Shown: one piece after another, positions 1 to 64,000 of the stretch | Layout of the letters: every line of letters begins with the position of its first letter | Numbering within the stretch: position 1 is the first letter of the stretch | Source of the DNA: Pleurocapsa minor HA4230-MV1 | GTDB taxonomy: Bacteria; Cyanobacteriota; Cyanobacteriia; Cyanobacteriales; Xenococcaceae | NCBI GenBank assembly: GCA_019359095.1 | Contig: JAHHHZ010000021.1 | Span: 1 to 64,000 of the forward strand | Direction: 5' to 3' | Length of the DNA stretch: 64,000 bases | Notes under the pieces: generated by a model | What the model was told of the DNA's origin: nothing | Databases searched by the model: none | What the model saw: only the letters and a program-made list of their open reading frames with translations | Made by a program: the position numbers and the translations under genes

Positions 1-2
1 TA

Positions 3-146
3 GGAAAAGCAGCGATCGCCCGTATGCTAATTGAGAAGGATGAAGGCGCTAGACCTAGCGAGGTAGGGATGGAATTGATCGCAAAATGGGAACGAATAGA
101 GGACGAGATCATCAAAGAGGAAGCAAACAATGAACAGGAAGACTGA
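3..146 (+). CDS. 3' end of a small unidentified protein gene (partial)
   Basis: An open frame enters from the left edge and stops with TGA at 144-146, giving 47 visible residues rich in Glu, Lys and Ile, ending EEANNEQED. Only the C-terminus is visible and I do not recognise the family. The last 17 bases overlap the start of the next gene, the arrangement of translationally coupled genes, so the two probably belong to one operon. A HIP1 site (gcgatcgc) lies inside it. Confidence 0.45.
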   Translation, partial: GKAAIARMLIEKDEGARPSEVGMELIAKWERIEDEIIKEEANNEQED

Positions 147-381
147 AGAGTTCTTTGCTCTCAAGCACGCTATAGATGACCAGGTAGCTCGTCTAGGTTG
201 GTCAAAAGAAAGATGTATCGTTTACATCAAAGATCGCTATGGAGTGCGTTCTAGGCTGTCTATGACAGATGAACAGTTAAAACACCTTTTGGATACCCTT
301 AGTAGGCTGAAGCTTCAGCCTACCAGTGAAAGGTCAAATAGTCGATTAGACAGAAGACGTAAGAGGAAGCGTATCTGCTAG
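130..381 (+). CDS. Small basic protein with an LGWS...YG..SR..LT domain
   Basis: 83 residues. Residues about 21-60 carry the pattern LGWSKER, then YGVRSRLSMTDEQL and an LL..L end. From memory this resembles a short helical domain found at the end of cyanobacterial phage- or plasmid-type DNA metabolism proteins. The C-terminus is strongly basic (RRRKRKR), which fits nucleic acid contact. The start ATG overlaps the end of the previous frame, suggesting translational coupling. Function is unknown; a phage or plasmid origin is inference. Confidence 0.55.
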   Translation: MNRKTEEFFALKHAIDDQVARLGWSKERCIVYIKDRYGVRSRLSMTDEQLKHLLDTLSRLKLQPTSERSNSRLDRRRKRKRIC

Positions 382-405
382 TTGTGTCACAACTTGTGAC
401 ACAAC
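381..405. repeat. 25-bp perfect palindrome at the end of the 83-aa gene
   Basis: Arms GTTGTGTCACAA (381-392) and TTGTGACACAAC (394-405) are exact inverse complements around a single C. The first base is the last base of the upstream stop codon. No T-run follows, so it is not a standard intrinsic terminator. The symmetric GTGTCACAA half-site looks more like a dimeric protein binding site, though a transcript could also fold here. Confidence 0.7.
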
Positions 406-1106
406 TTAGAAAGATGTACTTACTAAGAAAAAGAATGGTAGTTAACGATAAGTTGAGCTAATTTTCAGTTTTTAGCTCTCAGGTATTCAAACACGTTCTT
501 ATCAAAATGCCAGCCTAAAATTCGATTTAAAGTGAAGCTGAGACGATATTTGACTAGGTAGCTTACCAGACTTTTTAGAATCTGAGTGATTCTAAAAGTG
601 CAAATTTGACCTCGATCTAGCTCTAAAATGCAAAATAACGAGCTTGTACTGGAAACGTACTAGTATAAGTAAAGCTAATCTGAAACACTACCCCTTGCTA
701 TAGGCATCCACCTAGATCGAGGGGTAGTGCCGTAATTGCCTATAAAGATCAGTAAGAATAGTTGTTTTAACCATTTAATTACAGTATTTAAGATAACCGC
801 CTGGAAAGACTTGGTTTCGTAACGAACTGAGGGTTGTTTAAGCGATTTGACAGATTGCTATAAAGATGGAATAATGTACAACTTTTCTATATAGCGATAA
901 TTAAGCGCTCTATTGAGGCATCTAGAGAAAGCCTGTTTTTGCTAGTTACTAATTTAAGCGCTTAAATAATTGGGGTATCTATGGACCCGCTTCTCTTTCG
1001 TTCAGCTCTCAGCTATAGTTACTTTTGAGTAAGTTTTGAGTAAAGCTTGAACGTGTGGGTTACGTCTTGCGAGTGAAAGTCAGTCCTAGACCGAACGATA
1101 GTGAGG
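406..1106. other. 701-bp gene-free stretch with several inverted repeats
   Basis: I see no convincing reading frame on either strand. It contains a 10-bp inverted repeat (686-695 with 720-729), an 11-bp inverted repeat (610-620 with 712-722), and a 16-bp perfect palindrome ATTTAAGCGCTTAAAT at 952-967. It could hold a small RNA, regulatory DNA, or remnants of a lost element; nothing in it decides between these. Confidence 0.5.
610..729. repeat. Two overlapping inverted repeats, possible alternative RNA folds
   Basis: CCTCGATCTAG at 610-620 is the exact inverse complement of CTAGATCGAGG at 712-722. CACTACCCCT at 686-695 is the exact inverse complement of AGGGGTAGTG at 720-729. The right-hand arms overlap at 720-722, so in a transcript the two helices would compete. 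A small RNA is one explanation, chance another. Confidence 0.5.
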
Positions 1107-1188
1107 TGCGGATAGCGAGACTCGAACTCGCAAGGCGTAAGCCACACGCCCCTCAAGCGTGCGTGTCTACCAATTCCACCATATCCGC
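1107..1188 (-). tRNA. trnL-GAG: tRNA-Leu (anticodon GAG)
   Basis: Read on the minus strand, the acceptor stem GCGGATA pairs with TATCCGC, followed by discriminator A. The D-arm has GGTAGACA, the anticodon stem CACGC/GCGTG encloses the loop TTGAGGG with anticodon GAG, a long class II variable arm follows, and the T-arm is GCGAG-TTCGAGT-CTCGC. The long variable arm and anticodon identify leucine (reads CUC/CUU). The 3' CCA is not encoded. Length 82 nt. Confidence 0.95.
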
Positions 1189-1338
1189 AGATTGAATCAA
1201 GAAGAAGCTAAATTTGGCTTTTAGCGTCTATCATACTCATTCTTGGCAATTTATAATTTATCACATATTGAACCAGATTGTTTTGCCAATTATTGAAGTT
1301 AAATGCGAATTAATCTTTGAATACGAACAGCTTAAGCC

Positions 1339-1836
1339 TTATTTAACAGCAGAGTTTTTGACTAATTCCCGAAACTTTTGACGCTGTTGGGGAGTTAAAA
1401 TCTCTCTGATAGCCAGCATACTCTCAAAGTGTAATGATTCCATTTTCAGACGTAAACTACTTAGTTGCCGATTTTTAGCTTGGAGTAATTCTATCGGTTC
1501 TGTCCCCACCATCATATCTGATAACTGTTGCTGCAATCTGGCAATATGCTGTTTTTGATTAATTATTTCTTGTTGATACTGGAGATGAATCTGTTGAATC
1601 TGCTGGTGCTGTTCTTTGGTTAAATCCAACTGTTGAAATAGACTACTGACAGTCTGTTCTGGTGGCGTTGCGGAAGAAGACTGTTGGGCAATGATTGTTT
1701 CAGTGGCAATATTATAACCTGTTAAAAACGACCAAGAGGAACCTGCAAACACAGGTAGGCTATAAAAAATTGAAAGAGCGATCGCGACTATAGTTAACCA
1801 GTATCGTTGTCGTCGGACTAAAGCTTGAAAAATCAT
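1339..1836 (-). CDS. Spy/CpxP-like periplasmic protein
   Basis: 165 residues. An N-terminal hydrophobic segment (residues about 13-32, ending VFAG) looks like a signal peptide or anchor. The rest is Gln-rich and helical, with two LT..Q-type motifs, LDLTKEQHQQI near residue 70 and ILTPQQRQKF near 147, as in the Spy/CpxP/LTXXQ family of periplasmic chaperones and envelope-stress sensors. It is the third gene of a leftward operon after an ECF sigma factor and a probable anti-sigma factor, with 26-27 bp gaps, so it is probably a target of that sigma factor. Family assignment is by motif; the substrate is unknown. Confidence 0.75.
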   Translation of the reverse strand: MIFQALVRRQRYWLTIVAIALSIFYSLPVFAGSSWSFLTGYNIATETIIAQQSSSATPPEQTVSSLFQQLDLTKEQHQQIQQIHLQYQQEIINQKQHIARLQQQLSDMMVGTEPIELLQAKNRQLSSLRLKMESLHFESMLAIREILTPQQRQKFRELVKNSAVK

Positions 1837-1862
1837 TGATAGACTACAAAAAATAAAAGTCT

Positions 1863-2249
1863 TTACTGTGCAGAAACAGATAAAGCTGGTTGCGACTCAG
1901 ATATGGTGGGAAGTAACCAGGAAGCTTCTGTTTTTTTGTTTGCTGTATAGCTGCTATTATCGAGGGTATCATACCAATTTTTGACTAAAAAGTTTTCTAG
2001 ATCTTTTGGTTCGAGGGCTGTTCGAGGGGTTTTTACACCAAAACTGACAGAAGTGACCAGAAACCCAGTAGCGATCGCCCCTGGAATAGTCCATGTTATT
2101 TTAAAACTGAATCTTCTCTGTCTGGGATGAGGTTCGAGAGAATCAATTAGGCGCTGTTCGAGATCTAAGTGAGGATCGGCAGGTATGGGTCGATTATGTC
2201 GCATAAAACTGACAAGGTTATTTTGGCGATCATTGCGTAAGTTAGTCAT
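1863..2249 (-). CDS. Probable membrane anti-sigma factor
   Basis: 128 residues with one transmembrane segment near residues 52-68 (WTIPGAIATGFLVTSVSFG) between a hydrophilic N-terminal half and a C-terminal tail. It lies directly downstream of an ECF sigma gene and upstream of a Spy-like gene, the usual place for a cognate anti-sigma factor; cyanobacterial SigG-type operons have a similar partner. It has no cysteine, so it cannot be a zinc-binding anti-sigma factor of the HxxxCxxC type. The role comes from position and topology, not from a strong sequence match. Confidence 0.6.
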   Translation of the reverse strand: MTNLRNDRQNNLVSFMRHNRPIPADPHLDLEQRLIDSLEPHPRQRRFSFKITWTIPGAIATGFLVTSVSFGVKTPRTALEPKDLENFLVKNWYDTLDNSSYTANKKTEASWLLPTISESQPALSVSAQ

Positions 2250-2276
2250 AATGCTGCTGATTAAACTAAATAAAGG

Positions 2277-2903
2277 TTAAAAAGATATCCCTTGTTGTTC
2301 GAGAAATTTCTTCAAAGAATTGCGAGCGTGAAATAACCGAGATTTAACTGTTCCGACAGGCACATTTAAAATTTCGGCAACTTGCTTTTGTGGTAAATCT
2401 TCTAGGTCGTGCAAAACTAATACGGCTCGATGCTCAAAACTAAGATTATTCAAACCTCTATGCACCAAATCCCGATAGTGTAACTGCATCAAATCTGATG
2501 CAGGCTCTAAATTAGTTAGTTTTGTCTTGTCTAATTCTTTTTCCCAAGTTTTTTGATTGAGGCTGGTTTTTTCTTGACCTTTAGCTAATTTACGCCGTTG
2601 ATCTATCGCTACATTCCAGCTAATGCGATAAAGCCAGGTGGAAAAATATTTAGTTGTCTTTAATTTTGGTAATCCTTTCCAAACCTTGAGAAACACCTCC
2701 TGCACCAAATCATCTAGAATTGCCGAACCACATAGTTGATAGAGGGTTGAGCGTACCCGCTGTTGGTAACGTTGGTATAGCAAACGAAAACAGTCGCGAT
2801 CGCCCTGCTGACAAAGGAAGATTAATTCTTGTTCTGTCGCCGACCCTGTCTCTAATGCTGCATTGATCGCACTAGCCTGTTCACAAGCTAAGATTTTGCT
2901 CAT
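2277..2903 (-). CDS. ECF-type RNA polymerase sigma factor (SigG-like)
   Basis: 208 residues. Region 2 (about residues 40-105) contains YQRYQQRVRSTLYQ and the DDLVQEVFLKVWKGL motif followed by STWLYRISWNVAIDQRR. Region 4 (about 150-200) contains LSFEHRAVLVLHDLEDL and the HTH VAEILNVPVGTVKSRLFHAR. Region 3 is missing, as in all ECF factors. It heads a leftward three-gene operon with a membrane anti-sigma candidate and a Spy-like periplasmic protein, which points to envelope stress. The sigG assignment is inferred from this neighbourhood. Confidence 0.88.
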   Translation of the reverse strand: MSKILACEQASAINAALETGSATEQELIFLCQQGDRDCFRLLYQRYQQRVRSTLYQLCGSAILDDLVQEVFLKVWKGLPKLKTTKYFSTWLYRISWNVAIDQRRKLAKGQEKTSLNQKTWEKELDKTKLTNLEPASDLMQLHYRDLVHRGLNNLSFEHRAVLVLHDLEDLPQKQVAEILNVPVGTVKSRLFHARNSLKKFLEQQGISF

Positions 2904-2990
2904 TTTACCTAGAAATAGTTCGTTCTTGTTATATAGACTAACAATGGTTGGTGTTGGTTCAATTTTGCCTAAAATTTCAGTTTAGCTTTA

Positions 2991-3470
2991 CTAATTATTT
3001 TGCTTGTTTAAGCAGTAAGTATTAATTTCCTGAATCAATTTCTGTTGGATTATTCCCGCTTTGATAGCATCCTGACGAGCCGATTTAAGGGCAAGAACAT
3101 CTTTATTTTCTCTGGCTGTTACCGCATCGTAGGTAGCCTGTGAGTAAATACGATAGATGGTAATAAGCTGGTTTTGATATTTAATTAATTCACTTTGATT
3201 AAGCTTAAGAACTGTCATATGATCGGCTGCTTGGCTAAATCTATTTGCAGCCTCAAGCCAGTTTTTCATTTCGCTTGACTGTTCATTACCATCACTAGCA
3301 TTTTGATTGTTTTGTTGAACATCTCGAGCAACTCGAAAAATCTGTTCGCACTGAGAAAATTTATTTTCTTCACAACTGACAGTAAACAAGCTTAAGAGCA
3401 CAATTACCAAAATTGACTGATAGTTACCTGTTAAGCTGGGTTTTAATTTACCCTTTCTAGAGACCAACAT
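2991..3470 (-). CDS. Putative lipoprotein, unknown function
   Basis: 159 residues. A basic N-terminus precedes a hydrophobic stretch (about residues 19-32) ending FTVSC, a plausible though imperfect lipobox with Cys33. The mature part is helical and Gln/Asn-rich with two more Cys, near residues 41 and 153, that could form a disulfide. It stands between the sigma operon and the prenyl transferase gene on the same strand. I do not recognise the family. Confidence 0.6.
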   Translation of the reverse strand: MLVSRKGKLKPSLTGNYQSILVIVLLSLFTVSCEENKFSQCEQIFRVARDVQQNNQNASDGNEQSSEMKNWLEAANRFSQAADHMTVLKLNQSELIKYQNQLITIYRIYSQATYDAVTARENKDVLALKSARQDAIKAGIIQQKLIQEINTYCLNKQNN

Positions 3471-3593
3471 CGTATTTATGACTTCTGACTCCTAATTAAT
3501 CTTGATGCCTTATTTGATGTTATTGCCGAGCATGATTAATAATTTGCTTCAAGTTAGCATAATCTAAAATTAAAGTTGTTGAGTAAACTTAAA

Positions 3594-4568
3594 TTAATAT
3601 ATACGGCTTACGGCATAATCAGTTAACTCATGGAGAGCATCTTTAGAACTAGAAGGAGGCAGACAACTAAGGCTTTGACCAGCTTTATAAGCCAGATCCT
3701 TAGCTAGTTGACGAGCTTGCTCAATACCATCGCTTTTTTTGACTAATTCTAAGGCTTGATTGAGATCTTCTGATTCAGAAAATTTGCGCTCAATTAAAAT
3801 TTTCAAGTAAGGTTCTTGTTGCAGAGCATAAAACACAGGAGAGGTCAATTTGCCGCTAGCTAGATCTAATCCTGCTGGCTTCCCCAGCACTTCAGTTGAA
3901 CCAGTAAAATCAAGAATATCATCGACAATTTGAAAAGCCAAACCTAAATTGCGACCATAGCTATAAAGGTTTTCCGCTACATCAGAACTCACATCACTTA
4001 AGACAGCAGCAGCCTTCGCACTATTTGCCATTAAGGAAGCAGTTTTATAATAAGTTTTGTCTAAGTAACAGTCGATAGAAGCATCTATATCAAAGCGATT
4101 TATGCTTTGCATAATTTCTCCTTGGGCAAAATCTCTAATTACCTCAGACAGAAGTTTGACTACCTGCAAATTATCTAAATTAGCCAAATACCAAGATGAC
4201 TGAGCAAACAAAAAATCTCCTGCTAATACAGCAATGCGATCGCCAAATAAACTATTGACTGTTTCCACATTGCGACGCAAATCAGCTTCGTCCACCACAT
4301 CATCATGTACTAGGCTAGCAGTATGAATCATCTCCGTGATTTCTGCTAAACGACGATGACGAGGGGTTAAGTCATGGTCTGACATAGTAGCTCGCGAAGC
4401 CAGCAAAACGATCGCTGGTCGAATTCTTTTTCCCCCAGCATCAAACAAGTGTTCGGCAGCAGCACCTAAAATCGGATGGCGCGCCCCAATCAGTTGCTTG
4501 AGATTATCTGTCAAAATATTCAGATCATTTTCAACGGGTGTCAATAACGAGGTAGTAGAAGATGTCAT
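3594..4568 (-). CDS. sds: Solanesyl diphosphate synthase (plastoquinone side chain)
   Basis: 324 residues, the normal length of a long-chain trans-prenyl diphosphate synthase. It shows GGKRIRP at 45-51, the first Asp-rich motif DDVVD at 89-93, and the second Asp-rich motif DDILD at 216-220, both needed for Mg2+ and diphosphate binding. The enzyme condenses isopentenyl diphosphate units into the C45 chain used for plastoquinone-9 in cyanobacteria. The residues before the first motif (HTASLVH) are small, consistent with a long product. Assignment to sds rather than geranylgeranyl synthase rests on overall pattern and is likely but not tested. Confidence 0.88.
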   Translation of the reverse strand: MTSSTTSLLTPVENDLNILTDNLKQLIGARHPILGAAAEHLFDAGGKRIRPAIVLLASRATMSDHDLTPRHRRLAEITEMIHTASLVHDDVVDEADLRRNVETVNSLFGDRIAVLAGDFLFAQSSWYLANLDNLQVVKLLSEVIRDFAQGEIMQSINRFDIDASIDCYLDKTYYKTASLMANSAKAAAVLSDVSSDVAENLYSYGRNLGLAFQIVDDILDFTGSTEVLGKPAGLDLASGKLTSPVFYALQQEPYLKILIERKFSESEDLNQALELVKKSDGIEQARQLAKDLAYKAGQSLSCLPPSSSKDALHELTDYAVSRIY

Positions 4569-5132
4569 TGTTCAGCCAGGTATGGCAAATAATTATTTAA
4601 GAAACTTTACATATATTGTACTTATTTTAAGGGAAGCTCACCTAATAACCAACTACTAACTTAAGAACGATGACAAATTTAAGTCTATAATCAAGACTAG
4701 GTAAGTATTTAATCTAAAAGATTTGTGCTATTCTCAATAATGAGAGTATTACCAAAACTAAAGGTTATCTCCTGAAAGTGCGATCGAGCCAATCACATAT
4801 TGGCAGATTTAGCAGACTTAACTATTTCAGGGCTAATCTCTTGCTAGGGCAATCAGCTTTATTTTGCTGAAACAAATCGATCGATAATCAGAGTAGCTCA
4901 AGTCTAAATACAGACAATTTTTTTGGATGTTTTAGTCAGACCAAGGTATCTCGAAGTAGAGGTCACAATAGCTCTGCGTTAATTTTGTCCTGAAATTTTG
5001 CTGTTTACTGTCTAAGCTAATTAGGCGACAAAAGGTGAACAGTCTAATCCAAGGTGCAAAGAAATTTCTTGTCTTAATTTCCCCAAAATTACTTAATCAA
5101 AAAAATCTGATTTAAATAAGCCCACATTAACG
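4569..5132. other. 564-bp gene-free stretch
   Basis: AT-rich and full of stop codons in all frames. The right part presumably holds the promoter of the leftward sds gene near 4570-4700. A loose inverted repeat, ATTCTCA/TGAGAGT, occurs around 4730-4750. I see nothing else that I can name. Confidence 0.4.
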
Positions 5133-5291
5133 ATGAACTTGAGCAACTTACCTGTTTTCATCTTATTTTTTGCTAGTCTCTATCTCTCAATTGTTTATGG
5201 CTTATTGAAGATAGCAGAAGTTCAAAGACACAACGCCAGAACAATTTCTCGCACTGCTGTGGATTCAAAACAGCCCATGAAAACGCCTTAA
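5133..5291 (+). CDS. Small single-membrane-span protein, hypothetical
   Basis: 52 residues beginning MNLSNLPVFILFF. Residues about 6-27 form a hydrophobic helix, followed by a polar, mildly basic tail ending QPMKTP. The size and layout resemble the many small thylakoid-type membrane proteins of cyanobacteria, but I cannot match it to one. No clear ribosome binding site precedes the ATG, and it is the only rightward frame in this leftward neighbourhood. It may be real or a chance frame. Confidence 0.35.
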   Translation: MNLSNLPVFILFFASLYLSIVYGLLKIAEVQRHNARTISRTAVDSKQPMKTP

Positions 5292-5321
5292 GCTGAAGCG
5301 GAGCTGTGAGGGTTGGTCAAA

Positions 5322-6155
5322 TTACTCTGTAGGATTTAAAGCCATTACTTCCGAGACGAGTTGTTTGACCTCAATCTTTTGTACGCGCGGATAGTAGCCC
5401 AACCATTGCTGAGATAGATCGGCAAACTGCTGAGGAGATCCAGTAACACAAAAGCGAGTTGGCAAGGAAAAATGATTGTTTCTTAGTCCTAATAAGGATA
5501 ATTCTTTATCCGCTGCCACTACAATATGTTCTGCTGGATCGACTACCTTAACGGAAGCTGGTAATAAGGTGCGGATAATCGGCTCTAGGTGTCGATAATG
5601 AGTACAGCCATAAACTAAAGTATCAATGTCTTGTGCTAGCAAGGGGGCTAAATATTCCTGAGCGACTAATATAGTTTGTTCGGTATATAGTTGATTTTGC
5701 TCAATTAAGCTGACAAACTGAGGACAGGCAACTTCCCACACCTGAGCTTGGGGTTTAATTTCATGAATTGCCTGACGGTAAGCATGACTTTTAGCGGTAG
5801 CAGCAGTAGCCATTACCCCAATTCGCTCTCCTTGCATGACGGCAGCTTTTGCCCCCGATAGAATTACGCCGAGAATCGGCACGTTATATTCGCTCCTGAC
5901 AGCTTCTAAAGCCAAGGCTGAGCTAGTATTGCACGCCATAATAATCATTTTGAGATCTTGGCCACACATCCAATCGAGAATTTCACGCGCAAAGAGCAAA
6001 ATTTCTTCTGGCGATCGCGTTCCGTAGGGTAAACGAGCCGAATCAGCAACATAGAGAAGAGATTCTGTCGGCATTTGACGATACATTTCTCTTAATACCG
6101 TCAGCCCGCCAACTCCGCTATCAAATAAGCCGATCCGCTGATGTGAATTTTTCAT
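5322..6155 (-). CDS. murI: Glutamate racemase
   Basis: 277 residues, typical for MurI. The start matches the family: IGLFDSGVGGLTVL at residues 8-21 with the Asp, and VADSARLPYG at 36-45. The two catalytic cysteines are in ACNTSS (Cys75) and YGCTH (Cys184). The enzyme interconverts L- and D-glutamate, supplying D-Glu for peptidoglycan. It follows the cell wall amidase gene on the same strand with a 57-bp gap, a pairing also known in other cyanobacteria, so the two form a cell wall operon. Confidence 0.95.
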   Translation of the reverse strand: MKNSHQRIGLFDSGVGGLTVLREMYRQMPTESLLYVADSARLPYGTRSPEEILLFAREILDWMCGQDLKMIIMACNTSSALALEAVRSEYNVPILGVILSGAKAAVMQGERIGVMATAATAKSHAYRQAIHEIKPQAQVWEVACPQFVSLIEQNQLYTEQTILVAQEYLAPLLAQDIDTLVYGCTHYRHLEPIIRTLLPASVKVVDPAEHIVVAADKELSLLGLRNNHFSLPTRFCVTGSPQQFADLSQQWLGYYPRVQKIEVKQLVSEVMALNPTE

Positions 6156-6212
6156 ATTGAATGGTTAGTTTTGTCTTAAATAAGATTAATTATGGAAGTA
6201 TAAATACTTAAC

Positions 6213-8066
6213 TTAAAGATTATTCTGTTTAATATACTCCAGAATTCCCTTGGCGATCGCTTCTGCCATAAGACGACGATGATTGGGATCTTCAAGATTG
6301 TCAGCATCAACCTCTCCTGTGACAAAGCCCACCTCGACCAACACAGCTGGCATAGTGGAATGTCTCAGAACAAAAAATCTAGCTCTTCTAATGCTTCGGT
6401 CATCAATATCGACTCCATTTAAAATACTCCAGTGAACCAATTCTGCCAAGCGACGACCACTGTCATAGTAGTAAGTCTCTAACCCATTGACATCAGGACG
6501 ACTGAGGTTAATTGAGTTGGCGTGAATACTGACAAACAGATCAGCCTTAACACGATTGGCGAGGTCGGTTCTACCCTCAAGGCTAATAAAGACATCCGTG
6601 TCTCTAGTCATTACGACATCAATGTTTTGTTTTCTGAGAATTTCTTCCACGTCGAGGGCAATTGGCAAGATTACATCTTTTTCTCGCAAACCATCAATGC
6701 CAACCGCACCCGAATCTTCACCACCATGACCAGGATCGATAATTACTCTGGGGCGATCTTCGGTTAGAGGAGGCAGACTTGGCTCAATAGTACTCTCCTT
6801 AGGAATCTTGGCAAATCCTGGAGGTAATAAAGGTGCATCATTTTCAGGTAGAGGAGCAATACCCACCTCAATCGGCAAGACCACCTCGTTGTCACTAGCA
6901 CTGAGTTTGCCTAGACGATATCTCAAGCGAGTGGTGATTTCTAAGACGACTTGGGTATTTTCTTGACGTACCTTTAATTCGGAGATGGGACTACCTGATT
7001 GTAGTTCAGGGCCTTGAAAATCTTCGGCTAATTCGGCATTGTTAATAGTGATTTGGTAAATACCGTTACTGTTGCGGGATGCGACCGCCGATAGCTCGCG
7101 ATCGCCATGAATTATCAGTTGGGTATCATCATCCCCTAGCTCAATTTCTTCAATAGAGTTTAGCTGTTCGTCATTATCGGCTACTTCAGATGATGTATCA
7201 GATTCGGTTGTGGGTAAAGGAGCATCAGAAATGCCCGCAGTAGAACGAGGAAGTTCACCTTTAGGAACTAAAAGCAAGCCTTGATTAATGCGGCTAAACA
7301 TAGCAAGCCAATCAGGACTTTCTTCCGTCACCTGCATACTCATAACCGCCTGTTCATCTTCCTCCTGTTCAAAATCAATCGTGGAAACACCATATTGATT
7401 GACAGCTATCGACTGATCGACTAAATCTTCGGGTAGGGTAACACCTTCAAAAGAGAAATTAATGCGATCGCCATCTCGTTCTGAATCAATCTTTATTTGA
7501 CGATCGCCCTCAATGTCAATCAAAAAGCCATTGCTCGTAGCTTTAATATAAGGAGAATCAGCACTAGCGGAATTAGCAGTATTGACCGTAGTGTCTTCTA
7601 GTCCTGGTAATTCTGTCGGCAGATCTACTTCGGGTAGTTCTAATACTTCAGGGTCTTTATTGGTAGCAGCAACACGGGATACTTCGGGCTGCGGTATGGT
7701 TACTTTCCAATGAGTCGGCGAAACATCATCAAACTCAATTTGCTCGGCATCGAGAGTATAGCCAGGCGCTAATTCCACCACAATACGCGAGGTATCTAAC
7801 TCTGGTTGTCCAATACGAAATCCATTAACTGGGCCTTGGTAGCTTTCCTTTACTGTTTCTTGACCCAAAACTGTTCCTGGTAAATCAATCACCAGTCGAG
7901 TGGGGTTACTCAATAATTCAGCTTTAGGCTGTACCCCTTGGTCGGTTTCAAAAACTAAATTATTGTCCTGTGGTTCAAACTCCCACGAAACAATTTTTCC
8001 TGCCTTAGCGGGGGAGCATAACAGAAAAACACCTATAAAACCAGATAGTAGCCAGTGAAATCTCAC
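6213..8066 (-). CDS. amiC: N-acetylmuramoyl-L-alanine amidase with AMIN domains
   Basis: About 617 residues. I choose the GTG at 8066 as start because GAGGAG lies 8-9 bases before it and the protein then begins with a clean signal peptide (MRFHWLLSGFIGVFLLC...AKA). AMIN domains, which target peptidoglycan, occur near residues 20-130 and again near 310-400. The C-terminal Amidase_3 domain (about 440-610) has the zinc motif DPGHGG, then VSIHAN and the glutamate in VLVEVGF. It cleaves the amide between muramic acid and the stem peptide, acting in cell separation and, in filamentous relatives, septal pores. Downstream is murI. Confidence 0.93.
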   Translation of the reverse strand: MRFHWLLSGFIGVFLLCSPAKAGKIVSWEFEPQDNNLVFETDQGVQPKAELLSNPTRLVIDLPGTVLGQETVKESYQGPVNGFRIGQPELDTSRIVVELAPGYTLDAEQIEFDDVSPTHWKVTIPQPEVSRVAATNKDPEVLELPEVDLPTELPGLEDTTVNTANSASADSPYIKATSNGFLIDIEGDRQIKIDSERDGDRINFSFEGVTLPEDLVDQSIAVNQYGVSTIDFEQEEDEQAVMSMQVTEESPDWLAMFSRINQGLLLVPKGELPRSTAGISDAPLPTTESDTSSEVADNDEQLNSIEEIELGDDDTQLIIHGDRELSAVASRNSNGIYQITINNAELAEDFQGPELQSGSPISELKVRQENTQVVLEITTRLRYRLGKLSASDNEVVLPIEVGIAPLPENDAPLLPPGFAKIPKESTIEPSLPPLTEDRPRVIIDPGHGGEDSGAVGIDGLREKDVILPIALDVEEILRKQNIDVVMTRDTDVFISLEGRTDLANRVKADLFVSIHANSINLSRPDVNGLETYYYDSGRRLAELVHWSILNGVDIDDRSIRRARFFVLRHSTMPAVLVEVGFVTGEVDADNLEDPNHRRLMAEAIAKGILEYIKQNNL

Positions 8067-8068
8067 AA

Positions 8069-8359
8069 TTATTGCTCCTCGCACAGATTAGGTAACTGAT
8101 TTTCAGATACGGTTAGCCAGTGTCGTTCATGATTCCCCCCAGAGGAGGATCTTGATACCAGTTGACGTTGGTACGTCTTTGCATACCAGCAAAGCTGCTC
8201 GTCAAATAAGACACAATTAAAATCTATGATTTCGTCAAACTGCCTCAAACAGATTGATGCCAACCTTAAAGTATCCTCAGTCAATTCCATTAGAACTTTA
8301 TAGTACCCATTCTTGAAGTTTGATTGATCAAGACGTGAGAAGAAGCAATTTGGTTTCAT
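8069..8359 (-). CDS. Hypothetical 96-aa protein coupled to the amidase gene
   Basis: 96 residues, no signal peptide or membrane span, four cysteines. I do not recognise the family. Its TAA stop at 8071-8069 is separated by only two bases from the amidase start codon, and the amidase ribosome binding site lies inside its last codons, the layout of translational coupling. That spacing is the best argument that it is a real gene; it could instead be a chance frame covering the amidase leader. Confidence 0.45.
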   Translation of the reverse strand: MKPNCFFSRLDQSNFKNGYYKVLMELTEDTLRLASICLRQFDEIIDFNCVLFDEQLCWYAKTYQRQLVSRSSSGGNHERHWLTVSENQLPNLCEEQ

Positions 8360-8384
8360 TGATTAGTTGAGACTAATTATGTTG

Positions 8385-8650
8385 TCATTCCTGAACTTTG
8401 TCCACTAATTCAGCTATAGAGCCTTTCTTTTTAAAGACCAAACCGACTTCTCCTCGGGGAATTATAGCAACACCGAACGCTATTTTATTCAGCTCGAAGT
8501 TACCAAATACGGTGAATTCCGTAATGACTTTACCTAGGATAGCAACCAAAGTTCAAAATGTGGCAATAATCAATTAATTACCGTAGAAATATAAGACAAG
8601 ATCGAGGCAAAGAATAAACCAGTTAACAATACTTGACCACGAGTTTTCAT
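8385..8650 (-). pseudogene. Decayed remnant of a CPA-type Na+/H+ antiporter
   Basis: On the minus strand, codons 8552-8388 read TLVAILGKVITEFTVFG, then AFGVAIIPRGEVGLVF and a short polar tail, stopping at 8385-8387. The LGK, G.G..PRGEVGLVF pattern is the conserved C-terminal region of cation:proton antiporters. An in-frame TGA (8555-8553) lies just before it. A further piece, 8650-8570, reads MKTRGQVLLTGLFFAS and may be another part of the same gene, in keeping with an internal deletion. No intact antiporter frame is present. The C-terminal match is strong; the N-terminal part is tentative. Confidence 0.7.
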
Positions 8651-8715
8651 TTCATTAACTAATTCAACGATATCGATCGATTAAGGAGAGATTAAAAATT
8701 GAAAGTTAGCGATCG

Positions 8716-9405
8716 CTATTTCTCTTGAGCTTTAATTACCAGCATTTGATTTGCTCCTGGCTGTAATTCATAGGGTACTTGTACTATTGTCGGTGAATAT
8801 CCTAAATTACTAAATTTATCAATCACAAAATCTAGGTAAGGCGAAGTTTCCTGCATCAAAGTTAACAGCGGAAATATTCTGACTTCTGGGCTTACTCGTA
8901 ACATTTCTTGGATAGCAGCAACATGGAAATCGCAATCGCATTGTGCGGAATACAAAAACAAAAAGTGAGAACATAATGCCAGATCGTAGCTTTGATCGGC
9001 AAAATCTAAATGGGGTAATTCTTGAGCTATGTATCTACCTGCTTGTTTACCAGATTGATAATCCTGTAAAAAAATTTCTAAAGCTTTAATCCGACTAGCT
9101 TTTAACTCTTGAGGATTTTGATGATAACTCCATACCCAATTATTTGGTGTGGCAATTATCTGCTCAATAATATTGTCTACTACCGCATCAAATCTTTGTT
9201 TGATCTCTGTACCATCAAACTGATAGATCGGATCGATGGAAGTAAGATTGTATCCCTTTGCTGTACCTTCAGCATTAAAGCTCGCAGGGCCATCGCCAAC
9301 TCCCAAGATACGCTGCTGCAAATCTTCTGAAGATAGATTGAACATTTTAATGTACACGTCGAGAGATCTTCCAAAAGGAACAACCTTGTCTAATTTCATG
9401 ACCAT
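8716..9405 (-). CDS. SAM-dependent methyltransferase-like protein
   Basis: 229 residues. ILGVGDGPASFNAE (about residues 33-46) matches motif I of class I methyltransferases, with ISIDPIY-like TSIDPIYQF as the acidic strand-2 motif, and SYDLALCSHFLFLY (about 138-151) as the motif IV region, followed by AAIQEMLRVSPEVRIFP. Proteins of this shape are common in cyanobacteria with unknown substrate. It is preceded by the LuxR-type regulator gene on the same strand, 41 bp away. Catalysis and substrate are not shown by the sequence. Confidence 0.7.
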   Translation of the reverse strand: MVMKLDKVVPFGRSLDVYIKMFNLSSEDLQQRILGVGDGPASFNAEGTAKGYNLTSIDPIYQFDGTEIKQRFDAVVDNIIEQIIATPNNWVWSYHQNPQELKASRIKALEIFLQDYQSGKQAGRYIAQELPHLDFADQSYDLALCSHFLFLYSAQCDCDFHVAAIQEMLRVSPEVRIFPLLTLMQETSPYLDFVIDKFSNLGYSPTIVQVPYELQPGANQMLVIKAQEK

Positions 9406-9446
9406 AATTTAATCTTCCATATCTTTACTAACATTGTCTAGTATTG

Positions 9447-10139
9447 CTATAAATGGTGTCTGGTCGCGTAAAGCTGTGCCACCATTTCTGCACGAGACGA
9501 AACCTCAAGCTTGCGGAACATTCGCTTCAAAGCCTGTTTGACAGAATTTTCTGTAATCCAAATTTCTTTGCCGATCTCTGCGTTTGTTCGTCCCAAGGCA
9601 ACCAATTCGGCAATTTGCAGTTCGCGAGACGTTAACGGACAAGGCTTTAAAGGCTGATGTGGTGGGTTTTCGTCGAAAACATTTTGCGATCGCCCTGTTG
9701 CCGTCCAAACAGACAAATGTAAACAGATTGCGCTCAAATCAGCTAGATTTTGGGTATCAAATGCAGGCATTGACTTTTCACGTGTGCAGCCGATTACACC
9801 AACTAATTGACCCTGGCTGACGATAGGCCCCGCCATCACATGCCAATGATCGGGACGGGGACAGATGATTGCCCATGTCTTGGGGGAGGTTACTAAGCCT
9901 TCATGGACAGGCGTATGACGCTCTGCTAAGTAGCGTGCAAGAGGATTATGTTCAACAGATAAGGCGACTTTCAAGACTTTGGGTAACTTCGGACTGGCTT
10001 TTAGTTGGTCAAAAAAGAAGATTCCCGAGCGCTTGGCTACAAAATACTCACCAATCTTGGGTGCGAGACGTGCTTGCCAATCTGATTCACTTTTGATCTG
10101 GTTGATTTCTGCAAATAAAAGCTGCAAAGAGATCATCAT
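9447..10139 (-). CDS. LuxR-type transcription regulator with N-terminal GAF-like domain
   Basis: 230 residues. The first 140 residues look like a GAF-type sensor fold (RSGIFFFDQL, ICPRPDHWHVMAGPIV, LVGVIGCTREK). The C-terminus (about 168-228) is a LuxR HTH: LTSRELQIAELVALGRTNAEIG, ITENSVKQALKRMFRKLEVSSRAE. It is divergent from the PfpI/DUF6220/MAPEG operon with a 99-bp gap holding both promoters, so it probably controls that operon and itself. The ligand is unknown. Codon use is a little more GC-rich than its neighbours. Confidence 0.88.
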   Translation of the reverse strand: MMISLQLLFAEINQIKSESDWQARLAPKIGEYFVAKRSGIFFFDQLKASPKLPKVLKVALSVEHNPLARYLAERHTPVHEGLVTSPKTWAIICPRPDHWHVMAGPIVSQGQLVGVIGCTREKSMPAFDTQNLADLSAICLHLSVWTATGRSQNVFDENPPHQPLKPCPLTSRELQIAELVALGRTNAEIGKEIWITENSVKQALKRMFRKLEVSSRAEMVAQLYATRHHL

Positions 10140-10238
10140 AAAGTTAAAAAGAGTACCCGATCGAGGACTAGGTGAAGTCAGTTGCCACTTTTATTATAAA
10201 GATAGATTAAATCGCGATCGCCTTAAGGAGATAAATTC

Positions 10239-10904
10239 ATGACTGACTCACAAAAACACATCATTGGTTTAATATTTTATCCTGGCATGACATCGCTGGA
10301 CATAGTGGGGCCACAGCAAGTTTTCAGTGCGTTGCCTGGTGTTCAGATTCATCGGCTCTGGAAAACGCTATATCCCATTAAAACCGATGATGGCATGATG
10401 CTTTTGCCCGATACCACCTTTGAAAACTGCCCGCGCTTAGATCTTATCTGCATCGGTGGCGGCTTAGGGCAGATGACAGTAGTCGACGATCCTGAGACAC
10501 TAGAATTTCTCCGCAAACAAGGCAGCACCGCCAAGTTCATCACTTCTGTTTGTGGTGGCTCGGAGTTTCTGGCAAAGGCAGGACTGCTTCAAGGCTATCG
10601 AGCAGCTACCCACTGGGCGATGCGCGAACAACTTGCTCAGTTGGGCGTTGAGGTTGGCACTGAGCGGGTAGTAATCGATCGCAATCGGATTACAGGTGGC
10701 GGAGTGACAGCAGGTATCGATTTTGGTCTGACAATTGCCAGCATCCTCTGTGGAGAGGAAACCGCCAAGATCATTCAACTCTTACTAGAGTACAATCCTG
10801 CCCCACCCTTTGATGTTGGTTCGCCCGAAAAAGCGGGGAGTGAGTTGGTCGAGAAGGCAATGCTATTTATGCAGGGAATATCGAGTTTAGAAGTAGCAAA
10901 ATAG
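10239..10904 (+). CDS. DJ-1/PfpI family protein, isonitrile hydratase-like
   Basis: 221 residues with AAGGAG 9 bases before the ATG. The DJ-1/PfpI fold is indicated by GLIFYPGMTSLDIVGP near the start, ICIGGG (about 72-77), the nucleophile elbow TSVCGGSEFLAKAGLL (Cys about 104) and the downstream ATHW motif, the latter typical of the isocyanide hydratase branch. ITGGGVTAGIDFGL follows. It may hydrate an isonitrile or detoxify an electrophile; the substrate is not known. First gene of an operon with a DUF6220-like and a MAPEG membrane protein. Confidence 0.85.
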   Translation: MTDSQKHIIGLIFYPGMTSLDIVGPQQVFSALPGVQIHRLWKTLYPIKTDDGMMLLPDTTFENCPRLDLICIGGGLGQMTVVDDPETLEFLRKQGSTAKFITSVCGGSEFLAKAGLLQGYRAATHWAMREQLAQLGVEVGTERVVIDRNRITGGGVTAGIDFGLTIASILCGEETAKIIQLLLEYNPAPPFDVGSPEKAGSELVEKAMLFMQGISSLEVAK

Positions 10905-10914
10905 GTAAACTGTC

Positions 10915-11361
10915 ATGACCACAAATTCAGAAATTATTCGCGATCAGGCTCCGCCTCCGCTGCGCGATCGCATTCCTTCACGTTGGATGCAGATCTGTTT
11001 TTATGTAACTGCAATCGTCTTTAATCTCTGCTTGATTGCTCAGTTATTAACGGTTGGAGTTGCTTACTTCAATGATCCTGCTTGGTGGAATATTCATGTC
11101 TGGCTAGTGCGAGATTATAGCGGATTATCATTAGTACTACTGGGATGGTCGTTCATAGTCCCATTCTCACGTCAAATTAGAAATCTCGCCGTCAGCCTAA
11201 CTATTCTGCTGGGGTTACAGTTTGCCAGTATTCATCTCAAAACTTGTCTTCATCTAGAGATATTCCATCCTTTAATTGGATTTTCCCTCTTCTATATTTC
11301 TTCAAGCCTTGTACACAATGCATCGCACATTTTATCACCTACCAACCATCAGAATAAGTAA
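10915..11361 (+). CDS. Four-helix membrane protein, DUF6220-like
   Basis: 148 residues with four predicted membrane spans at about 26-48, 65-84, 90-108 and 118-135. HVWLV near the second span and HPLIGFSLFYISSSLVHNASH at the end recall the small DUF6220/cytochrome-like membrane family. The repeated His residues in the membrane could bind a metal or haem. It starts 10 bp after the PfpI gene and is followed 18 bp later by a MAPEG gene, so all three are co-transcribed. The family call is by pattern only. Confidence 0.65.
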   Translation: MTTNSEIIRDQAPPPLRDRIPSRWMQICFYVTAIVFNLCLIAQLLTVGVAYFNDPAWWNIHVWLVRDYSGLSLVLLGWSFIVPFSRQIRNLAVSLTILLGLQFASIHLKTCLHLEIFHPLIGFSLFYISSSLVHNASHILSPTNHQNK

Positions 11362-11379
11362 GTTTGAGAGTTAGAAATA

Positions 11380-11808
11380 ATGATGCAAAATGCAATCTTT
11401 AGTCCCTTTTTGGCGATGATGTTTTTAACATTCTTAGTTTGGGTGTATCTGTACATCCGTCGTATTAGCTTCATCACCAGTAAAAAAATCAGCTCACAAG
11501 ATCTTTCAGTGCCAGGTACATTGGCGCAAATCTCGCCACCAAGTGTATCCAATCCATCAGATAACTTCAAAAATCTGTTTGAGATTCCAGTACTTTTCTA
11601 TGTGCTAGTGCTGTACCTTTTCATTACGCAACAGGTGGATAACGTGTATGTGAACGCAGCGTGGATCTTTGTGGCGTTTCGCGCATTACATAGTGCTGTT
11701 CATTGCACATTTAATCTGATTATGTTGCGCTTCTATTTGTACCTAATTGCTACACTTGCATTGTGGTTTATGCTGTTCCGTGCATCAGGGCTACACTTCA
11801 GTATGTAA
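11380..11808 (+). CDS. MAPEG family membrane protein
   Basis: 142 residues with four membrane helices. The family signature NLFEIPVLFYVLVLYLF (about 65-81), then WIFVAFRALHSAVHCTFN (about 98-115), matches MAPEG proteins (membrane-associated proteins in eicosanoid and glutathione metabolism). Many bacterial members are glutathione transferase- or peroxidase-like. With a PfpI-type protein and a LuxR regulator it suggests a small detoxification module, which is inference. Confidence 0.85.
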   Translation: MMQNAIFSPFLAMMFLTFLVWVYLYIRRISFITSKKISSQDLSVPGTLAQISPPSVSNPSDNFKNLFEIPVLFYVLVLYLFITQQVDNVYVNAAWIFVAFRALHSAVHCTFNLIMLRFYLYLIATLALWFMLFRASGLHFSM

Positions 11809-11951
11809 AGATGTAAAGCGATCTCCGAGCTGTTGAAGTTTCTCTATTTTCACCAGCAGAATTAGCAGAAAATAGTCTTTCTGCTAAACTCACTTTATCG
11901 GCAAGATGTCTGGTAGATAAAAAAGTTACTGATTGAAAATAGGATTGAGCT

Positions 11952-12659
11952 TTAGTTATGCTCAAATTTTTTCCACATACTTGGAGGGGGAGAGAGGAAT
12001 TCATACAACCCAGGATCTCCATTCTCAGCCGAAGTAATCACGATATCAAAAGACAAAGAAATTCTCGTTTCTCCAGTTTGGTTAGCTTCTACACCATGAC
12101 GTTGTTTTGAAGGGAAAATCAACAATCTTCCCTCTGTAGGAGCATAGTATCCTTCTTCATAGTTAAAAGGATTTTTCTTTTTGATGGCATTAGTATGCTC
12201 ATCGCCAATACCTGCGATAATTTCATTCATACCCGCATCGTTGTAAATTGTAAAAGCACCAGATTTAAGCGTGCCACTCTCTGGCACAGATATATAGTAA
12301 ACAGCGCTAACATGAGCAGTATGGTGGCTGTGAGGAGGAATTGCTTGATCTGCGCGGGAAACGACTGGCCAAGCTCTTTGAATATATAAATCTATTTTGC
12401 TAATATCTATTCCCAATTCTTCTAAAAAACGAAGAGTATGAGTTTCTAGTTGTTTAACAATCCAAGCAAAGTTAGGGTCTCGATGAATGTGTCCCGCTCC
12501 ATGAAAATCGCCAGTCCAGGCAATCTCTGGATCGATCCGTTTTTTGTAACTTTCTTTTTCTAGCTTAAGAACGTTAGATACTAAAGAATCTTTTTGCTCT
12601 GCTGCATTTTCTAGATCTGCATAATAGATCGCAAGGGGAAACCAAGGTTCAATAGGCAT
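11952..12659 (-). CDS. 2OG-Fe(II) oxygenase-like protein, last gene of the RiPP operon
   Basis: 235 residues. HSHHTAHVSAVYYI (about 110-123) supplies the HxH-type iron motif and FPSKQRHGVEANQ (about 183-195) the distal His, followed by TRISLSFDI whose Arg would bind 2-oxoglutarate. This is the layout of the putative 2OG-Fe(II) oxygenases that include prolyl hydroxylase-like proteins. It begins 58 bp after the HopA1-domain gene on the same strand, so it is probably co-transcribed with the peptide-modification genes and may hydroxylate or oxidise the peptide. An unrelated role as neighbour cannot be excluded. Confidence 0.75.
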   Translation of the reverse strand: MPIEPWFPLAIYYADLENAAEQKDSLVSNVLKLEKESYKKRIDPEIAWTGDFHGAGHIHRDPNFAWIVKQLETHTLRFLEELGIDISKIDLYIQRAWPVVSRADQAIPPHSHHTAHVSAVYYISVPESGTLKSGAFTIYNDAGMNEIIAGIGDEHTNAIKKKNPFNYEEGYYAPTEGRLLIFPSKQRHGVEANQTGETRISLSFDIVITSAENGDPGLYEFLSPPPSMWKKFEHN

Positions 12660-12717
12660 ATGTCAAATGAAATAATAATTTAATAATTTTTTAGAGAATG
12701 TAAACTTCAACCCAAAT

Positions 12718-13848
12718 CTAGTCAATTTGAGCTTGATAGCTCTTGGTAGAATCAGGATTAAGATAGAGATGTTCGATATCTACCCCCGCTAGAGATAAAT
12801 AATTCCAAACATCAGTTAATTTGTTTTCCGTCAGACCGTCTTCTTGCCATTTTTCGACTAGCGCTGTGGCAATAATGCCACAATAATGTTGACCGATATT
12901 TTCTTGTTCAAATTTTGGCGATCGCGGTTTTTCAGCTAACCCCCAACCTGGAGACAAAGGTAGACAGAAGAAAGGTATCTTTGGGCGAAAATAAGGCTGA
13001 TTTTTTTGCTCAATAGTTTCGACAATTGGATATACTAGCTCAAAATCACTACTCTTGATATCTAAAACGACGGCATCGAGTTCAGCGAAATTTGTCTCAT
13101 CATAGGCAATTTTAAAATTAAAAGGAATTTTGAGAGTATTGAGTTCCCGACTTAGGTGATCCAGCAGCAGCAATGCTCCTTGAGAACTTACATTAAAATA
13201 CATTTGAATAATAAGATCGTCTGAGGAGTCCGCAGCCTTAATCGGGCCAGAGTTGGCGATCGCAATATAAAATCCGCGCTCTACTAAATTGGATGGCATT
13301 TTAATCGCTACTAATTGTCCTGGCTGCAACTGTATCTGCTCTGCCAGATGCTTTTCTGGTTTTATGTGTAAAGTTAAATCGTTTTTGGTTACGTGCCAAT
13401 AGTCAGCTTCTTGTTTAACTACTAGCCAGTTAGGGTCGCTATAACCTTCCCCGTGATTATTTTGCACGAGCTGTTGATAGAATTTTGTTCTCGACCATTT
13501 ATTGACATAATTTGCCACCTCTTGGCGATCGCTAACCTCTTTGGTTGCGGTATTATTGCTAATTTCTAAACTAGAATTTTCTTCTGGCTGAAGGTCAAAA
13601 CTGAAAATACTGTAAAGATAATTTTGTAATTTGGCTGCCAGGTATTGATTGCGCTTTACAGGAGAGATTTGTTTTAAATATTCTTGAAGATGAGACGCAA
13701 TGGTTACAGGTTCGCGATCGCGATAAGTGATCGTTAAATCTGCTGTAATTTGCAGATTTTCGACGATATCTTCAAACTTTTGCGTAAAATTTTCCTGATA
13801 AATTACCAAATCGTCTGGTTTGGTAGGTTTGCTCATTGAAATTGTCAT
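12718..13848 (-). CDS. HopA1-domain protein, candidate lanthipeptide lyase/cyclase
   Basis: 376 residues, soluble. The pattern of a Trp-rich region (DPNWLVVKQEADYWHV), GFYIAIANSGPI, a central MYFNVSSQGALLLLDHL, and a C-terminal IGQHYCGIIATALV matches what I know of the bacterial HopA1-type family. In class V lanthipeptide clusters (lexapeptide, cacaoidin) a HopA1-domain protein acts with an APH-like kinase to turn Ser/Thr into dehydroamino acids. Here it lies 94 bp after such a kinase and downstream of a double-glycine peptide gene. Family call is good; the reaction is inferred. Confidence 0.75.
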   Translation of the reverse strand: MTISMSKPTKPDDLVIYQENFTQKFEDIVENLQITADLTITYRDREPVTIASHLQEYLKQISPVKRNQYLAAKLQNYLYSIFSFDLQPEENSSLEISNNTATKEVSDRQEVANYVNKWSRTKFYQQLVQNNHGEGYSDPNWLVVKQEADYWHVTKNDLTLHIKPEKHLAEQIQLQPGQLVAIKMPSNLVERGFYIAIANSGPIKAADSSDDLIIQMYFNVSSQGALLLLDHLSRELNTLKIPFNFKIAYDETNFAELDAVVLDIKSSDFELVYPIVETIEQKNQPYFRPKIPFFCLPLSPGWGLAEKPRSPKFEQENIGQHYCGIIATALVEKWQEDGLTENKLTDVWNYLSLAGVDIEHLYLNPDSTKSYQAQID

Positions 13849-13942
13849 TTTAAAACTAACACTGTTTTATATGCCTAATGTGAATTACAAATCATAGTGA
13901 TTCATTTTTAGCTATAAGCTATGAGCTTTATTTATGTAGCAT

Positions 13943-15184
13943 CTAAACCATTGCCTGCAAATTCCTGGAAGCTTTGGCAGTGCTGCTATCAATCAACTCC
14001 GCCTCAGTAGCGCCAAAAATAGTGTTAATCGCTTCTTTTGGGGAACAAAGCAAATTCTTAGCTACTTGTAGTTTACAAAGTGCTTCGTTATCGAAAGGAT
14101 GATGATACTCAACGTAGTAGCTCAAGCGATTAATCAGACCAATGCCCGCAAATTGAACTATTCTTCTAATGTAATCGGGGCGATACTCGATAATTTTAGG
14201 AAAAGTAGCCAGGTATCCTTGCAGTAATGCTCTCAGACTCGGGATGATCTTTTCTAAGGGACAGGTAGCTAGACTAAGAGTAGTATGAAGATCGAGGTTA
14301 GAATCGGCAACTAAAGTATTGAGCCATTCTCCTAAATATTGGGATACCAGCATTCCTAAATCCACAGCGGGATCTGCCCAGTAGATAAGTTCCCAATCGA
14401 TTATTTTTACCTGTTCTGGTTTGATTTGAACTAATTCTCGATCGAGATTGAGATTGGCCTTAATAATAAAGTTATCTAAAGTAAGGTCATTATGAGTTAC
14501 ACAAGCTGATTGTATATTGTCATATAGTTCGACGATCGCTTGCTGAAGACTGGGAAACTTTTGATATAACTTATAAAACTCAAGTCCGTCAGGACAAACT
14601 TTGCTAAAAAGATCAGGAGTGACAGTATTTAATTCACGAATAAAGCCAGGGGGTCTAATTGGTCGATCTAATTTGAAGTATTGGCTTAAGAATTTTCGGA
14701 TCTGCGGCTGTTGATAGGTAGCGCGATGAACTTGAGCTAGATTAATACCTATAGTTTGGGCGATTTGGGGATGATAGCTCTGACAAGTTCGATAATAACT
14801 ATCAAGGGCAATATAGTCATCGTAAAAAACTGACACCAGAATCGAGTTATCTCGGTCAAACAAGACTACCTCAGAAATTAGTGGTTGAATGGTCGCTAAA
14901 TTACTAAATTTATTGATTAGTTCTTGAACTAACCATTCGGTAATCAAGTGTCCAGATGTTTTCCCTTCGCGATCGACGCGATTTTGTTTAACTAAAAAGC
15001 TGGCGCGATCGCAATTAGTGCAATCCGAGGAGTCAGGAGAATCATCCTGTGCAGTTCTGACAACTAAATTGAAGTTTTTGCTTTCTTTACAAATTATGGG
15101 AACAGTAGGCTGAAAGTCTGGAGGACAAACATTTTTCTGCTTCAGGAAATCTACCACATTGTTCGCACTTAAAATAAATCCCAT
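13943..15184 (-). CDS. APH-like phosphotransferase, candidate class V lanthipeptide kinase
   Basis: 413 residues. Kinase landmarks are intact: ASFLVKQ with Lys66, the catalytic loop THNDLTLDN (His231, Asp233, Asn238) and the metal-binding VKIIDWE (Asp263) followed by DPAVDLG. This is the aminoglycoside-phosphotransferase/kinase fold. Next to a HopA1-domain gene and a peptide precursor, it probably phosphorylates Ser or Thr of the peptide before elimination, as in class V lanthipeptides. An alternative is phosphorylation of a small molecule. It follows the precursor gene by 207 bp and precedes the HopA1 gene by 94 bp. Confidence 0.8.
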   Translation of the reverse strand: MGFILSANNVVDFLKQKNVCPPDFQPTVPIICKESKNFNLVVRTAQDDSPDSSDCTNCDRASFLVKQNRVDREGKTSGHLITEWLVQELINKFSNLATIQPLISEVVLFDRDNSILVSVFYDDYIALDSYYRTCQSYHPQIAQTIGINLAQVHRATYQQPQIRKFLSQYFKLDRPIRPPGFIRELNTVTPDLFSKVCPDGLEFYKLYQKFPSLQQAIVELYDNIQSACVTHNDLTLDNFIIKANLNLDRELVQIKPEQVKIIDWELIYWADPAVDLGMLVSQYLGEWLNTLVADSNLDLHTTLSLATCPLEKIIPSLRALLQGYLATFPKIIEYRPDYIRRIVQFAGIGLINRLSYYVEYHHPFDNEALCKLQVAKNLLCSPKEAINTIFGATEAELIDSSTAKASRNLQAMV

Positions 15185-15359
15185 AATAAATTTTTTTTAA
15201 TAAGTAAGGTAGCTCTGACACGCCGTCAATAACTCTAAGGTTAAGTCAGTTGACGAGGTATCTTTTAAGCTACCCAATTTAAACTGTGCTTGATTTTTTG
15301 CAAGAAGACAAAAATTTAAGCGATAGTTTCGCAAAGTCGTTAGATATATCCCAACGTTA

Positions 15360-15383
15360 GAGTTACGATTTTATCGATAACTC
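15360..15383 (-). terminator. Hairpin between precursor and kinase genes
   Basis: On the minus strand GAGTTATCGAT and ATCGTAACTC pair over ten positions with one bulged T and a three-base loop. It lies just after the precursor stop codon. No strong T-run follows, so it may be a weak terminator, an mRNA-stabilising end, or a partial attenuator that keeps precursor expression above enzyme expression. Confidence 0.4.
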
Positions 15384-15391
15384 GTTCTAGA

Positions 15392-15610
15392 TTAACAGTG
15401 GTATCTGCTTCCACATCCACATCCATATCCACCTTTGCCTTTGCCTTTGCCTTTGCCTTTGCCTTTTCCTTTTCCTTTTCCGCCGTAACCACCGCCACCA
15501 GAAAGGCTTAATTCTTCTTCAGAAAGAACTCGAAGGTTACCCATAACGCTCTCAGAACCAGATAATAAATCAGCGCCTAGAGGTTGTAGATCGTTAATAT
15601 TGATTCCCAT
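15392..15610 (-). CDS. Double-glycine RiPP precursor with (Gly-Lys)8 core
   Basis: 72 residues. The leader (1-39) has DLLSGSES (14-21) and LRVLSEEELSLSGG (26-39), a typical double-glycine leader cut by C39 peptidases after Gly38-Gly39. The core (about 40-72) starts GGYGG, then eight Lys alternating with Gly (Lys45 to Lys59), then GGYGCGCGSRYHC, with Cys64, Cys66, Ser68, His71 and Cys72. AAAGGT precedes the ATG by about 7 bases. Divergent C39 exporter genes and downstream kinase/HopA1 genes support the role. The core has one Ser and no Thr, so at most one lanthionine is possible. The final structure is unknown. Confidence 0.85.
   Translation of the reverse strand: MGININDLQPLGADLLSGSESVMGNLRVLSEEELSLSGGGGYGGKGKGKGKGKGKGKGKGGYGCGCGSRYHC
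15432..15481. repeat. Hexanucleotide repeat coding for Gly-Lys
   Basis: Eight tandem 6-bp units, GGMAAR on the coding strand, encode the Gly-Lys run of the precursor peptide. The units split into two sub-types (GGAAAA and GGCAAA), consistent with expansion by slippage. Gain or loss of units keeps the reading frame. Confidence 0.9.
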
Positions 15611-16125
15611 TTTTTTTACCTTTATTAATTTGATAATTTTGCTGTGAGTTAATTCCCAAGAAGTAGATGCTGTACATAACTCTTGAGATATTAAATTGAG
15701 GAAGAATAAATTCTCACCTATCTTTGTATCGCAAAATTTTAGTCGAAATTCAGGTAAACAGTAAATAAAAAGACATAAACTACAGCAAACACAAAATTAT
15801 GTCCTATCTATACTCAAGCATTTAACTTAACTATTTAATTGCAGCGCATTAAGTTTAACCACAGCTTCATGATTCTTTAATAACAACATTGTAAAAAATT
15901 TGGGTATGATTCATTAAAGTAAAAATACCTACATAAATTATTTGCTCTTCAAAACCGATGGCGAAAATCAAATCAAATAAACTATTTAAATTAATATTAA
16001 AGTTGTCTTTTCGGCGACTTAATTGTCTTCTTTTTGTCTGTTTACTAGTTAATAGAACTTAGTAATAGCCTAGATCGAATGTTATAAGTAAAACCAAGAA
16101 CCTAAATCATTTTTTATGGAGGGTA
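15611..16125. promoter_or_regulatory. 515-bp divergent promoter region of the RiPP cluster
   Basis: AT-rich region between the leftward precursor operon and the rightward HTH/exporter operon; both promoters must lie here. GGAGGG (16118-16123) is the ribosome binding site of the HTH gene. TGTGAGTTAATTCCCA near 15642 resembles one half of a CRP-type site, which is only suggestive. A 34-codon frame (15958-16062) without a clear ribosome binding site is present. Confidence 0.6.
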
Positions 16126-16701
16126 ATGACTGTAAACGATCAAGCTCAAGACTTAACCAGTATCTTAACTGAGATACTTGCCGAAAAGTCGACTAAAAAC
16201 TTAGACCACAGACATCGTCGTCGCTTAGAAATAATTCTGCGGAGTCATTTAGGTCAATCCCAAGTAGAGATTTGTTCGGCTTTAGGTTGTTCCAAAGATA
16301 TGGCTCGCTATTGGATGGCGATCGCCAAAAAACCGCAAAGCGATTCTTGGCAAGATACCTGTGTTGGTAGACCCAAAAGGGTTAACGATGAATATCTCCA
16401 GCGTCTTCAGGAGTTAGTAACCAGTAGTCCAAAAGATCACGGTTACGCTTTCAAACGTTGGACAGCCAAATGTTTGAGTCAGCACTTAAGCACAGAATTA
16501 GGTATTGAAATTAGCGATCGCCATGTTAATCGGTTACTCAAGCAAATGGGTCTATCGACCAAAAATTCTCAGCACCCTGCAAGTTCCGATGAATCTTCCT
16601 CTAGCAACTCAAAACCAGGACGAATTACGATCCAAGACCTCAATCCAGCTGCCTATTCTCAATTAAATGATTCACTATGGTGGTTTCAAAACCAGATTTA
16701 G
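16126..16701 (+). CDS. HTH-domain protein, probable cluster regulator
   Basis: 191 residues with a strong GGAGGG site 3 bases before the ATG. RRRLEIILRSHLGQSQVEI then ALGCSKDMARYWMA (about 33-67) is a transposase-type winged HTH of the Tc1/IS630 N-terminal kind, followed by a second HTH-like half (about 80-150) with LGIEISDRHVNRLLKQMGL. There is no DDE catalytic domain, so it is not a transposase. Its end overlaps the exporter start by 25 bp, so the two are coupled. The position suggests regulation of peptide export; a domesticated transposase origin is inference. Confidence 0.75.
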   Translation: MTVNDQAQDLTSILTEILAEKSTKNLDHRHRRRLEIILRSHLGQSQVEICSALGCSKDMARYWMAIAKKPQSDSWQDTCVGRPKRVNDEYLQRLQELVTSSPKDHGYAFKRWTAKCLSQHLSTELGIEISDRHVNRLLKQMGLSTKNSQHPASSDESSSSNSKPGRITIQDLNPAAYSQLNDSLWWFQNQI

Positions 16702-19679
16702 ACCCAAAATTTATTCAGCAGTCTTTAAATCATCTTTTATCAGAATCTCAACTTCAGCAATTTTTATCACAATTAGAAATCATTGAGCCAAATCCAGGAG
16801 AACTGTTTTGGCATTTTGACCGCATAGAAGCCGGAATTTACCTAATTTTGACGGGTAAAGCCAGATTAATCGATCATGAAGATAATTTGATTGCTTCGAT
16901 ATCCCAAGGTTGGCTAGGACAAATCGACTTGTTTGTTGAATCTGGTTGGCAACCGTACAGTCTCAGAGCTTCTTTAGGCTTAACGCTAGCTTATTTAGAT
17001 ACTAAATCAGCAAAATTTTGGCTAGAGACTCATCCCCAGCTACAGGAACATATTTATCGCCAGGGAGAAAAATGGGACTTACTGATGTTGTGTCATCAAG
17101 TCAGTGGCTCAAAGTCCGTTGAAGATCTCTTGCCAATCTTGCCGTTATTAGCAACAGAGCAACTAGAGCCAGGCATTTTATCACCTCACTTGGCTGAAAA
17201 GAAGCACTTGTGGCTCCTGCGTCAGGGGGAAATGGTTCACGGTTCGGGTCTAAAGTTAGCCCCAGGTCAACTTTACGATAGAGAATTCTTACCAACCGAG
17301 GGAGAATGGCTAATTACCAAACCCACTCAGCTATATCTTCTGGAAGATAATCTTCCCGAAACAATCAAAGCCAAATCCTCAATCAAAACGCAAAACACTG
17401 GTTCGGCACTTAAAATTGCCCCTCTTCAGACAGTAATTCCTGAAGCACAAGCTGCTCCAGAGACTCAATCGCTGCCCTATTTCCCTAGTCCCACAGTAAA
17501 AATTGCTCATTGGTGGCAACAATCCTCAAGACGTTATCCTTTTCTTAAACAACACAGTAATTCCGATTGTGGAGTGACTTGTTTGGTCATGATTAGCAAA
17601 TATTGGGGTAAAAACTTCAGTATTAACCAATTAAGGGGAGTGGCTAATGTAGATCGTTCAGGAGCTTCCATTAAAGGTTTAATTACTGCCGCCGAATCTG
17701 TCGGCTTTATGGTTAGACCGCGTAAAGCAGATTTATTAGCGCTCCAAAGTCAAGAATTGCCAGCGATCGCCCATTGGGCAGGAAATCACTATGTGGTGGT
17801 TTATCAAGTTACTAAACGGCAAGTAATTATTTCTGATCCCGCGATCGGTAGACGTATTCTCAGTCGCCAAGAGTTTGTCGCTGGTTGGACTGGTTATACT
17901 TTGCTACTGACACCAACAGCCAAGTTTGAACAAGCACCAGAAACAAAGGCAAGTCTCTGGAAATATGGCAAAATACTCCAGCCCTATCAACTAGTTATAC
18001 TCGAAATTTTTGCTGCCTCCTTCATCATTCAAATTGTTGGATTATTTTCGCCTATATTCACCCAAATTTTGTTAGATCGGGTAGTGGTACAACGTAGTGT
18101 CCCCACCTTGATTGCGGTAGGAACGGGTTTGCTCATTTTTAGAATTTTTCAGGTAGTAATTTCGACCCTACGACGTTATTTGCTCTATCACACTGCTAAT
18201 AGGTTAGATTTATCGCTGATTGTCGGATTTATCAGCCATACCTTTAATCTGCCCTTAAACTACTTTGAAACTCGTTATGTCGGCGATATTACTTCCAGAA
18301 TCAACGAAAATCGTAAAATTCGCAGTTTTCTAACGGGAGATGCCATCACTACAGTCTTGGATGTTTTAAGCCTGTTTGTCTATCTTGCTTTAATGTTTTG
18401 GTATAGCTGGAAATTATCTCTATTGACTTTAGTTATCGTACCTATATTTGCCGTGGTAACGGTTTTTGCCACGCCGTTTCTGGTTAGAGTATCTCGTGAA
18501 AGTTTTAATGCCAGTACTAAAGAAAAAAGCTACCTCATTGAAGGTTTGACGGGGATTAGTACGATCAAGTCTATGGGAGTAGAACAGACAGTTAGGTGGC
18601 GTTGGGAAGATTTGATCAATGAGTCAATTCGGATTACTTTTTCGGGACAGATGATTCAAGAACGGGTGGAATTATGTACTTCTTTAATTGAAACCACTAT
18701 TTCTAGCGTGTTATTAATTTTTGGAGTTTGGCAAGTAATTCAAAATCAACTGACTATTGGGCAATTAATTGCTTTTAACATGCTGGTGGCGAATGTAATT
18801 AGCCCGCTCAAAAGGATGATTACCCTGTGGAATAATTTTCAAGAAATTAGAATTGCGATTGAACGTACTGATGATGTCATTAACACCGCAGCTGAGACAG
18901 GATTATCAGGAGAAAATTTAGTTCCTCTGCCACCAATCAAGGGGGAAATTCGGTTTGAAAATGTCACTTTTCGCTACGACTTAGAAAGCCAGACCAATAC
19001 GATTGAAAACCTCAGTTTTGAGATTCAGTCAGGACAAACCATTGCCCTGGTAGGACGCAGTGGTTCGGGCAAAACCACTATTTCTAAACTGTTACTGGGA
19101 CTTTATGCTCCTGTTCAGGGAAAAATTACCATTGACGGCTATGACATTAATAAAATCTCGCTCAAATCCCTCAGACAGCAAACAGGAGTGGTGAATCAAG
19201 ATACATTCTTGTTCGGGGGAACGATTTTAGAAAATCTCACCATTGGTCATCCTAATGCTAGCCAAGGGGCGATCGAAGAAGCTGCTCGTCTGGCTGGAGC
19301 TGCGGACTTTATTGACGAGCTACCCCTCAAATATGGTTCGCAAGTGGGAGAAGGTGGCGGATTACTTTCTGGGGGACAACGGCAACGTTTGGCGATCGCC
19401 CGCGCTTTATTAGGCAAGCCTCGTTTACTAGTTCTCGATGAAGCTACTAGCAATTTGGATGCAGAATCAGAACGAATTATTCAAAATAACTTAAATACTA
19501 TTTTAAAAAATCAAACTACTTTAGTGATTGCTCATCGTCTTTCTACCGTACGCAAGGCAGATTTAATTTTAGTCATGGATCGCGGAGTATTGGTCGAAAG
19601 CGGGACTCATGATGAATTAATGGCTCAACGGGGTCAGTATTTCCATCTTAATCAACAACAGTTAGCGATCGCTAATTAA
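16677..19679 (+). CDS. C39-peptidase ABC exporter with N-terminal cNMP-binding-like domain
   Basis: 1000 residues. Residues about 25-130 resemble a cyclic-nucleotide-binding domain (GIYLILTGKARL, GQIDLF). The C39 peptidase spans about 286-415 with Gln292, Cys298 (HSNSDCGVTCL), His371 and Asp387, all present, so it should cut double-glycine leaders. Membrane helices occupy about 435-725. The ATPase has Walker A GRSGSGKTT (about 791), signature LSGGQRQR (about 896), Walker B LLVLDEAT (about 917) and the H-loop AHR. It exports and trims the neighbouring precursor. The gene overlaps the HTH gene and is followed by the RR-HlyD gene. Confidence 0.93.
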   Translation: MVVSKPDLDPKFIQQSLNHLLSESQLQQFLSQLEIIEPNPGELFWHFDRIEAGIYLILTGKARLIDHEDNLIASISQGWLGQIDLFVESGWQPYSLRASLGLTLAYLDTKSAKFWLETHPQLQEHIYRQGEKWDLLMLCHQVSGSKSVEDLLPILPLLATEQLEPGILSPHLAEKKHLWLLRQGEMVHGSGLKLAPGQLYDREFLPTEGEWLITKPTQLYLLEDNLPETIKAKSSIKTQNTGSALKIAPLQTVIPEAQAAPETQSLPYFPSPTVKIAHWWQQSSRRYPFLKQHSNSDCGVTCLVMISKYWGKNFSINQLRGVANVDRSGASIKGLITAAESVGFMVRPRKADLLALQSQELPAIAHWAGNHYVVVYQVTKRQVIISDPAIGRRILSRQEFVAGWTGYTLLLTPTAKFEQAPETKASLWKYGKILQPYQLVILEIFAASFIIQIVGLFSPIFTQILLDRVVVQRSVPTLIAVGTGLLIFRIFQVVISTLRRYLLYHTANRLDLSLIVGFISHTFNLPLNYFETRYVGDITSRINENRKIRSFLTGDAITTVLDVLSLFVYLALMFWYSWKLSLLTLVIVPIFAVVTVFATPFLVRVSRESFNASTKEKSYLIEGLTGISTIKSMGVEQTVRWRWEDLINESIRITFSGQMIQERVELCTSLIETTISSVLLIFGVWQVIQNQLTIGQLIAFNMLVANVISPLKRMITLWNNFQEIRIAIERTDDVINTAAETGLSGENLVPLPPIKGEIRFENVTFRYDLESQTNTIENLSFEIQSGQTIALVGRSGSGKTTISKLLLGLYAPVQGKITIDGYDINKISLKSLRQQTGVVNQDTFLFGGTILENLTIGHPNASQGAIEEAARLAGAADFIDELPLKYGSQVGEGGGLLSGGQRQRLAIARALLGKPRLLVLDEATSNLDAESERIIQNNLNTILKNQTTLVIAHRLSTVRKADLILVMDRGVLVESGTHDELMAQRGQYFHLNQQQLAIAN

Positions 19680-19717
19680 AATTCCCATAATTATTTGAAT
19701 AAATTGTTAAATTCGCC

Positions 19718-21694
19718 ATGAAACAAATTGAAAACTACACTGCAATTGTTGAGTCTAATCAGCCTAAAGAAATTAAAATTTTGCTGGTAGACGATCAGAG
19801 TTTTGCACGGCGTTTCGTGAGTAAATTAATTGAAACTGCCAATCATCTGAAAATTATCGGCACGGCAGATAATGGTCAAGAGGCGATCGCTTTAGTCGAA
19901 TCACTACAGCCAGATGTGGTTCTAATCGATTTAGAAATGCCCGAAATGGATGGAGTTACCGCCACCGAAATTATTGTTAAGCGTTTTCCTGGCTGTAAAG
20001 TTTTGGTGCTGAGTTCCCACGAAGATGGAGAATATCTCCAAAATGCCCTGTGTGCTGGGGCAACAGGCTACTTACTCAAGGGCAGTTCGGCACAGGAGTT
20101 AACTAACGCTATTACCTCCGTTCGCCAAGGTTATACGCAATTGAGTCCAGGTTTATTGGCAAAAGTTCTTACTCCCAAAGTTGAGATAGTTGTCGATCAA
20201 GAGCAATTGCCACCAGCAGTAACCAGCGAGAGTAACTGGGCAGAATCTACTCGCGAAGGAGTCGAAACCCTACCGCGAGTTTCTTTGCGAGCTTTGCTTT
20301 ATTTGTTGATTGGCTTAACAGTTGTGATGATACCCTGGATAACTTTTGCCAAAGTGGATGAAATTGGTGCGGCCAAGGGCAAATTAGAGCCTCAAGGAAA
20401 AATTGTGAGGCTAGATGCTCCCGTGAGTGGTGCGGTGATGTCCATTGCAGTTCGAGAAGGAGACAAAGTTACCCCAGGACAACAGCTCGTTAAATTAGAG
20501 TCGGAACTGGTTAACGCTGAACTAAGTCAGCAACTACAAAAATTACAGGGACAACAAAATCAACTAAATCAATTACAATTACTCAAAAATCAACAGTCAA
20601 TCTCGCTGCAAACCCAAAAACAGCAAAATCAGGCACAGCAGTTTGAAAAAGAAGCTTTAATCGCTCAAGCCAGAGAAAATCTGTCTTCTCTCAAAGCCAA
20701 CTATGGCAATCAACTAGCGGAAAAACAAGCCCAGATAGAACAAGCTCAAGGTGCAATTAAAGCTAGCCAGTCTGCTCATAAAGTGGCAAAAATTAAATGG
20801 CGCAAAGCGATCGAAAAAGTACCCCGTTATCGAGATGCTTTTGAGCAGGGAGCGTTATCTCAAGATTTATTAGCAGAAGCAGAACAAACCGCCCAAGAAA
20901 GTAGTGAAAATCTCAATCAAACTCAAGCTGAAATTGCTCAGGCTCAATCGCGCTATCAAGAGCAGAATCAGGGTTATAGCAAATTACGTCAGCAAACAGC
21001 AGGAGAAATTGACCAAGCTGCTTTACGTTATCAAGAACAGCAACGAGGTTTGCAATCTTTGGTCGAGGCTAATAATCTAGCGGGATTAAAAATTATCGAA
21101 GAATTAAAAAATACTGAATCTCAAGTTATTACCCTCAAAGGAGAAATTGCTCAAACCGAAAGTTTGATTAAAGGTTTAAATTATCAATTGCAGCAACGGA
21201 CGATTTATGCTCCTGTCGAAGGTACAGTTTTTGAATTACCGATCGCTAAACCAGGTGCGGTGGTGCAGCCAGGACAAACAATCGCCCAAATTGCTCCTAA
21301 AAATGTGCCATTAGTTTTACGTGCCAGAATGAGTAGTAACGAGAGCGGGTTTCTCAAAGTGGGCTTACCTGTAAAACTTAAGTTTGATGCCTATCCATTT
21401 CAAGACTATGGTATTGTGCCTGGTCGTTTAACTTGGATTTCTCCTGATTCGAGAGTTAAGCCGAGTTCTAGTTCATCTTCATCGACAGATAATACGTCTG
21501 AATCTAATCAGCCTGGAGAATTTTACGAACTAGAGATTGAATTAACCCAAAATTATATTCAGCATGGCGATCGCCGAGTTCTGTTGACTCCAGGACAGAC
21601 TGCTGCTGCTGAAATTGTCATTCGTCAACGTCGTTTAGCGGATATTTTTCTCGCTCCATTTAAAAGTTTAAAAAAGGGTGGTATTCAGCTTTAA
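19718..21694 (+). CDS. Response-regulator receiver fused to HlyD-type membrane fusion protein
   Basis: 658 residues. Residues 19-130 are a receiver domain with all key residues: Asp25-Asp26, phospho-acceptor Asp71 (LIDLEMPEMDG), Ser99-Ser100 and Lys121. A membrane span at about 190-211 follows, then HlyD: a first lipoyl half (about 220-262), a long Gln-rich coiled coil (about 263-495), the second lipoyl half (YAPVEGTVFELPIAKPG) and a beta-barrel end. The receiver would sit in the cytoplasm and the adaptor in the periplasm, pairing with the ABC exporter. No output DNA-binding domain and no histidine kinase gene is next to it. The fusion suggests phosphorylation-controlled export. Confidence 0.9.
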   Translation: MKQIENYTAIVESNQPKEIKILLVDDQSFARRFVSKLIETANHLKIIGTADNGQEAIALVESLQPDVVLIDLEMPEMDGVTATEIIVKRFPGCKVLVLSSHEDGEYLQNALCAGATGYLLKGSSAQELTNAITSVRQGYTQLSPGLLAKVLTPKVEIVVDQEQLPPAVTSESNWAESTREGVETLPRVSLRALLYLLIGLTVVMIPWITFAKVDEIGAAKGKLEPQGKIVRLDAPVSGAVMSIAVREGDKVTPGQQLVKLESELVNAELSQQLQKLQGQQNQLNQLQLLKNQQSISLQTQKQQNQAQQFEKEALIAQARENLSSLKANYGNQLAEKQAQIEQAQGAIKASQSAHKVAKIKWRKAIEKVPRYRDAFEQGALSQDLLAEAEQTAQESSENLNQTQAEIAQAQSRYQEQNQGYSKLRQQTAGEIDQAALRYQEQQRGLQSLVEANNLAGLKIIEELKNTESQVITLKGEIAQTESLIKGLNYQLQQRTIYAPVEGTVFELPIAKPGAVVQPGQTIAQIAPKNVPLVLRARMSSNESGFLKVGLPVKLKFDAYPFQDYGIVPGRLTWISPDSRVKPSSSSSSSTDNTSESNQPGEFYELEIELTQNYIQHGDRRVLLTPGQTAAAEIVIRQRRLADIFLAPFKSLKKGGIQL

Positions 21695-21724
21695 TAGACC
21701 AAGAGTCTTTAAATTGAACTGAGA

Positions 21725-22444
21725 ATGCCAGAACAGATCCCGATTAGCCCAGAGGAAATTATTCAACAAATAAAGTTTTCTCGTCTAATGCCTAAAATTT
21801 CCCAAGAAATTGCGAGGCGGAAAATTATTAGCGAAACTGCTAAAGCCCAAAATATTATCCTCAGTGAATTAGAAATACAGCAAGCAGCAGACAGTTTTCG
21901 CCTGAAAAATAACCTTTCTAGTTCTCAGGCGACTTTAGATTGGCTAGAAAAATATGGTTTATCGATTGAGGAATTTGAACAACTTATCTATGACAATTCC
22001 CTCTCGTTAAAATTAGCTCAACATTTATATAGCGATCGCGTTGAATCATATTTTTATGAACATCAGCTAGATTATACCAAAGCGACAATTCATGAAGTAA
22101 TTCTCCCCAACTTCGACTTGGGAATGGAACTTTTCTATGGAATTCAAGAACAAGAATTTAGTTTCTGGGATGTCGCCCATCAATATATTCAAGAACCAGA
22201 ATTACGTTATCGTGGGGGCTATCGAGGCTGTTTAAAAAGAAATGAATTCAAGCCAGCAGTTTCTATGGCAGTATTCGCTGCTCATCCCCCACAAGTTCTT
22301 AAGCCAATTGTCATTGATAAGCAAACATATCTAATTTTTGTTTCGGAAATTATTCAACCAAAACTAGATAGCGAAATGCGTTATCTAATTATTACTGATT
22401 TGTTTAACCAATGGCTCCAAGAACAAATAAAACAAATACTCTAG
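21725..22444 (+). CDS. Parvulin-type peptidylprolyl isomerase of the export operon
   Basis: 239 residues. The N-terminal half is helical like the SurA/PrsA N-domain (QIARRKIISETAKAQNI, LDWLEKYGLSIEEFEQLI). The C-terminal part (about 118-215) resembles a parvulin domain (ATIHEVILPN, LRYRGGYRGCLKRNE, VLKPIVIDKQTYLIFVSEI). There is no signal peptide, so it would act in the cytoplasm unless exported otherwise. Last gene of the rightward operon; such isomerases accompany C39 exporters in other cyanobacterial bacteriocin clusters and may fold or hold the peptide for export. Confidence 0.78.
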   Translation: MPEQIPISPEEIIQQIKFSRLMPKISQEIARRKIISETAKAQNIILSELEIQQAADSFRLKNNLSSSQATLDWLEKYGLSIEEFEQLIYDNSLSLKLAQHLYSDRVESYFYEHQLDYTKATIHEVILPNFDLGMELFYGIQEQEFSFWDVAHQYIQEPELRYRGGYRGCLKRNEFKPAVSMAVFAAHPPQVLKPIVIDKQTYLIFVSEIIQPKLDSEMRYLIITDLFNQWLQEQIKQIL

Positions 22445-22466
22445 GAAAATAATGGCCACAATGCAG

Positions 22467-23687
22467 CTAAGATATACTCTTAAGCTGACTGGTTACTACC
22501 TTCAGTTTTAAAGGGCGATCGCCTCGCATAACATTAAACTGAAGACTTTTATTTAAGCCGCTTTCGTCAACTATTGACTGTAGCTGTTCTGCATCATTAA
22601 TTACCTGTCCATCAATAGCGGTAATTACATCTCCCAAGCGCAAGCCCGCTGCTTCGGCAGGAGTATTGGGTAAAACCCGCAAGATTAAAACACCTTCGAC
22701 TTCAGGCAGAGCAAAGGGAGAGTTGGGGTTACTATTATTTTGTCGGGCTAATTCTGGAGTAAGAGTGCGCATCTGCACCCCCACATAAGGATGAGGAACT
22801 TGTCTGCCCGCAGCCAGGGTAGCAGCAATGGTTTTTGCTTGATCGATGGGAATTGCAAAACCAATGCCGTTGGCATCGGGGCGGATTGCGGTATTGATGC
22901 CGATTACTTCCCCTCGTCCATTTAATAATGGGCCGCCAGAGTTTCCTGGATTGATGGCGGCATCAGTTTGGAGGAAGTCAATTCGTTTATCGGGGATACC
23001 TACTTGGGCTGAAGAACGAGCTAAAGTACTAATAATTCCTAAAGTTACGGTGTTATTTAAACCGACGGGATTGCCTACAGCGATCGCCCAATCTCCAACT
23101 TGAACCTGAGCGGAATTGCCTAAAGGGGCAATGGGTAAATCTCCCGCAGGATTTTCAATCTTAACTACGGCTAAATCGGTAACTTCATCAGTACCTTTAA
23201 CTACTGCGACAAATTCTCGCCCGTCTTTAAGGGTAACCGTCACTCGATCTGCCCCACTAACGACATGAGCATTAGTTAAAATGATGCCGTCTTTTTGGGT
23301 GATAAAACCTGAACCCTGTCCTCGAACCTGTCTTTCTCTTGGTAGTTGTGCGCCAAAGCGATCGCCAAAAAATTCACGGAAAAAAGGGTCTTCAAATAAA
23401 GGCTCAGCTTGACTGGCGATCGTTCTTTCGGTATCAATGCGCACTACCGCAGGCCCTGTATTGGCTACTGCTGCTGCGACAAAGCTACTGGAACTAATAG
23501 CTGTGGGTGCTTGTGCCTGAACTGATTCGACTTGAGGGGCAATTGGTTGATTATTGGAAGTGCTGTCTAGGGCTAAGGTATAAGCTTTAGAAGACATCAC
23601 TCTAACAGTACTAAAAGTCAAAATAACTCCTAAAAAAAGCGCTGTAGCGTGGCTAGCCACTTTAGCTAGAAATCTCTTGTTTTTCAT
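22467..23687 (-). CDS. HtrA/Deg serine protease
   Basis: 406 residues with an N-terminal membrane anchor or signal (about 9-32). The trypsin-like domain (about 70-290) has the catalytic triad His in TNAHVV, Asp in TDLAVVKI and Ser in NPGNSGGPLL. One PDZ domain follows (about 300-395; LRLGDVITAIDGQVI). This matches the HhoA/HhoB/HtrA group of cyanobacterial envelope proteases that degrade damaged periplasmic and thylakoid proteins. It converges with the end of the RiPP export operon (23-bp gap) and is probably unrelated to it. Confidence 0.93.
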   Translation of the reverse strand: MKNKRFLAKVASHATALFLGVILTFSTVRVMSSKAYTLALDSTSNNQPIAPQVESVQAQAPTAISSSSFVAAAVANTGPAVVRIDTERTIASQAEPLFEDPFFREFFGDRFGAQLPRERQVRGQGSGFITQKDGIILTNAHVVSGADRVTVTLKDGREFVAVVKGTDEVTDLAVVKIENPAGDLPIAPLGNSAQVQVGDWAIAVGNPVGLNNTVTLGIISTLARSSAQVGIPDKRIDFLQTDAAINPGNSGGPLLNGRGEVIGINTAIRPDANGIGFAIPIDQAKTIAATLAAGRQVPHPYVGVQMRTLTPELARQNNSNPNSPFALPEVEGVLILRVLPNTPAEAAGLRLGDVITAIDGQVINDAEQLQSIVDESGLNKSLQFNVMRGDRPLKLKVVTSQLKSIS

Positions 23688-23852
23688 TATTGATTAACTT
23701 CTATTAATTTAATTATTGATGCTTTCTTATCATAGCTCGACTATAGATTGGACATCTGAGTTCCTCTAGTCATCATTAGACTGTAGTTTGCTTGGCGCTA
23801 CTTCTACTTATCAGCTGATATTACGCATCGGCTAATTTACTCTATAGTTTTG

Positions 23853-23888
23853 ACTTGGGGACTTGGGGACTTGGGGACTTGGGGACTT
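23853..23888. repeat. Tandem repeat, ACTTGGGG x 4.5
   Basis: Four exact copies of ACTTGGGG plus a half copy. A further ACTTGGGG lies at 24061-24068, showing the array was once longer or was interrupted by the dispersed element between them. Confidence 0.95.
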
Positions 23889-24057
23889 GCCCTAAAGGAT
23901 ATGCCCTAAAGGACTAGCTTCGCGTCGCGTAGCGGTATCTCCAACTATGCGACTTGTCCTAAAGGATACTGCTCCGCATATGCCGCTTAGTTCGGTAGAC
24001 AAGTGCTTTAGCACTAGCCCTAAAGGATTAGCTCGCAAGCTCGCGTCCTTCGCGTCG
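23889..24057. repeat. Cluster of dispersed CCTAAAGGAT elements
   Basis: Four CCTAAAGGA cores at about 23890-23918, 23957-23966 and 24020-24029, each followed by palindromic, GC-rich text built from GCTTCGCG, GCGTAGCGG or CTCGCAAGCTCGCG. Related copies occur at 31409-31450, 35798-35846 and 36708-36751, so this is a multi-copy element of the genome. Confidence 0.75.
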
Positions 24058-24075
24058 GGGACTTGGGGCAATAAT

Positions 24076-24123
24076 TATCTCCCTATCTCCCTATCTCCCT
24101 ATCTCCCTATCTCCCAGTCTCCC
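24076..24123. repeat. Tandem repeat, TATCTCCC x 5 plus a degenerate copy
   Basis: Five exact 8-bp TATCTCCC units (24076-24115) are followed by AGTCTCCC. It is a short tandem array of the kind scattered in cyanobacterial intergenic DNA. Confidence 0.95.
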
Positions 24124-24223
24124 TACATATTGTAATTACTAACTTTTCTCTGCGTAACGTCAGTTATCAGCTAATAAAAGCGATAAACTGATTTGCAATA
24201 AGCCTAGATGGTCGATCTTGTTG

Positions 24224-25831
24224 ATGATAAATAATTCTCTATCCCCCAACGCTTACGCAATTGATTTTGGTACGAGCAATACAGCGATCGCCCGTTGGAA
24301 TTTAGCTACTGGTAAAGCTGAACTGGTTAAGCTCCCTAACTTGTCTCAGCAGCTTGGTTCTCAACCCCCTTTGATTCCTAGTTTGCTTTATGTAGAAGAT
24401 GCAGCAGCAGGAAAAGTGATCGTCGGACAGGCTGTGCGCGATCGCGGTTTGGATTTGGCTAGTGATACACGTTTTTTTGCTAATTTTAAACGGGGTATTG
24501 GCACGGAAATTCAAGGTTTTTTACCTGAACTGGACGGAGTTAAGGTTTCTTTTGAGCAGGTGGGAGCATGGTTTTTAGGGGAATTGCTTACCAGTCTTCA
24601 GCAAACAGCAGGGGAGGTTAAATCTTTAGTCTTGACTGTTCCTGTAGATAGTTTTGAATCCTATCGTCTTTGGTTGATGGAGGTGTGTCAGTCTTTAGAG
24701 GTGGAGCAGATTAGTATTTTGGATGAGCCAACGGCTGCTGCTTTGGGTTATACAGCTGCCGATCGTCAGTCTTTACTCGTGATTGATTTTGGTGGGGGAA
24801 CGCTGGATTTATCTTTGGTACAGTTGTCTGCTGGGGTTGCTACTCGCGGTTATTTGCTCAAATGGGGTCAAAGAATGTTGGGGCAAAATGCTGCTCAACC
24901 AAAAAATACGGCCAAGGTAATTGCTAAGGCGGGAGATAATTTGGGTGGTGCAGATCTGGATAATTGGCTGGTGGATTATTTTGTCGCCACTCAATCTTTA
25001 GAGAAATCTAGTTTAACTACTCGTTTAGCAGAAAGACTTAAAATTCGGCTTTCTACGGTGACTGAAGCCAAAGAGGTTTATTTTGATGATGAAACCTTGG
25101 AAACTTACGAACTGAGTTTAGATCGCGATCGCTTTGAGCAGATTTTGACTCAACAAGGTTTGCTTAATCGGCTTGATAATCTGATGGAGCAGTTATTACA
25201 ACAGGCTAAACGCCAGGGAATCACCGCCACAGACATTGACGCTGTATTGCTGGTAGGGGGATCAGTACAAATACCTATAGTACAGGATTGGATTAGAAAA
25301 TATTTTGATGAAGTTCAGATAAAGCATCAACTTCAGTTTGAAGCGATCGCCATCGGTGCTTTGCAAGTATCTCAAAGTACTGAGGTGCAGGACTTTCTTT
25401 ATCATAGCTATGGTATTCGTTATTGGAATCGTAAAACTAATCGTCACGACTGGCATCCGATCGTCGAGAAGGGACAGCCTTATCCTATGGCTCAAGTAAC
25501 AGAGTTAGTTCTGGGTGCTTCTACTCCCAATCAAAGCAGTATTGAAGTGATTATTGGCGAACTTAGTAGCGACACTAGTACCGAAGTCTTTTTTGATGGC
25601 GATCGCCTAGTTACGCGCACGGTGACCAATCAAGAGCAGATCGTACAACCCTTAAACGATAGTGAGGGAGCAAGGTCTATTGCTCAGCTCGATCCTCCAG
25701 GAAATCCTGGTAGCGATCGCCTAAAACTATTATTCAGTATTAATACTCAGAGATATTTATGTATTACCATTGAAGACTTGTTGACACAAGAATCTTTACT
25801 GAAGAATTACATAGTGGTGAAGCTAAATTAA
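24224..25831 (+). CDS. Hsp70-family protein (divergent DnaK-like)
   Basis: About 535 residues from the ATG at 24224; two TTG codons just upstream are less likely starts. The Hsp70 ATPase motifs are present: AIDFGTSNTAIA (phosphate 1), ILDEPTAAALGY (connect 1), LVIDFGGGTLDLSL (phosphate 2) and VLLVGGSVQIPIV (adenosine). The C-terminal substrate part is short and unlike DnaK, and there is no EEVD or acidic tail. Such proteins are widespread in cyanobacteria and probably act as specialised chaperones. No co-chaperone gene is adjacent. Confidence 0.88.
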   Translation: MINNSLSPNAYAIDFGTSNTAIARWNLATGKAELVKLPNLSQQLGSQPPLIPSLLYVEDAAAGKVIVGQAVRDRGLDLASDTRFFANFKRGIGTEIQGFLPELDGVKVSFEQVGAWFLGELLTSLQQTAGEVKSLVLTVPVDSFESYRLWLMEVCQSLEVEQISILDEPTAAALGYTAADRQSLLVIDFGGGTLDLSLVQLSAGVATRGYLLKWGQRMLGQNAAQPKNTAKVIAKAGDNLGGADLDNWLVDYFVATQSLEKSSLTTRLAERLKIRLSTVTEAKEVYFDDETLETYELSLDRDRFEQILTQQGLLNRLDNLMEQLLQQAKRQGITATDIDAVLLVGGSVQIPIVQDWIRKYFDEVQIKHQLQFEAIAIGALQVSQSTEVQDFLYHSYGIRYWNRKTNRHDWHPIVEKGQPYPMAQVTELVLGASTPNQSSIEVIIGELSSDTSTEVFFDGDRLVTRTVTNQEQIVQPLNDSEGARSIAQLDPPGNPGSDRLKLLFSINTQRYLCITIEDLLTQESLLKNYIVVKLN

Positions 25832-26164
25832 GAAAACATACTGTAATATGTACTTATGTGAAAGTAACCAGGAGTAAAAACTATGTTTTTCAGCAATTTA
25901 CGTCATATCTGCATATTTAGAGGTTTAATGGCTCATTCATCAAAGTTTAGAGCCTAATCAAATTGTCTCAATTGATATACTTCCATTTAGCTGATTATTG
26001 CTAATTCATACTTTCATCCCCAGGATAAAAAATTAATACTACATTTTAGTTTCTTGGTATTTTTGCTTATTTGCATCAAATATAAATATTAATCGTAAAT
26101 AAAGTTTAAAGTATTGCAGTTGAGTAAATACCCTTCCCCCAAAAAAGATCTAGCAGAAACAGCA
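25832..26164. other. 333-bp gene-free stretch
   Basis: AT-rich leader of the glycosyltransferase gene. It has a 24-codon frame (25883-25957) with a fair GGAG site, which I do not call a gene. A TTG codon at 26114 could start the next gene earlier, but the first conserved residues fit the ATG at 26165. Confidence 0.5.
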
Positions 26165-26956
26165 ATGGATCATTCGCAAGTCAATATACTAAATATTCCC
26201 ATCGACAGTATAGGTATGTGTGAGCTGCTCGATGAATTAAAGCATGGCGGAGTAGTCTTTACTCCGAATGTAGACCATCTAATGAAGCTGCAAAAAGACC
26301 TTGAATTTTATCAAGTCTATCAGGATGCCGATTACCGAGTATGTGACAGTCAGCTGATCATGTATGCTGCTCGTTTTTTAGGTCAGCCAATTCAACAAAA
26401 AGTTTCAGGTTCGGATCTATTTCCCGCTTTTTATCACCGCTATAGCCAAGACGAAAGCGTCAAAATTTTCTTGCTAGGTGGCTTGGCAGGAGTTGCAGCC
26501 AAAGCTAGTCAGCGGATTAATGCCAAAGTAGGACGCAACATGGTAGTAGGTACCTATTCACCTCCCTTGGGCTTTGAAAGCGATCCTGTCGAGTGTGGGA
26601 AAATTATTGAAATTATTAATCGTTCTGGTGCCAACGTTTTAGCGGTGGGAGTTGGCGCACCCAAACAGGAAAAATGGATTGGTCAATATCGTTTAAGTTT
26701 GACTGAAATTAAAACTTTTTTGGCGATTGGCGCGACCATCGATTTTGAAGCGGGTAATCTGCGTCGCGCTCCTGTTTGGATGAGTTCGGCAGGATTAGAG
26801 TGGCTTTATCGTCTGCTGTGCGAGCCTGGTAGACTTTGGAAGAGATATTTAATCGACGATCTCGGTTTCTTTGTGCTAATTTTTCGCCAGAAGCTTCAGA
26901 TGAACCGTGAACAAGAAAGCTATCTTCGCAAGAAAAATCTATTTGAATCTAGGTAA
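26165..26956 (+). CDS. WecG/TagA/CpsF family glycosyltransferase
   Basis: About 263 residues. The family pattern is clear: an N-terminal VFTPNVDHLMKLQKDLEF, then DSQLIMYAARFLG, SGSDLFPAF, IFLLGGLAGVA, VLAVGVGAPKQEKWI and the closing RRAPVWMSSAGLEWLYRLL. These enzymes transfer N-acetylmannosaminuronate or a similar sugar to a lipid-linked precursor for surface polysaccharides or teichoic-acid-like polymers. The gene stands alone between an Hsp70-like gene and a small membrane protein, so the polymer is not indicated. Confidence 0.92.
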   Translation: MDHSQVNILNIPIDSIGMCELLDELKHGGVVFTPNVDHLMKLQKDLEFYQVYQDADYRVCDSQLIMYAARFLGQPIQQKVSGSDLFPAFYHRYSQDESVKIFLLGGLAGVAAKASQRINAKVGRNMVVGTYSPPLGFESDPVECGKIIEIINRSGANVLAVGVGAPKQEKWIGQYRLSLTEIKTFLAIGATIDFEAGNLRRAPVWMSSAGLEWLYRLLCEPGRLWKRYLIDDLGFFVLIFRQKLQMNREQESYLRKKNLFESR

Positions 26957-27227
26957 GATAATCGCTGTGAAAATCAGTGTGTAATTGGAGTTAATTGTGA
27001 TGATGGTTAATTAATTTGAACTTAATATTTAGTTAATCAATATTACCTTGTTCACAGTAGTTTTACTGACATATCTAGTTAAGATTTGGCTTGGTGATTA
27101 AATCAGTTATCCACCTTAACCTTAATTTTAATGTGATACTTAATTGTAAATTTAGCTTTATATTATGGTCTATTTATTGTAAATAAGACATAATTAAAAT
27201 CTAGGGATGTGTAGGGGAGAAATTAAA

Positions 27228-27380
27228 ATGTTTGAAAGAATACTGTTAGCAGCTGTAATTACTTTTTGTGTTTATCTGTTTTTGAATTTGGGTAGTGAAT
27301 CTTCAAGTACCCCCTCAATTAATGCTGAACAGGGAGCAATTTCAGGATTTGCTCATCAAATTGCGTCCATTTATGGTTAA
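27228..27380 (+). CDS. Small single-span membrane protein
   Basis: 50 residues preceded by GGGGAG, 8 bases before the ATG, a good ribosome binding site. An N-terminal hydrophobic helix (about 5-19) is followed by a Ser-rich linker (SESSSTPS) and a small C-terminal region. It could be a tail- or signal-anchored thylakoid or plasma membrane peptide. I do not recognise the family; the ribosome binding site and clean topology argue that it is real. Confidence 0.5.
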   Translation: MFERILLAAVITFCVYLFLNLGSESSSTPSINAEQGAISGFAHQIASIYG

Positions 27381-27481
27381 GAAATGATTTCAAGCAGGTA
27401 GCTAATAATTACAAAAATATTATAATAATTGTCGACAGCTATTCTTAAACAATAGAATTAAAGACCAGTTGTAGGCATTTT

Positions 27482-30400
27482 TTATTGCCAACTTTGTAAT
27501 TGCTCGCGATAACTTCTAAGTTGATGAGATAGACGATCGCGCTTAGTTTCAAATCCAGCAGCGATCGCAATTGAACTAATTCCTGTTAGTAAGCCGACTA
27601 CCCATTTGAGAAAAGAGTAGGTGAAGATTAAAATAATTAGTTGATATAAGACGGTTAAAACCAGAGTAATTGTGCCAGTAAACAAAAAGGCTCTAATTCT
27701 TAAACCTAAACCGCTTAAAATCAAGCCAAAGGCGATCGCTCCAGTGATAATTCCTGGTTGCTCAAACAAGGCAGAGATGCAGAAGATACTGCTTCCCAAG
27801 AGACGCAAGTAGTGACGTAGTTGGCGATGGTGTTGTAGATCTCGATCGAATTGAGCCAGATATAAAATTGAAAAGCTAATCATTCCCGCCACGAGAATTA
27901 ACTGGGTGTCATGTTGGACTATTAGTCGAATGGCAAACCAGTTGAGTAATCCCAGGCTGATATAACTCCAGCGAATATTCTTTTGAGCGTAAGCAATCCG
28001 CAGATAAAATAGAGCCGTAATTACTAAACTAAGATTAGAAATATTTTCGGCTGTAATTAGCGCCATCAAAGCAGGAATAATTAAGGCGGTGCGTTGCCAG
28101 GGAGTCGCTCGCCAACCAAAGTTTGACCAGGGTATTTGATAGATTAATAATGCCACAGCACAGGTAAAAACAAGCCGCCAAGGATCAAAAAGACTCAATT
28201 GGCTGATAATTAGGCGACTATAAACTAAGGTGGCCCAAATTTCGACTAAGCCGACATATACCCACCAGTCAGAGATTACTCCGCCGTAAAACGACGGAGC
28301 CTGCTCTGACCGTTGGTCACTATTTTGTTGTGCAGCAGGATCGGCATCTCTACCCTGAATTACAGCATAAGCACCGAGACAAAAACCAGTAGCGATACTC
28401 ACAGCAATCAAACGAGGAGCATTGGTTTCAATTGCGATTCCCGCAGCGATAATTTTTAAAATACTGCTCATTGCCCAATGGAGATGAGCGATCGCCACTA
28501 CTTGAGCTAAGCTGAGATTAAATAGAGTGGTTAACCCGCGTTGTCGATACCACCAAGCCAACAAACGGTAGCTAAAAGCGATCGCTGCTGCCACTAAGCT
28601 GAGAATCGTTAAACTATCCGCAGCCGAGCTAAACTGGATTTGAGCAATAACTAATTCATAAATACCGCCAGAGATACCTGCAAAGCCAAGATATTTAACT
28701 AGCCGATTAATTTGAACATTACTTGGTTGGGTATTAATGAGGATCGAAGCAACACCCAGGGTTAATAATCCCGTATAGGCGTTAAAGGATGATAGTCGCC
28801 AGAAAATGCCCCAGGCTACATATACCAATGGGATATAGGATAAATTTAACTTTGCCCAGGGTGTATTAGATCGATCTAATAAGACGACAATCACCAAGGC
28901 GATTAAGCCGAGAACAATATTGCTAGTAGCCAAAACTAAACTACTGCTGACAAACAGCCTAACTAATCCCCCAGCGACAATTGCCCACAGCCACGTGATG
29001 GTATATAAAACTAGGTTGTTAGGTGATTGACGATAGCGCCATAAAATAGCACCCGTGAGTAAAGCAGTATTGAAAAGATAATGTCCAAAATAGCGATCGA
29101 TTTTTAGACTAGGCAGCAGGAAAGATAAAGCGCTGATAATGATTAATTCGATCGCAATTAAAACAATCGCCCAATAGTCTGCTGCTTGAAGATATTTACT
29201 AACCAGTTTAAAGTTTTGAGTTTCCCTACCTACTCCTAAAATACCAAAGGCGGTGCGCTGGGAAATATAGCCAAATTTAGGTGTATCACTAGATTTTAAC
29301 AGCCATAAGCGGAGCTGATATAGCAAGAGAATAATTATGCTCTCAACAGATAACCATTGTCGATAATCGTTCAAACTATTACCAATAACCAGCTCAAATA
29401 AACTGGCAACCAGAGCGATCGCCAAACCTAAATGAATTACCATTACCCTCAGACGACGCAGGTTAAAGGCATTGACAAACATCAATCCTGTGGCGATGAA
29501 TAAGCCGATCGATCTAGCTGCCAAATGCTCGAATAGCAATATTTGAACCAGGATCAGGGCAATACAGCTAATTGTGCTAGCCAAACGGCGTTGCTTCAGA
29601 TTGGGAGTATATTTGGCGATTAAAGATAACATTCCTGGTACAGCGAGCCAAATTAACCCCCAAACAGCGGAATTAGCCGATAGAAAAGAGGTATAGCTAA
29701 TAGCACTTAAAAACAAACCAAAATACCAGCAGCTTTGCTTAGTTAGCGTCAAAATTTGACTACGCTGTTGTCTGATCTGAGTCAGATAAAAACCCCACTC
29801 AATCAGCGTCAAAATAAGCAAAATAATGCTCCAGTCAGTTCGATCTAAGTTAGGGAACACAACGGCGATCGCATTAACTAGGGTAATCAATCCTAACAGG
29901 TGAGTACAATAAACAAGACTGCTTCTCATTGGCTGACGAATTCGGGCAACATAGCCCAAAGTAAGAGTTGATAACAGTAAATTTAGCGATCGCCAAGTAG
30001 GATTAGCTAAACTCAGACAGGTTAAACCAACACCCAGAATTAGAGTTAAATATTCGCTATATAGCGCTAACTGAGTTTTCTGCTGCTTATATAGCCAATC
30101 AGCAATCAGCACGAACAAGATTACATAAGGAAATAGCGTCAAACCAAAGACAGATTCAGGAAAATAATCAGTCTTACTCACCGCCACAGACAGATCTAAA
30201 GCTTGGTTGCGTAAACCGTCGGGAATTAATTCTTTGCAGACATAAAGAGTTTGTAAACCAATCAGAAAAAGTGCAGTTAAATCTAACTTGCGCCAATATA
30301 AAGTTAAACGTTGGCTAAATAGATTAATCGCCAGAACACTAATGCCTACGGTTTGCCAGAAATAGAGGGATGAATTTAATAACCCCGCATTAATTGAAAC

Positions 30401-31495
30401 CAACCAGCTAGCGACAAAAAGCATGATGCAGAGAATTTTGCCAACTTTGCCCAAAAAAGCATTAGTAATTGCTACTGATTTACGTTTTAAGGCGATCGCT
30501 TTAGTTTTTCTCGCTTGATTTAAATAGATTACCGCAATTAACCAAGCAAAAATGGCGATCGCCAAACTGTAATTAGGTAGAGAAGCGGTAGCGCTAATTA
30601 AAATTCTGGCTAGCAATAATGACCATGCTGCCAACACAAACAGTAACCCAACGACGGGATATTTACGCCGTGGCAATAAAAATTGAGCGTGAATCCAGCA
30701 AATAATTCCGATTGCGCCATAAATAGCTAATAAAGGAAAATAAGGAATTCGCCAGCCAAACTGTAAATAGCTCAACAGCCAAAAGAGTAGTCTTAGCCAC
30801 ACCAGTCTTTGACTGCGTTTAAAAGAAAGATAGCTAGCAGCAGTCAAGCTAATGACAGCAACGGCGATAGTTGCCCATTCTAAGAAATTTCGCCCCAACC
30901 CTAAATGACTAATTGCCCAAAAGTTAATCGGAATTAATAAAATCGCGATCGCCGTTAAAGTTTGAGATGTCAATTTTACATCTTTCCCCGTCCAAAACCC
31001 AACGCCCCAAAACCCCAGCGTATAAACCAAAAGCACTAAATATTGTCCTAGGTTGGGGAAACTCTGCCATTGATTAGCAGCCAATACTCCCGAAGAAACT
31101 ACCACTAGGAAAATGCCCAGAAATAATAGCCAACGAATACTTAATTCAGCTAAAAAACTCTGAAAAACCCTTTGCAAGACGTGAGGCGCAGTGGCTCGAT
31201 CTAAAACCTGCCTTTGATTACCCAGATCGCTAATTTCTGCTGCAACAGGAATAGATTCAACAACTTCGCGAATCGGTAAAACACAACTTAAACGATTACG
31301 GGCAATCTTTTTAACCTGTTCTGGGCTAATTAAACCCAAGCGTAACCATTCCTCCAAACCCTGAAGTAATTCTGGCTGATTAGCATCGACGTATATTTCT
31401 ATATAGCGATCGCGAAGCGAGTCCTTTAGGGTACCCGAAGGGTAATCGCGCTTAAATTCAGCGCTAGAATCCTGGTAATCGCCATTCTCAGACAT
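27482..31495 (-). CDS. Giant polytopic membrane protein, unknown function
   Basis: 1337 residues. The first 110 residues are soluble, with LEEWLRLGLISPEQVKKIAR, which resembles the helical N-terminal region of DUF2157-type proteins. The remainder is about 35 closely spaced hydrophobic helices with few loops. Cyanobacteria commonly carry such large membrane proteins without known function; they may be transport- or envelope-related. A dispersed repeat is read as codons 16-29 (around PSGTLKDSLRDR), so the extreme N-terminus is not constrained. HIP1 sites are frequent in it. Confidence 0.8.
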   Translation of the reverse strand: MSENGDYQDSSAEFKRDYPSGTLKDSLRDRYIEIYVDANQPELLQGLEEWLRLGLISPEQVKKIARNRLSCVLPIREVVESIPVAAEISDLGNQRQVLDRATAPHVLQRVFQSFLAELSIRWLLFLGIFLVVVSSGVLAANQWQSFPNLGQYLVLLVYTLGFWGVGFWTGKDVKLTSQTLTAIAILLIPINFWAISHLGLGRNFLEWATIAVAVISLTAASYLSFKRSQRLVWLRLLFWLLSYLQFGWRIPYFPLLAIYGAIGIICWIHAQFLLPRRKYPVVGLLFVLAAWSLLLARILISATASLPNYSLAIAIFAWLIAVIYLNQARKTKAIALKRKSVAITNAFLGKVGKILCIMLFVASWLVSINAGLLNSSLYFWQTVGISVLAINLFSQRLTLYWRKLDLTALFLIGLQTLYVCKELIPDGLRNQALDLSVAVSKTDYFPESVFGLTLFPYVILFVLIADWLYKQQKTQLALYSEYLTLILGVGLTCLSLANPTWRSLNLLLSTLTLGYVARIRQPMRSSLVYCTHLLGLITLVNAIAVVFPNLDRTDWSIILLILTLIEWGFYLTQIRQQRSQILTLTKQSCWYFGLFLSAISYTSFLSANSAVWGLIWLAVPGMLSLIAKYTPNLKQRRLASTISCIALILVQILLFEHLAARSIGLFIATGLMFVNAFNLRRLRVMVIHLGLAIALVASLFELVIGNSLNDYRQWLSVESIIILLLYQLRLWLLKSSDTPKFGYISQRTAFGILGVGRETQNFKLVSKYLQAADYWAIVLIAIELIIISALSFLLPSLKIDRYFGHYLFNTALLTGAILWRYRQSPNNLVLYTITWLWAIVAGGLVRLFVSSSLVLATSNIVLGLIALVIVVLLDRSNTPWAKLNLSYIPLVYVAWGIFWRLSSFNAYTGLLTLGVASILINTQPSNVQINRLVKYLGFAGISGGIYELVIAQIQFSSAADSLTILSLVAAAIAFSYRLLAWWYRQRGLTTLFNLSLAQVVAIAHLHWAMSSILKIIAAGIAIETNAPRLIAVSIATGFCLGAYAVIQGRDADPAAQQNSDQRSEQAPSFYGGVISDWWVYVGLVEIWATLVYSRLIISQLSLFDPWRLVFTCAVALLIYQIPWSNFGWRATPWQRTALIIPALMALITAENISNLSLVITALFYLRIAYAQKNIRWSYISLGLLNWFAIRLIVQHDTQLILVAGMISFSILYLAQFDRDLQHHRQLRHYLRLLGSSIFCISALFEQPGIITGAIAFGLILSGLGLRIRAFLFTGTITLVLTVLYQLIILIFTYSFLKWVVGLLTGISSIAIAAGFETKRDRLSHQLRSYREQLQSWQ
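31409..31450. repeat. Dispersed repeat inside the giant membrane protein gene
   Basis: GCGAAGCGAGTCCTTTAGGG with following GTACCCGAAGGGTA is the CCTAAAGGA-type element (here on the opposite strand) found in intergenic DNA of this window. Its length keeps the reading frame open, so it appears to be tolerated as an N-terminal insertion. Confidence 0.7.
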
Positions 31496-31580
31496 AAGAA
31501 ACGTGTCCTTAATTTACGCTTCATTTATATCTTATATTTATTGCCAATATTGGTAATTTACTTTGCCAGCAAAAATTAAT

Positions 31581-31620
31581 GGAGGACAAAGAATTAGGCT
31601 AACCTCAATCTCGATCCTCC
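31581..31620 (-). terminator. Likely terminator of the 211-aa membrane protein gene
   Basis: On the minus strand GGAGGA (31620-31615) pairs with TCCTCC (31586-31581), with an inner AGG-TTAG-CCT helix, and the right arm is followed by ATTAATTTTT. It lies 39 bp after the stop of the leftward 211-aa gene. Confidence 0.45.
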
Positions 31621-31658
31621 AAATATTACTTATTACTGTTTTTACGGTTAAACAAATG

Positions 31659-32294
31659 TTAAACGTAGTTTTGCGGTACTTGAGAATTTGACGCTCTGGT
31701 ATCACGTACTGGTCTAGGTTTTTTTGCCCCTGCGGTGGCACCAATCAAAGATGCAACTAACCCCAAGAGTGAACCAGCAATAAAAGACCAAGCTGCTTTA
31801 GTCGATACATCAGCAACCTCTCTTAATTGACTGTTTGAGACATTGGGAACTTGATTTGGCACGGCTGGCCCTCCAGGCTGCTGCACCTGATTTAAGACCT
31901 CTCCTGCATTAGATGCTGCCACACCAAATGCTCCAGTTACTCCACTTGCCAATAGCCAGGCGCTGATCGCCAAAGTAGTTGCCCACAAGATTAACCCCTG
32001 AAGTAAAGCACTTTTGCGGTTCATCGGCGCAGAGCCAGCAGCAGCGACCCAACTACCAATAAACAATGCCAATAGCAGACTAACAATTGACCAAATACCG
32101 ATACCGACGGCACCACCCGTTTCACCAACGGTCAAGCCAATCGCAGCACCCAAGGCGCTTAAAATTAGCTGAGTTGCGATCGCCACAAATATACCACCGA
32201 TAATTGGCCCCCATCTAATTCGGTCTCGATCTTCAGCGATCGCAAATGTTTCAACTACTCTATTAGTATTTGTTCCTGGTTCTGTATAAGCCAT
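31659..32294 (-). CDS. Glycine/alanine-rich membrane protein, unknown function
   Basis: 211 residues. RIRWGPIIGGIFVAIATQLILSALG starts the first of about four membrane helices (about 28-50, 57-80, 90-112 and 168-188). A loop with PGGPAVPNQVPNVSN separates the last two. Proteins of this type (TIGR04086-like small membrane proteins) are common in cyanobacteria and often sit near stress genes, as here. The function is unknown. Confidence 0.7.
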   Translation of the reverse strand: MAYTEPGTNTNRVVETFAIAEDRDRIRWGPIIGGIFVAIATQLILSALGAAIGLTVGETGGAVGIGIWSIVSLLLALFIGSWVAAAGSAPMNRKSALLQGLILWATTLAISAWLLASGVTGAFGVAASNAGEVLNQVQQPGGPAVPNQVPNVSNSQLREVADVSTKAAWSFIAGSLLGLVASLIGATAGAKKPRPVRDTRASNSQVPQNYV

Positions 32295-32810
32295 AACGAT
32301 ATATCTCTTAATTTTGCTCGTGAATTATATTCCTATTAGGTTGTGAATTAATTAGACTTACTTTTTATTTGTAATATCCATTTATCTAAGCTAGTAAACC
32401 TTTAAAGATGAAAGATTTACTCAAGTAAGCTCAACAACCGAGTTCATAGATTTTGTCGCTAGAAAGTAAGTTTAAAAACTTAATTTAGGTGCTAGTAAAA
32501 TTTGCTGTAGTGCGAATAATCTATGCTCCTTTTTTTTGATTAGGAATAATCACTATAATGTCTTATTCTGCTTAACTATTTCGTCGATCTTAAGGTAGAT
32601 ATTGCTCGAAGCGCAAAATGCTTGTAAAGCTCTTTTTATATAGCTTATACTCATTTTATTTGAAAACCATCCTTAAGACTGACGTAATAATTTAACCGCG
32701 ATTTTGAGCAAGGCAAAAATAAATTTTACAGCGCATTTCAGTTACCTATTACTTATTACTTATTACCTATTACCCATTACCCATTACCCATTACCCATTA
32801 CTTATTACCT
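32295..32810. other. 516-bp gene-free stretch ending in a tandem repeat
   Basis: AT-rich, with the promoter of the leftward 211-aa gene near 32300-32400. I see no gene. The right end is the heptanucleotide array at 32742-32809. Confidence 0.55.
32742..32809. repeat. Heptanucleotide tandem array, ATTACCC/ATTACTT type
   Basis: About ten 7-bp units of the ATTAC(C/T)(C/T/A) family, four of them exact CCATTAC copies in a row. It ends at the stop codon of the DnaJ-like gene. Similar arrays occur at 35866-35924, 37749-37793, 40459-40503, 59506-59530 and 60176-60263. Confidence 0.9.
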
Positions 32811-33818
32811 TTAGAGCCTAATATGTTCGAGCTTCTGACGTGGGTTAAAGTTACTAGCCTGTTGAAGTTTTTGATAATATTCTTGTTCTACTTCACTTAA
32901 ATCTTTAGGGGTAACTATCTTCAACGTCACCATTAAATCGGTACGCTGCATACTCGGTTTCCACCAGCCTTTACCCTTAAGCCTTAAAGATTGCCCTGAG
33001 TCTACACCAGCAGGAATTTTCATCGCTACCTTACCATCAGGAGTTGGTACAGTAATTTCTGCACCTAAGACTGCTTCTTCAGGAGTTATGGGTATTTCAG
33101 CAGCCAAATTTTCTCCTTGAAACTTAAACAAAGGATGAGGCAATAGTTCAATATTGAGATATAGATCTCCTCGTTGTCCCGAAACAGAGCTAGATGGGCC
33201 TTTCCCTTTAATCTTTAAACGACTTCCTGACTTAGCACCAGAGGGAATCCTCACCTTAACTGTCTCATTACCCAAGACAAACTGTTTCTCTGTACCATTA
33301 AAAGCTTCTGAAAAAGAAAGTTTAACTGAACCCTCACTATCGGGAGGAGGCATATTACTGTAGCCAGTACTAGCACCAGTTGAAGTTCGATAGCTTGTAG
33401 TGCCACGTCCTACACCGCGACCTAACATTTCGTTGATAAAATCTTCAAAACTGCCATATTGACCAAAATCAAAATCGCCAAAATCTACGTTTACTCCAGG
33501 ATTGGCAGATCTTGCGTAAGTACCTGTTGAATTGCCTGTTGAAGTGCCTGGCTGACCCATGTTTGACCAATATTGACCGTATTGATCGTACTTGCGACGC
33601 TTATCAGGGTCTGACAAAACCTCTTGTGCTTCGTTAACTTCCTTGAAACGAGCTTCCGCCTGTTTGTCTCCCGAATTGAGGTCAGGGTGATATTTGCGGG
33701 CTAATTTACGATAGGCTTGCTTTATCTCATCAGAACTAGCATTTTTGCCGATCCCTAGTACTTGGTAATAATCTTTAAAGTCGTTGACAGCCATAGGCTT
33801 TAATTGATCTTTATTCAA
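32811..33818 (-). CDS. DnaJ/CbpA-type co-chaperone
   Basis: 335 residues. A J domain (about 12-78) has [13 protein letters not shown], the HPD motif in ARKYHPDLN and the helix IV region. A Gly/Ser/Thr-rich linker follows, then the two-barrel DnaJ C-terminal domain (about 160-320; [20 protein letters not shown] and its repeat). The zinc finger of DnaJ is missing, so it is a CbpA-like class II protein. It would stimulate an Hsp70, helping with unfolding stress. It sits in a leftward run of stress genes. Confidence 0.92.
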
Positions 33819-34184
33819 CTAAGAATTTATTTTCTTAACCCAGAATAACTACAAATTCTTTTTTTCTGCACTTTTATATTCTAACTGCGGTCGGCAAAAT
33901 CGCGATCGCAATTATGTTGATTTAATTACCTAAATTTGGCTAGTTAACTTAAAACATTCTGACTCGAACTTGGTCAAAAATCAAATTTTACAATTTTTAC
34001 AATTTACAATTAAGGCGATTGCAGTGACGCTTAGATATATTTTCCCGAGAAAACGTCCTTAACAACAAATTGCCAAGAGCATATTTGGTTAATAATACTC
34101 TTGACTCTTTAGTTTTTATTTTCGACTTAAAAACTAGCTAATTGCGCGGAAATTAATTGGAATGATTTTCGCGATGCTTGAATT
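33819..34184. other. 366-bp gene-free stretch
   Basis: Promoter region of the leftward DnaJ-like gene on the left. The middle has a TTTTACAATTT-type short direct repeat near 33985-34010. No gene is seen. Confidence 0.5.
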
Positions 34185-34952
34185 TTAGACGCTTACTTTT
34201 TCTTTAGACCATACACCATTTTCGTCTTCGTCATATTTATCTTTAATGGCTGCCCAAGCTTGATGTTCGGCACTGGTTTCGTCGTTGGTTTCATCCAAAG
34301 CTGCATTGTAGCTAGCAATAAAGTCTTGCTGTGCTGCTTCTGATAAGTGAGAACGAATTTCAGGAGATAGATCTGTTACATCGTTACATTTACCGAGACA
34401 AGGACGGGGTAGGATTGAATCATTAACATGGATCTCTTCACCGCCAGCACTTTCAATCAATAGCTGATATTCACCAGATTTATCAGTAGGAACTTCTGCC
34501 ATGAGCAAAAATTCTCCAGCTTTAACACGAGTTTCATAAACCGCAGCCTTCTCTTTAGGCATCCCTAGAGTAGCTAAAGCCGAAGCTAATCCCGCACCAG
34601 CACTACCAGCGATCGCCCCACTAGCTGCTCCTAATAGGACTGCGGTAATAGGCCCAGCTGCTACTACAGAACCAATAAAGGGAATAAATAGCACTCCTAT
34701 ACCAGTAAAGAGACTAAGTAGAGAACCAAACAAAGAGCCAAAAACCGCCCCTGTACGTAAACCACCCAGGATTACATCTTTTTTGGAAATAAAACCCGCA
34801 ATCCGAGTTTGAGATTGAAAATTCTGACCCATTACGGAAATATGGTCTTGAGGTACACCGCGATCGATAAGACGACGAACCACATTATCAATCTGTTCTT
34901 CTTCTTTTAAAACAGCGGTGATTGTCCGTTCTGCTTGATATGTTTCTGTCAT
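34185..34952 (-). CDS. YflT-like stress protein fused to a ChaB domain
   Basis: About 255 residues from the ATG at 34952; a TTG at 35000 would extend it. The N-terminal part (about 5-50) has [19 protein letters not shown] and [10 protein letters not shown], as in YflT/general-stress proteins. A Gly-Ala-rich membrane region (about 60-130) with glycine-zipper spacing follows, then a second alpha/beta strand set. The C-terminus (about 190-250; [27 protein letters not shown]) matches ChaB. This places a stress membrane module and ChaB in one chain. The role is probably in desiccation, salt or membrane stress. Confidence 0.75.
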
Positions 34953-35055
34953 GTTGCTAAATTTTTTTTGACTATTTTTATGGTTAGAATCGAAAAGCAA
35001 GAAGTAAGAATGAGCCTAATTCAAAAGATTTAAGACTTATTCCCACTCCTAACTC

Positions 35056-35595
35056 TTAAGCATTAACTGCTGGTTGAGTTTCTGCTCCAGGACGCTCACC
35101 TCTTCCGTGTAAATTTTCACCTTCAAGGAAAGAACGTAGCATCCAAGCCATTTCTTCGTGCTGTTCCATTAATCCTGTTAAAAAGTCAGCAGTACCTTCG
35201 TCGTGAAACTCATCAGAACATTGATCGATGTTTTCTCTTAAATTACGAATTATTTGCTCGTGATCTTGTACCAAGCGATCTACCATTTGGTTAGCGTCAG
35301 GAAGATCATTAGAATGCTCTTGAATACTGCTGTATTGAATAAATCCTGCTGCTGTTCCTAATGGATAACCACCTAAAGCGCGAACTCTCTCAGCTAAAGC
35401 ATCAATATTTTCGGTTAGAGCAGTGTATTGTTCTTCCCACAATTGATGTAGAGTCCGAAACTGAGGCCCAATTACGTCCCAATGGTATTTTTTAGTTTTG
35501 ATTAGAACTAGATAAAGATCGGCAAGATCGCGATTTAGTAACTCGATTACACCATGACGTTGTTCTTCAGTTAATCCAATATTTAGCTTAGGCAT
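35056..35595 (-). CDS. dps: Dps family ferritin-like protein
   Basis: 179 residues. The Dps ferroxidase region is present: KTKKYHWDVIGPQFRTLHQLWEEQY (about 31-56) and DALAERVRALGGYPLG (about 63-78), with the His and Asp/Glu ligands. Dps dodecamers oxidise and store iron with hydrogen peroxide and protect DNA. The C-terminal tail is polar and longer than usual. It lies upstream of the YflT-ChaB gene on the same strand, within a leftward stress gene run. Confidence 0.92.
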   Translation of the reverse strand: MPKLNIGLTEEQRHGVIELLNRDLADLYLVLIKTKKYHWDVIGPQFRTLHQLWEEQYTALTENIDALAERVRALGGYPLGTAAGFIQYSSIQEHSNDLPDANQMVDRLVQDHEQIIRNLRENIDQCSDEFHDEGTADFLTGLMEQHEEMAWMLRSFLEGENLHGRGERPGAETQPAVNA

Positions 35596-35797
35596 AGAAT
35601 TTAGGTTGTATAACTACACCTTTATTAGACCAAGCAGTGAAGCGCTCGCACATCTATTGGAGGTCATAACTTCGGCTCTACAGTTCTTTCCTAAGATCTA
35701 TATCTTCGGAACGAGAGTAATGAACTAAATCAAAGCTTGCTGCTGGATACTCTGCTACTACTCTGTCAAATATTAATTGATGGGTTGAGATTAGGTA

Positions 35798-35846
35798 GTC
35801 CTAAAGGATAAGCTTCGCAAATGGTATACCGCTTCGCATATGGGTA
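35798..35846. repeat. Dispersed CCTAAAGGATA element
   Basis: TCCTAAAGGATA is itself a 12-bp near-palindrome and is followed by AGCTTCGCAAATGG and CCGCTTCGCATATGGG, two GCTTCGCA copies. It matches the copies at 23889-24057. Confidence 0.75.
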
Positions 35847-35865
35847 GTAGGTAGTAGGTAAAAAA

Positions 35866-35924
35866 CTCATTACTCATTACTCATTACTCATTACTCATTA
35901 CCCATTACTCATTACTCATTACTC
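35866..35924. repeat. Heptanucleotide tandem array, CTCATTA type
   Basis: Eight 7-bp units, CTCATTA with one CCCATTA variant. Same family of short arrays as the one at 32742-32809. Confidence 0.95.
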
Positions 35925-35965
35925 CAAGCTTGCTCACTTATCATTAATTAATTAACAAAGCACTA

Positions 35966-36187
35966 CTACTCCTCATTCAATTCGCTTTCAAGCTTAAGTA
36001 CTTCTGTTCCATCTTCTTGCTCAATTAAATAGGCAGGATTATTTTGAGTACCGTTGCGCTTTACTTCGCTACCCTTAATTTTTTTACTAATCTCTTGGTG
36101 ATGAATTTCTTTTACTTTGCCTGATGCTGTTCCTTTTCCCCACTGCCAAGATACAGGAGAACCTGTTCTAATTTGCTTTTTTGCCAT
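35966..36187 (-). CDS. DUF2945 (HVA1 TUDOR-like) protein
   Basis: 73 residues. GSPVSWQWGKGTASGKV followed by the conserved RNGTQNNPAYLI-type NPAY motif and EDGTEVLKLESEL match the DUF2945 family, related to a TUDOR-like small barrel. Its function is unknown; it is often near DNA-protection or stress genes. Its start overlaps the end of the DUF4385 gene by 20 bp, so the two are coupled. Confidence 0.85.
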   Translation of the reverse strand: MAKKQIRTGSPVSWQWGKGTASGKVKEIHHQEISKKIKGSEVKRNGTQNNPAYLIEQEDGTEVLKLESELNEE

Positions 36188-36683
36188 TACTATCTTGATA
36201 TTTTGCTTGATGTAGCTGTAAAAGCTGTTGATATTTAGGATTGGCTTTAGCTTCGTGCCATTTATGCTTAAATATTTCCGCTGATTTTGCCTTTACGGGA
36301 TCTTGCTCCAAAGGTAAAATTTCTTTACGGGCTGCCTTTTCGGCTGCTGGCGACTCTTGCTGTTGGGGATTAAGCCGATATTTTTTGCCACTTTTATGAT
36401 TAGCATATCTGCGCGATCGCGTGTACCCCATTTGTAAAAACTTCCGTGCCATGTCTGCACCCACAAAATCATCCTGTTCTAGATATGCCAAAAACAGTTG
36501 ATAGATTTTCTCGCTAGATTCCAGGGCAATTTCAGGAGTTTTAAATCTCCAATAAGGTAAGATTTCCGCTTTGTAAGGCTGGACTAACAGTACTCCCTGT
36601 TCTCCCTTACCTACTCGATAAAGATCTGGGCGATCGCGAAGGTTTAGATGTTCATAATCTAACGAATAATCAAATTTACTCAT
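36168..36683 (-). CDS. DUF4385 family protein
   Basis: 171 residues. The pattern FDYSLDYEHLNLRDRPDLYR near the start, GEQGVLLVQPYK, ILPYWRFKTPE, and DDFVGADMARKFLQMGYTRSRRYANH matches DUF4385, a soluble family of unknown function found also in phages. The C-terminus is rich in Lys and Gln. It is the first gene of a coupled pair with the DUF2945 gene, in a run of stress genes. Confidence 0.85.
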   Translation of the reverse strand: MSKFDYSLDYEHLNLRDRPDLYRVGKGEQGVLLVQPYKAEILPYWRFKTPEIALESSEKIYQLFLAYLEQDDFVGADMARKFLQMGYTRSRRYANHKSGKKYRLNPQQQESPAAEKAARKEILPLEQDPVKAKSAEIFKHKWHEAKANPKYQQLLQLHQAKYQDSNGKKAN

Positions 36684-36761
36684 AGTCGATCAATCAAAAG
36701 CGCAATAACCTATAGGTTATGCTCGCGATCGTTTATCCTTTAGGGCAAACTTTTATTTAAC

Positions 36762-37370
36762 TCAAGAGTCTTCAAAATTGCCTTTAATTTCTTGAGCAGC
36801 CTTCTTAGTCACTTTATTAGCATCGTTTAGAGTGTCTTGTATTGGGGAAGTAGCTTCATCAAACACGTCTTTTGCGCCACCTGGAACTTTACTAAGATTG
36901 CGCTGTAGATTATCAGATTTGTCTTGAACGTAATCAACCGCATTTTCTGTATTATTTTTGAGGTTACGAGGAGTTTCTCTTTGTGCCTTATTAATTGTAG
37001 TTTTCGCGCGATCGCCAACGTTGTCTACATAGTCGCCCAAATTATCTGCTTTACGGCGTTTAGCACTATCAACCAGAGTTTTAGCTTTGGCGGCAGCTCC
37101 CGCATCATAATCATATCTTTGATCGTCGTTGTAGCCATTCATGCCACCTTGGTATTCTTGGTTGGCATCATACTTGTTATAAGTATCATTGGTATCAGAC
37201 ATACCGCTTTTGGACATAGAACTTTTGGTTGTGGGTTGAACCTCTCTTTCTGCTTGCGCTACATTATCATTACTACAGGCAGTACTAATTAGTAGTAAAC
37301 AACCTGCCATAAAAACTGTTAATACTTGCTTAATTTTAATGGATTTAATGAATTGAGTTATCTTTCTCAT
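36762..37370 (-). CDS. LEA-like lipoprotein of cyanobacteria
   Basis: 202 residues. A basic start and a hydrophobic segment (about 15-32) end at LISTACS, a lipobox-like site with Cys33. The mature part is hydrophilic and repeats AKTLVDSAKRR, VGDRAKTTINKAQRE, TENAVDYVQDKSDN and related 11-residue-like helical units, as in late-embryogenesis-abundant and low-temperature-induced proteins. It probably protects membranes or proteins in drying or freezing. Homologous lipoproteins are common in cyanobacteria; the exact function is unknown. Confidence 0.7.
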   Translation of the reverse strand: MRKITQFIKSIKIKQVLTVFMAGCLLLISTACSNDNVAQAEREVQPTTKSSMSKSGMSDTNDTYNKYDANQEYQGGMNGYNDDQRYDYDAGAAAKAKTLVDSAKRRKADNLGDYVDNVGDRAKTTINKAQRETPRNLKNNTENAVDYVQDKSDNLQRNLSKVPGGAKDVFDEATSPIQDTLNDANKVTKKAAQEIKGNFEDS

Positions 37371-37530
37371 TACTTTCTCCTGAAAATTTATCTATTATCT
37401 ATTTTGTCTATCAAAACAATAAATAAATAAATACAATCTCACTTCTATCAAAAGTAAAGTTTTTATCTCTATAAATAGATATAGATTGCTGGAGATCTTG
37501 GTTTTTGAGTAGATATCGCTCAATCGACAG

Positions 37531-37743
37531 TTACGAACCAAAAACTTCTCCCTCTATACCTTTCCACCACTCTCCCAGTTTCAATAAGTCGGCTTGAATA
37601 TCTGCCAACTCTGTCATGTATTCTTGGGGTGGCATTTGATCTTTGCGCTCTTGTAATTTACTTAACCTTAGCTGTACCAGTAACCAAGGTTTTGAGATCC
37701 CGTCGGTGGCTTCGATATATTGAGCTAATTCTTTACTGTCCAT
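37531..37743 (-). CDS. Small conserved hypothetical protein
   Basis: 70 residues, acidic and helical (LRLSKLQERKDQ, YMTELADIQADLLKLGEWW). No membrane span or known motif. It has the look of a small cyanobacterial conserved protein, but I do not recognise it. It is followed on the same strand by intergenic DNA before the LEA-like gene. Confidence 0.5.
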   Translation of the reverse strand: MDSKELAQYIEATDGISKPWLLVQLRLSKLQERKDQMPPQEYMTELADIQADLLKLGEWWKGIEGEVFGS

Positions 37744-37814
37744 TAAATGATTACTGATTACTAATTACTACTACCTACTACCCTAATTTAACTTTGTACG
37801 GCTATAACATCAGT

Positions 37815-38369
37815 CTAGTCATGAATCTGTCCATCAGGCATAATCGCACCAGTTAATATTGCTTGGTCTAGATTTACGCCTGTTAAATTTGCATTGATTA
37901 GGTTTGCTCCTTGAAGGAAGGTATTAGCCAAATTTGCATCTGTCAAATTTGCGCCTGTCAAATTTGCATCAATTAGGTTTGCCTGATTAAGATCGGCTGA
38001 GATGAGATTAGCTTGACTAAGGTTGGTTTCTCTTAAAAATGCTCGTTTTAAAATTGCTGCTTGTAAATTGGCATTTTGCAGTTGAGCTTTGCCACAGGAT
38101 ACTTTATATAGCAAGGCAGACTGTAAGGTCGCTGATTTGAGGTTAGCTCCTGTTAGAATAGCTTCACTTAAATTGCTCAGATTTAATAAAGCAAAATGAA
38201 AGTTGGCATTGGTTAAGTTTGCCCCCGTAAAGTCAACTTCCGTTAGGATTGCTTGATTGAAGACTATTTGACACAAATCAATATTCTTTAAGCTCACTCC
38301 CACAAGATCGATCCCTGAAAAATCTTTTATCCCAGCCTGATATTGTTTTACTAGCTCTGCTGCGTTCAT
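37815..38369 (-). CDS. Pentapeptide repeat protein
   Basis: 184 residues. From about residue 35 the chain is made of A(D/N)LXX repeats such as TGANLTNANF, TGANLKSATL, LQNANLQAAI, LSQANLISADLNQANL, and TGANLTDANL, about 25 repeats in all, giving a right-handed quadrilateral helix. The first 30 residues are a short non-repeat cap. Such proteins are very common in cyanobacteria; the role is unknown. The DNA repeats are visible as AAATTTGC and AGGTT units. Confidence 0.92.
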   Translation of the reverse strand: MNAAELVKQYQAGIKDFSGIDLVGVSLKNIDLCQIVFNQAILTEVDFTGANLTNANFHFALLNLSNLSEAILTGANLKSATLQSALLYKVSCGKAQLQNANLQAAILKRAFLRETNLSQANLISADLNQANLIDANLTGANLTDANLANTFLQGANLINANLTGVNLDQAILTGAIMPDGQIHD

Positions 38370-38553
38370 ACTTTGGATTAATCTTTGATCGCGATGTTTT
38401 ATTCACTGCTTAACGTATCGTAATAAAACTAGCAGTTTTTCTGAGCATAAATATCGAGATTAATGATGAATTAAGATTCAAGCAAAGCAAAATTATTAAT
38501 ATCTAAAAAAAATCGTAAATATAGAACCAAAAAGATTTAAATAATATTAAGAT

Positions 38554-40458
38554 TTGAGCATAGAGAACAATTTTGAACGGGAAAAGTTTTTGCCTGACTT
38601 TAATTTTAAGGAAGTAAGGTCTGCTAAATTGCAGCAAAATAATACTGAGCAAGGTTCAGTAAGTTCTTCTTTAGGAACAGAAACCGAAAATTTGTTAGCA
38701 GCGATCGCTTTAAGAATTCGGCAGTCTCTCGATTTAGAACTGATTCTCCAGCAAACAGTTGCGGAGGTGAGGCAGTTTCTTCAGACAGATCGGGTGGTAA
38801 TTTACCGTTTTGAACCAGATTTTAGTGGTGTGATTGTCGTAGAATCCGTAACCGAGAATACTCAAAGCGTATTTGGTTATAAGCTGCACGATCCTTGTTT
38901 TACTGACAAACATCTTGAAAAATATAAGCAGGGTCGAATTCATGTAGTTGAAGATGTAGAACAGGCTCAGCTTGTTGCTTGCTATAGTGATGTCCTCAAA
39001 AAGTTTGGTGTCAAAGCAAATTTAGTCCTACCAATAGTTGCCAATGAGCAACTGTGGGGACTGTTGATTGCTCATCATTGTCATACTCCTCGTCGATGGC
39101 AAGCTTCAGAAGTTGAGTTATTAAGACAGTTAGCAATCCAGGTGGGAATTGCGGTGCAGCAAGCAGAATTATATGACCGAGTTCAAAGCTTGAATGTTTA
39201 TTTAGAGCAGAAAGTAAATCAACGCACTGCCAAACTACAAAGGTCAATAAAGTTTGAAACCATGACTCACAAGGTGATGAAAAAAATGCGAGATAGCTTA
39301 GATGAGCTACAGATCTTGCAAACTGTCACCCAAGAAATAGGTCAAGTCTTAAACATAGATCGCTGCAAAATTGAACTTTACAATGGCGATCGCACTAAGG
39401 CAGAAGTAGCCTATGAATATACTAAGGAGTCACCTAACTGCCAAGGTAGAAGCAGAATAATTGCCGATTTTCCCGAACTCGATGCCCAACTTTTACAAAA
39501 ACAATCCCTGCAATTTGTGGAATTTGTTCCAGAACTCAACCCTATTCAGACTCAGGCTACAAGACTAGTTTGTCCGATCTATGACGATCAAGGTGTTTTA
39601 GGTAATTTATGGCTATTGCGACCCAAAGAAGCCTATTTTGAAGTGGACGAAATTATGTTGGTCGAACAGGTTGCTAATCAATGTGCGATCGCTATTAGAC
39701 AGGCAAGACTCTATCAACAGTCGCAAATACAGGTTCAAGAACTGGCTCGCTTAAACTTACTGAAAGATGATTTCCTCAAGACGATTTCCCATGAATTGCG
39801 AACTCCTATGAGTAGTATTCAGCTTGCTTCAGCAACTTTAGAAACTCTGCTAGAAAAAGAAATGGGTAGTAAGCGATCCGCAACTTTTTCTAAGGTGCTA
39901 GACATTTTTCGTTCTGCCTGCAATCGCCAGAATCAACTAGTAAACGATTTACTTACTCTTTGCTATATTGATGCCAAAAAAGAAATGATGACGATGCAGT
40001 GGATTGATTTATCGATTTGGCTACCACAAATTATTGAACCTTTTACAGAAAGAATTAAGCATCAACAACAGACGTTGAAAATTGATCTTCCTACAAACTT
40101 GCCTCAATTAAAATCGGATATCTCCACCATCAAGCGAGTTATAACAGAGTTACTCAACAACGCCTGTAAATATACTCCCGCAGGGGAAACTATCGGTATT
40201 ACTGCTTTAGCCCAAGCTCATCGACTTGAGTTGAGTATCTACAACACAGGAGTTGAAATACCCTCAGATGAACAGCAGCGAGTCTTTGACAAATTTTATC
40301 GCATTCCTAACCGCGATCCTTGGCAGTACGGAGGAACAGGTATTGGACTAGCTTTGGTTAAAAATTTGATTGAGTTATTAGGTGGCAATATTTATTTAAC
40401 TAGTCAACCAGAAAGAACCAGTTTTACTCTCGATCTTCCTCGTGAAATAGAATCGTGA
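38554..40458 (+). CDS. GAF-GAF histidine kinase, possible cyanobacteriochrome
   Basis: 634 residues; a TTG start is used because no ATG lies in frame near it. GAF 1 (about 45-205) has LHDPCF (112-116, Cys115) and AC-YSDVLKKFGVKANLVLPI with Cys143, the positions of the two cysteines of DXCF-type cyanobacteriochromes, but His after the second Cys is Tyr. GAF 2 spans about 240-390. HisKA has DFLKTISHELRTP with His413, and HATPase has NNACKYTPAG and the GTGIGLALVKN box. It is a two-component sensor with no adjacent regulator. Confidence 0.88.
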   Translation: MSIENNFEREKFLPDFNFKEVRSAKLQQNNTEQGSVSSSLGTETENLLAAIALRIRQSLDLELILQQTVAEVRQFLQTDRVVIYRFEPDFSGVIVVESVTENTQSVFGYKLHDPCFTDKHLEKYKQGRIHVVEDVEQAQLVACYSDVLKKFGVKANLVLPIVANEQLWGLLIAHHCHTPRRWQASEVELLRQLAIQVGIAVQQAELYDRVQSLNVYLEQKVNQRTAKLQRSIKFETMTHKVMKKMRDSLDELQILQTVTQEIGQVLNIDRCKIELYNGDRTKAEVAYEYTKESPNCQGRSRIIADFPELDAQLLQKQSLQFVEFVPELNPIQTQATRLVCPIYDDQGVLGNLWLLRPKEAYFEVDEIMLVEQVANQCAIAIRQARLYQQSQIQVQELARLNLLKDDFLKTISHELRTPMSSIQLASATLETLLEKEMGSKRSATFSKVLDIFRSACNRQNQLVNDLLTLCYIDAKKEMMTMQWIDLSIWLPQIIEPFTERIKHQQQTLKIDLPTNLPQLKSDISTIKRVITELLNNACKYTPAGETIGITALAQAHRLELSIYNTGVEIPSDEQQRVFDKFYRIPNRDPWQYGGTGIGLALVKNLIELLGGNIYLTSQPERTSFTLDLPREIES

Positions 40459-40503
40459 TTACTGATTACTGATTACTGATTACTAATTACTGGTTACTGA
40501 TTA
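40459..40503. repeat. Heptanucleotide tandem array, ATTACTG type
   Basis: Six 7-bp units of GATTACT with GGTTACT and AATTACT variants, starting at the kinase stop codon and ending in front of the GIY-YIG gene. Confidence 0.9.
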
Positions 40504-40506
40504 ATT

Positions 40507-40806
40507 ATGGGAGATAAAGAACTCATGTGGTCGATTTACATAATTCGCTGTGGCGATCGCTCTCTTTACACAGGCATCTCAAATAATGTGGCTAAACGCT
40601 TTGCAGTACATCAGTCTGGTAGTTCCCAAGCGGCTAAATATACGAGAAACCGTCATCCGTTATGCTTGGTTTTCAGCGCTGAAGTTGGCACAAAATCTGC
40701 TGCTAGTCGAATGGAATATTATGTTAAGCAACTACCGAAAAGAACTAAAGAAAGTTTGGTTGCAGGAACAATCTCATTGTCTGATTTGGGTTTCATCAAA
40801 ACATAG
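40507..40806 (+). CDS. GIY-YIG nuclease domain protein (YhbQ/UPF0213-like)
   Basis: 99 residues. SIYIIRCGDRSLYTGISNNVAKRFAVHQSG has the GIY-YIG motif (here IYI...YTG) and the following Arg, and EYYVKQLPKRTKESL the Glu and Lys end of the family. Such single-domain proteins may act on DNA ends. The ATG at 40525 with GGGAG upstream is an alternative start. The next gene carries another GIY-YIG domain. Confidence 0.88.
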   Translation: MGDKELMWSIYIIRCGDRSLYTGISNNVAKRFAVHQSGSSQAAKYTRNRHPLCLVFSAEVGTKSAASRMEYYVKQLPKRTKESLVAGTISLSDLGFIKT

Positions 40807-40923
40807 AATTTAGCTATTTTAGTTAAATATTCAGGTTTATTTTTGACACGCAATTAAAAATGCTATTTTAATCAAAAAAATAATAAGATCGAAGACAATC
40901 TCAAAGATTCAAAAGGTACTAAT

Positions 40924-42396
40924 TTGATTGCTGATCTAAATATTTTGGCACTTCCTAAAGTTGTTTTACAAGCCAAACAAATACTTCCTGAATATTCAGG
41001 AATATACTATGTTCTCGATGAAGCGAACAATGTTTGGTATATAGGAAAAGCCAAAAATCTTCGTAAACGCTGGCAAGGTAAAGCGCACCATCGTATTTAT
41101 CAATTAGAAGCGCAAAAAAAGAAGCATTTTACAATTTACTACGAACAAGTAAGTAAAACTCAACTAGACAATATAGAAAAACAACGCATTGAGAAATATC
41201 ATCCACATTTAAATGCTAGTCCAGTTAAAACTAAAAACGTTCGCCCAACAGAAACACTTTTAAGAGAAACTATTGTGGCGATCGCTGATTTTGCTTTTAT
41301 TTTGGGCGTAGAGCCTCCAAGAAAAGAAATTCAACCTCAAACTGGTATTGATTGGTTGTTTCAGAAAAAGCTATTGGAATTAAATATTATTCATATTGGT
41401 TTGGATTTTACCGCTCTTAATAAAAAATTTAACTCCGAAATGGAAGAGCGTGAAGGACTGATTAAAACATTATTTAATACTCGTAAAGCTTATGCTCAAA
41501 AATGGGAAAAGTTCCCGCGTTTTTATTCTTTCATGTATCGTCTTTTAGTCAATGGCTATATGATAGAAGTTAATTCTTTAAATTCATTTTTGCCTAAAGA
41601 ATTTTCAAGTGATTTTGAATATACCCAAACTACTTTAGCTAGCGAATCAATAAAAGCTATAACTTCTGAATCGTTAACTAAAATCCAAAAGCAACTTGAG
41701 CAAGAAAAACAATACGTCGTACATTTAAAGAGATTAAATCCTTATAATTCAGACTTAATTAAATTATTTTTTAATGAACCTATTAATCGTGAAAATATCA
41801 GAAATGAACTAGCAAAAGTTAGTCAGGGCTACAAACTAGGCAAGCGCGGAATAGGTAGCCGTAGTCAAATAGTTGATATTGATAGCTTACTTGTCAGTCG
41901 AGGAATTAATATTAGTAAATATACTAGAGAAGTACAGTCTCTATCTCAAGATCGAATAGGAGTTTATGTTCAATATTTTAGCGTCGATCTTAGAACGTCT
42001 CCTTACTATACAACAATTGCTCAAGGAATTATTAATAACCGAGAAGTTAAGCAATCATCCAATAGATTTGAAATTGTTTATTGCTTAACTGGTGTTGATA
42101 AAAAAGCATGGCTATTATTTGAGGAATATTTTAAAGACTTTGCTAAACCTGCTACCAAATTAAATAATGGCGAAGGTTATGTAAAAAAGTTTCATATTTC
42201 TGCTAGAAAATATATTGTTCCTGCTAAAGTCAATATTAAACTTGAGAACATCGGATATAGTGCCTGGATACCTTTTGGACTTAGTGAAGAATTTCCTACA
42301 TTTGAAACAGCTAAACAAGAGATACGTAGGAGGTTACAGACTTCTAATTTACCAGGACTAAAAATAACATTTAAACGTGAGACTATTGCCAAATAG
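40924..42396 (+). CDS. GIY-YIG domain protein with large unknown C-terminus
   Basis: 490 residues with a TTG start and AAAGGT upstream. Residues about 22-110 form a GIY-YIG domain: SGIYYVLDEANNVWYIGKAKNLRKRW with Tyr, Tyr, Gly and Arg, then IEKQRIEKYHP supplying Glu. The remaining 370 residues match no family I know; they are helical with many Lys, and end KITFKRETIAK. The gene is low in GC and has few HIP1 sites, unlike its neighbours, so it may be acquired. It could be a nuclease with a specificity or binding domain. Confidence 0.8.
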   Translation: MIADLNILALPKVVLQAKQILPEYSGIYYVLDEANNVWYIGKAKNLRKRWQGKAHHRIYQLEAQKKKHFTIYYEQVSKTQLDNIEKQRIEKYHPHLNASPVKTKNVRPTETLLRETIVAIADFAFILGVEPPRKEIQPQTGIDWLFQKKLLELNIIHIGLDFTALNKKFNSEMEEREGLIKTLFNTRKAYAQKWEKFPRFYSFMYRLLVNGYMIEVNSLNSFLPKEFSSDFEYTQTTLASESIKAITSESLTKIQKQLEQEKQYVVHLKRLNPYNSDLIKLFFNEPINRENIRNELAKVSQGYKLGKRGIGSRSQIVDIDSLLVSRGINISKYTREVQSLSQDRIGVYVQYFSVDLRTSPYYTTIAQGIINNREVKQSSNRFEIVYCLTGVDKKAWLLFEEYFKDFAKPATKLNNGEGYVKKFHISARKYIVPAKVNIKLENIGYSAWIPFGLSEEFPTFETAKQEIRRRLQTSNLPGLKITFKRETIAK

Positions 42397-42553
42397 CAAA
42401 AATAACACAGTCAAGATCTAATCTAAAATTTTACCTATCTCATGATCGATTTGGTTATACTAATTCTTTATAACAATGCACTAAATTAAATTTAACCCCT
42501 TTGCGTCTTTGCGTCTTTGCGCGAGATTTAAACTAATTTTAACTAAATCATCT

Positions 42554-44170
42554 GTGAGTGTATTTCAACAAGAGCGTCTCCTGTTTACCCCGTCAACCAA
42601 AGAACATAACGCTATTCCCGCTATCTTTGCTTTTCCCAATGAATACACTATCGGCATTACCAGCTTAGGTTTTCAGATTGTTTGGGCAACTTTGGCAATG
42701 CGTTCTGATGTTGATGTTCGTCGTTTGTTTACCGATCTCCATGAACCTTTACCCAGAAATCCCGAACTGTTGGGTTTTTCTGTATCTTGGGAACTAGACT
42801 ATATTAATATTTTTAATCTACTAGAGTCTTTAGATATTCCTCTCCACAGTATTGAACGTGAAGATCATCATCCTTTAGTATTTGGTGGCGGGACAGTATT
42901 AACCGCTAACCCTGAACCTCTAGCCGATTTTTTTGACGTAATTTTATTGGGGGATGGGGAAGATTTACTCGATCGCTTTATTGATGCCTATCAGCAGGTG
43001 CGTCACGCAAATCGTCAAACTAAACTGCGTCATTTAGCTCAAGTTCCAGGGATATATATTCCTAGCTTATACGAGGTAACCTATTATAGTCCTGATGGTG
43101 AGATTAAGGCGATCGCACCTATCGATTCTGAGATCCCTGAGTCGGTACAAAAGCAAACCTATCGGGGTAATACTCTTTCGGCTTCTACGGTGGTGACAGA
43201 AAAAGCAGCCTGGGAGAATATTTACATGGTGGAGGTGGTACGTAGTTGTCCTGAAATGTGTCGTTTTTGTTTGGCTAGCTACCTTACTTTACCTTTTCGG
43301 ACTGCGCCTTTAGAAACTTCTTTAATTCCTGCCATTGAAAAAGGGCTAAAGGTAACAAACCGTTTGGGTTTACTTGGCGCATCTGTTACTCAACACCCTG
43401 AATTTACAGCGATCTTGGATTATTTATCCCAACCAAAATATCAAGATGTACGCTTGAGTATTGCTTCTGTGCGCACTAATACTGTTACTAAAAAGCTCGC
43501 TTCTACACTAGCTAGCCGTGATACTCGCTCGATCACCATTGCCGTTGAAAGTGGTTCAGAAAAGGTTAGGCAGATAGTTAATAAGAAACTAACTAGTGAT
43601 GAGATTATCCAGGCTGCAATTAACGCCAAAGCAGGAGGTTTAAAAGCCCTGAAACTCTATGGCATGGTGGGTATCCCTGGAGAAGAAATGAGCGATGTTG
43701 AAGAGACGGTAGCCATGATGTCGGCAATTAAACAGGCTGTGCCTGGATTACGCTTAACTCTGGGTTGCAGTACTTTTGTGCCAAAATCTCACACTCCCTT
43801 CCAATGGTTTGGAGTTAATCCCGATGCTAAGAAGCGCTTAAAGTATTTAGAAAAAAATCTGCGTCAACAAGGCATTGATTTTCGTCCTGAAAGCTATAAC
43901 TGGTCAGTAATTCAGGCTCTAATTTCTCGTGGCGATCGCCGTTTGGGTAAATTACTTCAGCTAACGAGAGAATTTGGTGACTCCGCAGGTAGCTATAAAC
44001 GAGCTTTTAAGCAGCTTAAGGGACAAATACCACCCCTAGATTACTACGTTCACGATCGCTGGTCAGCAGTAGAAACTATTCTGCCTTGGCAACACTTAAA
44101 AGGGGCATTACCCCAAACAACTTTGATCAAGCATCTAAATGAGGCTATGGCAATTAAAGACGCAAAATGA
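42554..44170 (+). CDS. Radical SAM protein with B12-binding-like N-terminal domain
   Basis: About 538 residues from a GTG at 42554; a TTG at 42509 would add residues coded by a repeat-like upstream sequence. The N-terminal 200 residues resemble a B12-binding (cobalamin) type fold (NEYTIGITSLGFQIVW, ELLGFSVSWELDYINIFNLLE, GGGTVLTANPEPLADFFD, LLGDGEDLLDRF). The radical SAM core has CPEMCRFC (about 240), the Cys set for the Fe-S cluster, and IAVESGSEKVRQIVNKKL. It belongs to the family that includes TIGR03960-type proteins; the substrate is unknown. Confidence 0.85.
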   Translation: MSVFQQERLLFTPSTKEHNAIPAIFAFPNEYTIGITSLGFQIVWATLAMRSDVDVRRLFTDLHEPLPRNPELLGFSVSWELDYINIFNLLESLDIPLHSIEREDHHPLVFGGGTVLTANPEPLADFFDVILLGDGEDLLDRFIDAYQQVRHANRQTKLRHLAQVPGIYIPSLYEVTYYSPDGEIKAIAPIDSEIPESVQKQTYRGNTLSASTVVTEKAAWENIYMVEVVRSCPEMCRFCLASYLTLPFRTAPLETSLIPAIEKGLKVTNRLGLLGASVTQHPEFTAILDYLSQPKYQDVRLSIASVRTNTVTKKLASTLASRDTRSITIAVESGSEKVRQIVNKKLTSDEIIQAAINAKAGGLKALKLYGMVGIPGEEMSDVEETVAMMSAIKQAVPGLRLTLGCSTFVPKSHTPFQWFGVNPDAKKRLKYLEKNLRQQGIDFRPESYNWSVIQALISRGDRRLGKLLQLTREFGDSAGSYKRAFKQLKGQIPPLDYYVHDRWSAVETILPWQHLKGALPQTTLIKHLNEAMAIKDAK

Positions 44171-44180
44171 GCGAAAAGTC

Positions 44181-44981
44181 CTAATCAACTGGAAAACTTC
44201 CTGGAATCCTTTTATACCAAGCACCTAATGGGCCAGTTGTCGCAGGTAGTTCCCCAACTTCTCCCCAAGCACCAGCATAATCTCGCCAACTCTGTTGAGC
44301 TAAAATTTCAATATTTTGTGATGTGTCCCAAGCATATCCACCCCTTTTGGCTCGATCTGTACCAAATTTACCATATGAACCTTCTTGGGGATACAAAGCA
44401 TGAGTTCCTAAAGCAGCATATACCCGTACCTGTTTTCCGTCCATTTCTAGTCGATCTAGCTTGTAATAAGTTCTTTTTCCGTGGGCAGCAAGAATAGCAC
44501 CAACCAATTTACCGTCTTTAGTTACTGCTGTATAATCTTCCCAATCACCTTGATGACTGAGATCAATTCCTACCAAAGAAGGGTTATAGCCATAGAAAAA
44601 CCAATATTGATGGAAAACATAACCATTATCTGCATTTAGCTCAAATAAATAACAGGGAATGTTGCCAGTAGGATTAATATTTCCTTCAGGCTTACCGTCA
44701 GGTTGCAGAAATACATTGCCGATCTTGCCTCTATTTCGATCTTTTGGTCGTCGATTTGTTTGATCTGGATTAAGACCAAACTTATTCAGAACTTTGAGAG
44801 GTACATTATAGTATTCTGAAGCTTTTATATCTGTTTCAACCCAATCATTTAAAACCTTATTGTAGCCATAATCTTTTCCTAGTTCTACATGATAACGAAA
44901 ACGAGAACCCGAGATAAAGTCTAAAGGATTCATGGGAAAGTATTGTTCTTGAGGATGGAGTAATACTTTGGGAGCAAACAT
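44181..44981 (-). CDS. Vps62-like protein
   Basis: 266 residues. The central part (about 130-215) has YWFFYGYNPSLV, HQGDWEDYTAV, AILAAHGKRTYYKLD and VYAALGTHALYPQEG, the pattern of the Vps62 (vacuolar protein sorting 62-like) family that is found in bacteria with unknown function. It has no signal peptide or membrane span. It converges with the radical SAM gene. Confidence 0.72.
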   Translation of the reverse strand: MFAPKVLLHPQEQYFPMNPLDFISGSRFRYHVELGKDYGYNKVLNDWVETDIKASEYYNVPLKVLNKFGLNPDQTNRRPKDRNRGKIGNVFLQPDGKPEGNINPTGNIPCYLFELNADNGYVFHQYWFFYGYNPSLVGIDLSHQGDWEDYTAVTKDGKLVGAILAAHGKRTYYKLDRLEMDGKQVRVYAALGTHALYPQEGSYGKFGTDRAKRGGYAWDTSQNIEILAQQSWRDYAGAWGEVGELPATTGPLGAWYKRIPGSFPVD

Positions 44982-45385
44982 TAATTATCCTCACTAATAA
45001 AATAACTAAAATAACTATTAACTATGACTGGTTTGTCTCGATCAATCTGGCAAAAATGTCGCGATTAACAGCTAAATTATTTTCCTTAAAATAAGAGCTA
45101 TGGGCGCAACCTAAACTGTAACCCAATAATCCGCGATCGCATTCTGTTGGTTCTAAGGCTAAAAATTCTTCAGTAATTTCAAATTTGCCCTGCTGCGTAA
45201 CGTTAGTGATTTATCTGTTTCGCTATTTTTGGCAATTGGTATGAGATCTTATTATTATATGTAGTTAGTTGTTAATATTTAATATTCCAATATCTGCCCA
45301 GAGCTACAGAAATAGATAATAGTCCAACCATGAGTGTACAATTTAATTTTTAGATTAATGTTTTTGCAAGACTACGTAATTAACT
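44982..45385. other. 404-bp stretch between Vps62-like and CPXCG genes
   Basis: Holds a decayed-looking reading frame on the minus strand (see the entry at 45022), then about 170 bp of AT-rich DNA that must carry the promoter of the CPXCG gene. Nothing else is visible. Confidence 0.5.
45022..45210 (-). pseudogene. Possible C-terminal gene fragment, unidentified
   Basis: A minus-strand frame of 62 codons, bounded upstream by an in-frame TAA (45213-45211) and ending TAG at 45024-45022. It has no start codon, but the peptide is protein-like: FEITEEFLALEPTECDRG, then LLGYSLGCAHSSYFK and AVNRDIFARLIETN. GYSLG recalls a nucleophile elbow, but this is not proof of a hydrolase. It looks like the tail of a lost gene; I cannot name the parent. 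Confidence 0.35.
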
Positions 45386-45574
45386 ATGCAAACAACTGCC
45401 GAATATATGTGTGCTTTTTGTGGCGAATTTAACAGCACTTTTGTCGATCTTAGTGCTGGTATGCAGCAGTCTTATACTGAAGATTGTCAGGTTTGTTGTC
45501 GTCCTAATGTTCTGTATATTTATTGTGATGAGGATACTCTAGAAGTCGATATTCAAAGCGACTATCAAGAATAA
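45386..45574 (+). CDS. CPXCG motif cysteine-rich protein
   Basis: 62 residues. CAFCGEFN (about 9-16) and CQVCCRPN (about 32-39) give a pair of CxxC motifs that should bind zinc, with the acidic DEDTLEVDIQSDYQ end of the family of small CPXCG proteins. The function is unknown. It lies 47 bp before the EI24 gene on the same strand. Confidence 0.85.
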   Translation: MQTTAEYMCAFCGEFNSTFVDLSAGMQQSYTEDCQVCCRPNVLYIYCDEDTLEVDIQSDYQE

Positions 45575-45621
45575 AAATTAGCATAAAAATTTAATTAATC
45601 CTTATAATCGATCTAATTTAA

Positions 45622-46452
45622 ATGTTAAAGATTCTGACAAAAATTTTGGGTGGGTTTGGAACACTGGATGGTGCGACTTATCCTTTTCGCGCCTTAATTA
45701 CTTTTATCCAAAACCCTAGATTAATTAAATATATTGTTATTCCTATTTTAGTTAATATTGTAGTGGCGATCGCCCTTTATAGTGGCTTACTTTACTTTGG
45801 TTGGCAAATTGTCGATAGTATTCAAGCAGATGTAACTATCTGGTTAAATCAATTAATTGCTAGCTTGCCTCAATGGCTTAGTTTTCTTAGCTATACCGCT
45901 TCGGCTTTAATCGCGATTTTGCGTTTCGTCCTAGTAATTGTTCTCTTGATTGCCACGGGCTTTCTGTTGACACAGTTTGGAGTATTATTAGGCGCACCCT
46001 GGTATGGTCAACTATCAGAACAATTAGAAAAATATCGCACAGGAAAAGTAGAACTAATTGAACTAAATATAGTCAGCGATTTAACAAGAGCCGTATTATA
46101 TGAGTTAAAAAAGCTAGTTTTAATTGCTTTAATTGGAATTCCTCTACTATTAATTAATTTTTTTCCAGGAGTAGGTACAGTTATTTCCAGTATTGGTTCA
46201 ATAATTTTAACTACTACAATTGTTTGCCTTGATTTTATCGATTCTTGCTTAGAAAGAAGACGCTTAAAATTCCGTCAAAAACTTAAAACAGTATTCAAAA
46301 CTTTACCAGCTAGTGGCAGTTTTGGCTTAGTATGTTTAGCGCTAATTAGTATTCCTTTTGTCAATTTAGTAACTATTCCTCTGTGCGTCGCTTCAGGAAC
46401 ATTATTTATTTGCGATCGCGCAGCTTGGGCTTTGCCCAATCGCCTTAAATAA
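45622..46452 (+). CDS. EI24/CysZ-like membrane protein
   Basis: 276 residues. It has the family architecture of four hydrophobic blocks (about 35-65, 95-125, 160-200 and 235-265) and GALTYPFRAL-like start (GATYPFRALITFIQNP). The family includes EI24 (etoposide-induced 2.4) and CysZ sulfate transporters. The protein could transport a small anion, but no cysteine synthesis gene is near, so the substrate is open. Confidence 0.82.
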   Translation: MLKILTKILGGFGTLDGATYPFRALITFIQNPRLIKYIVIPILVNIVVAIALYSGLLYFGWQIVDSIQADVTIWLNQLIASLPQWLSFLSYTASALIAILRFVLVIVLLIATGFLLTQFGVLLGAPWYGQLSEQLEKYRTGKVELIELNIVSDLTRAVLYELKKLVLIALIGIPLLLINFFPGVGTVISSIGSIILTTTIVCLDFIDSCLERRRLKFRQKLKTVFKTLPASGSFGLVCLALISIPFVNLVTIPLCVASGTLFICDRAAWALPNRLK

Positions 46453-46588
46453 TTACTGATTACTAATATTGTGTATTTGTGGTATTACCAATTACTGAAA
46501 AAATACTCCGCCTGAGAAGACAGAGTATTAATTTATTATAAGTAAAGTGAAGTCACTTAATAGTATTACTGTGGTAAAACTTGTAAAA

Positions 46589-46714
46589 CTATTTTGCTGG
46601 GCTTTCGTTTTCAATATAGATAAACAACAGAGCCATGGAAACTGCTGCGCCGACAAGACCTACTAGAGGAACCATTGCTACGGGCAACCAAGAAGCTGCA
46701 TAATCGCCAATCAT
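46589..46714 (-). CDS. psaI: Photosystem I subunit VIII
   Basis: 41 residues. MIGDYAASWLPVAMVPLVG followed by a single transmembrane helix (about 11-33) and the tail IENESPAK match PsaI. PsaI is a one-helix subunit next to PsaL at the photosystem I trimer interface. The gene is divergent from psaL, 224 bp away, a common order being psaI-psaL in the same neighbourhood. A purine-rich GGGAAAA lies before the ATG. Short, so usually missed by gene finders. Confidence 0.92.
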   Translation of the reverse strand: MIGDYAASWLPVAMVPLVGLVGAAVSMALLFIYIENESPAK

Positions 46715-46848
46715 GTTTATTTTCCCTATTTGTTGAATCGAACGTTAACAACATGGATATTACTGTGAAGCTTAACCCGATTAGGTTTAGTTATAAAGAT
46801 TCTTAACAAAAAGCGAACTTAAACCAAGTTAGAGTGATGCTATTTAAA

Positions 46849-46911
46849 GGATTCATTGAAGTCGAGGGGCGGTCGGGTTTCCCGACCATGCCCAATCGAC
46901 TTGTTGAATCC
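46849..46911 (+). promoter_or_regulatory. Long composite hairpin in the psaL 5' leader
   Basis: Four nested helices: GGATTCA (46849-46855) with TGAATCC (46905-46911); AAGTCGA (46859-46865) with TCGACTT (46896-46902); GGGC (46867-46870) with GCCC (46890-46893); and GGTCGGG (46871-46877) with CCCGACC (46881-46887) around loop TTT. That is 25 base pairs over 63 nt. It ends 9 nt before the AAGGAG ribosome binding site. No T-run follows, so it is not a standard terminator. It may be a cis-regulatory RNA or an inserted palindromic repeat. Confidence 0.75.
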
Positions 46912-46938
46912 AATAGATTTAAGGAGAAATCAAACTTT

Positions 46939-47421
46939 ATGAACGAATATAATGCGATTCAGCCCGCAGGAGATCCTCAAATTGGTAATCTAGCGACACC
47001 GCTAAATTCTTCTGATTTTAGCTTATCTTTGATCCGTAACCTTCCTGCCTACCGTGAGGGTTTAGCACCTCTACGTCGCGGATTAGAAGTAGGTATGGCT
47101 CACGGCTACTTCCTATATGGGCCTTTTTTAGTTTTAGGCCCTTTAAGAAATACTGAACATGCAGATATAGCAGCGTTACTATCATCTTTTGGTCTAGTAA
47201 CTATCTTAACTGTCTGTCTATCCTTGTACTCTAATGCTATGGGTGGTCAGCCAACAGAAACTATCACAACTGGCAAAATACCTACTGCTTTTGCTTCCAA
47301 AGAAGGTTGGAGTGATTTTACTACAGGTTTCTTCATCGGTGGCGGCGGTGGAGCATTTTTTGCTTACTTCCTGCTGTCTACAGTTTACTTGGGAGGCATT
47401 AAAGGCTTAATTGGTCTTTAA
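46939..47421 (+). CDS. psaL: Photosystem I subunit XI
   Basis: 160 residues from the ATG at 46939, chosen because AAGGAG lies at 46921-46926 and the N-terminus MNEYNAIQPAGDPQIGNL is that of PsaL; an upstream frame merely reads through the leader hairpin. The core has PAYREGLAPLRRGLEVGMAHGYFL and the chlorophyll-binding histidine region, then GPLRNTEHADIA and three membrane helices. PsaL is needed for photosystem I trimers. It is preceded by the divergent psaI gene and a long hairpin. Confidence 0.97.
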   Translation: MNEYNAIQPAGDPQIGNLATPLNSSDFSLSLIRNLPAYREGLAPLRRGLEVGMAHGYFLYGPFLVLGPLRNTEHADIAALLSSFGLVTILTVCLSLYSNAMGGQPTETITTGKIPTAFASKEGWSDFTTGFFIGGGGGAFFAYFLLSTVYLGGIKGLIGL

Positions 47422-47464
47422 ATTGCTTACAGCCGTTTTCATTTGAATAGACTACGTTCTCTTG

Positions 47465-47506
47465 AAGCAGTCGCTCATGAGGGAAACCCCCAAGACCGCG
47501 CTGCTT
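47465..47506. repeat. Palindromic repeat element after psaL
   Basis: AAGCAG at 47465-47470 pairs with CTGCTT at 47501-47506, with an inner GAGGG/CCCCC helix and the text GGGAAACCCCC. This is the type of short palindromic element that occurs in many copies in cyanobacterial genomes. It lies 44 bp after psaL and may also stop or stabilise its mRNA. Confidence 0.6.
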
Positions 47507-47527
47507 CGCTTTTAATGAGTTAGTTCG

Positions 47528-47562
47528 TAGCTTTTAGCTTTTAGCTTTTAGCTCTTAGCTTT
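47528..47562. repeat. Heptanucleotide tandem array, TAGCTTT x 5
   Basis: Five tandem 7-bp units, TAGCTTT with one TAGCTCT, between psaL and the Psb32 gene. Confidence 0.95.
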
Positions 47563-47576
47563 ATTGATCGCCTTAG

Positions 47577-47604
47577 AGCCTAGAGGTAACTCTGGGCTTT
47601 ATTA
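47577..47604 (+). terminator. Rho-independent terminator after psaL
   Basis: AGCCTAGAG (47577-47585) pairs with CTCTGGGCT (47590-47598) with one G-U pair, around loop GTAA, followed by TTATTATTATTT. It is 155 bp after the psaL stop and would end the psaL transcript. Confidence 0.7.
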
Positions 47605-47703
47605 TTATTTATATGGGCATTCAGCAGTTATTTATGTTGAGGGCTAAGTATATTCTTTAAATATTCTTTAAAGTAAGTGATAAGTAGTTATTTGAGAACA
47701 ACA

Positions 47704-48423
47704 ATGAACTTTTTGTCTATTAAAGCGTTGAAAACGCAGACGAACCGATTAAAATCAGCTTTATTTACCCTATTATTAGTGGTAACAATATTCTGTGTTG
47801 CCACACCAGCGATCGCCACAGGATTATTCGATCTACCTAATTTTGATGCGGAATTGTGGGTGGTAGATACTGCCGATGCTATTAGTAGCGTTAATCAAAA
47901 CAAGTTAAGCAAGACTTTTAAAGACTTGGCTAGTGAGACAGGTCAAGAAGTGAGAATGGTCGCAATTCGCCGTTTAGACTACGGTGAGACGGTGGATACT
48001 TTAGCAGAGGAAATATTTGACAATTGGTATCCAAATGCTGAAGTTAAGGCTAATCAAACGTTGTTAGTCTTAGATACTTTAACAAACAATGTAGCTATTC
48101 GCTCAGGAGATACCGCCCAGGGATTGATTGGCGCAGAAGTCGCTCAAAGTATTATTGATGATACCGTTGGCTACAATATTCGCAAGGGCAATAAATATAA
48201 TCAGGCTTTTCTTGATGCAGGCGATCGCCTTGTCGCCATACTTTCGGGACAAGAAGATCCAGGGCCACCAATCATTGAAGATGAGATTCAAACTGAAGGT
48301 ACTTTTACTAAAGCTGAAGATACCGACCAAGGAAGCGCCACAGTTTGGGTAATTGGTTTCTTGATTGTAGCTACTGTCGTGCCAATGGTCACCTACTACT
48401 GGTATGTAGGACTTGGTAATTAA
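47704..48423 (+). CDS. psb32: TPM-domain protein, Psb32-like photosystem II repair factor
   Basis: About 239 residues from the ATG at 47704; a GTG at 47677 is less likely. A signal peptide or lumenal targeting segment (about 14-36, ending TPAIA) precedes the TPM domain (about 45-180): VVDTADAISSVNQNKLSKTFKDL, VRMVAIRRLDYGE, NQTLLVLDTLTNNVAIRSG. A C-terminal membrane span (about 215-235) anchors it. This fits the Psb32/TLP18.3 thylakoid protein that helps photosystem II repair and shows phosphatase-like activity in plants. Confidence 0.82.
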   Translation: MNFLSIKALKTQTNRLKSALFTLLLVVTIFCVATPAIATGLFDLPNFDAELWVVDTADAISSVNQNKLSKTFKDLASETGQEVRMVAIRRLDYGETVDTLAEEIFDNWYPNAEVKANQTLLVLDTLTNNVAIRSGDTAQGLIGAEVAQSIIDDTVGYNIRKGNKYNQAFLDAGDRLVAILSGQEDPGPPIIEDEIQTEGTFTKAEDTDQGSATVWVIGFLIVATVVPMVTYYWYVGLGN

Positions 48424-48812
48424 TCCTGAATATATTCAGTACCATTAACTAAAGCATACTCAGCCCTAGTAAATTCCCGACCTAAGTAGGCAGCATGGTC
48501 TAACATGGTAATCGGACAGGGTTGAGGCTTCTCGATTACCTCGACACACAATTCTTTAGCAGTTCTAGCGGTATAGAGTTTCTCTACAGTCCGCTCGACT
48601 TTTTTACCACCACAGGCAATTACTTCTCCTGTTTCTGGATCGGCTGCTAATCCCTGCTCGTTAATGATATTTGTATAATGTTTAGCACAAATTAGTCCTG
48701 CATCTCGGTCTAGATAGATAATATAGTAGCCGCCAGGGTCAAGAGCTATAGGGCGTTTAGAAAGCCGATCATCTATAGCTTGCAGGTGTTCAGGGTTTAC
48801 AGTAGTGTGCAT
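48420..48812 (-). CDS. DUF4346 family protein
   Basis: 130 residues from the ATG at 48812. DDRLSKRPIALDPGGYYIIYLDRDAGLICAKHY and ADPETGEVIACGGKK match DUF4346, a small domain found alone or at the end of folate- or pterin-related proteins in cyanobacteria and archaea. The role is unknown. It converges on the psb32 gene and its stop overlaps that stop codon region by 4 bp. Confidence 0.82.
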   Translation of the reverse strand: MHTTVNPEHLQAIDDRLSKRPIALDPGGYYIIYLDRDAGLICAKHYTNIINEQGLAADPETGEVIACGGKKVERTVEKLYTARTAKELCVEVIEKPQPCPITMLDHAAYLGREFTRAEYALVNGTEYIQD

Positions 48813-48901
48813 TAAAAATAGAACGCTTGTTGAATAGAGCAACTATTATAACAAAGCGTCCTAGAAGTAAAATCATCGATCTAAAAGCATTGCGATTCTG
48901 A

Positions 48902-49774
48902 CTAAGCAGATAACTGTCCACCTGTTACGTCGTATAGTGCGCCAGTGACAAAACTACTGTCAGAAGACGCTAGAAAGACAAAAGCGGGGGCTAATTCTTC
49001 TGGTTGAGCTGCTCGCTTGATAATGCCATCGGTGTCGTATTGACCGACCTTTTCAATAGGCATAGTTGCGGGAATATTAGGTGTCCAGACGGGGCCAGGT
49101 ACGACGGAATTGACGCGAATACCGCGATCGCCTAAATTTAAAGCCAAAGACTTAGTAAAGGTATGTACTGCACCTTTGGAAGTAGAGTAGTCCACCAGCA
49201 TTCCCTTGCCCATTTTACCGACCACGCTACCAGTATTAATAATCACATCCCCTTCGCTTAAATGAGATATCGCTGCTTTGACCATGTAGAAATAACCAAA
49301 AACGTTAGTTTCCATCGTGCGTCGAAACTGTTCTAAGGAGATATCTTCAAACTTCTTCTGTACCATCTGGTATGCTGCGTTGTTCACCAGAATGTTTAGC
49401 TTGCCAAAGCGATCGACTACTTGTTTAATTGCAGCTTCACAACTTTCATAGTCGCGAACATCACCTTTAATCGTCAAGCAGTCTTTGTTGCCGATGTCCT
49501 TAACCATCTTTTTAGTATCTTCGGCATCAGTATCATTGGCGTGATATAAAATAGCTACTTCTGCTCCTTCCATGGCATAGGCGATCGCCACTGCTCGACC
49601 AATCCCAGAATCACCACCAGTGATTAACGCCACTTTGCCCGTCAATTTATTGGCAGGGTTATAGTTAGACAAATCACTATCAGGCTGGGGAATCACATCC
49701 CTTTGAGAAGCAGGATAATCTAATTTCTGTTCGGGAATTTCATCGGGAGTTGGGCGACGTTCTTCGGTCTGCAT
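48902..49774 (-). CDS. Short-chain dehydrogenase, general stress type
   Basis: 290 residues. A 40-residue extension (DYPASQRDVIPQPDSD) precedes the Rossmann domain, as in YhdF/YghA-type dehydrogenases. The cofactor motif is GGDSGIGRA (about 53-61), NNAA is at about 132, and the catalytic Ser-Tyr-Lys set is in TGSVVGK...VDYSTSKGA. The C-terminus has FLASSDSSFVTGALYDVTGG. It probably reduces a sugar- or aldehyde-type substrate with NAD(P)H. The family is often under general stress control. Confidence 0.9.
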   Translation of the reverse strand: MQTEERRPTPDEIPEQKLDYPASQRDVIPQPDSDLSNYNPANKLTGKVALITGGDSGIGRAVAIAYAMEGAEVAILYHANDTDAEDTKKMVKDIGNKDCLTIKGDVRDYESCEAAIKQVVDRFGKLNILVNNAAYQMVQKKFEDISLEQFRRTMETNVFGYFYMVKAAISHLSEGDVIINTGSVVGKMGKGMLVDYSTSKGAVHTFTKSLALNLGDRGIRVNSVVPGPVWTPNIPATMPIEKVGQYDTDGIIKRAAQPEELAPAFVFLASSDSSFVTGALYDVTGGQLSA

Positions 49775-49967
49775 GATAGTCTCTTATGTTTAAATTAATT
49801 GCAACCTATAACAATTAAGACTAAAGAAAAAATTGCTTAAAGGAATGAACCAAAAGAAATATTTCTGACTTAGATTGCGGTTAATAGTTATTCCTTTAGA
49901 GGGATTAATTAGTAGCCAAAACTTGCCTTAATATAAAGATTAACGGTAGTTTAATTAGGTCAAATTT

Positions 49968-50354
49968 ATGTCTGAAAACAAAGCAGAAAAAGTAATCTCA
50001 GATGTTAAGGAAACAATTACTAAACCAATTCCTACTCCTCCGCCAGCTACTCCTAAAGCCAGCGCTCAAGCATTAAAGGAACGTTTACAGTGGGGTGAAC
50101 CTGGTTTAACCATTATCGATGCGCGCGATCGCGAATCTTACCTGGAAGAAAGAATTACAGGTGCAATGTTGATGGAAACTGTGGAAAACTTATCAAAAGA
50201 CCGCGAGATCTACGTCTACAGCAGCAACGATCAAGAAGCTGAAACAGTAGCTAATAAAATACGCCAAGAAGGTTTTGAAAGTGTGTCACAACTTCAAGGC
50301 GGTTTAGCTGGTTGGAAAGCAATTCAAGGGCCAACAGAAGGAAGATCAGTATAA
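49968..50354 (+). CDS. Rhodanese-like domain lacking the catalytic cysteine
   Basis: 128 residues. A Pro-rich N-terminus (about 17-31) is followed by a rhodanese fold (about 35-120): TIIDARDRESYLEERITGAML, IYVYSSNDQEAETVANKIRQEGF and LQGGLAGW. The active-site loop, normally C-x5-R after IYVYC-like text, reads SSNDQEAE, so Cys is replaced and no sulfur transfer can occur. It may bind a partner instead. No membrane span is present. Confidence 0.85.
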   Translation: MSENKAEKVISDVKETITKPIPTPPPATPKASAQALKERLQWGEPGLTIIDARDRESYLEERITGAMLMETVENLSKDREIYVYSSNDQEAETVANKIRQEGFESVSQLQGGLAGWKAIQGPTEGRSV

Positions 50355-50502
50355 GCATTCAAGATCGAGTGGGTTGCACTGTGGCAAGGCGAGCAAATTT
50401 GACATTTTAAGGCTAAAAACGGGAAACTATAACTTCTTAATGGTTGTTGGCAATAGGTTACAGTTTCCTGCAAATTTTAATAACTTTAATTTTCTGTTTA
50501 CT

Positions 50503-51117
50503 TTACTCTAATTCCTGTCGGCGTCGATCTGCGTCGCGATCGCTACTGTCTTCATCGTCTGAATCGTCTGTGTCTGAATCTGGGACATTGTTGTTATTTT
50601 CGTCTCTTGCCTCATCGGCTTGCTGGCGATAATCCGATTTCTGTTCATTATCCGAATATTCCCCTGGATCAGATTCGTCTCCTTGATGTTCTACTTCTAA
50701 TTCTTGTCGGCGCCGATCTGCGTCGCGATCGCCATTATCCGACTCTGAATCTGAATCATTGTCCTCATTGTCGTCTCTTGCTTCATCAGCTTGTCGGCGA
50801 TAATCCGATTCCTGCTCATTTCCCGAGTCATATTGTCCGTCTTCTCTTTCTAATTCTCGTCGGCGTTCATCTGCATCGCGATCGCGATCTGTCTCTGGAT
50901 CGGGAATGATTATATTAAATCTCTCCCTAAGTTTTTCCAGTTCACGATTATAATCCGATTCCGACTCGCGATCTGCTAGATACATCTTGTCCAGCCAGAT
51001 ATTTGATTGAACCAGAGTAGATTGTGCGGTATTTATAGAGTCTAGATCGATTGATTTTAAGCTTAGACAGGCATTGGTTGATAGGAATAAAGAACCAGCA
51101 CAAATTACTTCGATCAT
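50503..51117 (-). CDS. Highly charged repeat protein with N-terminal signal-like segment
   Basis: 204 residues. The first 30 residues contain a hydrophobic, Cys-bearing stretch (VICAGSLFLSTNACLSL) that could be a signal peptide. From about residue 45 the chain is charged, with a repeating block of YRRQADEARD, an acidic Asp/Ser/Glu run, then DRDADRRRQELE, three copies in total (the first reads DADERRRELE). The copies also match at DNA level and carry a HIP1 site each. It is likely disordered and extracytoplasmic. The family is unknown. Confidence 0.7.
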   Translation of the reverse strand: MIEVICAGSLFLSTNACLSLKSIDLDSINTAQSTLVQSNIWLDKMYLADRESESDYNRELEKLRERFNIIIPDPETDRDRDADERRRELEREDGQYDSGNEQESDYRRQADEARDDNEDNDSDSESDNGDRDADRRRQELEVEHQGDESDPGEYSDNEQKSDYRQQADEARDENNNNVPDSDTDDSDDEDSSDRDADRRRQELE

Positions 51118-51231
51118 AAAATTACCTATGTGAAATTATCTATGTGAATAATCAAAAAACAGACATTATTACAAATGCCTGTCCAGTTAAATTTTTTAGT
51201 TTTGAATGATGTACGATATCTTACTTAAAAT

Positions 51232-52110
51232 TTAGACAATATCAATATCTTCGCTAGGAACAAATTCGACATCTCCCTCAATAACAGCAAAAGCTTGGTC
51301 GTCAAAGAGAACTTCTCTAGAACTAGAATCAAAAGTAAAGCGAGCGATTTCGTCTGTATCAATATCAAAGCCGTCAGCATCGATTTGTATTTGGTCTCCA
51401 TCGTCGAATGAGAATCCTTCAATGGTGTCTAATCCCACATTAGTAATATTAGAAAAGACAAAAGTGTCTGCACCTGACCCACCATTGAGAATATCATCCC
51501 CTAACTCCCCTTCTAAAATGTCGTCGTCTTGATTGCCAGATAAAGTATCTCTACCTGAAGCTCCCAGCAAGGTATCATCACCAGATTCACCAAATAGCTC
51601 GTCGTCATCTTCTCCACCATCGACAACATCATTGTTACTACCAGCAAACAGAATATCGTCACCTGCGTCACCATATACGCGATCGTCTCCTGTTCCTCCG
51701 TCTAGAGTGTCGTTTCCGCCATCAGGCCCGCCTCCTAGAAGATCATCACCAGATTCACCAAATAAACGATCGTCTCCTGTTCCTCCATCTAAGGAATCAT
51801 CACCATCAACACCATAAAGCAGATCGTTTGCTGAATCTCCATAAAGTTTGTCGTCCCCCTCGCCTCCTGTTAAAGTATCAAAATCATCGCCACCCAAAAG
51901 CAGATCGTCTCCCGAATCTCCTCCCACAAAATCTCGATCGTCTTCACCACTTACGGTATCGTTCCCTTCAGAACCATAAAGAGTGTCATCCCCTAGATAA
52001 CCAATAACGACATCGTTCCCTGCTAAACCGTTGATCACGTCGTTTTCTGAGCTTAAGTCAAATAAATCTCGTAAATCTTCGCTTTCTGGAGTTCCTGTCA
52101 AATTAGCCAT
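51232..52110 (-). CDS. RTX calcium-binding repeat protein
   Basis: 292 residues. From about residue 25 to 215 it is nine-residue RTX repeats such as [39 protein letters not shown] and [11 protein letters not shown] that bind Ca2+ and fold into a beta roll. A C-terminal unit (about 218-292) with [16 protein letters not shown] and [12 protein letters not shown] matches the usual end of RTX proteins exported by type I secretion. No exporter for it is adjacent. It starts with a short [10 protein letters not shown]. Probably a secreted or surface protein. Confidence 0.92.
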
Positions 52111-52388
52111 AATAATTATTTTTTCTGTCGTGATGTAAAAAACTAGATTGATGCTAGATGTAAATTCAGACTAGCTTGGTATATTTTTAAATTTAAATGA
52201 TGAAAATGAAAAAGTGGATAAAGTAAGCAAATATAATTAGCTTGTCAACTAACAATTTTTGACTTTACAAAAGTTGTTTATAGACTGAAAAATCAGTGAA
52301 ATGTTTCCTGGAAACAAAAATATTTATTTAAAGTTATCTTAGTAGTTAAATAGTGTTATAATTAAAGAATATAAAGAGGAATATTTTT

Positions 52389-52589
52389 ATGAATACAGGT
52401 GAAGAAAAGTTTGCTCAAACCGAACCTTTTAGCGAAACAAATGATACTGATGAAATTAATCAAGCAGTAGATTTAGACATGAATAATGTCGATGAACTTG
52501 GAAAACAAGCAGGATTAGAGATGAATGATAATGAAGAATTAGGTCTCAAGGCTAAACTAGAACAACGAGATGATAGTCGTTTGGATTGA
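52389..52589 (+). CDS. Small acidic protein, DUF6335-like C-terminus
   Basis: 66 residues with AAAGAGGAATA before the ATG. VDELGKQAGLEMNDNEELG (about 35-53) and KLEQRDDSRLD at the end match the C-terminal pattern I know from DUF6335-type cyanobacterial proteins, where a RD..RWELDP end is usual; here it stops at RLD. The first half is acidic and unstructured. It may be a shortened family member. A run of three tiny hydrophilic genes follows. Confidence 0.6.
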   Translation: MNTGEEKFAQTEPFSETNDTDEINQAVDLDMNNVDELGKQAGLEMNDNEELGLKAKLEQRDDSRLD

Positions 52590-52627
52590 GATTTTACTCC
52601 ATAGATTTAAGCAAAAGTAATTAAACC

Positions 52628-52801
52628 ATGAAAGCAGAAGATCACAGCCGTCCAGTAAGTAAAACTCATCTAGAAATAGTAGATACTTTTCAAGATGCGG
52701 GAACCAGACCAATTGAAGAAAGCCCAGACTATCTAATTCCTGCCAAAGGGGAAATTAATTTGAGTCAGACACCTAACTCTAGTAAATCTAAAACTAATTA
52801 A
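52628..52801 (+). CDS. Small hydrophilic protein, hypothetical
   Basis: 57 residues, starting 38 bp after the previous gene. It reads MKAEDHSRPVSKTHLEIV and later PIEESPDYLIPAKGEINL; no known motif. It is polar and Pro/Ser-rich and may be disordered. Position in a run of small stress-type genes with similar spacing argues that it is real. Confidence 0.45.
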   Translation: MKAEDHSRPVSKTHLEIVDTFQDAGTRPIEESPDYLIPAKGEINLSQTPNSSKSKTN

Positions 52802-52916
52802 CCAGCGATCGCTTATAAAAATCGCTAACTTTCGGGACTAAAAAAATAAGTCAAAAGATAGAAGATAACTGAATTGATTGTTGCTAGATTATCTTTGAAG
52901 TGATTAAAATAAAATT

Positions 52917-53108
52917 ATGAACATTAAAAAAGACATACAAAACGCAGCGGAAGGATTGAAGCAGAAAGCAGAAGCAAGAAGCGTCAATATTGAAGGCACA
53001 GTTAGAGAAAATTTAGGCGAATATTCTGACGACCAAGAAGCGGTTGAAAATGGTCAAGAAATGCAAGCCCAAGCAGATGACTTGAGAAAAGAAGCAGACA
53101 ATAAATAA
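52917..53108 (+). CDS. CsbD-like small stress protein
   Basis: 63 residues, all hydrophilic and helical: KKDIQNAAEGLKQKAEARSVNIEG, VRENLGEYSDDQEAVENGQ and DDLRKEADNK. The layout resembles CsbD-type general stress proteins (short chains of AEG..KQKAE). It is likely induced by salt or drying in cyanobacteria. The match is by pattern, not by exact motifs. Confidence 0.55.
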   Translation: MNIKKDIQNAAEGLKQKAEARSVNIEGTVRENLGEYSDDQEAVENGQEMQAQADDLRKEADNK

Positions 53109-53305
53109 CCAATAAAAAACTAAAAATCAATAACAAATAATAAATATACTAGATCGACTTGAGTTATTTTAAAGCTGCTTAAGTCGATATTTTTTTGGTG
53201 AGAAAAATTTCCTAAAAACTTATGATCTATCTTTGGCTAGATTTGATGATTAAAGCGATCGCCATATATTAGATAATAATTTATAGTTTAGTCTTGCTGC
53301 ATTTT

Positions 53306-55999
53306 ATGTCTAAATCCCCCAAACTTACCCAGGAAGAAATTAGACTACAGCAGGATCGAGAAAAAACAGCATACTGGCGCAGATGGGGTTGTTATCTAAG
53401 CGATCGCCAGTGGGGAACAGTACGAGAAGACTATAGTGCGGATGGTTCAGCCTGGGATGATTTTACCTTTGAACAGTCCCATTATCGAGCATATCGTTGG
53501 GGAGAAGACGGCATTGCAGGTATGTCTGATAACCATCAGCGGTTATGTTTTTCTTTAGCAATTTGGAATGGTAACGATCCTTTTTTAAAAGAAAGATTAT
53601 ATGGCTTAACCAATAGTCAGGGAAATCATGGGGAAGACGTTAAAGAGTATTATTTTCATTTAGATAATACGCCAACTCATTCTTATATGAAGTTTCTTTA
53701 TAAGTATCCCCAAAAGGCTTTTCCCTATTGGCAGTTGGAACAGGAGAATAAAAAGCGGGGTTTAAAGAATAGAGAGTTTGAATTGCTGGAAACTGGCATC
53801 TTTGATGAAGATAAGTATTTTGATATTACGGTAGAATATGCCAAGCAAAGCGATGAAGATATTTTAATCAACATTCAGGTAACAAATCGCGCTGAGGAAA
53901 ACGCAGCAATACATTTACTGCCTACTCTCTGGTTTCGCAATATTTGGTCATGGGGTTATGAGGTAGATCAGCCCAAATTAAAGATCTACGAACAATCGAC
54001 AGAATACAGCGTTATTGAGGCGCAGCACCCCGACTTGGGTAGAAGATGGTTGTATTGCGCTAATGTGGAGGCAAACAGCTGTTCGCCCCTACTGTTTACC
54101 GAAAACGATACTAATTATCAACGTTTATCCTCTGACACAAAAAATAAATCTCCTTATGTTAAAGACGCTTTTCATAAATATGTCGTGGAAGGAAAACAGG
54201 ATGCGGTAAACCCAAATCAGATTGGTACAAAATTTGCAGCCTATTACAATTTAGAATTAAAAGCAGGGGAAACCAGAAGTATCCAACTAAGACTCTGCGA
54301 TCGGCCAGATCTTAAGACTCCCTTTGGACAAACATTTAACGATACATTCCAAGTACGTCAACAAGAAGCCGATGAGTTTTATCAACGAGTTTCGCCCGAT
54401 CCAAAAAGTCCAGAACTGCAAAATATTGAACGTCAAGCATTTGCAGGGATGCTATGGAATAAGCAATATTATCACTACATAGTTGATACCTGGCTGGAAG
54501 GAGATCCTGCTCAACCTAAGCCACCAGAGTCGCGTCAAAAAGGAACCAACAGTAACTGGATACATCTGCATACTGATGACGTAATCTCGATGCCTGATAA
54601 ATGGGAATATCCTTATTTTGCAGCCTGGGATTTAGCTTTTCATGTGATACCTTTGGCGGCGATCGATCCTGACTTTGCCAAAAAACAGCTAGAGCGCCTT
54701 ACTCGTGAATGGTATATGCATCCTAATGGACAAATGCCAGCCTATGAATGGAATTTTGATGGGGTTAATCCTCCTGTTCATGCTTGGGCTGCCTGGCGCG
54801 TATACAGCATCGAACAAGAGATGTATGGACGTTCAGATAAAAAGTTTCTCGAACGAGTCTTTCAAAAACTACTGCTTAACTTTACTTGGTGGGTAAACCA
54901 ACACGATGAGCAAAATAATAATATCTTTCAAGGCGGTTTTCTTGGATTAGACAATATCGGTGTCTTCAATCGTGATGGCGACTTACCAACAGGGGGAAAA
55001 CTATCTCAGTCTGATGGTACTAGCTGGATGGCAATGTATTGTTTAGATTTACTAACTATTGCTTTGGAGTTAGCCCAAGATAATGATATCTACGAAGATA
55101 TCGCCAGTAAATTCTTTGAACACTTTCTCTATATCGTTGATGCGATGAACCACATGGGTTCAGAAGGTTCAGCTCTTTGGAATGAAGAAGATGGTTTCTA
55201 TTATGACGTGCTGCATCTACCCAATGGTGAAAATCTCGATCTAAAAGTGCGATCGCTTGTAGGTTTAATCCCTCTGTTTGCGGTAACTACCATCGAGCAA
55301 AAAACTCTGGATAAACTACCAGGATTGAATGGCAGAATAAAATGGTTTGTTAACAAACGCCCTCAACTTAGCCGTAATCTTGCCTGTATGGAAGGATGCG
55401 AACATAATTCTCGCCGTTTACTCGCCGTGGTGAATGAAGATCGCCTGCGTCAATTATTAAACAAGATGCTGGATGAAACAGAATTTCTCAGTGACTATGG
55501 TATTCGTTCTGTTTCTAAATATCATCAAGAACATCCCTACACTTTTAAAACTGAGGACCAAACCTATGATATCAGCTACGAATCTGCTGAATCTCAGAGT
55601 AAAATGTTTGGTGGTAATTCTAACTGGCGTGGGCCAATTTGGTTTCCGCTCAATTATTTATTAATCGAATCTTTGCAAAAATTTGATTATTATTACGACG
55701 GTAATTTCCAAGTCGAATGTCCCACTGGTTCAGGTAAAATGATGACTCTATGGGAAGTATCTTTAGAATTAGAAAGGCGTTTAATCAATATTTTTCTGCC
55801 TAAAGATGATGGAGCTAGACCAGTTTTTGGCGATCTAAATAAATTTCATCATGATGAGCATTGGCAAGATTTATTGCTATTTAATGAATATTTTAATGGC
55901 GATAATGGTGCCGGTTTAGGGGCATCACACCAGACGGGATGGACGGGTTTGGTGGCAAAGTTAATTATGCAACGAAGTAAATATAATGAAGAACGCTAA
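53306..55999 (+). CDS. GH63-like glucosidase (MGH1-type glycoside hydrolase)
   Basis: About 897 residues from the ATG at 53306. The N-terminal beta domain (about 35-340; WGTVREDYSADGSAWDDFTFEQSHYRAYRWGEDGIAG) and the C-terminal (alpha/alpha)6 barrel with WEYPYFAAWDLAFHVIPL, FLGLDNIGVFNRDG and GGNSNWRGPIWFPLNYLLIESL match the GH63/MGH1 family. Catalytic acids are likely the Asp in WDLAFH and a Glu near the C-terminus. It probably hydrolyses glucosides, perhaps a compatible solute or glycogen-type substrate. No signal peptide is seen. Confidence 0.85.
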   Translation: MSKSPKLTQEEIRLQQDREKTAYWRRWGCYLSDRQWGTVREDYSADGSAWDDFTFEQSHYRAYRWGEDGIAGMSDNHQRLCFSLAIWNGNDPFLKERLYGLTNSQGNHGEDVKEYYFHLDNTPTHSYMKFLYKYPQKAFPYWQLEQENKKRGLKNREFELLETGIFDEDKYFDITVEYAKQSDEDILINIQVTNRAEENAAIHLLPTLWFRNIWSWGYEVDQPKLKIYEQSTEYSVIEAQHPDLGRRWLYCANVEANSCSPLLFTENDTNYQRLSSDTKNKSPYVKDAFHKYVVEGKQDAVNPNQIGTKFAAYYNLELKAGETRSIQLRLCDRPDLKTPFGQTFNDTFQVRQQEADEFYQRVSPDPKSPELQNIERQAFAGMLWNKQYYHYIVDTWLEGDPAQPKPPESRQKGTNSNWIHLHTDDVISMPDKWEYPYFAAWDLAFHVIPLAAIDPDFAKKQLERLTREWYMHPNGQMPAYEWNFDGVNPPVHAWAAWRVYSIEQEMYGRSDKKFLERVFQKLLLNFTWWVNQHDEQNNNIFQGGFLGLDNIGVFNRDGDLPTGGKLSQSDGTSWMAMYCLDLLTIALELAQDNDIYEDIASKFFEHFLYIVDAMNHMGSEGSALWNEEDGFYYDVLHLPNGENLDLKVRSLVGLIPLFAVTTIEQKTLDKLPGLNGRIKWFVNKRPQLSRNLACMEGCEHNSRRLLAVVNEDRLRQLLNKMLDETEFLSDYGIRSVSKYHQEHPYTFKTEDQTYDISYESAESQSKMFGGNSNWRGPIWFPLNYLLIESLQKFDYYYDGNFQVECPTGSGKMMTLWEVSLELERRLINIFLPKDDGARPVFGDLNKFHHDEHWQDLLLFNEYFNGDNGAGLGASHQTGWTGLVAKLIMQRSKYNEER

Positions 56000-56212
56000 A
56001 ACTGAACCCAGACTGTGCCAAAAAGCGATCGCTCTGTAGCTTCCTCGTCATCATCAACCCCCGCATTAAATAAATTTTGGATACTAATTGCAGCTTTAAA
56101 ATTAGCTTAAGAGTAAAGAATGGCTGCATCAATTTGCAGGTAATATGAAATACTTAAATATTTGCTACAAACAAAGCATCTTAAAATTGTGGAATAAATA
56201 GTTAATAAGAAG

Positions 56213-56530
56213 ATGAATGTAGAAAACAATCAACAATTACTCAAGCGAGATGATGTATTAGCATTGTTAAATGCCTATCGACCTGCACTTTTACAGTTCA
56301 AAGTAAAGTCATTACTGTTATTTGGCTCAGTTGCACGGGATGAAACCAATCTTCAAAGTGATGTGGATTTGTTGGTTGAGTTTGAGCAACCTGTAGGATT
56401 ACTGACTTTTGTTCGATTACAGCGATATTTAGAGACGATTTTAGGGCGTAAAGTAGATTTAGGAACGCCTGATTCTTTAAAAGAACATTTACGAGAGGCA
56501 GTTTTACGGGAGGCAGTACGTGCCTTCTAG
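56213..56530 (+). CDS. mntA: MntA-type minimal nucleotidyltransferase (antitoxin)
   Basis: 105 residues. LLFGSVARDETNLQSDVDLLVEFE has the G-S-x-A-R-D...S-D-x-D-L nucleotidyltransferase motif with both metal-binding Asp. In MntA-HepT systems (type VII toxin-antitoxin) it adds AMP to the HEPN toxin and so neutralises it. The downstream hepT gene overlaps its end by 11 bp, confirming one operon. Confidence 0.92.
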   Translation: MNVENNQQLLKRDDVLALLNAYRPALLQFKVKSLLLFGSVARDETNLQSDVDLLVEFEQPVGLLTFVRLQRYLETILGRKVDLGTPDSLKEHLREAVLREAVRAF

Positions 56531-56873
56531 AAATTTGCAGCAGCGACTCCAAGATATTGTGGAGACGAGTGCAGAAATTAAAATTTTTACCGCCGGAATG
56601 AATTTTGCTGATTTTGAACGAGATCCTAAAACAGTCAAGGCGGTTTTGTACAATTTGGCAATTATTGGCGAGGCAGTTAGTCAGCTTTTGCCAGAGGTAG
56701 AATTCTTGTATCCAGAAATTCCCTGGATAGATATTCGCGCAATTCGGAATATTATAATTCATGAGTATTTTAGAGTGGATTTAGGCATTATTTGGGAAAC
56801 AATTCAGACAGATTTACCACCCTTAGTAAGACAGTTACAGGAATTGATAGAACGTTTGAAGAGAAAAGGCTAG
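56520..56873 (+). CDS. hepT: HepT-type HEPN-domain toxin
   Basis: 117 residues with a GTG start overlapping mntA. RNIIIHEYF (about 81-89) is the R-x4-H catalytic motif of HEPN ribonucleases with the following Tyr that MntA AMPylates. AVLYNLAIIGEAVSQL is the family's helical core. It forms a dimeric RNase that would halt growth when the antitoxin is lost. Likely plasmid or genome-stability role. Confidence 0.92.
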   Translation: MPSRNLQQRLQDIVETSAEIKIFTAGMNFADFERDPKTVKAVLYNLAIIGEAVSQLLPEVEFLYPEIPWIDIRAIRNIIIHEYFRVDLGIIWETIQTDLPPLVRQLQELIERLKRKG

Positions 56874-57148
56874 AAAATCTCATTCAAGTCGAATTTACTT
56901 AAATAATAAGTTTAAATAGTTTCAATAATCTTGCGCTTAAATCTTTGAGGCTTTACTTGTTTGCAAAGATGATTTTATAGTCATTTCAAAGAGAAAACAC
57001 ATTCATTTCTCATCCTAACTATCTATTTCTTGTGTTTAGTGATTACTGTCATTCATTTGCGGATATTACTACATTCGATAGAGTCAAGACATCTTAAGGT
57101 TTGTTTACAATAGAAAAAACAAACAAAAGAAGAAAAAGGAAGAAAACA

Positions 57149-57358
57149 ATGGATAGATTAGAGAATACCCTTTCGATGGAGCAAGAATTGAGTCATAGAA
57201 TATTTAGCGATACCGTACAGCAATTGTCTCAATCTGAAGCTCAAGAACTATTGATCCAGATGCATAAACAAATGATGTATAAAGAAAACATCTACAAAGA
57301 AATGTTTCTGAATCAGGAAAAAGATATTGTCGATGCTTTATTTGGCGCAGGTAGATAG
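57149..57358 (+). CDS. nblA: Phycobilisome degradation protein NblA
   Basis: 69 residues from the ATG at 57149, with AAAGGAAG before it; a longer upstream frame lacks family signal. TLSMEQELSHRIFSDTVQQL and SEAQELLIQMHKQMMYKENIYK match the NblA helix-loop-helix core. NblA directs Clp-dependent breakdown of phycobilisomes under nitrogen or sulfur starvation. The C-terminal part (KDIVDALFGAGR) is a bit longer than usual. A standalone gene, so it probably has its own starvation promoter. Confidence 0.88.
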   Translation: MDRLENTLSMEQELSHRIFSDTVQQLSQSEAQELLIQMHKQMMYKENIYKEMFLNQEKDIVDALFGAGR

Positions 57359-57462
57359 ATACAAGCAGTAAATCCTGGGTTCTATTGCTAAAGGAGGATG
57401 TAGACTAGCCTGAAAAACTGATAAACCTGTAGATAACGAGAAATTCGGTGCAGAAATTGAGC

Positions 57463-58275
57463 ATGAAGGGTTTAAAAGGGAAAAATGTTTTGGTTACGGG
57501 GGCGACTTCGGGGATCGGACAGGCGATCGCAGCTGGCTTTGCATCTGAAGGTGCTAATGTGGCTTTAAACTACCGTGGCGATATCAGCAAGCTTGACGAT
57601 ACCAAAGAGTTGATTATTAGAGCTAGTGAGCAAGAAAATAGTCATACTAGCAAGGTGTTGCCAGTGGCAGGCGATATGTCTGAAGAAGCAGATATTGTGC
57701 GGATGTGCAGTGAAGTTGTTGAACAGTTAGGTAGTCTAGACATTTTAATCAATAATGCAGGTATTCAAACTACTTCCCCTTCCCATGAATTATCAACTGC
57801 TGATTTCGATCGGGTAATGCAGGTTAACCTGCGGGGTGCTTATCTTTGTGCCAGAGAAGCTTTAAAACATTTTATGCAGCGGGGTAATGGTGGCATCATC
57901 ATCAACGTTTCCAGCGTCCATGAAATTATCCCTAGACCGACCTACATTAGTTATTCAATGAGCAAGGGAGCTATGGAAAACATGACTAAAACATTGGCTT
58001 TAGAATATGCACCTCAAGGTATTCGAGTAAATGCGATCGCTCCTGGGGCAACAGCAACACCAATTAATAGCTGGACGGATGACACTCAAAAACTCAAAGA
58101 AGTCGAAAGTCATATTCCAATGGGACGAGTGGGAACTTCAGCAGAAATGGCAGCAATTACGGCTTTTTTGGCTTCTGACGATGCCTCATATATAACTGGT
58201 CAAACCTTGTTTGTAGACGGGGGACTAACCCTGTATGCAGATTTTCTTAAACCTTGGTCGGCAGGAGAAGAATAA
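57463..58275 (+). CDS. Short-chain dehydrogenase, glucose 1-dehydrogenase-like
   Basis: About 270 residues from the ATG at 57463; a GTG at 57448 is also possible. VTGATSGIGQA gives the NAD(P) motif, NNAG the strand-4 motif, and the catalytic set Ser-Tyr-Lys is in INVSSVHEI...YISYSMSKGA. The end is DDASYITGQTLFVDGGLTLY. The substrate may be a sugar; the family includes glucose 1-dehydrogenase. It lies between nblA and a sigma factor gene, on the same strand. Confidence 0.9.
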   Translation: MKGLKGKNVLVTGATSGIGQAIAAGFASEGANVALNYRGDISKLDDTKELIIRASEQENSHTSKVLPVAGDMSEEADIVRMCSEVVEQLGSLDILINNAGIQTTSPSHELSTADFDRVMQVNLRGAYLCAREALKHFMQRGNGGIIINVSSVHEIIPRPTYISYSMSKGAMENMTKTLALEYAPQGIRVNAIAPGATATPINSWTDDTQKLKEVESHIPMGRVGTSAEMAAITAFLASDDASYITGQTLFVDGGLTLYADFLKPWSAGEE

Positions 58276-58482
58276 ACCTTTAAAAGAGTTTTTTTCCTGA
58301 GAAAAGATTTACCTGTTGATGTTTGATGATCATTGTAAATTGAGAAATTTAGTTTAGTGGCTGTAAACAACTAAATGAATATATGCATTATTACTCTCAG
58401 TTTTAAATGTTTAATCATCAACGTTCAACTTTCTAGTAAGCAAATAAAACATTAACCCAAAATCATAAATTAAAACGTAATC

Positions 58483-59370
58483 ATGGCTAATAATTCAAAC
58501 AACACAGTTCGAGACTATCTCAAAGAAATTGGTCGCACTCCCCTACTAAAAGCCGAAGAGGAAGTTGAATACGCTAATCAAATTCAGGCTATGTTGCCTT
58601 TATTAGATAAAGCCAATCCGACTCCAGAAGAGCAGCGCATCATCCATCAAGGACAAATTGCTAAACAAAAAATGGTTGAGGCAAACCTGCGCTTAGTAGT
58701 GTCTGTTGCCAAGAAATATCAAAACCGTGGTCTATCAATGCTGGATCTAATTCAAGAAGGTAGTATTGGTTTGATGAGAGCGACTGAAAAATTTGATGCT
58801 GGCAAAGGTTACAAGTTCTCAACCTATAGCTACTGGTGGATTAGACAAGCAATGACTAGAGCGATCGCCAATTATGCTAGAACAATTCGCTTACCAATTC
58901 ATATTACTCAAGACCTAAATAAAATTAAAAAAGTCACTCGTCAGCTATCTCAACAGTTGGGTAGAAAACCGAGCGATCGTGAAGTTGCGACAGAGTTAGA
59001 TATGGATTTAGATAAGTTAAGATCTTTGGCACAGTCTGCCAGAATTACTAAACCCAAAAGTCTGAACGTTACGATTGATGAAAATCAAACTGAGTTAGGG
59101 CAAATTTTAGCTGATGATTCCGCTTCTCCAGCAGATTTTGTCTCCAGTCAAGAAACTCGCGCTCATATTCAAAGTCTATTACATACCCTCTCTCCTAAAC
59201 AGCGAGATGTAATTACACTGCGCTATGGCTTAAATGACGGCAAAACAATGACCTACGAGCAAATTGGTGATGTTTGTGGTGTCAGCAGAGAAAGAGTCAG
59301 ACAAATCAAAAATAAAGCAATGAAGCTGCTTAAGCAACGAGCAATCGAGTATTCCAGTTTAGCAGGTTAA
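58483..59370 (+). CDS. Group 2 sigma-70 factor
   Basis: 295 residues. It has the short region 1.2 ([14 protein letters not shown]), region 2 ([56 protein letters not shown]), region 3 and region 4 ([38 protein letters not shown]). A long region 1.1 of SigA is missing, so it is a group 2 factor of the SigB-SigE set, which controls stress or nutrient responses. Its class is not decided by eye. Confidence 0.93.
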
Positions 59371-59377
59371 TATTTCT

Positions 59378-59412
59378 CCCGTTAGAAACCAAAGATTTTT
59401 AGCGGGGGGTTT
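59378..59412 (+). terminator. Probable terminator of the sigma factor gene
   Basis: CCCGTTA (59378-59384) pairs with TAGCGGG (59400-59406), one G-U pair, followed by GGGGTTTTA. It is 8 bp after the sigma gene. The T-run is short. Confidence 0.45.
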
Positions 59413-59573
59413 TATAGAAGTAGGAAATAGGAAGTAGGAAATGTCATAACGTTATTACGTATGGCTAGATATTTCTCGACTTACAGCGAATTTCAGTTGG
59501 ATAGAACCCATTACCCATTACCTATTACTTCGATAAATTAATGTGTCTACTCAGGCGATCGCTCTAGGTTTAT

Positions 59574-60170
59574 TTAAGCAGTCTGCCAATTTACATAAGG
59601 CAATTTAGTCGCTGTTATTTGAATCTTCTCGGCATTACTAACTAACTGTCCGCAGTTATCCCAAGTACCTGACAAAAACATTTGTCTTGAACCTTCGTTC
59701 ATTTTCACGGGAACAGATAAACGATCGCTTTTGAGGGACATTGTGGCTAAATCAACGATAAAATTAGCTTTAGGGTTTTCTTTAACTATTGTCTGTAGCT
59801 GCTGGATCTCCTCTGGATTAGCTATTAGACAGGGAACACCAATCGCCACACAATTACCAAAAAAAATCTCGGCAAAGCTTTGTCCGACAATCGCCTTAAT
59901 ACCCCATTTAGATAGAGCTTGAGGTGCATGTTCCCGTGAAGAGCCACAGCCAAAGTTATTATTGACTACGAGAATACTCGCTCCTTGGTGTTGAGGCCGA
60001 TCGAAAGGATGATTACCATTTGTTTGCAGGCGATCGTCTTCAAAAGCATGTTCTCCTAAACCATCAAACGTAACGCAGCGGAGGAAACGAGCAGGAATAA
60101 TCCGATCTGTATCAATATCATTTCCCTCAACGGCGATCGCTCTTCCTGATATTTCGTTAATTTTACTCAT
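59574..60170 (-). CDS. leuD: 3-isopropylmalate dehydratase small subunit
   Basis: 198 residues. [15 protein letters not shown] near the start, [15 protein letters not shown] (about 72-86) and [14 protein letters not shown] match LeuD, the swivel-domain subunit that joins LeuC to convert 2- to 3-isopropylmalate in leucine synthesis. The large subunit gene leuC is not adjacent. It is leftward, ending in front of the sigma gene's terminator region. Confidence 0.95.
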
Positions 60171-60175
60171 ATTTT

Positions 60176-60263
60176 TGATTACTAATTACTGATTACTGAT
60201 TACTGAGCTACGCTCAACCGCCTACTACCTAATACCTACTACCTAATACCTACTACCCACTAC
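60176..60263. repeat. Tandem array, GATTACT and CTACTACC/CTAATACC types
   Basis: Three GATTACT-type units are followed by about eight CCTACTA/CCTAATA units, just after the 434-aa gene and before leuD. It contains about 90 bp of heptanucleotide and octanucleotide repeat text. Confidence 0.85.
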
Positions 60264-61568
60264 CTACTGCTCACTGATTCTCCGTTGCCAATCTTGATCG
60301 ATTTTATCGGCATTTTTAATGTTTTGATCTAAAAGATCGTCTTGGGTGGTGTAGGTGATGTCGCGATCGCCAATTACTTTTTGTTGAGCAAACTGACTGG
60401 CGTAGGCTAATTTCTGACGTAGAGACTGATCGGCTTGATTGAGGGCGATCGCTCTTTGTTCACGAGCTTGGTTACGCTTCACAATCTTGGGATTGCGTCC
60501 TTGAATCCAAAAATAGCGCACCAAAGGAATTAAAAGATATAAAACACCATAGCCTAATAAAAACCATTGAATCGAAGCAGCAAATAACACGATACTCTTT
60601 CCGTAGGTAACCGCAGAAACTGCACCTCCTCTCAACAGAGAATTTAAGACAAATGCCGCAATAATATTTAAAGCACCTAAACTAGCCGCTAGAGTAATTT
60701 GGCTACCATTGGCTTGACTAAAACGCCACAGTTTTTCTTGTAAATAGCCTGCTGTAGAAATAGATTCTTGTCGGTGGTTAGCCATTACCTGAAGTTCAGG
60801 AAAGTAGTAAATAATCTCTCCTTGGGGTGAAACTTGAGGATAACCGTTAAAGCGACTAAGTACAGGAATCATATAGTCTTCATCTCGATCCATTTCATCG
60901 ATATAAGGGGCAATTTGTTCGCCAATTACCGCACCCTTACTGTTACGAATTACTGAACCGATCTGCTGCCAACGATATTCTTCTAAATCGGCATTAGGAT
61001 TACCATCACCAAATAAGAAGGAAAAGACGGACTCTAAGAAGTTCATCTGATAATTACTGGTTTGTTTACGACGCTGAAGACGACGACGGTTGTAGCCAGG
61101 ATCGAACCACCAAAAGATATCGCCCAGCCAAAAGTGAGGTACAAAAAATCCGCCTCCGTAACCTCCACCAAAGCCTCGATCGCTTCCCTCTCTCTCCTCG
61201 TTAGTCGAATTCATGGCGATTACCAGGAGCAGAATTGCTACTAGCATTAGCAAGATTGAGGCGATTAAAATAATCCCGAAGGAAATGCGAATGATATAAA
61301 ACAAGACTCGCCAAATCTTCTGCCAGGTTTGTTGCCAGCGTAACTGCCAGTATTTATTACGTAAAATAGAGCGAAAGTTTGGAGGAAATAGATAAACTAC
61401 GTCTCCTGACTCTGCTACCTGTAAATGCCCTCCAGCCTCGCTAGCTAGGGCTAATAACCCTTGTTGGGCAAAATTTAATTCTAACCCTGCTTGTGCAGCC
61501 ACGTCGCCTACAGTGACGCGGTAATTGAGCTTTTCAATCGAGTTAACAATCTTAGGATCGGGAGTCAT
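60264..61568 (-). CDS. Conserved cyanobacterial membrane protein, unknown function
   Basis: 434 residues. The first 70 residues contain two VTVGDVAAQAGLEL and HLQVAESGDVVYLFPP elements, like a small winged-helix domain. A membrane span (about 88-115) and a Gly-rich, Trp/Phe-rich segment (GFGGGYGGGFFVPHFWLGD, about 130-150) follow; later a second repeated beta-type element (GYPQVSPQGEIIYYFPELQ), two or three membrane spans (about 295-365), and a coiled-coil C-terminus. Homologues occur in cyanobacteria and plants, without known function. Confidence 0.7.
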   Translation of the reverse strand: MTPDPKIVNSIEKLNYRVTVGDVAAQAGLELNFAQQGLLALASEAGGHLQVAESGDVVYLFPPNFRSILRNKYWQLRWQQTWQKIWRVLFYIIRISFGIILIASILLMLVAILLLVIAMNSTNEEREGSDRGFGGGYGGGFFVPHFWLGDIFWWFDPGYNRRRLQRRKQTSNYQMNFLESVFSFLFGDGNPNADLEEYRWQQIGSVIRNSKGAVIGEQIAPYIDEMDRDEDYMIPVLSRFNGYPQVSPQGEIIYYFPELQVMANHRQESISTAGYLQEKLWRFSQANGSQITLAASLGALNIIAAFVLNSLLRGGAVSAVTYGKSIVLFAASIQWFLLGYGVLYLLIPLVRYFWIQGRNPKIVKRNQAREQRAIALNQADQSLRQKLAYASQFAQQKVIGDRDITYTTQDDLLDQNIKNADKIDQDWQRRISEQ

Positions 61569-61940
61569 TGTTTACCACAAAAATAGTAATACTTGCCTAT
61601 ATACATTTTATCGTTTTAACCTCTTAGGCTGAGAATTCCTGCTCTCTAACCGTTAGGGTGAGAGTCAGGATGAAAAGCCTTAACGTCGGAACGCAGTGGA
61701 GACGAGCAATCTTCACCCTGATTCTGTACATATTTCTTAAGAATTTCTAGGGGAGCGTCCGTCATAAATGCCTGGGAGACCCCAGGCAACGCGGACTTGC
61801 AAAGCTTACAGAATCAACTGAGTAGCCATCGCTCCAAAATCCTTTACTCCAATCCCAATAAAATTGTCTCAATTCTACTTCAAATTCTTTTCTGACTTTG
61901 CGACTGGATACGCTAGTGTGTTTTTAGATAATCTTATATT
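61569..61940. other. 372-bp structured spacer upstream of tnpB
   Basis: No gene. It has two hairpin regions: an imperfect pair with arms AGAGTCAGGATGAA (61661-61674) and TTCACCCTGATTCT (61712-61725), and a strong hairpin with outer GTCCG/CGGAC (61757-61761, 61792-61796) and inner GCCTGGG/CCCAGGC (61770-61776, 61781-61787). It may be the left part of the tnpB element. Confidence 0.6.
61757..61796. ncRNA. Strong two-level hairpin before tnpB
   Basis: Inner GCCTGGG and CCCAGGC pair perfectly around loop AGAC, and outer GTCCG and CGGAC pair perfectly outside it, with loop text TCATAAAT and AACG as bulges. It could be an element end structure of the tnpB element or a small RNA. No promoter was identified, so the RNA class is unproven. 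Confidence 0.4.
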
Positions 61941-63323
61941 ATGAAGCTGACCTATCAATATAAATTACGACCAACCAAAGAGCAAAATGCCACCATGATT
62001 GAGTGGTTGAATCTTCTTCGTCGTCAATATAACTATCGATTAGGTCAGCGTTTTAGTTGGTGGCAAGAAACCAGAACTCCTGTTAATTCATGTCCTCTAA
62101 ATGTTTCTCTAGTTTCCGTAAATAGGATTTACCAAGACATACCTGAGTTTCGAGTTCAGGTTAGGGATGGCAGAAAATTGGGTGATGATGGACTTCCAAT
62201 TACTCAAAAAGGAGATAAACACCCCAATATTGTTGGTGGTTATGTCCAATGGCAAACGGTTCAACTAGGAGACTTAAAAAACACCAAAAAATTATTTCCT
62301 GAGTACAAAAAGATTCACTCACAAGTCTTACAGGATGTAATTAATAGGGTTGAGACTGCATTCTCAAACTTTATTACTCCAGACAAGAATGGCAATCGTG
62401 CAGGTAAACCAAAATTCAAAGGATTACATTATTACAAGTCATTCACCTATTCTCAGTTGAGAAATAAACACATATTAAATAATTACGTAGATTTATCTGG
62501 TATTGGTCAGGTTGAGTTGTTTCAACATCGTCCAATTCCTACTGGATTCGTAGTTAAGTTGGGAACAGTTAAATTAGAAGCCGATGGCTGGTATTTATCA
62601 TTAGCTCTCGAAGATCAAACTGTTCCGATTAAAGAGGATGAAGCAATTTGTCCCACTAAAGAAAACAGTTGTGCAATTGATATTGGACTAGAGCGATTCT
62701 TAACTTGTGATGATGGGACTTATATTGAAATTCCCAAATTTTTGAGAAAGGCAGCCGATAGATTAGCTCGATTACAAAGAGCCAAATCCAAGCACCAGTT
62801 GGCAAGTAAAGACAAAAAAAGGTTGTATTCGGCTATAGCCAAATTACATCAAAAAATAGCAAGACAAAGGCAAAATTTTCACTTGAAGATTGCTTATTGG
62901 TTGTTCTCAAAGGCTGATGTTGTTTTTATTGAAGACTTGAAGCTAAAAAATTTAATTAGAAGAAACAAGTCTAAGCCTGATGGCAAAGGTGGTTTTCTGC
63001 CAAACAATCAATCTCAAAGCTCTGGAATGAACAAATCCTGGCTCGATGCTGGGCATTCGAGCTTTTTTCAGATACTAGAATGGGTAGCTTGGAAACTTGG
63101 CAAACGAGTCCTCAAAGTCAATCCTTGGGGAACATCGCAGCATTGTTACGCCTGTCTAAACAAAGTGCCAAAATCCTTATCTGACCGATGGCATTCTTGC
63201 TCGTGCGGTGCGGAGCTAAATCGCGATGAAAATTCAGCCAAACTGCAAAAATTATTGGGGCTGGAACTTGCCTCAATCAAAACTGCCCCACCGAGGGAAA
63301 GAGGCTCGCTCTGTACCCGATAG
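61941..63323 (+). CDS. tnpB: TnpB RNA-guided nuclease
   Basis: 460 residues. The N-terminal MKLTYQYKLRPTKEQ is the family start. The RuvC active site is complete: Asp247 in AIDIGLERFLT, Glu331 in VVFIEDLKLKNL and Asp429 in ELNRDENSA, with the zinc finger Cys402, Cys405, Cys420 and Cys422. It should be an active omega-RNA-guided DNA nuclease like TnpB of ISDra2. The stop codon lies inside the loop of a hairpin at the right end. No tnpA is next to it. Confidence 0.93.
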   Translation: MKLTYQYKLRPTKEQNATMIEWLNLLRRQYNYRLGQRFSWWQETRTPVNSCPLNVSLVSVNRIYQDIPEFRVQVRDGRKLGDDGLPITQKGDKHPNIVGGYVQWQTVQLGDLKNTKKLFPEYKKIHSQVLQDVINRVETAFSNFITPDKNGNRAGKPKFKGLHYYKSFTYSQLRNKHILNNYVDLSGIGQVELFQHRPIPTGFVVKLGTVKLEADGWYLSLALEDQTVPIKEDEAICPTKENSCAIDIGLERFLTCDDGTYIEIPKFLRKAADRLARLQRAKSKHQLASKDKKRLYSAIAKLHQKIARQRQNFHLKIAYWLFSKADVVFIEDLKLKNLIRRNKSKPDGKGGFLPNNQSQSSGMNKSWLDAGHSSFFQILEWVAWKLGKRVLKVNPWGTSQHCYACLNKVPKSLSDRWHSCSCGAELNRDENSAKLQKLLGLELASIKTAPPRERGSLCTR

Positions 63324-63344
63324 GGTCAGAGTCGAGTAGTTCAC
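63309..63344 (+). ncRNA. Right-end scaffold of the TnpB guide RNA
   Basis: CTCTG and CAGAG, with inner ACCC and GGGT, form a hairpin (63309-63331) over the tnpB stop codon, followed by the right-end text TCGAGTAGTTCAC (63332-63344). By analogy with ISDra2 the omega-RNA 3' part ends here and the guide begins at about 63345. The 5' end of the RNA is not defined. Confidence 0.6.
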
Positions 63345-63486
63345 ATCTTTTGTCTTTGGTAAAGATGTTTAAAATAAACAAAAAGCGATCGCCTGAGCCA
63401 AAATAATTTAGCAATCTCAGCTCGGTATTTTTACTCTTGTTTTTGATCTAAGATAATTTTGATGGGATTTTACAAGGATTGTTCTA

Positions 63487-64000
63487 ATGGTAAAAACTGC
63501 TTCAACTATGCTGGCGTTAGGCACTACTGCCCCTGAGTTTCACTTACCTGATGTAGTATCGGGAGAAACTATTTCTTTAGCTACGTTTTCTGGTAGTAAA
63601 GCATTATTAGTGATGTTTATTTGCCAGCACTGTCCTTTTGTTAAGCATATTCAGTCAGAGTTAGCTAAAATCGGTCATGATTATCGCGATCGCTTAGGTA
63701 TAGTAGCAATCAGCGCCAATGATGTAGCCAATTACCCAGACGATTCTCCCCAGAAGCTCAAGGAAATGGCACAGGAGCTTAACTTTAATTTCCCTGTTTG
63801 CTACGACGAAAGCCAATCAGTAAGTAAATCCTATACTGCTGCTTGTACGCCAGATTTCTTTTTGTTTGATAGTTCGAGCAAACTGGTTTATCGTGGTCAA
63901 TTAGATGATAGTCGTCCGAGTAATGGTGTTCCTGTAACGGGCAAGGATTTACGTCAGGCGATCGACGCTGTGCTACAAGATCGAGAGATCAACTTTGAAC
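63487..64000 (+). CDS. Thioredoxin-family peroxiredoxin-like protein (partial)
   Basis: 171 residues visible, cut by the window edge. LGTTAPEFHLPDVVSGETISL and the CQHCPFVKH motif (CxxC) show an AhpC/TSA/thioredoxin-like fold, then IVAISANDVANYPDDSP and YTAACTPDFFLFD, as in cyanobacterial thioredoxin-family proteins. It probably reduces disulfides or peroxides. The end of the gene is outside the window. Confidence 0.88.
   Translation, partial: MVKTASTMLALGTTAPEFHLPDVVSGETISLATFSGSKALLVMFICQHCPFVKHIQSELAKIGHDYRDRLGIVAISANDVANYPDDSPQKLKEMAQELNFNFPVCYDESQSVSKSYTAACTPDFFLFDSSSKLVYRGQLDDSRPSNGVPVTGKDLRQAIDAVLQDREINFE

What the first reader, a model, noticed from the sequence alone, without database searches (positions are those of the whole stretch)
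11952..22444. Complete RiPP cluster pairing class V lanthipeptide-type enzymes with a C39 exporter
A leftward operon (precursor, APH-like kinase, HopA1-domain protein, 2OG-Fe(II) oxygenase) faces a rightward operon (HTH regulator, C39-peptidase ABC exporter, receiver-HlyD fusion, parvulin). The kinase plus HopA1 pair is established for class V lanthipeptides of actinobacteria (lexapeptide, cacaoidin). Here it is in a cyanobacterium with a double-glycine precursor and dedicated export. This combination and core peptide are, to my knowledge, not described.
Basis: partly seen in the sequence, partly recalled or inferred. Interest (0 to 1): 0.92.

Follow-up and report, generated by a model that had tools for sequence, protein, structure and literature searches.

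The report
Lysine-glycine repeat peptide gene cluster
A cyanobacterium carries a complete gene set that appears to make, modify and export a lysine-glycine repeat peptide; its enzymes resemble those that build thioether (lanthipeptide) antibiotics, but the step that chemistry needs looks altered or lost, so the product is more likely a differently decorated, perhaps phosphorylated, charged peptide.

Summary
That HopA1/kinase clusters with double-glycine leaders occur in cyanobacteria was already in print (PMC8153245, PMC9486802).

The class V lanthipeptide reading is weakened. The HopA1 protein has the LxmY fold, but at six compared active-site positions it reads QKEDHY where LxmY reads RKRYHR; the kinase motifs are intact. 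The core is (Gly-Lys)n with one Ser; the orthologous core in L041 has no Ser, Thr or Cys. No cyclase was found in the cluster.

Of 76 HopA1 loci, 15 have basic repeat cores; all 15 lack the Arg at position 215, against 10 of 61 others. Shared ancestry explains much of this. Twelve of the 15 cores are Ser/Thr-rich ((KS)n, (RS)n); the three with a 2OG gene are (GK)n and nearly Ser-free.

Best reading, untested: lysine hydroxylation supplies the hydroxyls that the kinase phosphorylates, HopA1 being kept as a partner, giving a silaffin-like zwitterionic peptide.

The parts
15392..15610 (-). precursor, 72 aa: leader ending ..SEEELSLSGG, core rich in Gly-Lys dipeptides with a CGCG..C tail; one Ser, no Thr, no Asp/Glu in the core
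   Evidence: orthologues 94% and 77% identical
13943..15184 (-). APH-type (LanK-like) kinase, 413 aa; motifs THNDLTLDN and IIDWE intact
12718..13848 (-). HopA1-domain (LanY-like) protein, 376 aa, LxmY fold; compared active-site positions 215/246/256/263/321/322 read Q,K,E,D,H,Y
11952..12659 (-). 2-oxoglutarate/Fe(II) oxygenase of the TIGR02466/PF13759 family; H110, H112, H188, R199 invariant in 13 aligned relatives
   Evidence: lowest dN/dS of seven genes compared with L039
15611..16125 (.). intergenic region between the two divergent operons; promoter-like sites no more frequent than in shuffles
16126..16701 (+). HTH protein, resembles the N-terminal half of IS630-type transposases, no DDE domain found; probable regulator (inferred)
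16677..19679 (+). C39-peptidase ABC exporter, 1000 aa, with an N-terminal extension weakly like a cyclic-nucleotide-binding domain (12.6 bits, below cut-off)
19718..21694 (+). receiver domain fused to HlyD-type adaptor, 658 aa
21725..22444 (+). parvulin-like protein related to TIGR04500 (below cut-off)

Best explanation
A RiPP cluster of the cyanobacterial kinase/HopA1 kind that has given up dehydration. Inferred order of events: the leader is bound by the kinase-HopA1 pair (as proposed for LxmKY); the 2OG oxygenase hydroxylates lysines of the Gly-Lys repeat; the kinase phosphorylates those hydroxyls; HopA1, with a remodelled or lost phospho-lyase site, stays as a structural partner and does not eliminate the phosphate; the C39 exporter cuts behind the Gly-Gly of the leader and exports the peptide with the HlyD adaptor. 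In the relatives without the 2OG gene the phospho-acceptors would be the Ser/Thr of (KS)n or (RS)n cores. The product would be a zwitterionic phospho-peptide, in chemistry like diatom silaffins. Shown by sequence: the gene set, intact kinase motifs, altered HopA1 residues, the core composition, and that the 2OG gene goes with Ser-poor cores. Inferred: every chemical step, the hydroxylated residue, retention of phosphate, and function (perhaps mineral binding or adhesion, a guess).
For: (1) Window HopA1 reads QKEDHY at positions where LxmY of lexapeptide reads RKRYHR; for CaoY, Ala variants of R187 or K219 blocked elimination (PMC9486802 section 6; CaoY numbering mapped by spacing). (2) Kinase motifs H.D....N and IDWE are kept in all 14 repeat clusters in which a kinase was found (the 15th, L135, has none in the stretch fetched). 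(3) 0 of 15 repeat-core loci have Arg at 215 against 51 of 61 others; two later loci of G601, not in this count, also lack it. (4) Among 107 columns conserved in 51 Arg-bearing proteins, the five compared active-site columns are kept in 0.29 of repeat-core proteins on average against 0.68 for all (permutation p 0.0018; 0.018 without column 215). (5) S+T is 0 to 1 in the three cores with the 2OG gene and 5 to 12 in the 12 without; no Asp or Glu in any of the 15. (6) L041 core has only G, K, R, Y, H. (7) dN/dS window-L039: 2OG 0.054, kinase 0.224, HopA1 0.38, the highest of seven genes. (8) An aldo/keto-reductase-like gene next to HopA1 is found in 20 of 40 loci with a full RKRY[NH]R set and 0 of 13 repeat loci with room to judge.
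Against: No product, no mass spectrum, no enzyme assay. Loss of Arg215 needs only 2 changes on the tree and the independent-pairs test is not significant (median p 1), so the 15-to-61 contrast is largely one of lineage. The 2OG gene and (GK)n cores go together in one clade of three, i.e. one event. HopA1 is still under purifying selection (dN/dS below 1), keeps Lys246 in the window and L041, and Gln215 and Asp263 are shared by the three orthologues: it may have a new activity. In the window-L041 comparison HopA1 (0.194) is not the least constrained gene (HTH 0.286, PPI 0.218), with dS near saturation. Column test falls to p 0.064 if column 215 is left out and all 61 non-repeat loci are the reference. 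The substrate of the 2OG enzyme is unknown; its nearest solved structures are uncharacterised proteins.
Confidence: 0.4

Rival explanations
1. Class V lanthipeptide or simple dehydrated peptide: the kinase and HopA1 dehydrate Ser and a Cys adds to make one thioether ring in the GCGCGSRYHC tail.
For: Homologous enzyme pair and fold; one Ser and three Cys in the window tail; Lys246 kept.
Against: Altered lyase positions; L041 core has no Ser, Thr or Cys though it has the same gene set; no LanC or second APH found in the cluster; the long GK repeat and the 2OG gene are unexplained.
Confidence: 0.12
2. HopA1 has a new active site: the 2OG enzyme hydroxylates Lys (for instance at the beta carbon), the kinase phosphorylates it and this HopA1 eliminates the phosphate, giving dehydro-lysine or a lysine-derived cross-link.
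For: HopA1 is retained and selected (dN/dS 0.38 and 0.19); Gln215 and Asp263 are shared by three orthologues; Lys246, or Arg in L039, is kept.
Against: Three arginines compared (215, 256, 322) are absent in the window protein, and the residues vary freely across repeat loci (Q, N, D, E, K, S, Y at 215), which looks like relaxed constraint more than a new conserved site.
Confidence: 0.17
3. The product is a hydroxylysine-rich (or otherwise oxidised) peptide only; the kinase and HopA1 act elsewhere, for example on Tyr, on the leader, or are vestigial.
For: 2OG is the most constrained of seven genes (0.054) while kinase and HopA1 are the two least (0.224, 0.38) between window and L039.
Against: Kinase motifs are intact in the three GK clusters and the kinase is still 69% identical to L041.
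Confidence: 0.17

Closest known systems
Cyanobacterial HopA1/phosphotransferase BGCs: 'Family 1A' of Eyles et al. 2021 (PMC8153245, section 16 read) and 'type-B' of Liang et al. 2022 (PMC9486802, sections 6 and 7 read)
   Same: Kinase plus HopA1 pair, cyanobacteria, double-glycine leader, variable cores; Eyles note that cores have no conserved Ser, Thr or Cys
   Different: Neither text I read mentions lysine repeats or altered lyase residues ('lysine' does not occur in the Eyles main text); here the core is (GK)n and a TIGR02466 2OG gene is in the operon. Supplements were not readable
Class V lanthipeptides (lexapeptide LxmKY, cacaoidin CaoKY; passages of PMC12141560, PMC9486802)
   Same: Homologous kinase and lyase-fold protein
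   Different: Lyase positions altered, no cyclase found in the cluster, core nearly free of Ser/Thr; in L041 no Ser, Thr or Cys
Linear polyphosphorylated peptides (LPPs) of Bacillota, Nat Commun 2026 (PMC13381572, section 6 and passages read)
   Same: Linear RiPP intermediate carrying phosphate, with export genes
   Different: HprK-like kinase, RRE and signal peptidase, multiple phosphates on one Ser; none of those three families matched the eight proteins scanned here
Diatom silaffins (PMC4557024, passages read)
   Same: Analogy only: Lys-rich peptide with phospho-Ser and phosphorylated delta-hydroxy-trimethyllysine, zwitterionic
   Different: Eukaryotic, other enzymes, not homologous; modifications here are predicted, not seen

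Membership tests
Class V lanthipeptide | LanK (APH-type) kinase | tested here: met
   NF038156 67.8 bits, E 8.5e-19, but below its cut-off of 315; LxmK chain 9dk1_A E 0.0014; motifs intact
Class V lanthipeptide | LanY lyase of HopA1 fold | tested here: met
   PF17914 E 5.4e-46; best PDB fold match 9dk1_B E 3.4e-16
Class V lanthipeptide | lyase residues corresponding to CaoY R187, K219, R229, Y236 | tested here: not met
   window Q215, K246, E256, D263: one of four kept; mapping from CaoY by residue spacing is inferred
Class V lanthipeptide | Ser/Thr and Cys in the core | tested here: not met
   L041 core has none of S, T, C; window core has 1 Ser, 3 Cys; L040 core has 1 Ser, 2 Cys
Class V lanthipeptide | cyclase (LanX, a second APH-like protein, or LanC) in the cluster | tested here: not met
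   none among 8 cluster and 10 flanking proteins scanned with Pfam; the genome's single LanC match is on another contig inside an 1118-aa frame. A whole-genome search for other APH proteins was not done
Class V lanthipeptide | lanthionine in the product | not testable with these tools
   needs the peptide
Family 1A / type-B cyanobacterial HopA1 BGCs | HopA1 and phosphotransferase genes side by side | tested here: met
Family 1A / type-B cyanobacterial HopA1 BGCs | conserved leader with double glycine, cyanobacterial host | tested here: met
   leader profile built from cyanobacterial precursors scores 51.4 bits, but the window leader was one of its 18 rows; host: G002, in the same genus group, has a HopA1 contig of the same length as one of a Hyellaceae MAG. 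The published alignment itself was not available
Linear polyphosphorylated peptides | HprK-like kinase, discrete RRE, SipW-like peptidase | tested here: not met
   no such match among the eight cluster proteins
Silaffin-like chemistry (works like, not a member) | phosphorylated hydroxylysine and phosphoserine | not testable with these tools
   predicted only

The most novel reading that the evidence does not exclude
A bacterial counterpart of silaffins: a family of cyanobacterial RiPPs in which a lanthipeptide-type kinase, freed from its lyase, phosphorylates basic dipeptide repeats, on Ser/Thr in (KS)n and (RS)n members and, where a 2OG oxygenase has joined the operon, on hydroxylated lysines of (GK)n members, so that a RiPP hydroxylase creates the phospho-acceptor for the kinase. 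The exported peptide is a zwitterionic polymer-like matrix or mineral-binding molecule.
Probability: 0.28. Interest if true: 0.9.

Novelty: new variant of a known kind. Interest (0 to 1): 0.66.

Why it matters
Kinase plus HopA1 is proposed in print as a handle for finding class V lanthipeptides (PMC9486802). In this sample, 25 of 76 cyanobacterial HopA1 proteins lack the Arg that corresponds to CaoY R187, so the pair alone may mislead. If the bold reading holds, it adds a RiPP kind in which an oxygenase makes the acceptor for a kinase, and gives a genetically simple bacterial source of phospho-hydroxylysine or phosphoserine repeat peptides like those used in biomineral formation. Orthologues with and without the 2OG gene make the claim testable with a few co-expressions.

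Tried and rejected
Considered and rejected or left open. (a) Class V lanthipeptide: see rivals. (b) Chance ORF or pure DNA slippage for the GK repeat: rejected, since Gly and Lys codons differ synonymously between orthologues. (c) That the 2OG gene always travels with such peptides: rejected; close relatives (53 to 61% identity) stand outside these clusters in other cyanobacteria, and no basic-repeat ORF was found by regex in the roughly 1.5-kb flanks of 26 such loci. (d) That lyase loss arose many times with repeat cores: not shown; 5 changes for repeat cores, 2 for Arg215 on the tree. (e) A LanC cyclase elsewhere: one match on another contig in an 1118-aa frame, probably a separate LanM-type gene. 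(f) Promoters: no more promoter-like sites than in shuffles. (g) Literature searches for phosphorylated RiPPs, hydroxylysine, and HopA1 in RiPPs listed no paper that I recognised as describing this cluster type; these are listings of an open-access library, and supplements could not be read.

Limits of the counts. The 76 HopA1 proteins are 81 profile hits less 5 that were short or partial. They come from the relatives search plus loci picked because a profile of basic-repeat precursors matched there, so 15 of 76 is no estimate of frequency; the picking was blind to the lyase residues. Twelve of the 61 non-repeat rows have no precursor detected. Where a locus had several precursors the most basic core was used. 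L135 is very divergent (end branch 3.97) and its column assignment is unsure; it also has no kinase in the stretch fetched. The two G601 loci came later and are in no count.

Full report
What is there. The two facing operons are as described, with family matches that leave no doubt about the 2OG oxygenase, HopA1 protein, C39 exporter and REC-HlyD fusion, and weaker, below-cut-off matches for LxmK and TIGR04500. The precursor gene is single in this genome by the precursor profile and so is HopA1. The host is a cyanobacterium: the same-genus genome G002 has the HopA1 orthologue on a contig of 68,925 bases, the length of the contig of a Hyellaceae MAG that carries an orthologue at the same identity, 81%.

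Prior art. Eyles et al. 2021 found 1,340 HopA1 proteins, 96% beside a phosphotransferase, and a cyanobacterial Family 1A of 570 peptides in 183 BGCs with a double-glycine leader and cores without conserved Ser, Thr or Cys (PMC8153245 section 16). Liang et al. 2022 describe type-B, all cyanobacterial (PMC9486802 section 7).

Orthologues. The cluster with the 2OG gene recurs in L039/L040 (G002) and L041 (G018). Identity to the window: 2OG 97 and 80%, kinase 90 and 69%, HopA1 81 and 59%. All three cores are (GK)n; that of L041 has 24 Lys/Arg, 25 Gly, 4 Tyr, 1 His and nothing else. Next relatives, without the 2OG gene, have Ser-rich cores: L042, L043 and L057. Among 15 loci of basic repeat cores, S+T is 0, 1, 1 with the 2OG gene and 5 to 12 without, K+R 6 to 24, and Asp plus Glu 0 in all. 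The 2OG gene was found in 3 of the 76 tabulated rows, these three. Since the three are one clade (support 100) this is one evolutionary event.

The lyase. The model of the window HopA1 protein (mean pLDDT 79.5) matches LxmY of the lexapeptide dehydratase first (9dk1_B, E 3.4e-16), then Pseudomonas HopA1 and class III synthetases. In CaoY, Ala variants of R187 and K219 blocked elimination and R229Q was inefficient (PMC9486802 section 6). By spacing these map to window Q215, K246, E256, with D263 for Tyr236; LxmY has R, K, R, Y there, and an HR pair where the window has HY. The last two columns were added by me for their conservation and are not from that paper. Of 76 proteins, Arg at 215 is in 0 of 15 repeat loci and 51 of 61 others; Tyr at 263 in 2 of 15 and 48 of 61. 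Fisher p 1.2e-9 ignores ancestry; on the tree Arg215 needs 2 changes, repeat cores 5, and the pairs test is not significant. One locus, L045, lies inside the Arg-bearing part of the tree beside L059 and has both a (KS)n core and Ser at 215. Two clusters of G601, from another order, also have Asn at 215 and Ala or Asn for Lys246; one has a Lys/Ser repeat core with a CGCG tail. Against the column test: p is 0.0018 with all five columns, 0.018 without column 215, and 0.011 and 0.064 when all 61 non-repeat proteins are the reference.

The kinase. H.D....N and IDWE motifs are present in all 14 repeat loci with a kinase. Three other pairs (L054 second copy, L066, L145) have a degenerate kinase as well as a degenerate HopA1, so decay of the pair looks different from what is seen here.

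Selection. Window against L039, dN/dS: 2OG 0.054, HTH 0.063, precursor 0.09, ABC 0.093, parvulin-like 0.119, kinase 0.224, HopA1 0.38 (the REC-HlyD gene, split in L039, was left out). Against L041, with dS near saturation: 2OG 0.097, ABC 0.10, kinase 0.113, precursor 0.164, HopA1 0.194, parvulin-like 0.218, HTH 0.286, so there HopA1 is not the highest.

Neighbour gene. An aldo/keto-reductase-like gene sits by HopA1 in 20 of 40 loci with the full RKRY[NH]R set and room to judge, and in 0 of 13 repeat loci, 0 of 7 other loci without Arg215 and 0 of 5 with Arg215 but not Lys246. A reductase would make sense after dehydration; its function is inferred, and NCBIfam gives only a trace match to a reductase family.

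The 2OG enzyme. Relatives at 53 to 61% stand alone in other cyanobacteria: 19 of 388 order genomes have a match at E 1e-10 or better and 31 of 386 phylum genomes at 1e-30 or better, 27 of them in one family of small genomes. H110, H112, H188 and R199 are invariant in 13 aligned rows; an H-x-H motif in place of the usual H-x-D is shared with the solved but uncharacterised 3bvc and 2rg4, the best fold matches, followed by SyrB2 and prolyl hydroxylases (model pLDDT 76). Lys as target is inferred: in L041 the choices are Gly, Lys, Arg, Tyr and His.

Reading. Intact kinase, altered lyase, loss of Ser with gain of an oxygenase, and acid-free basic cores fit a phospho-peptide whose acceptors are Ser/Thr or hydroxylysine. 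Silaffins carry both phospho-Ser and phosphorylated delta-hydroxy-trimethyllysine (PMC4557024 passages). A linear phosphorylated RiPP family with a different kinase exists in Bacillota (PMC13381572), so phosphate on a RiPP is not new in itself. No step of the proposed chemistry is shown.

Noticed in passing
window 11952-15184 against 16126-22444, compared with L039: Synonymous distance between window and L039 differs by operon: dS 0.25 to 0.27 for the three modifying-enzyme genes, 0.63 to 0.69 for HTH, ABC and parvulin-like genes. This may point to recombination or transfer of the left operon.
   Followed up: no
L132:8035 onward (G052) and L050:7273-7434 (G068): Precursors with (RS)n and (RT)n cores beside a kinase and HopA1, resembling in pattern the Arg-Ser repeats of eukaryotic SR proteins (resemblance recalled).
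   Followed up: partly
window 15392-15610, L040, L042, L043, L171: A CGCG motif near the C-terminus is shared by these five precursors across two orders, while L041 ends in YRYYYH instead.
   Followed up: no
L054:8202-10497, L066:5083-7365, L145:389-2737: Kinase and HopA1 pairs in which both partners have lost motif residues.
   Followed up: no
G000:C19:211784-212836 and C19:221885-222268: LanC domain in an 1118-aa frame about 9 kb from a C39 transporter: probably a separate class II lanthipeptide locus in the same genome.
   Followed up: no
window 16126-16701: The HTH gene resembles the N-terminal half of an IS630 transposase without a DDE domain, possibly a domesticated regulator.
   Followed up: no
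L039:1188-3178: The REC and HlyD parts, fused in the window, fall in two separate ORFs in this MAG; split gene or frameshift not resolved.
   Followed up: no
window 61941-63323: IS605 OrfB/TnpB-type protein with Cas12f1-like TNB domain.
   Followed up: no
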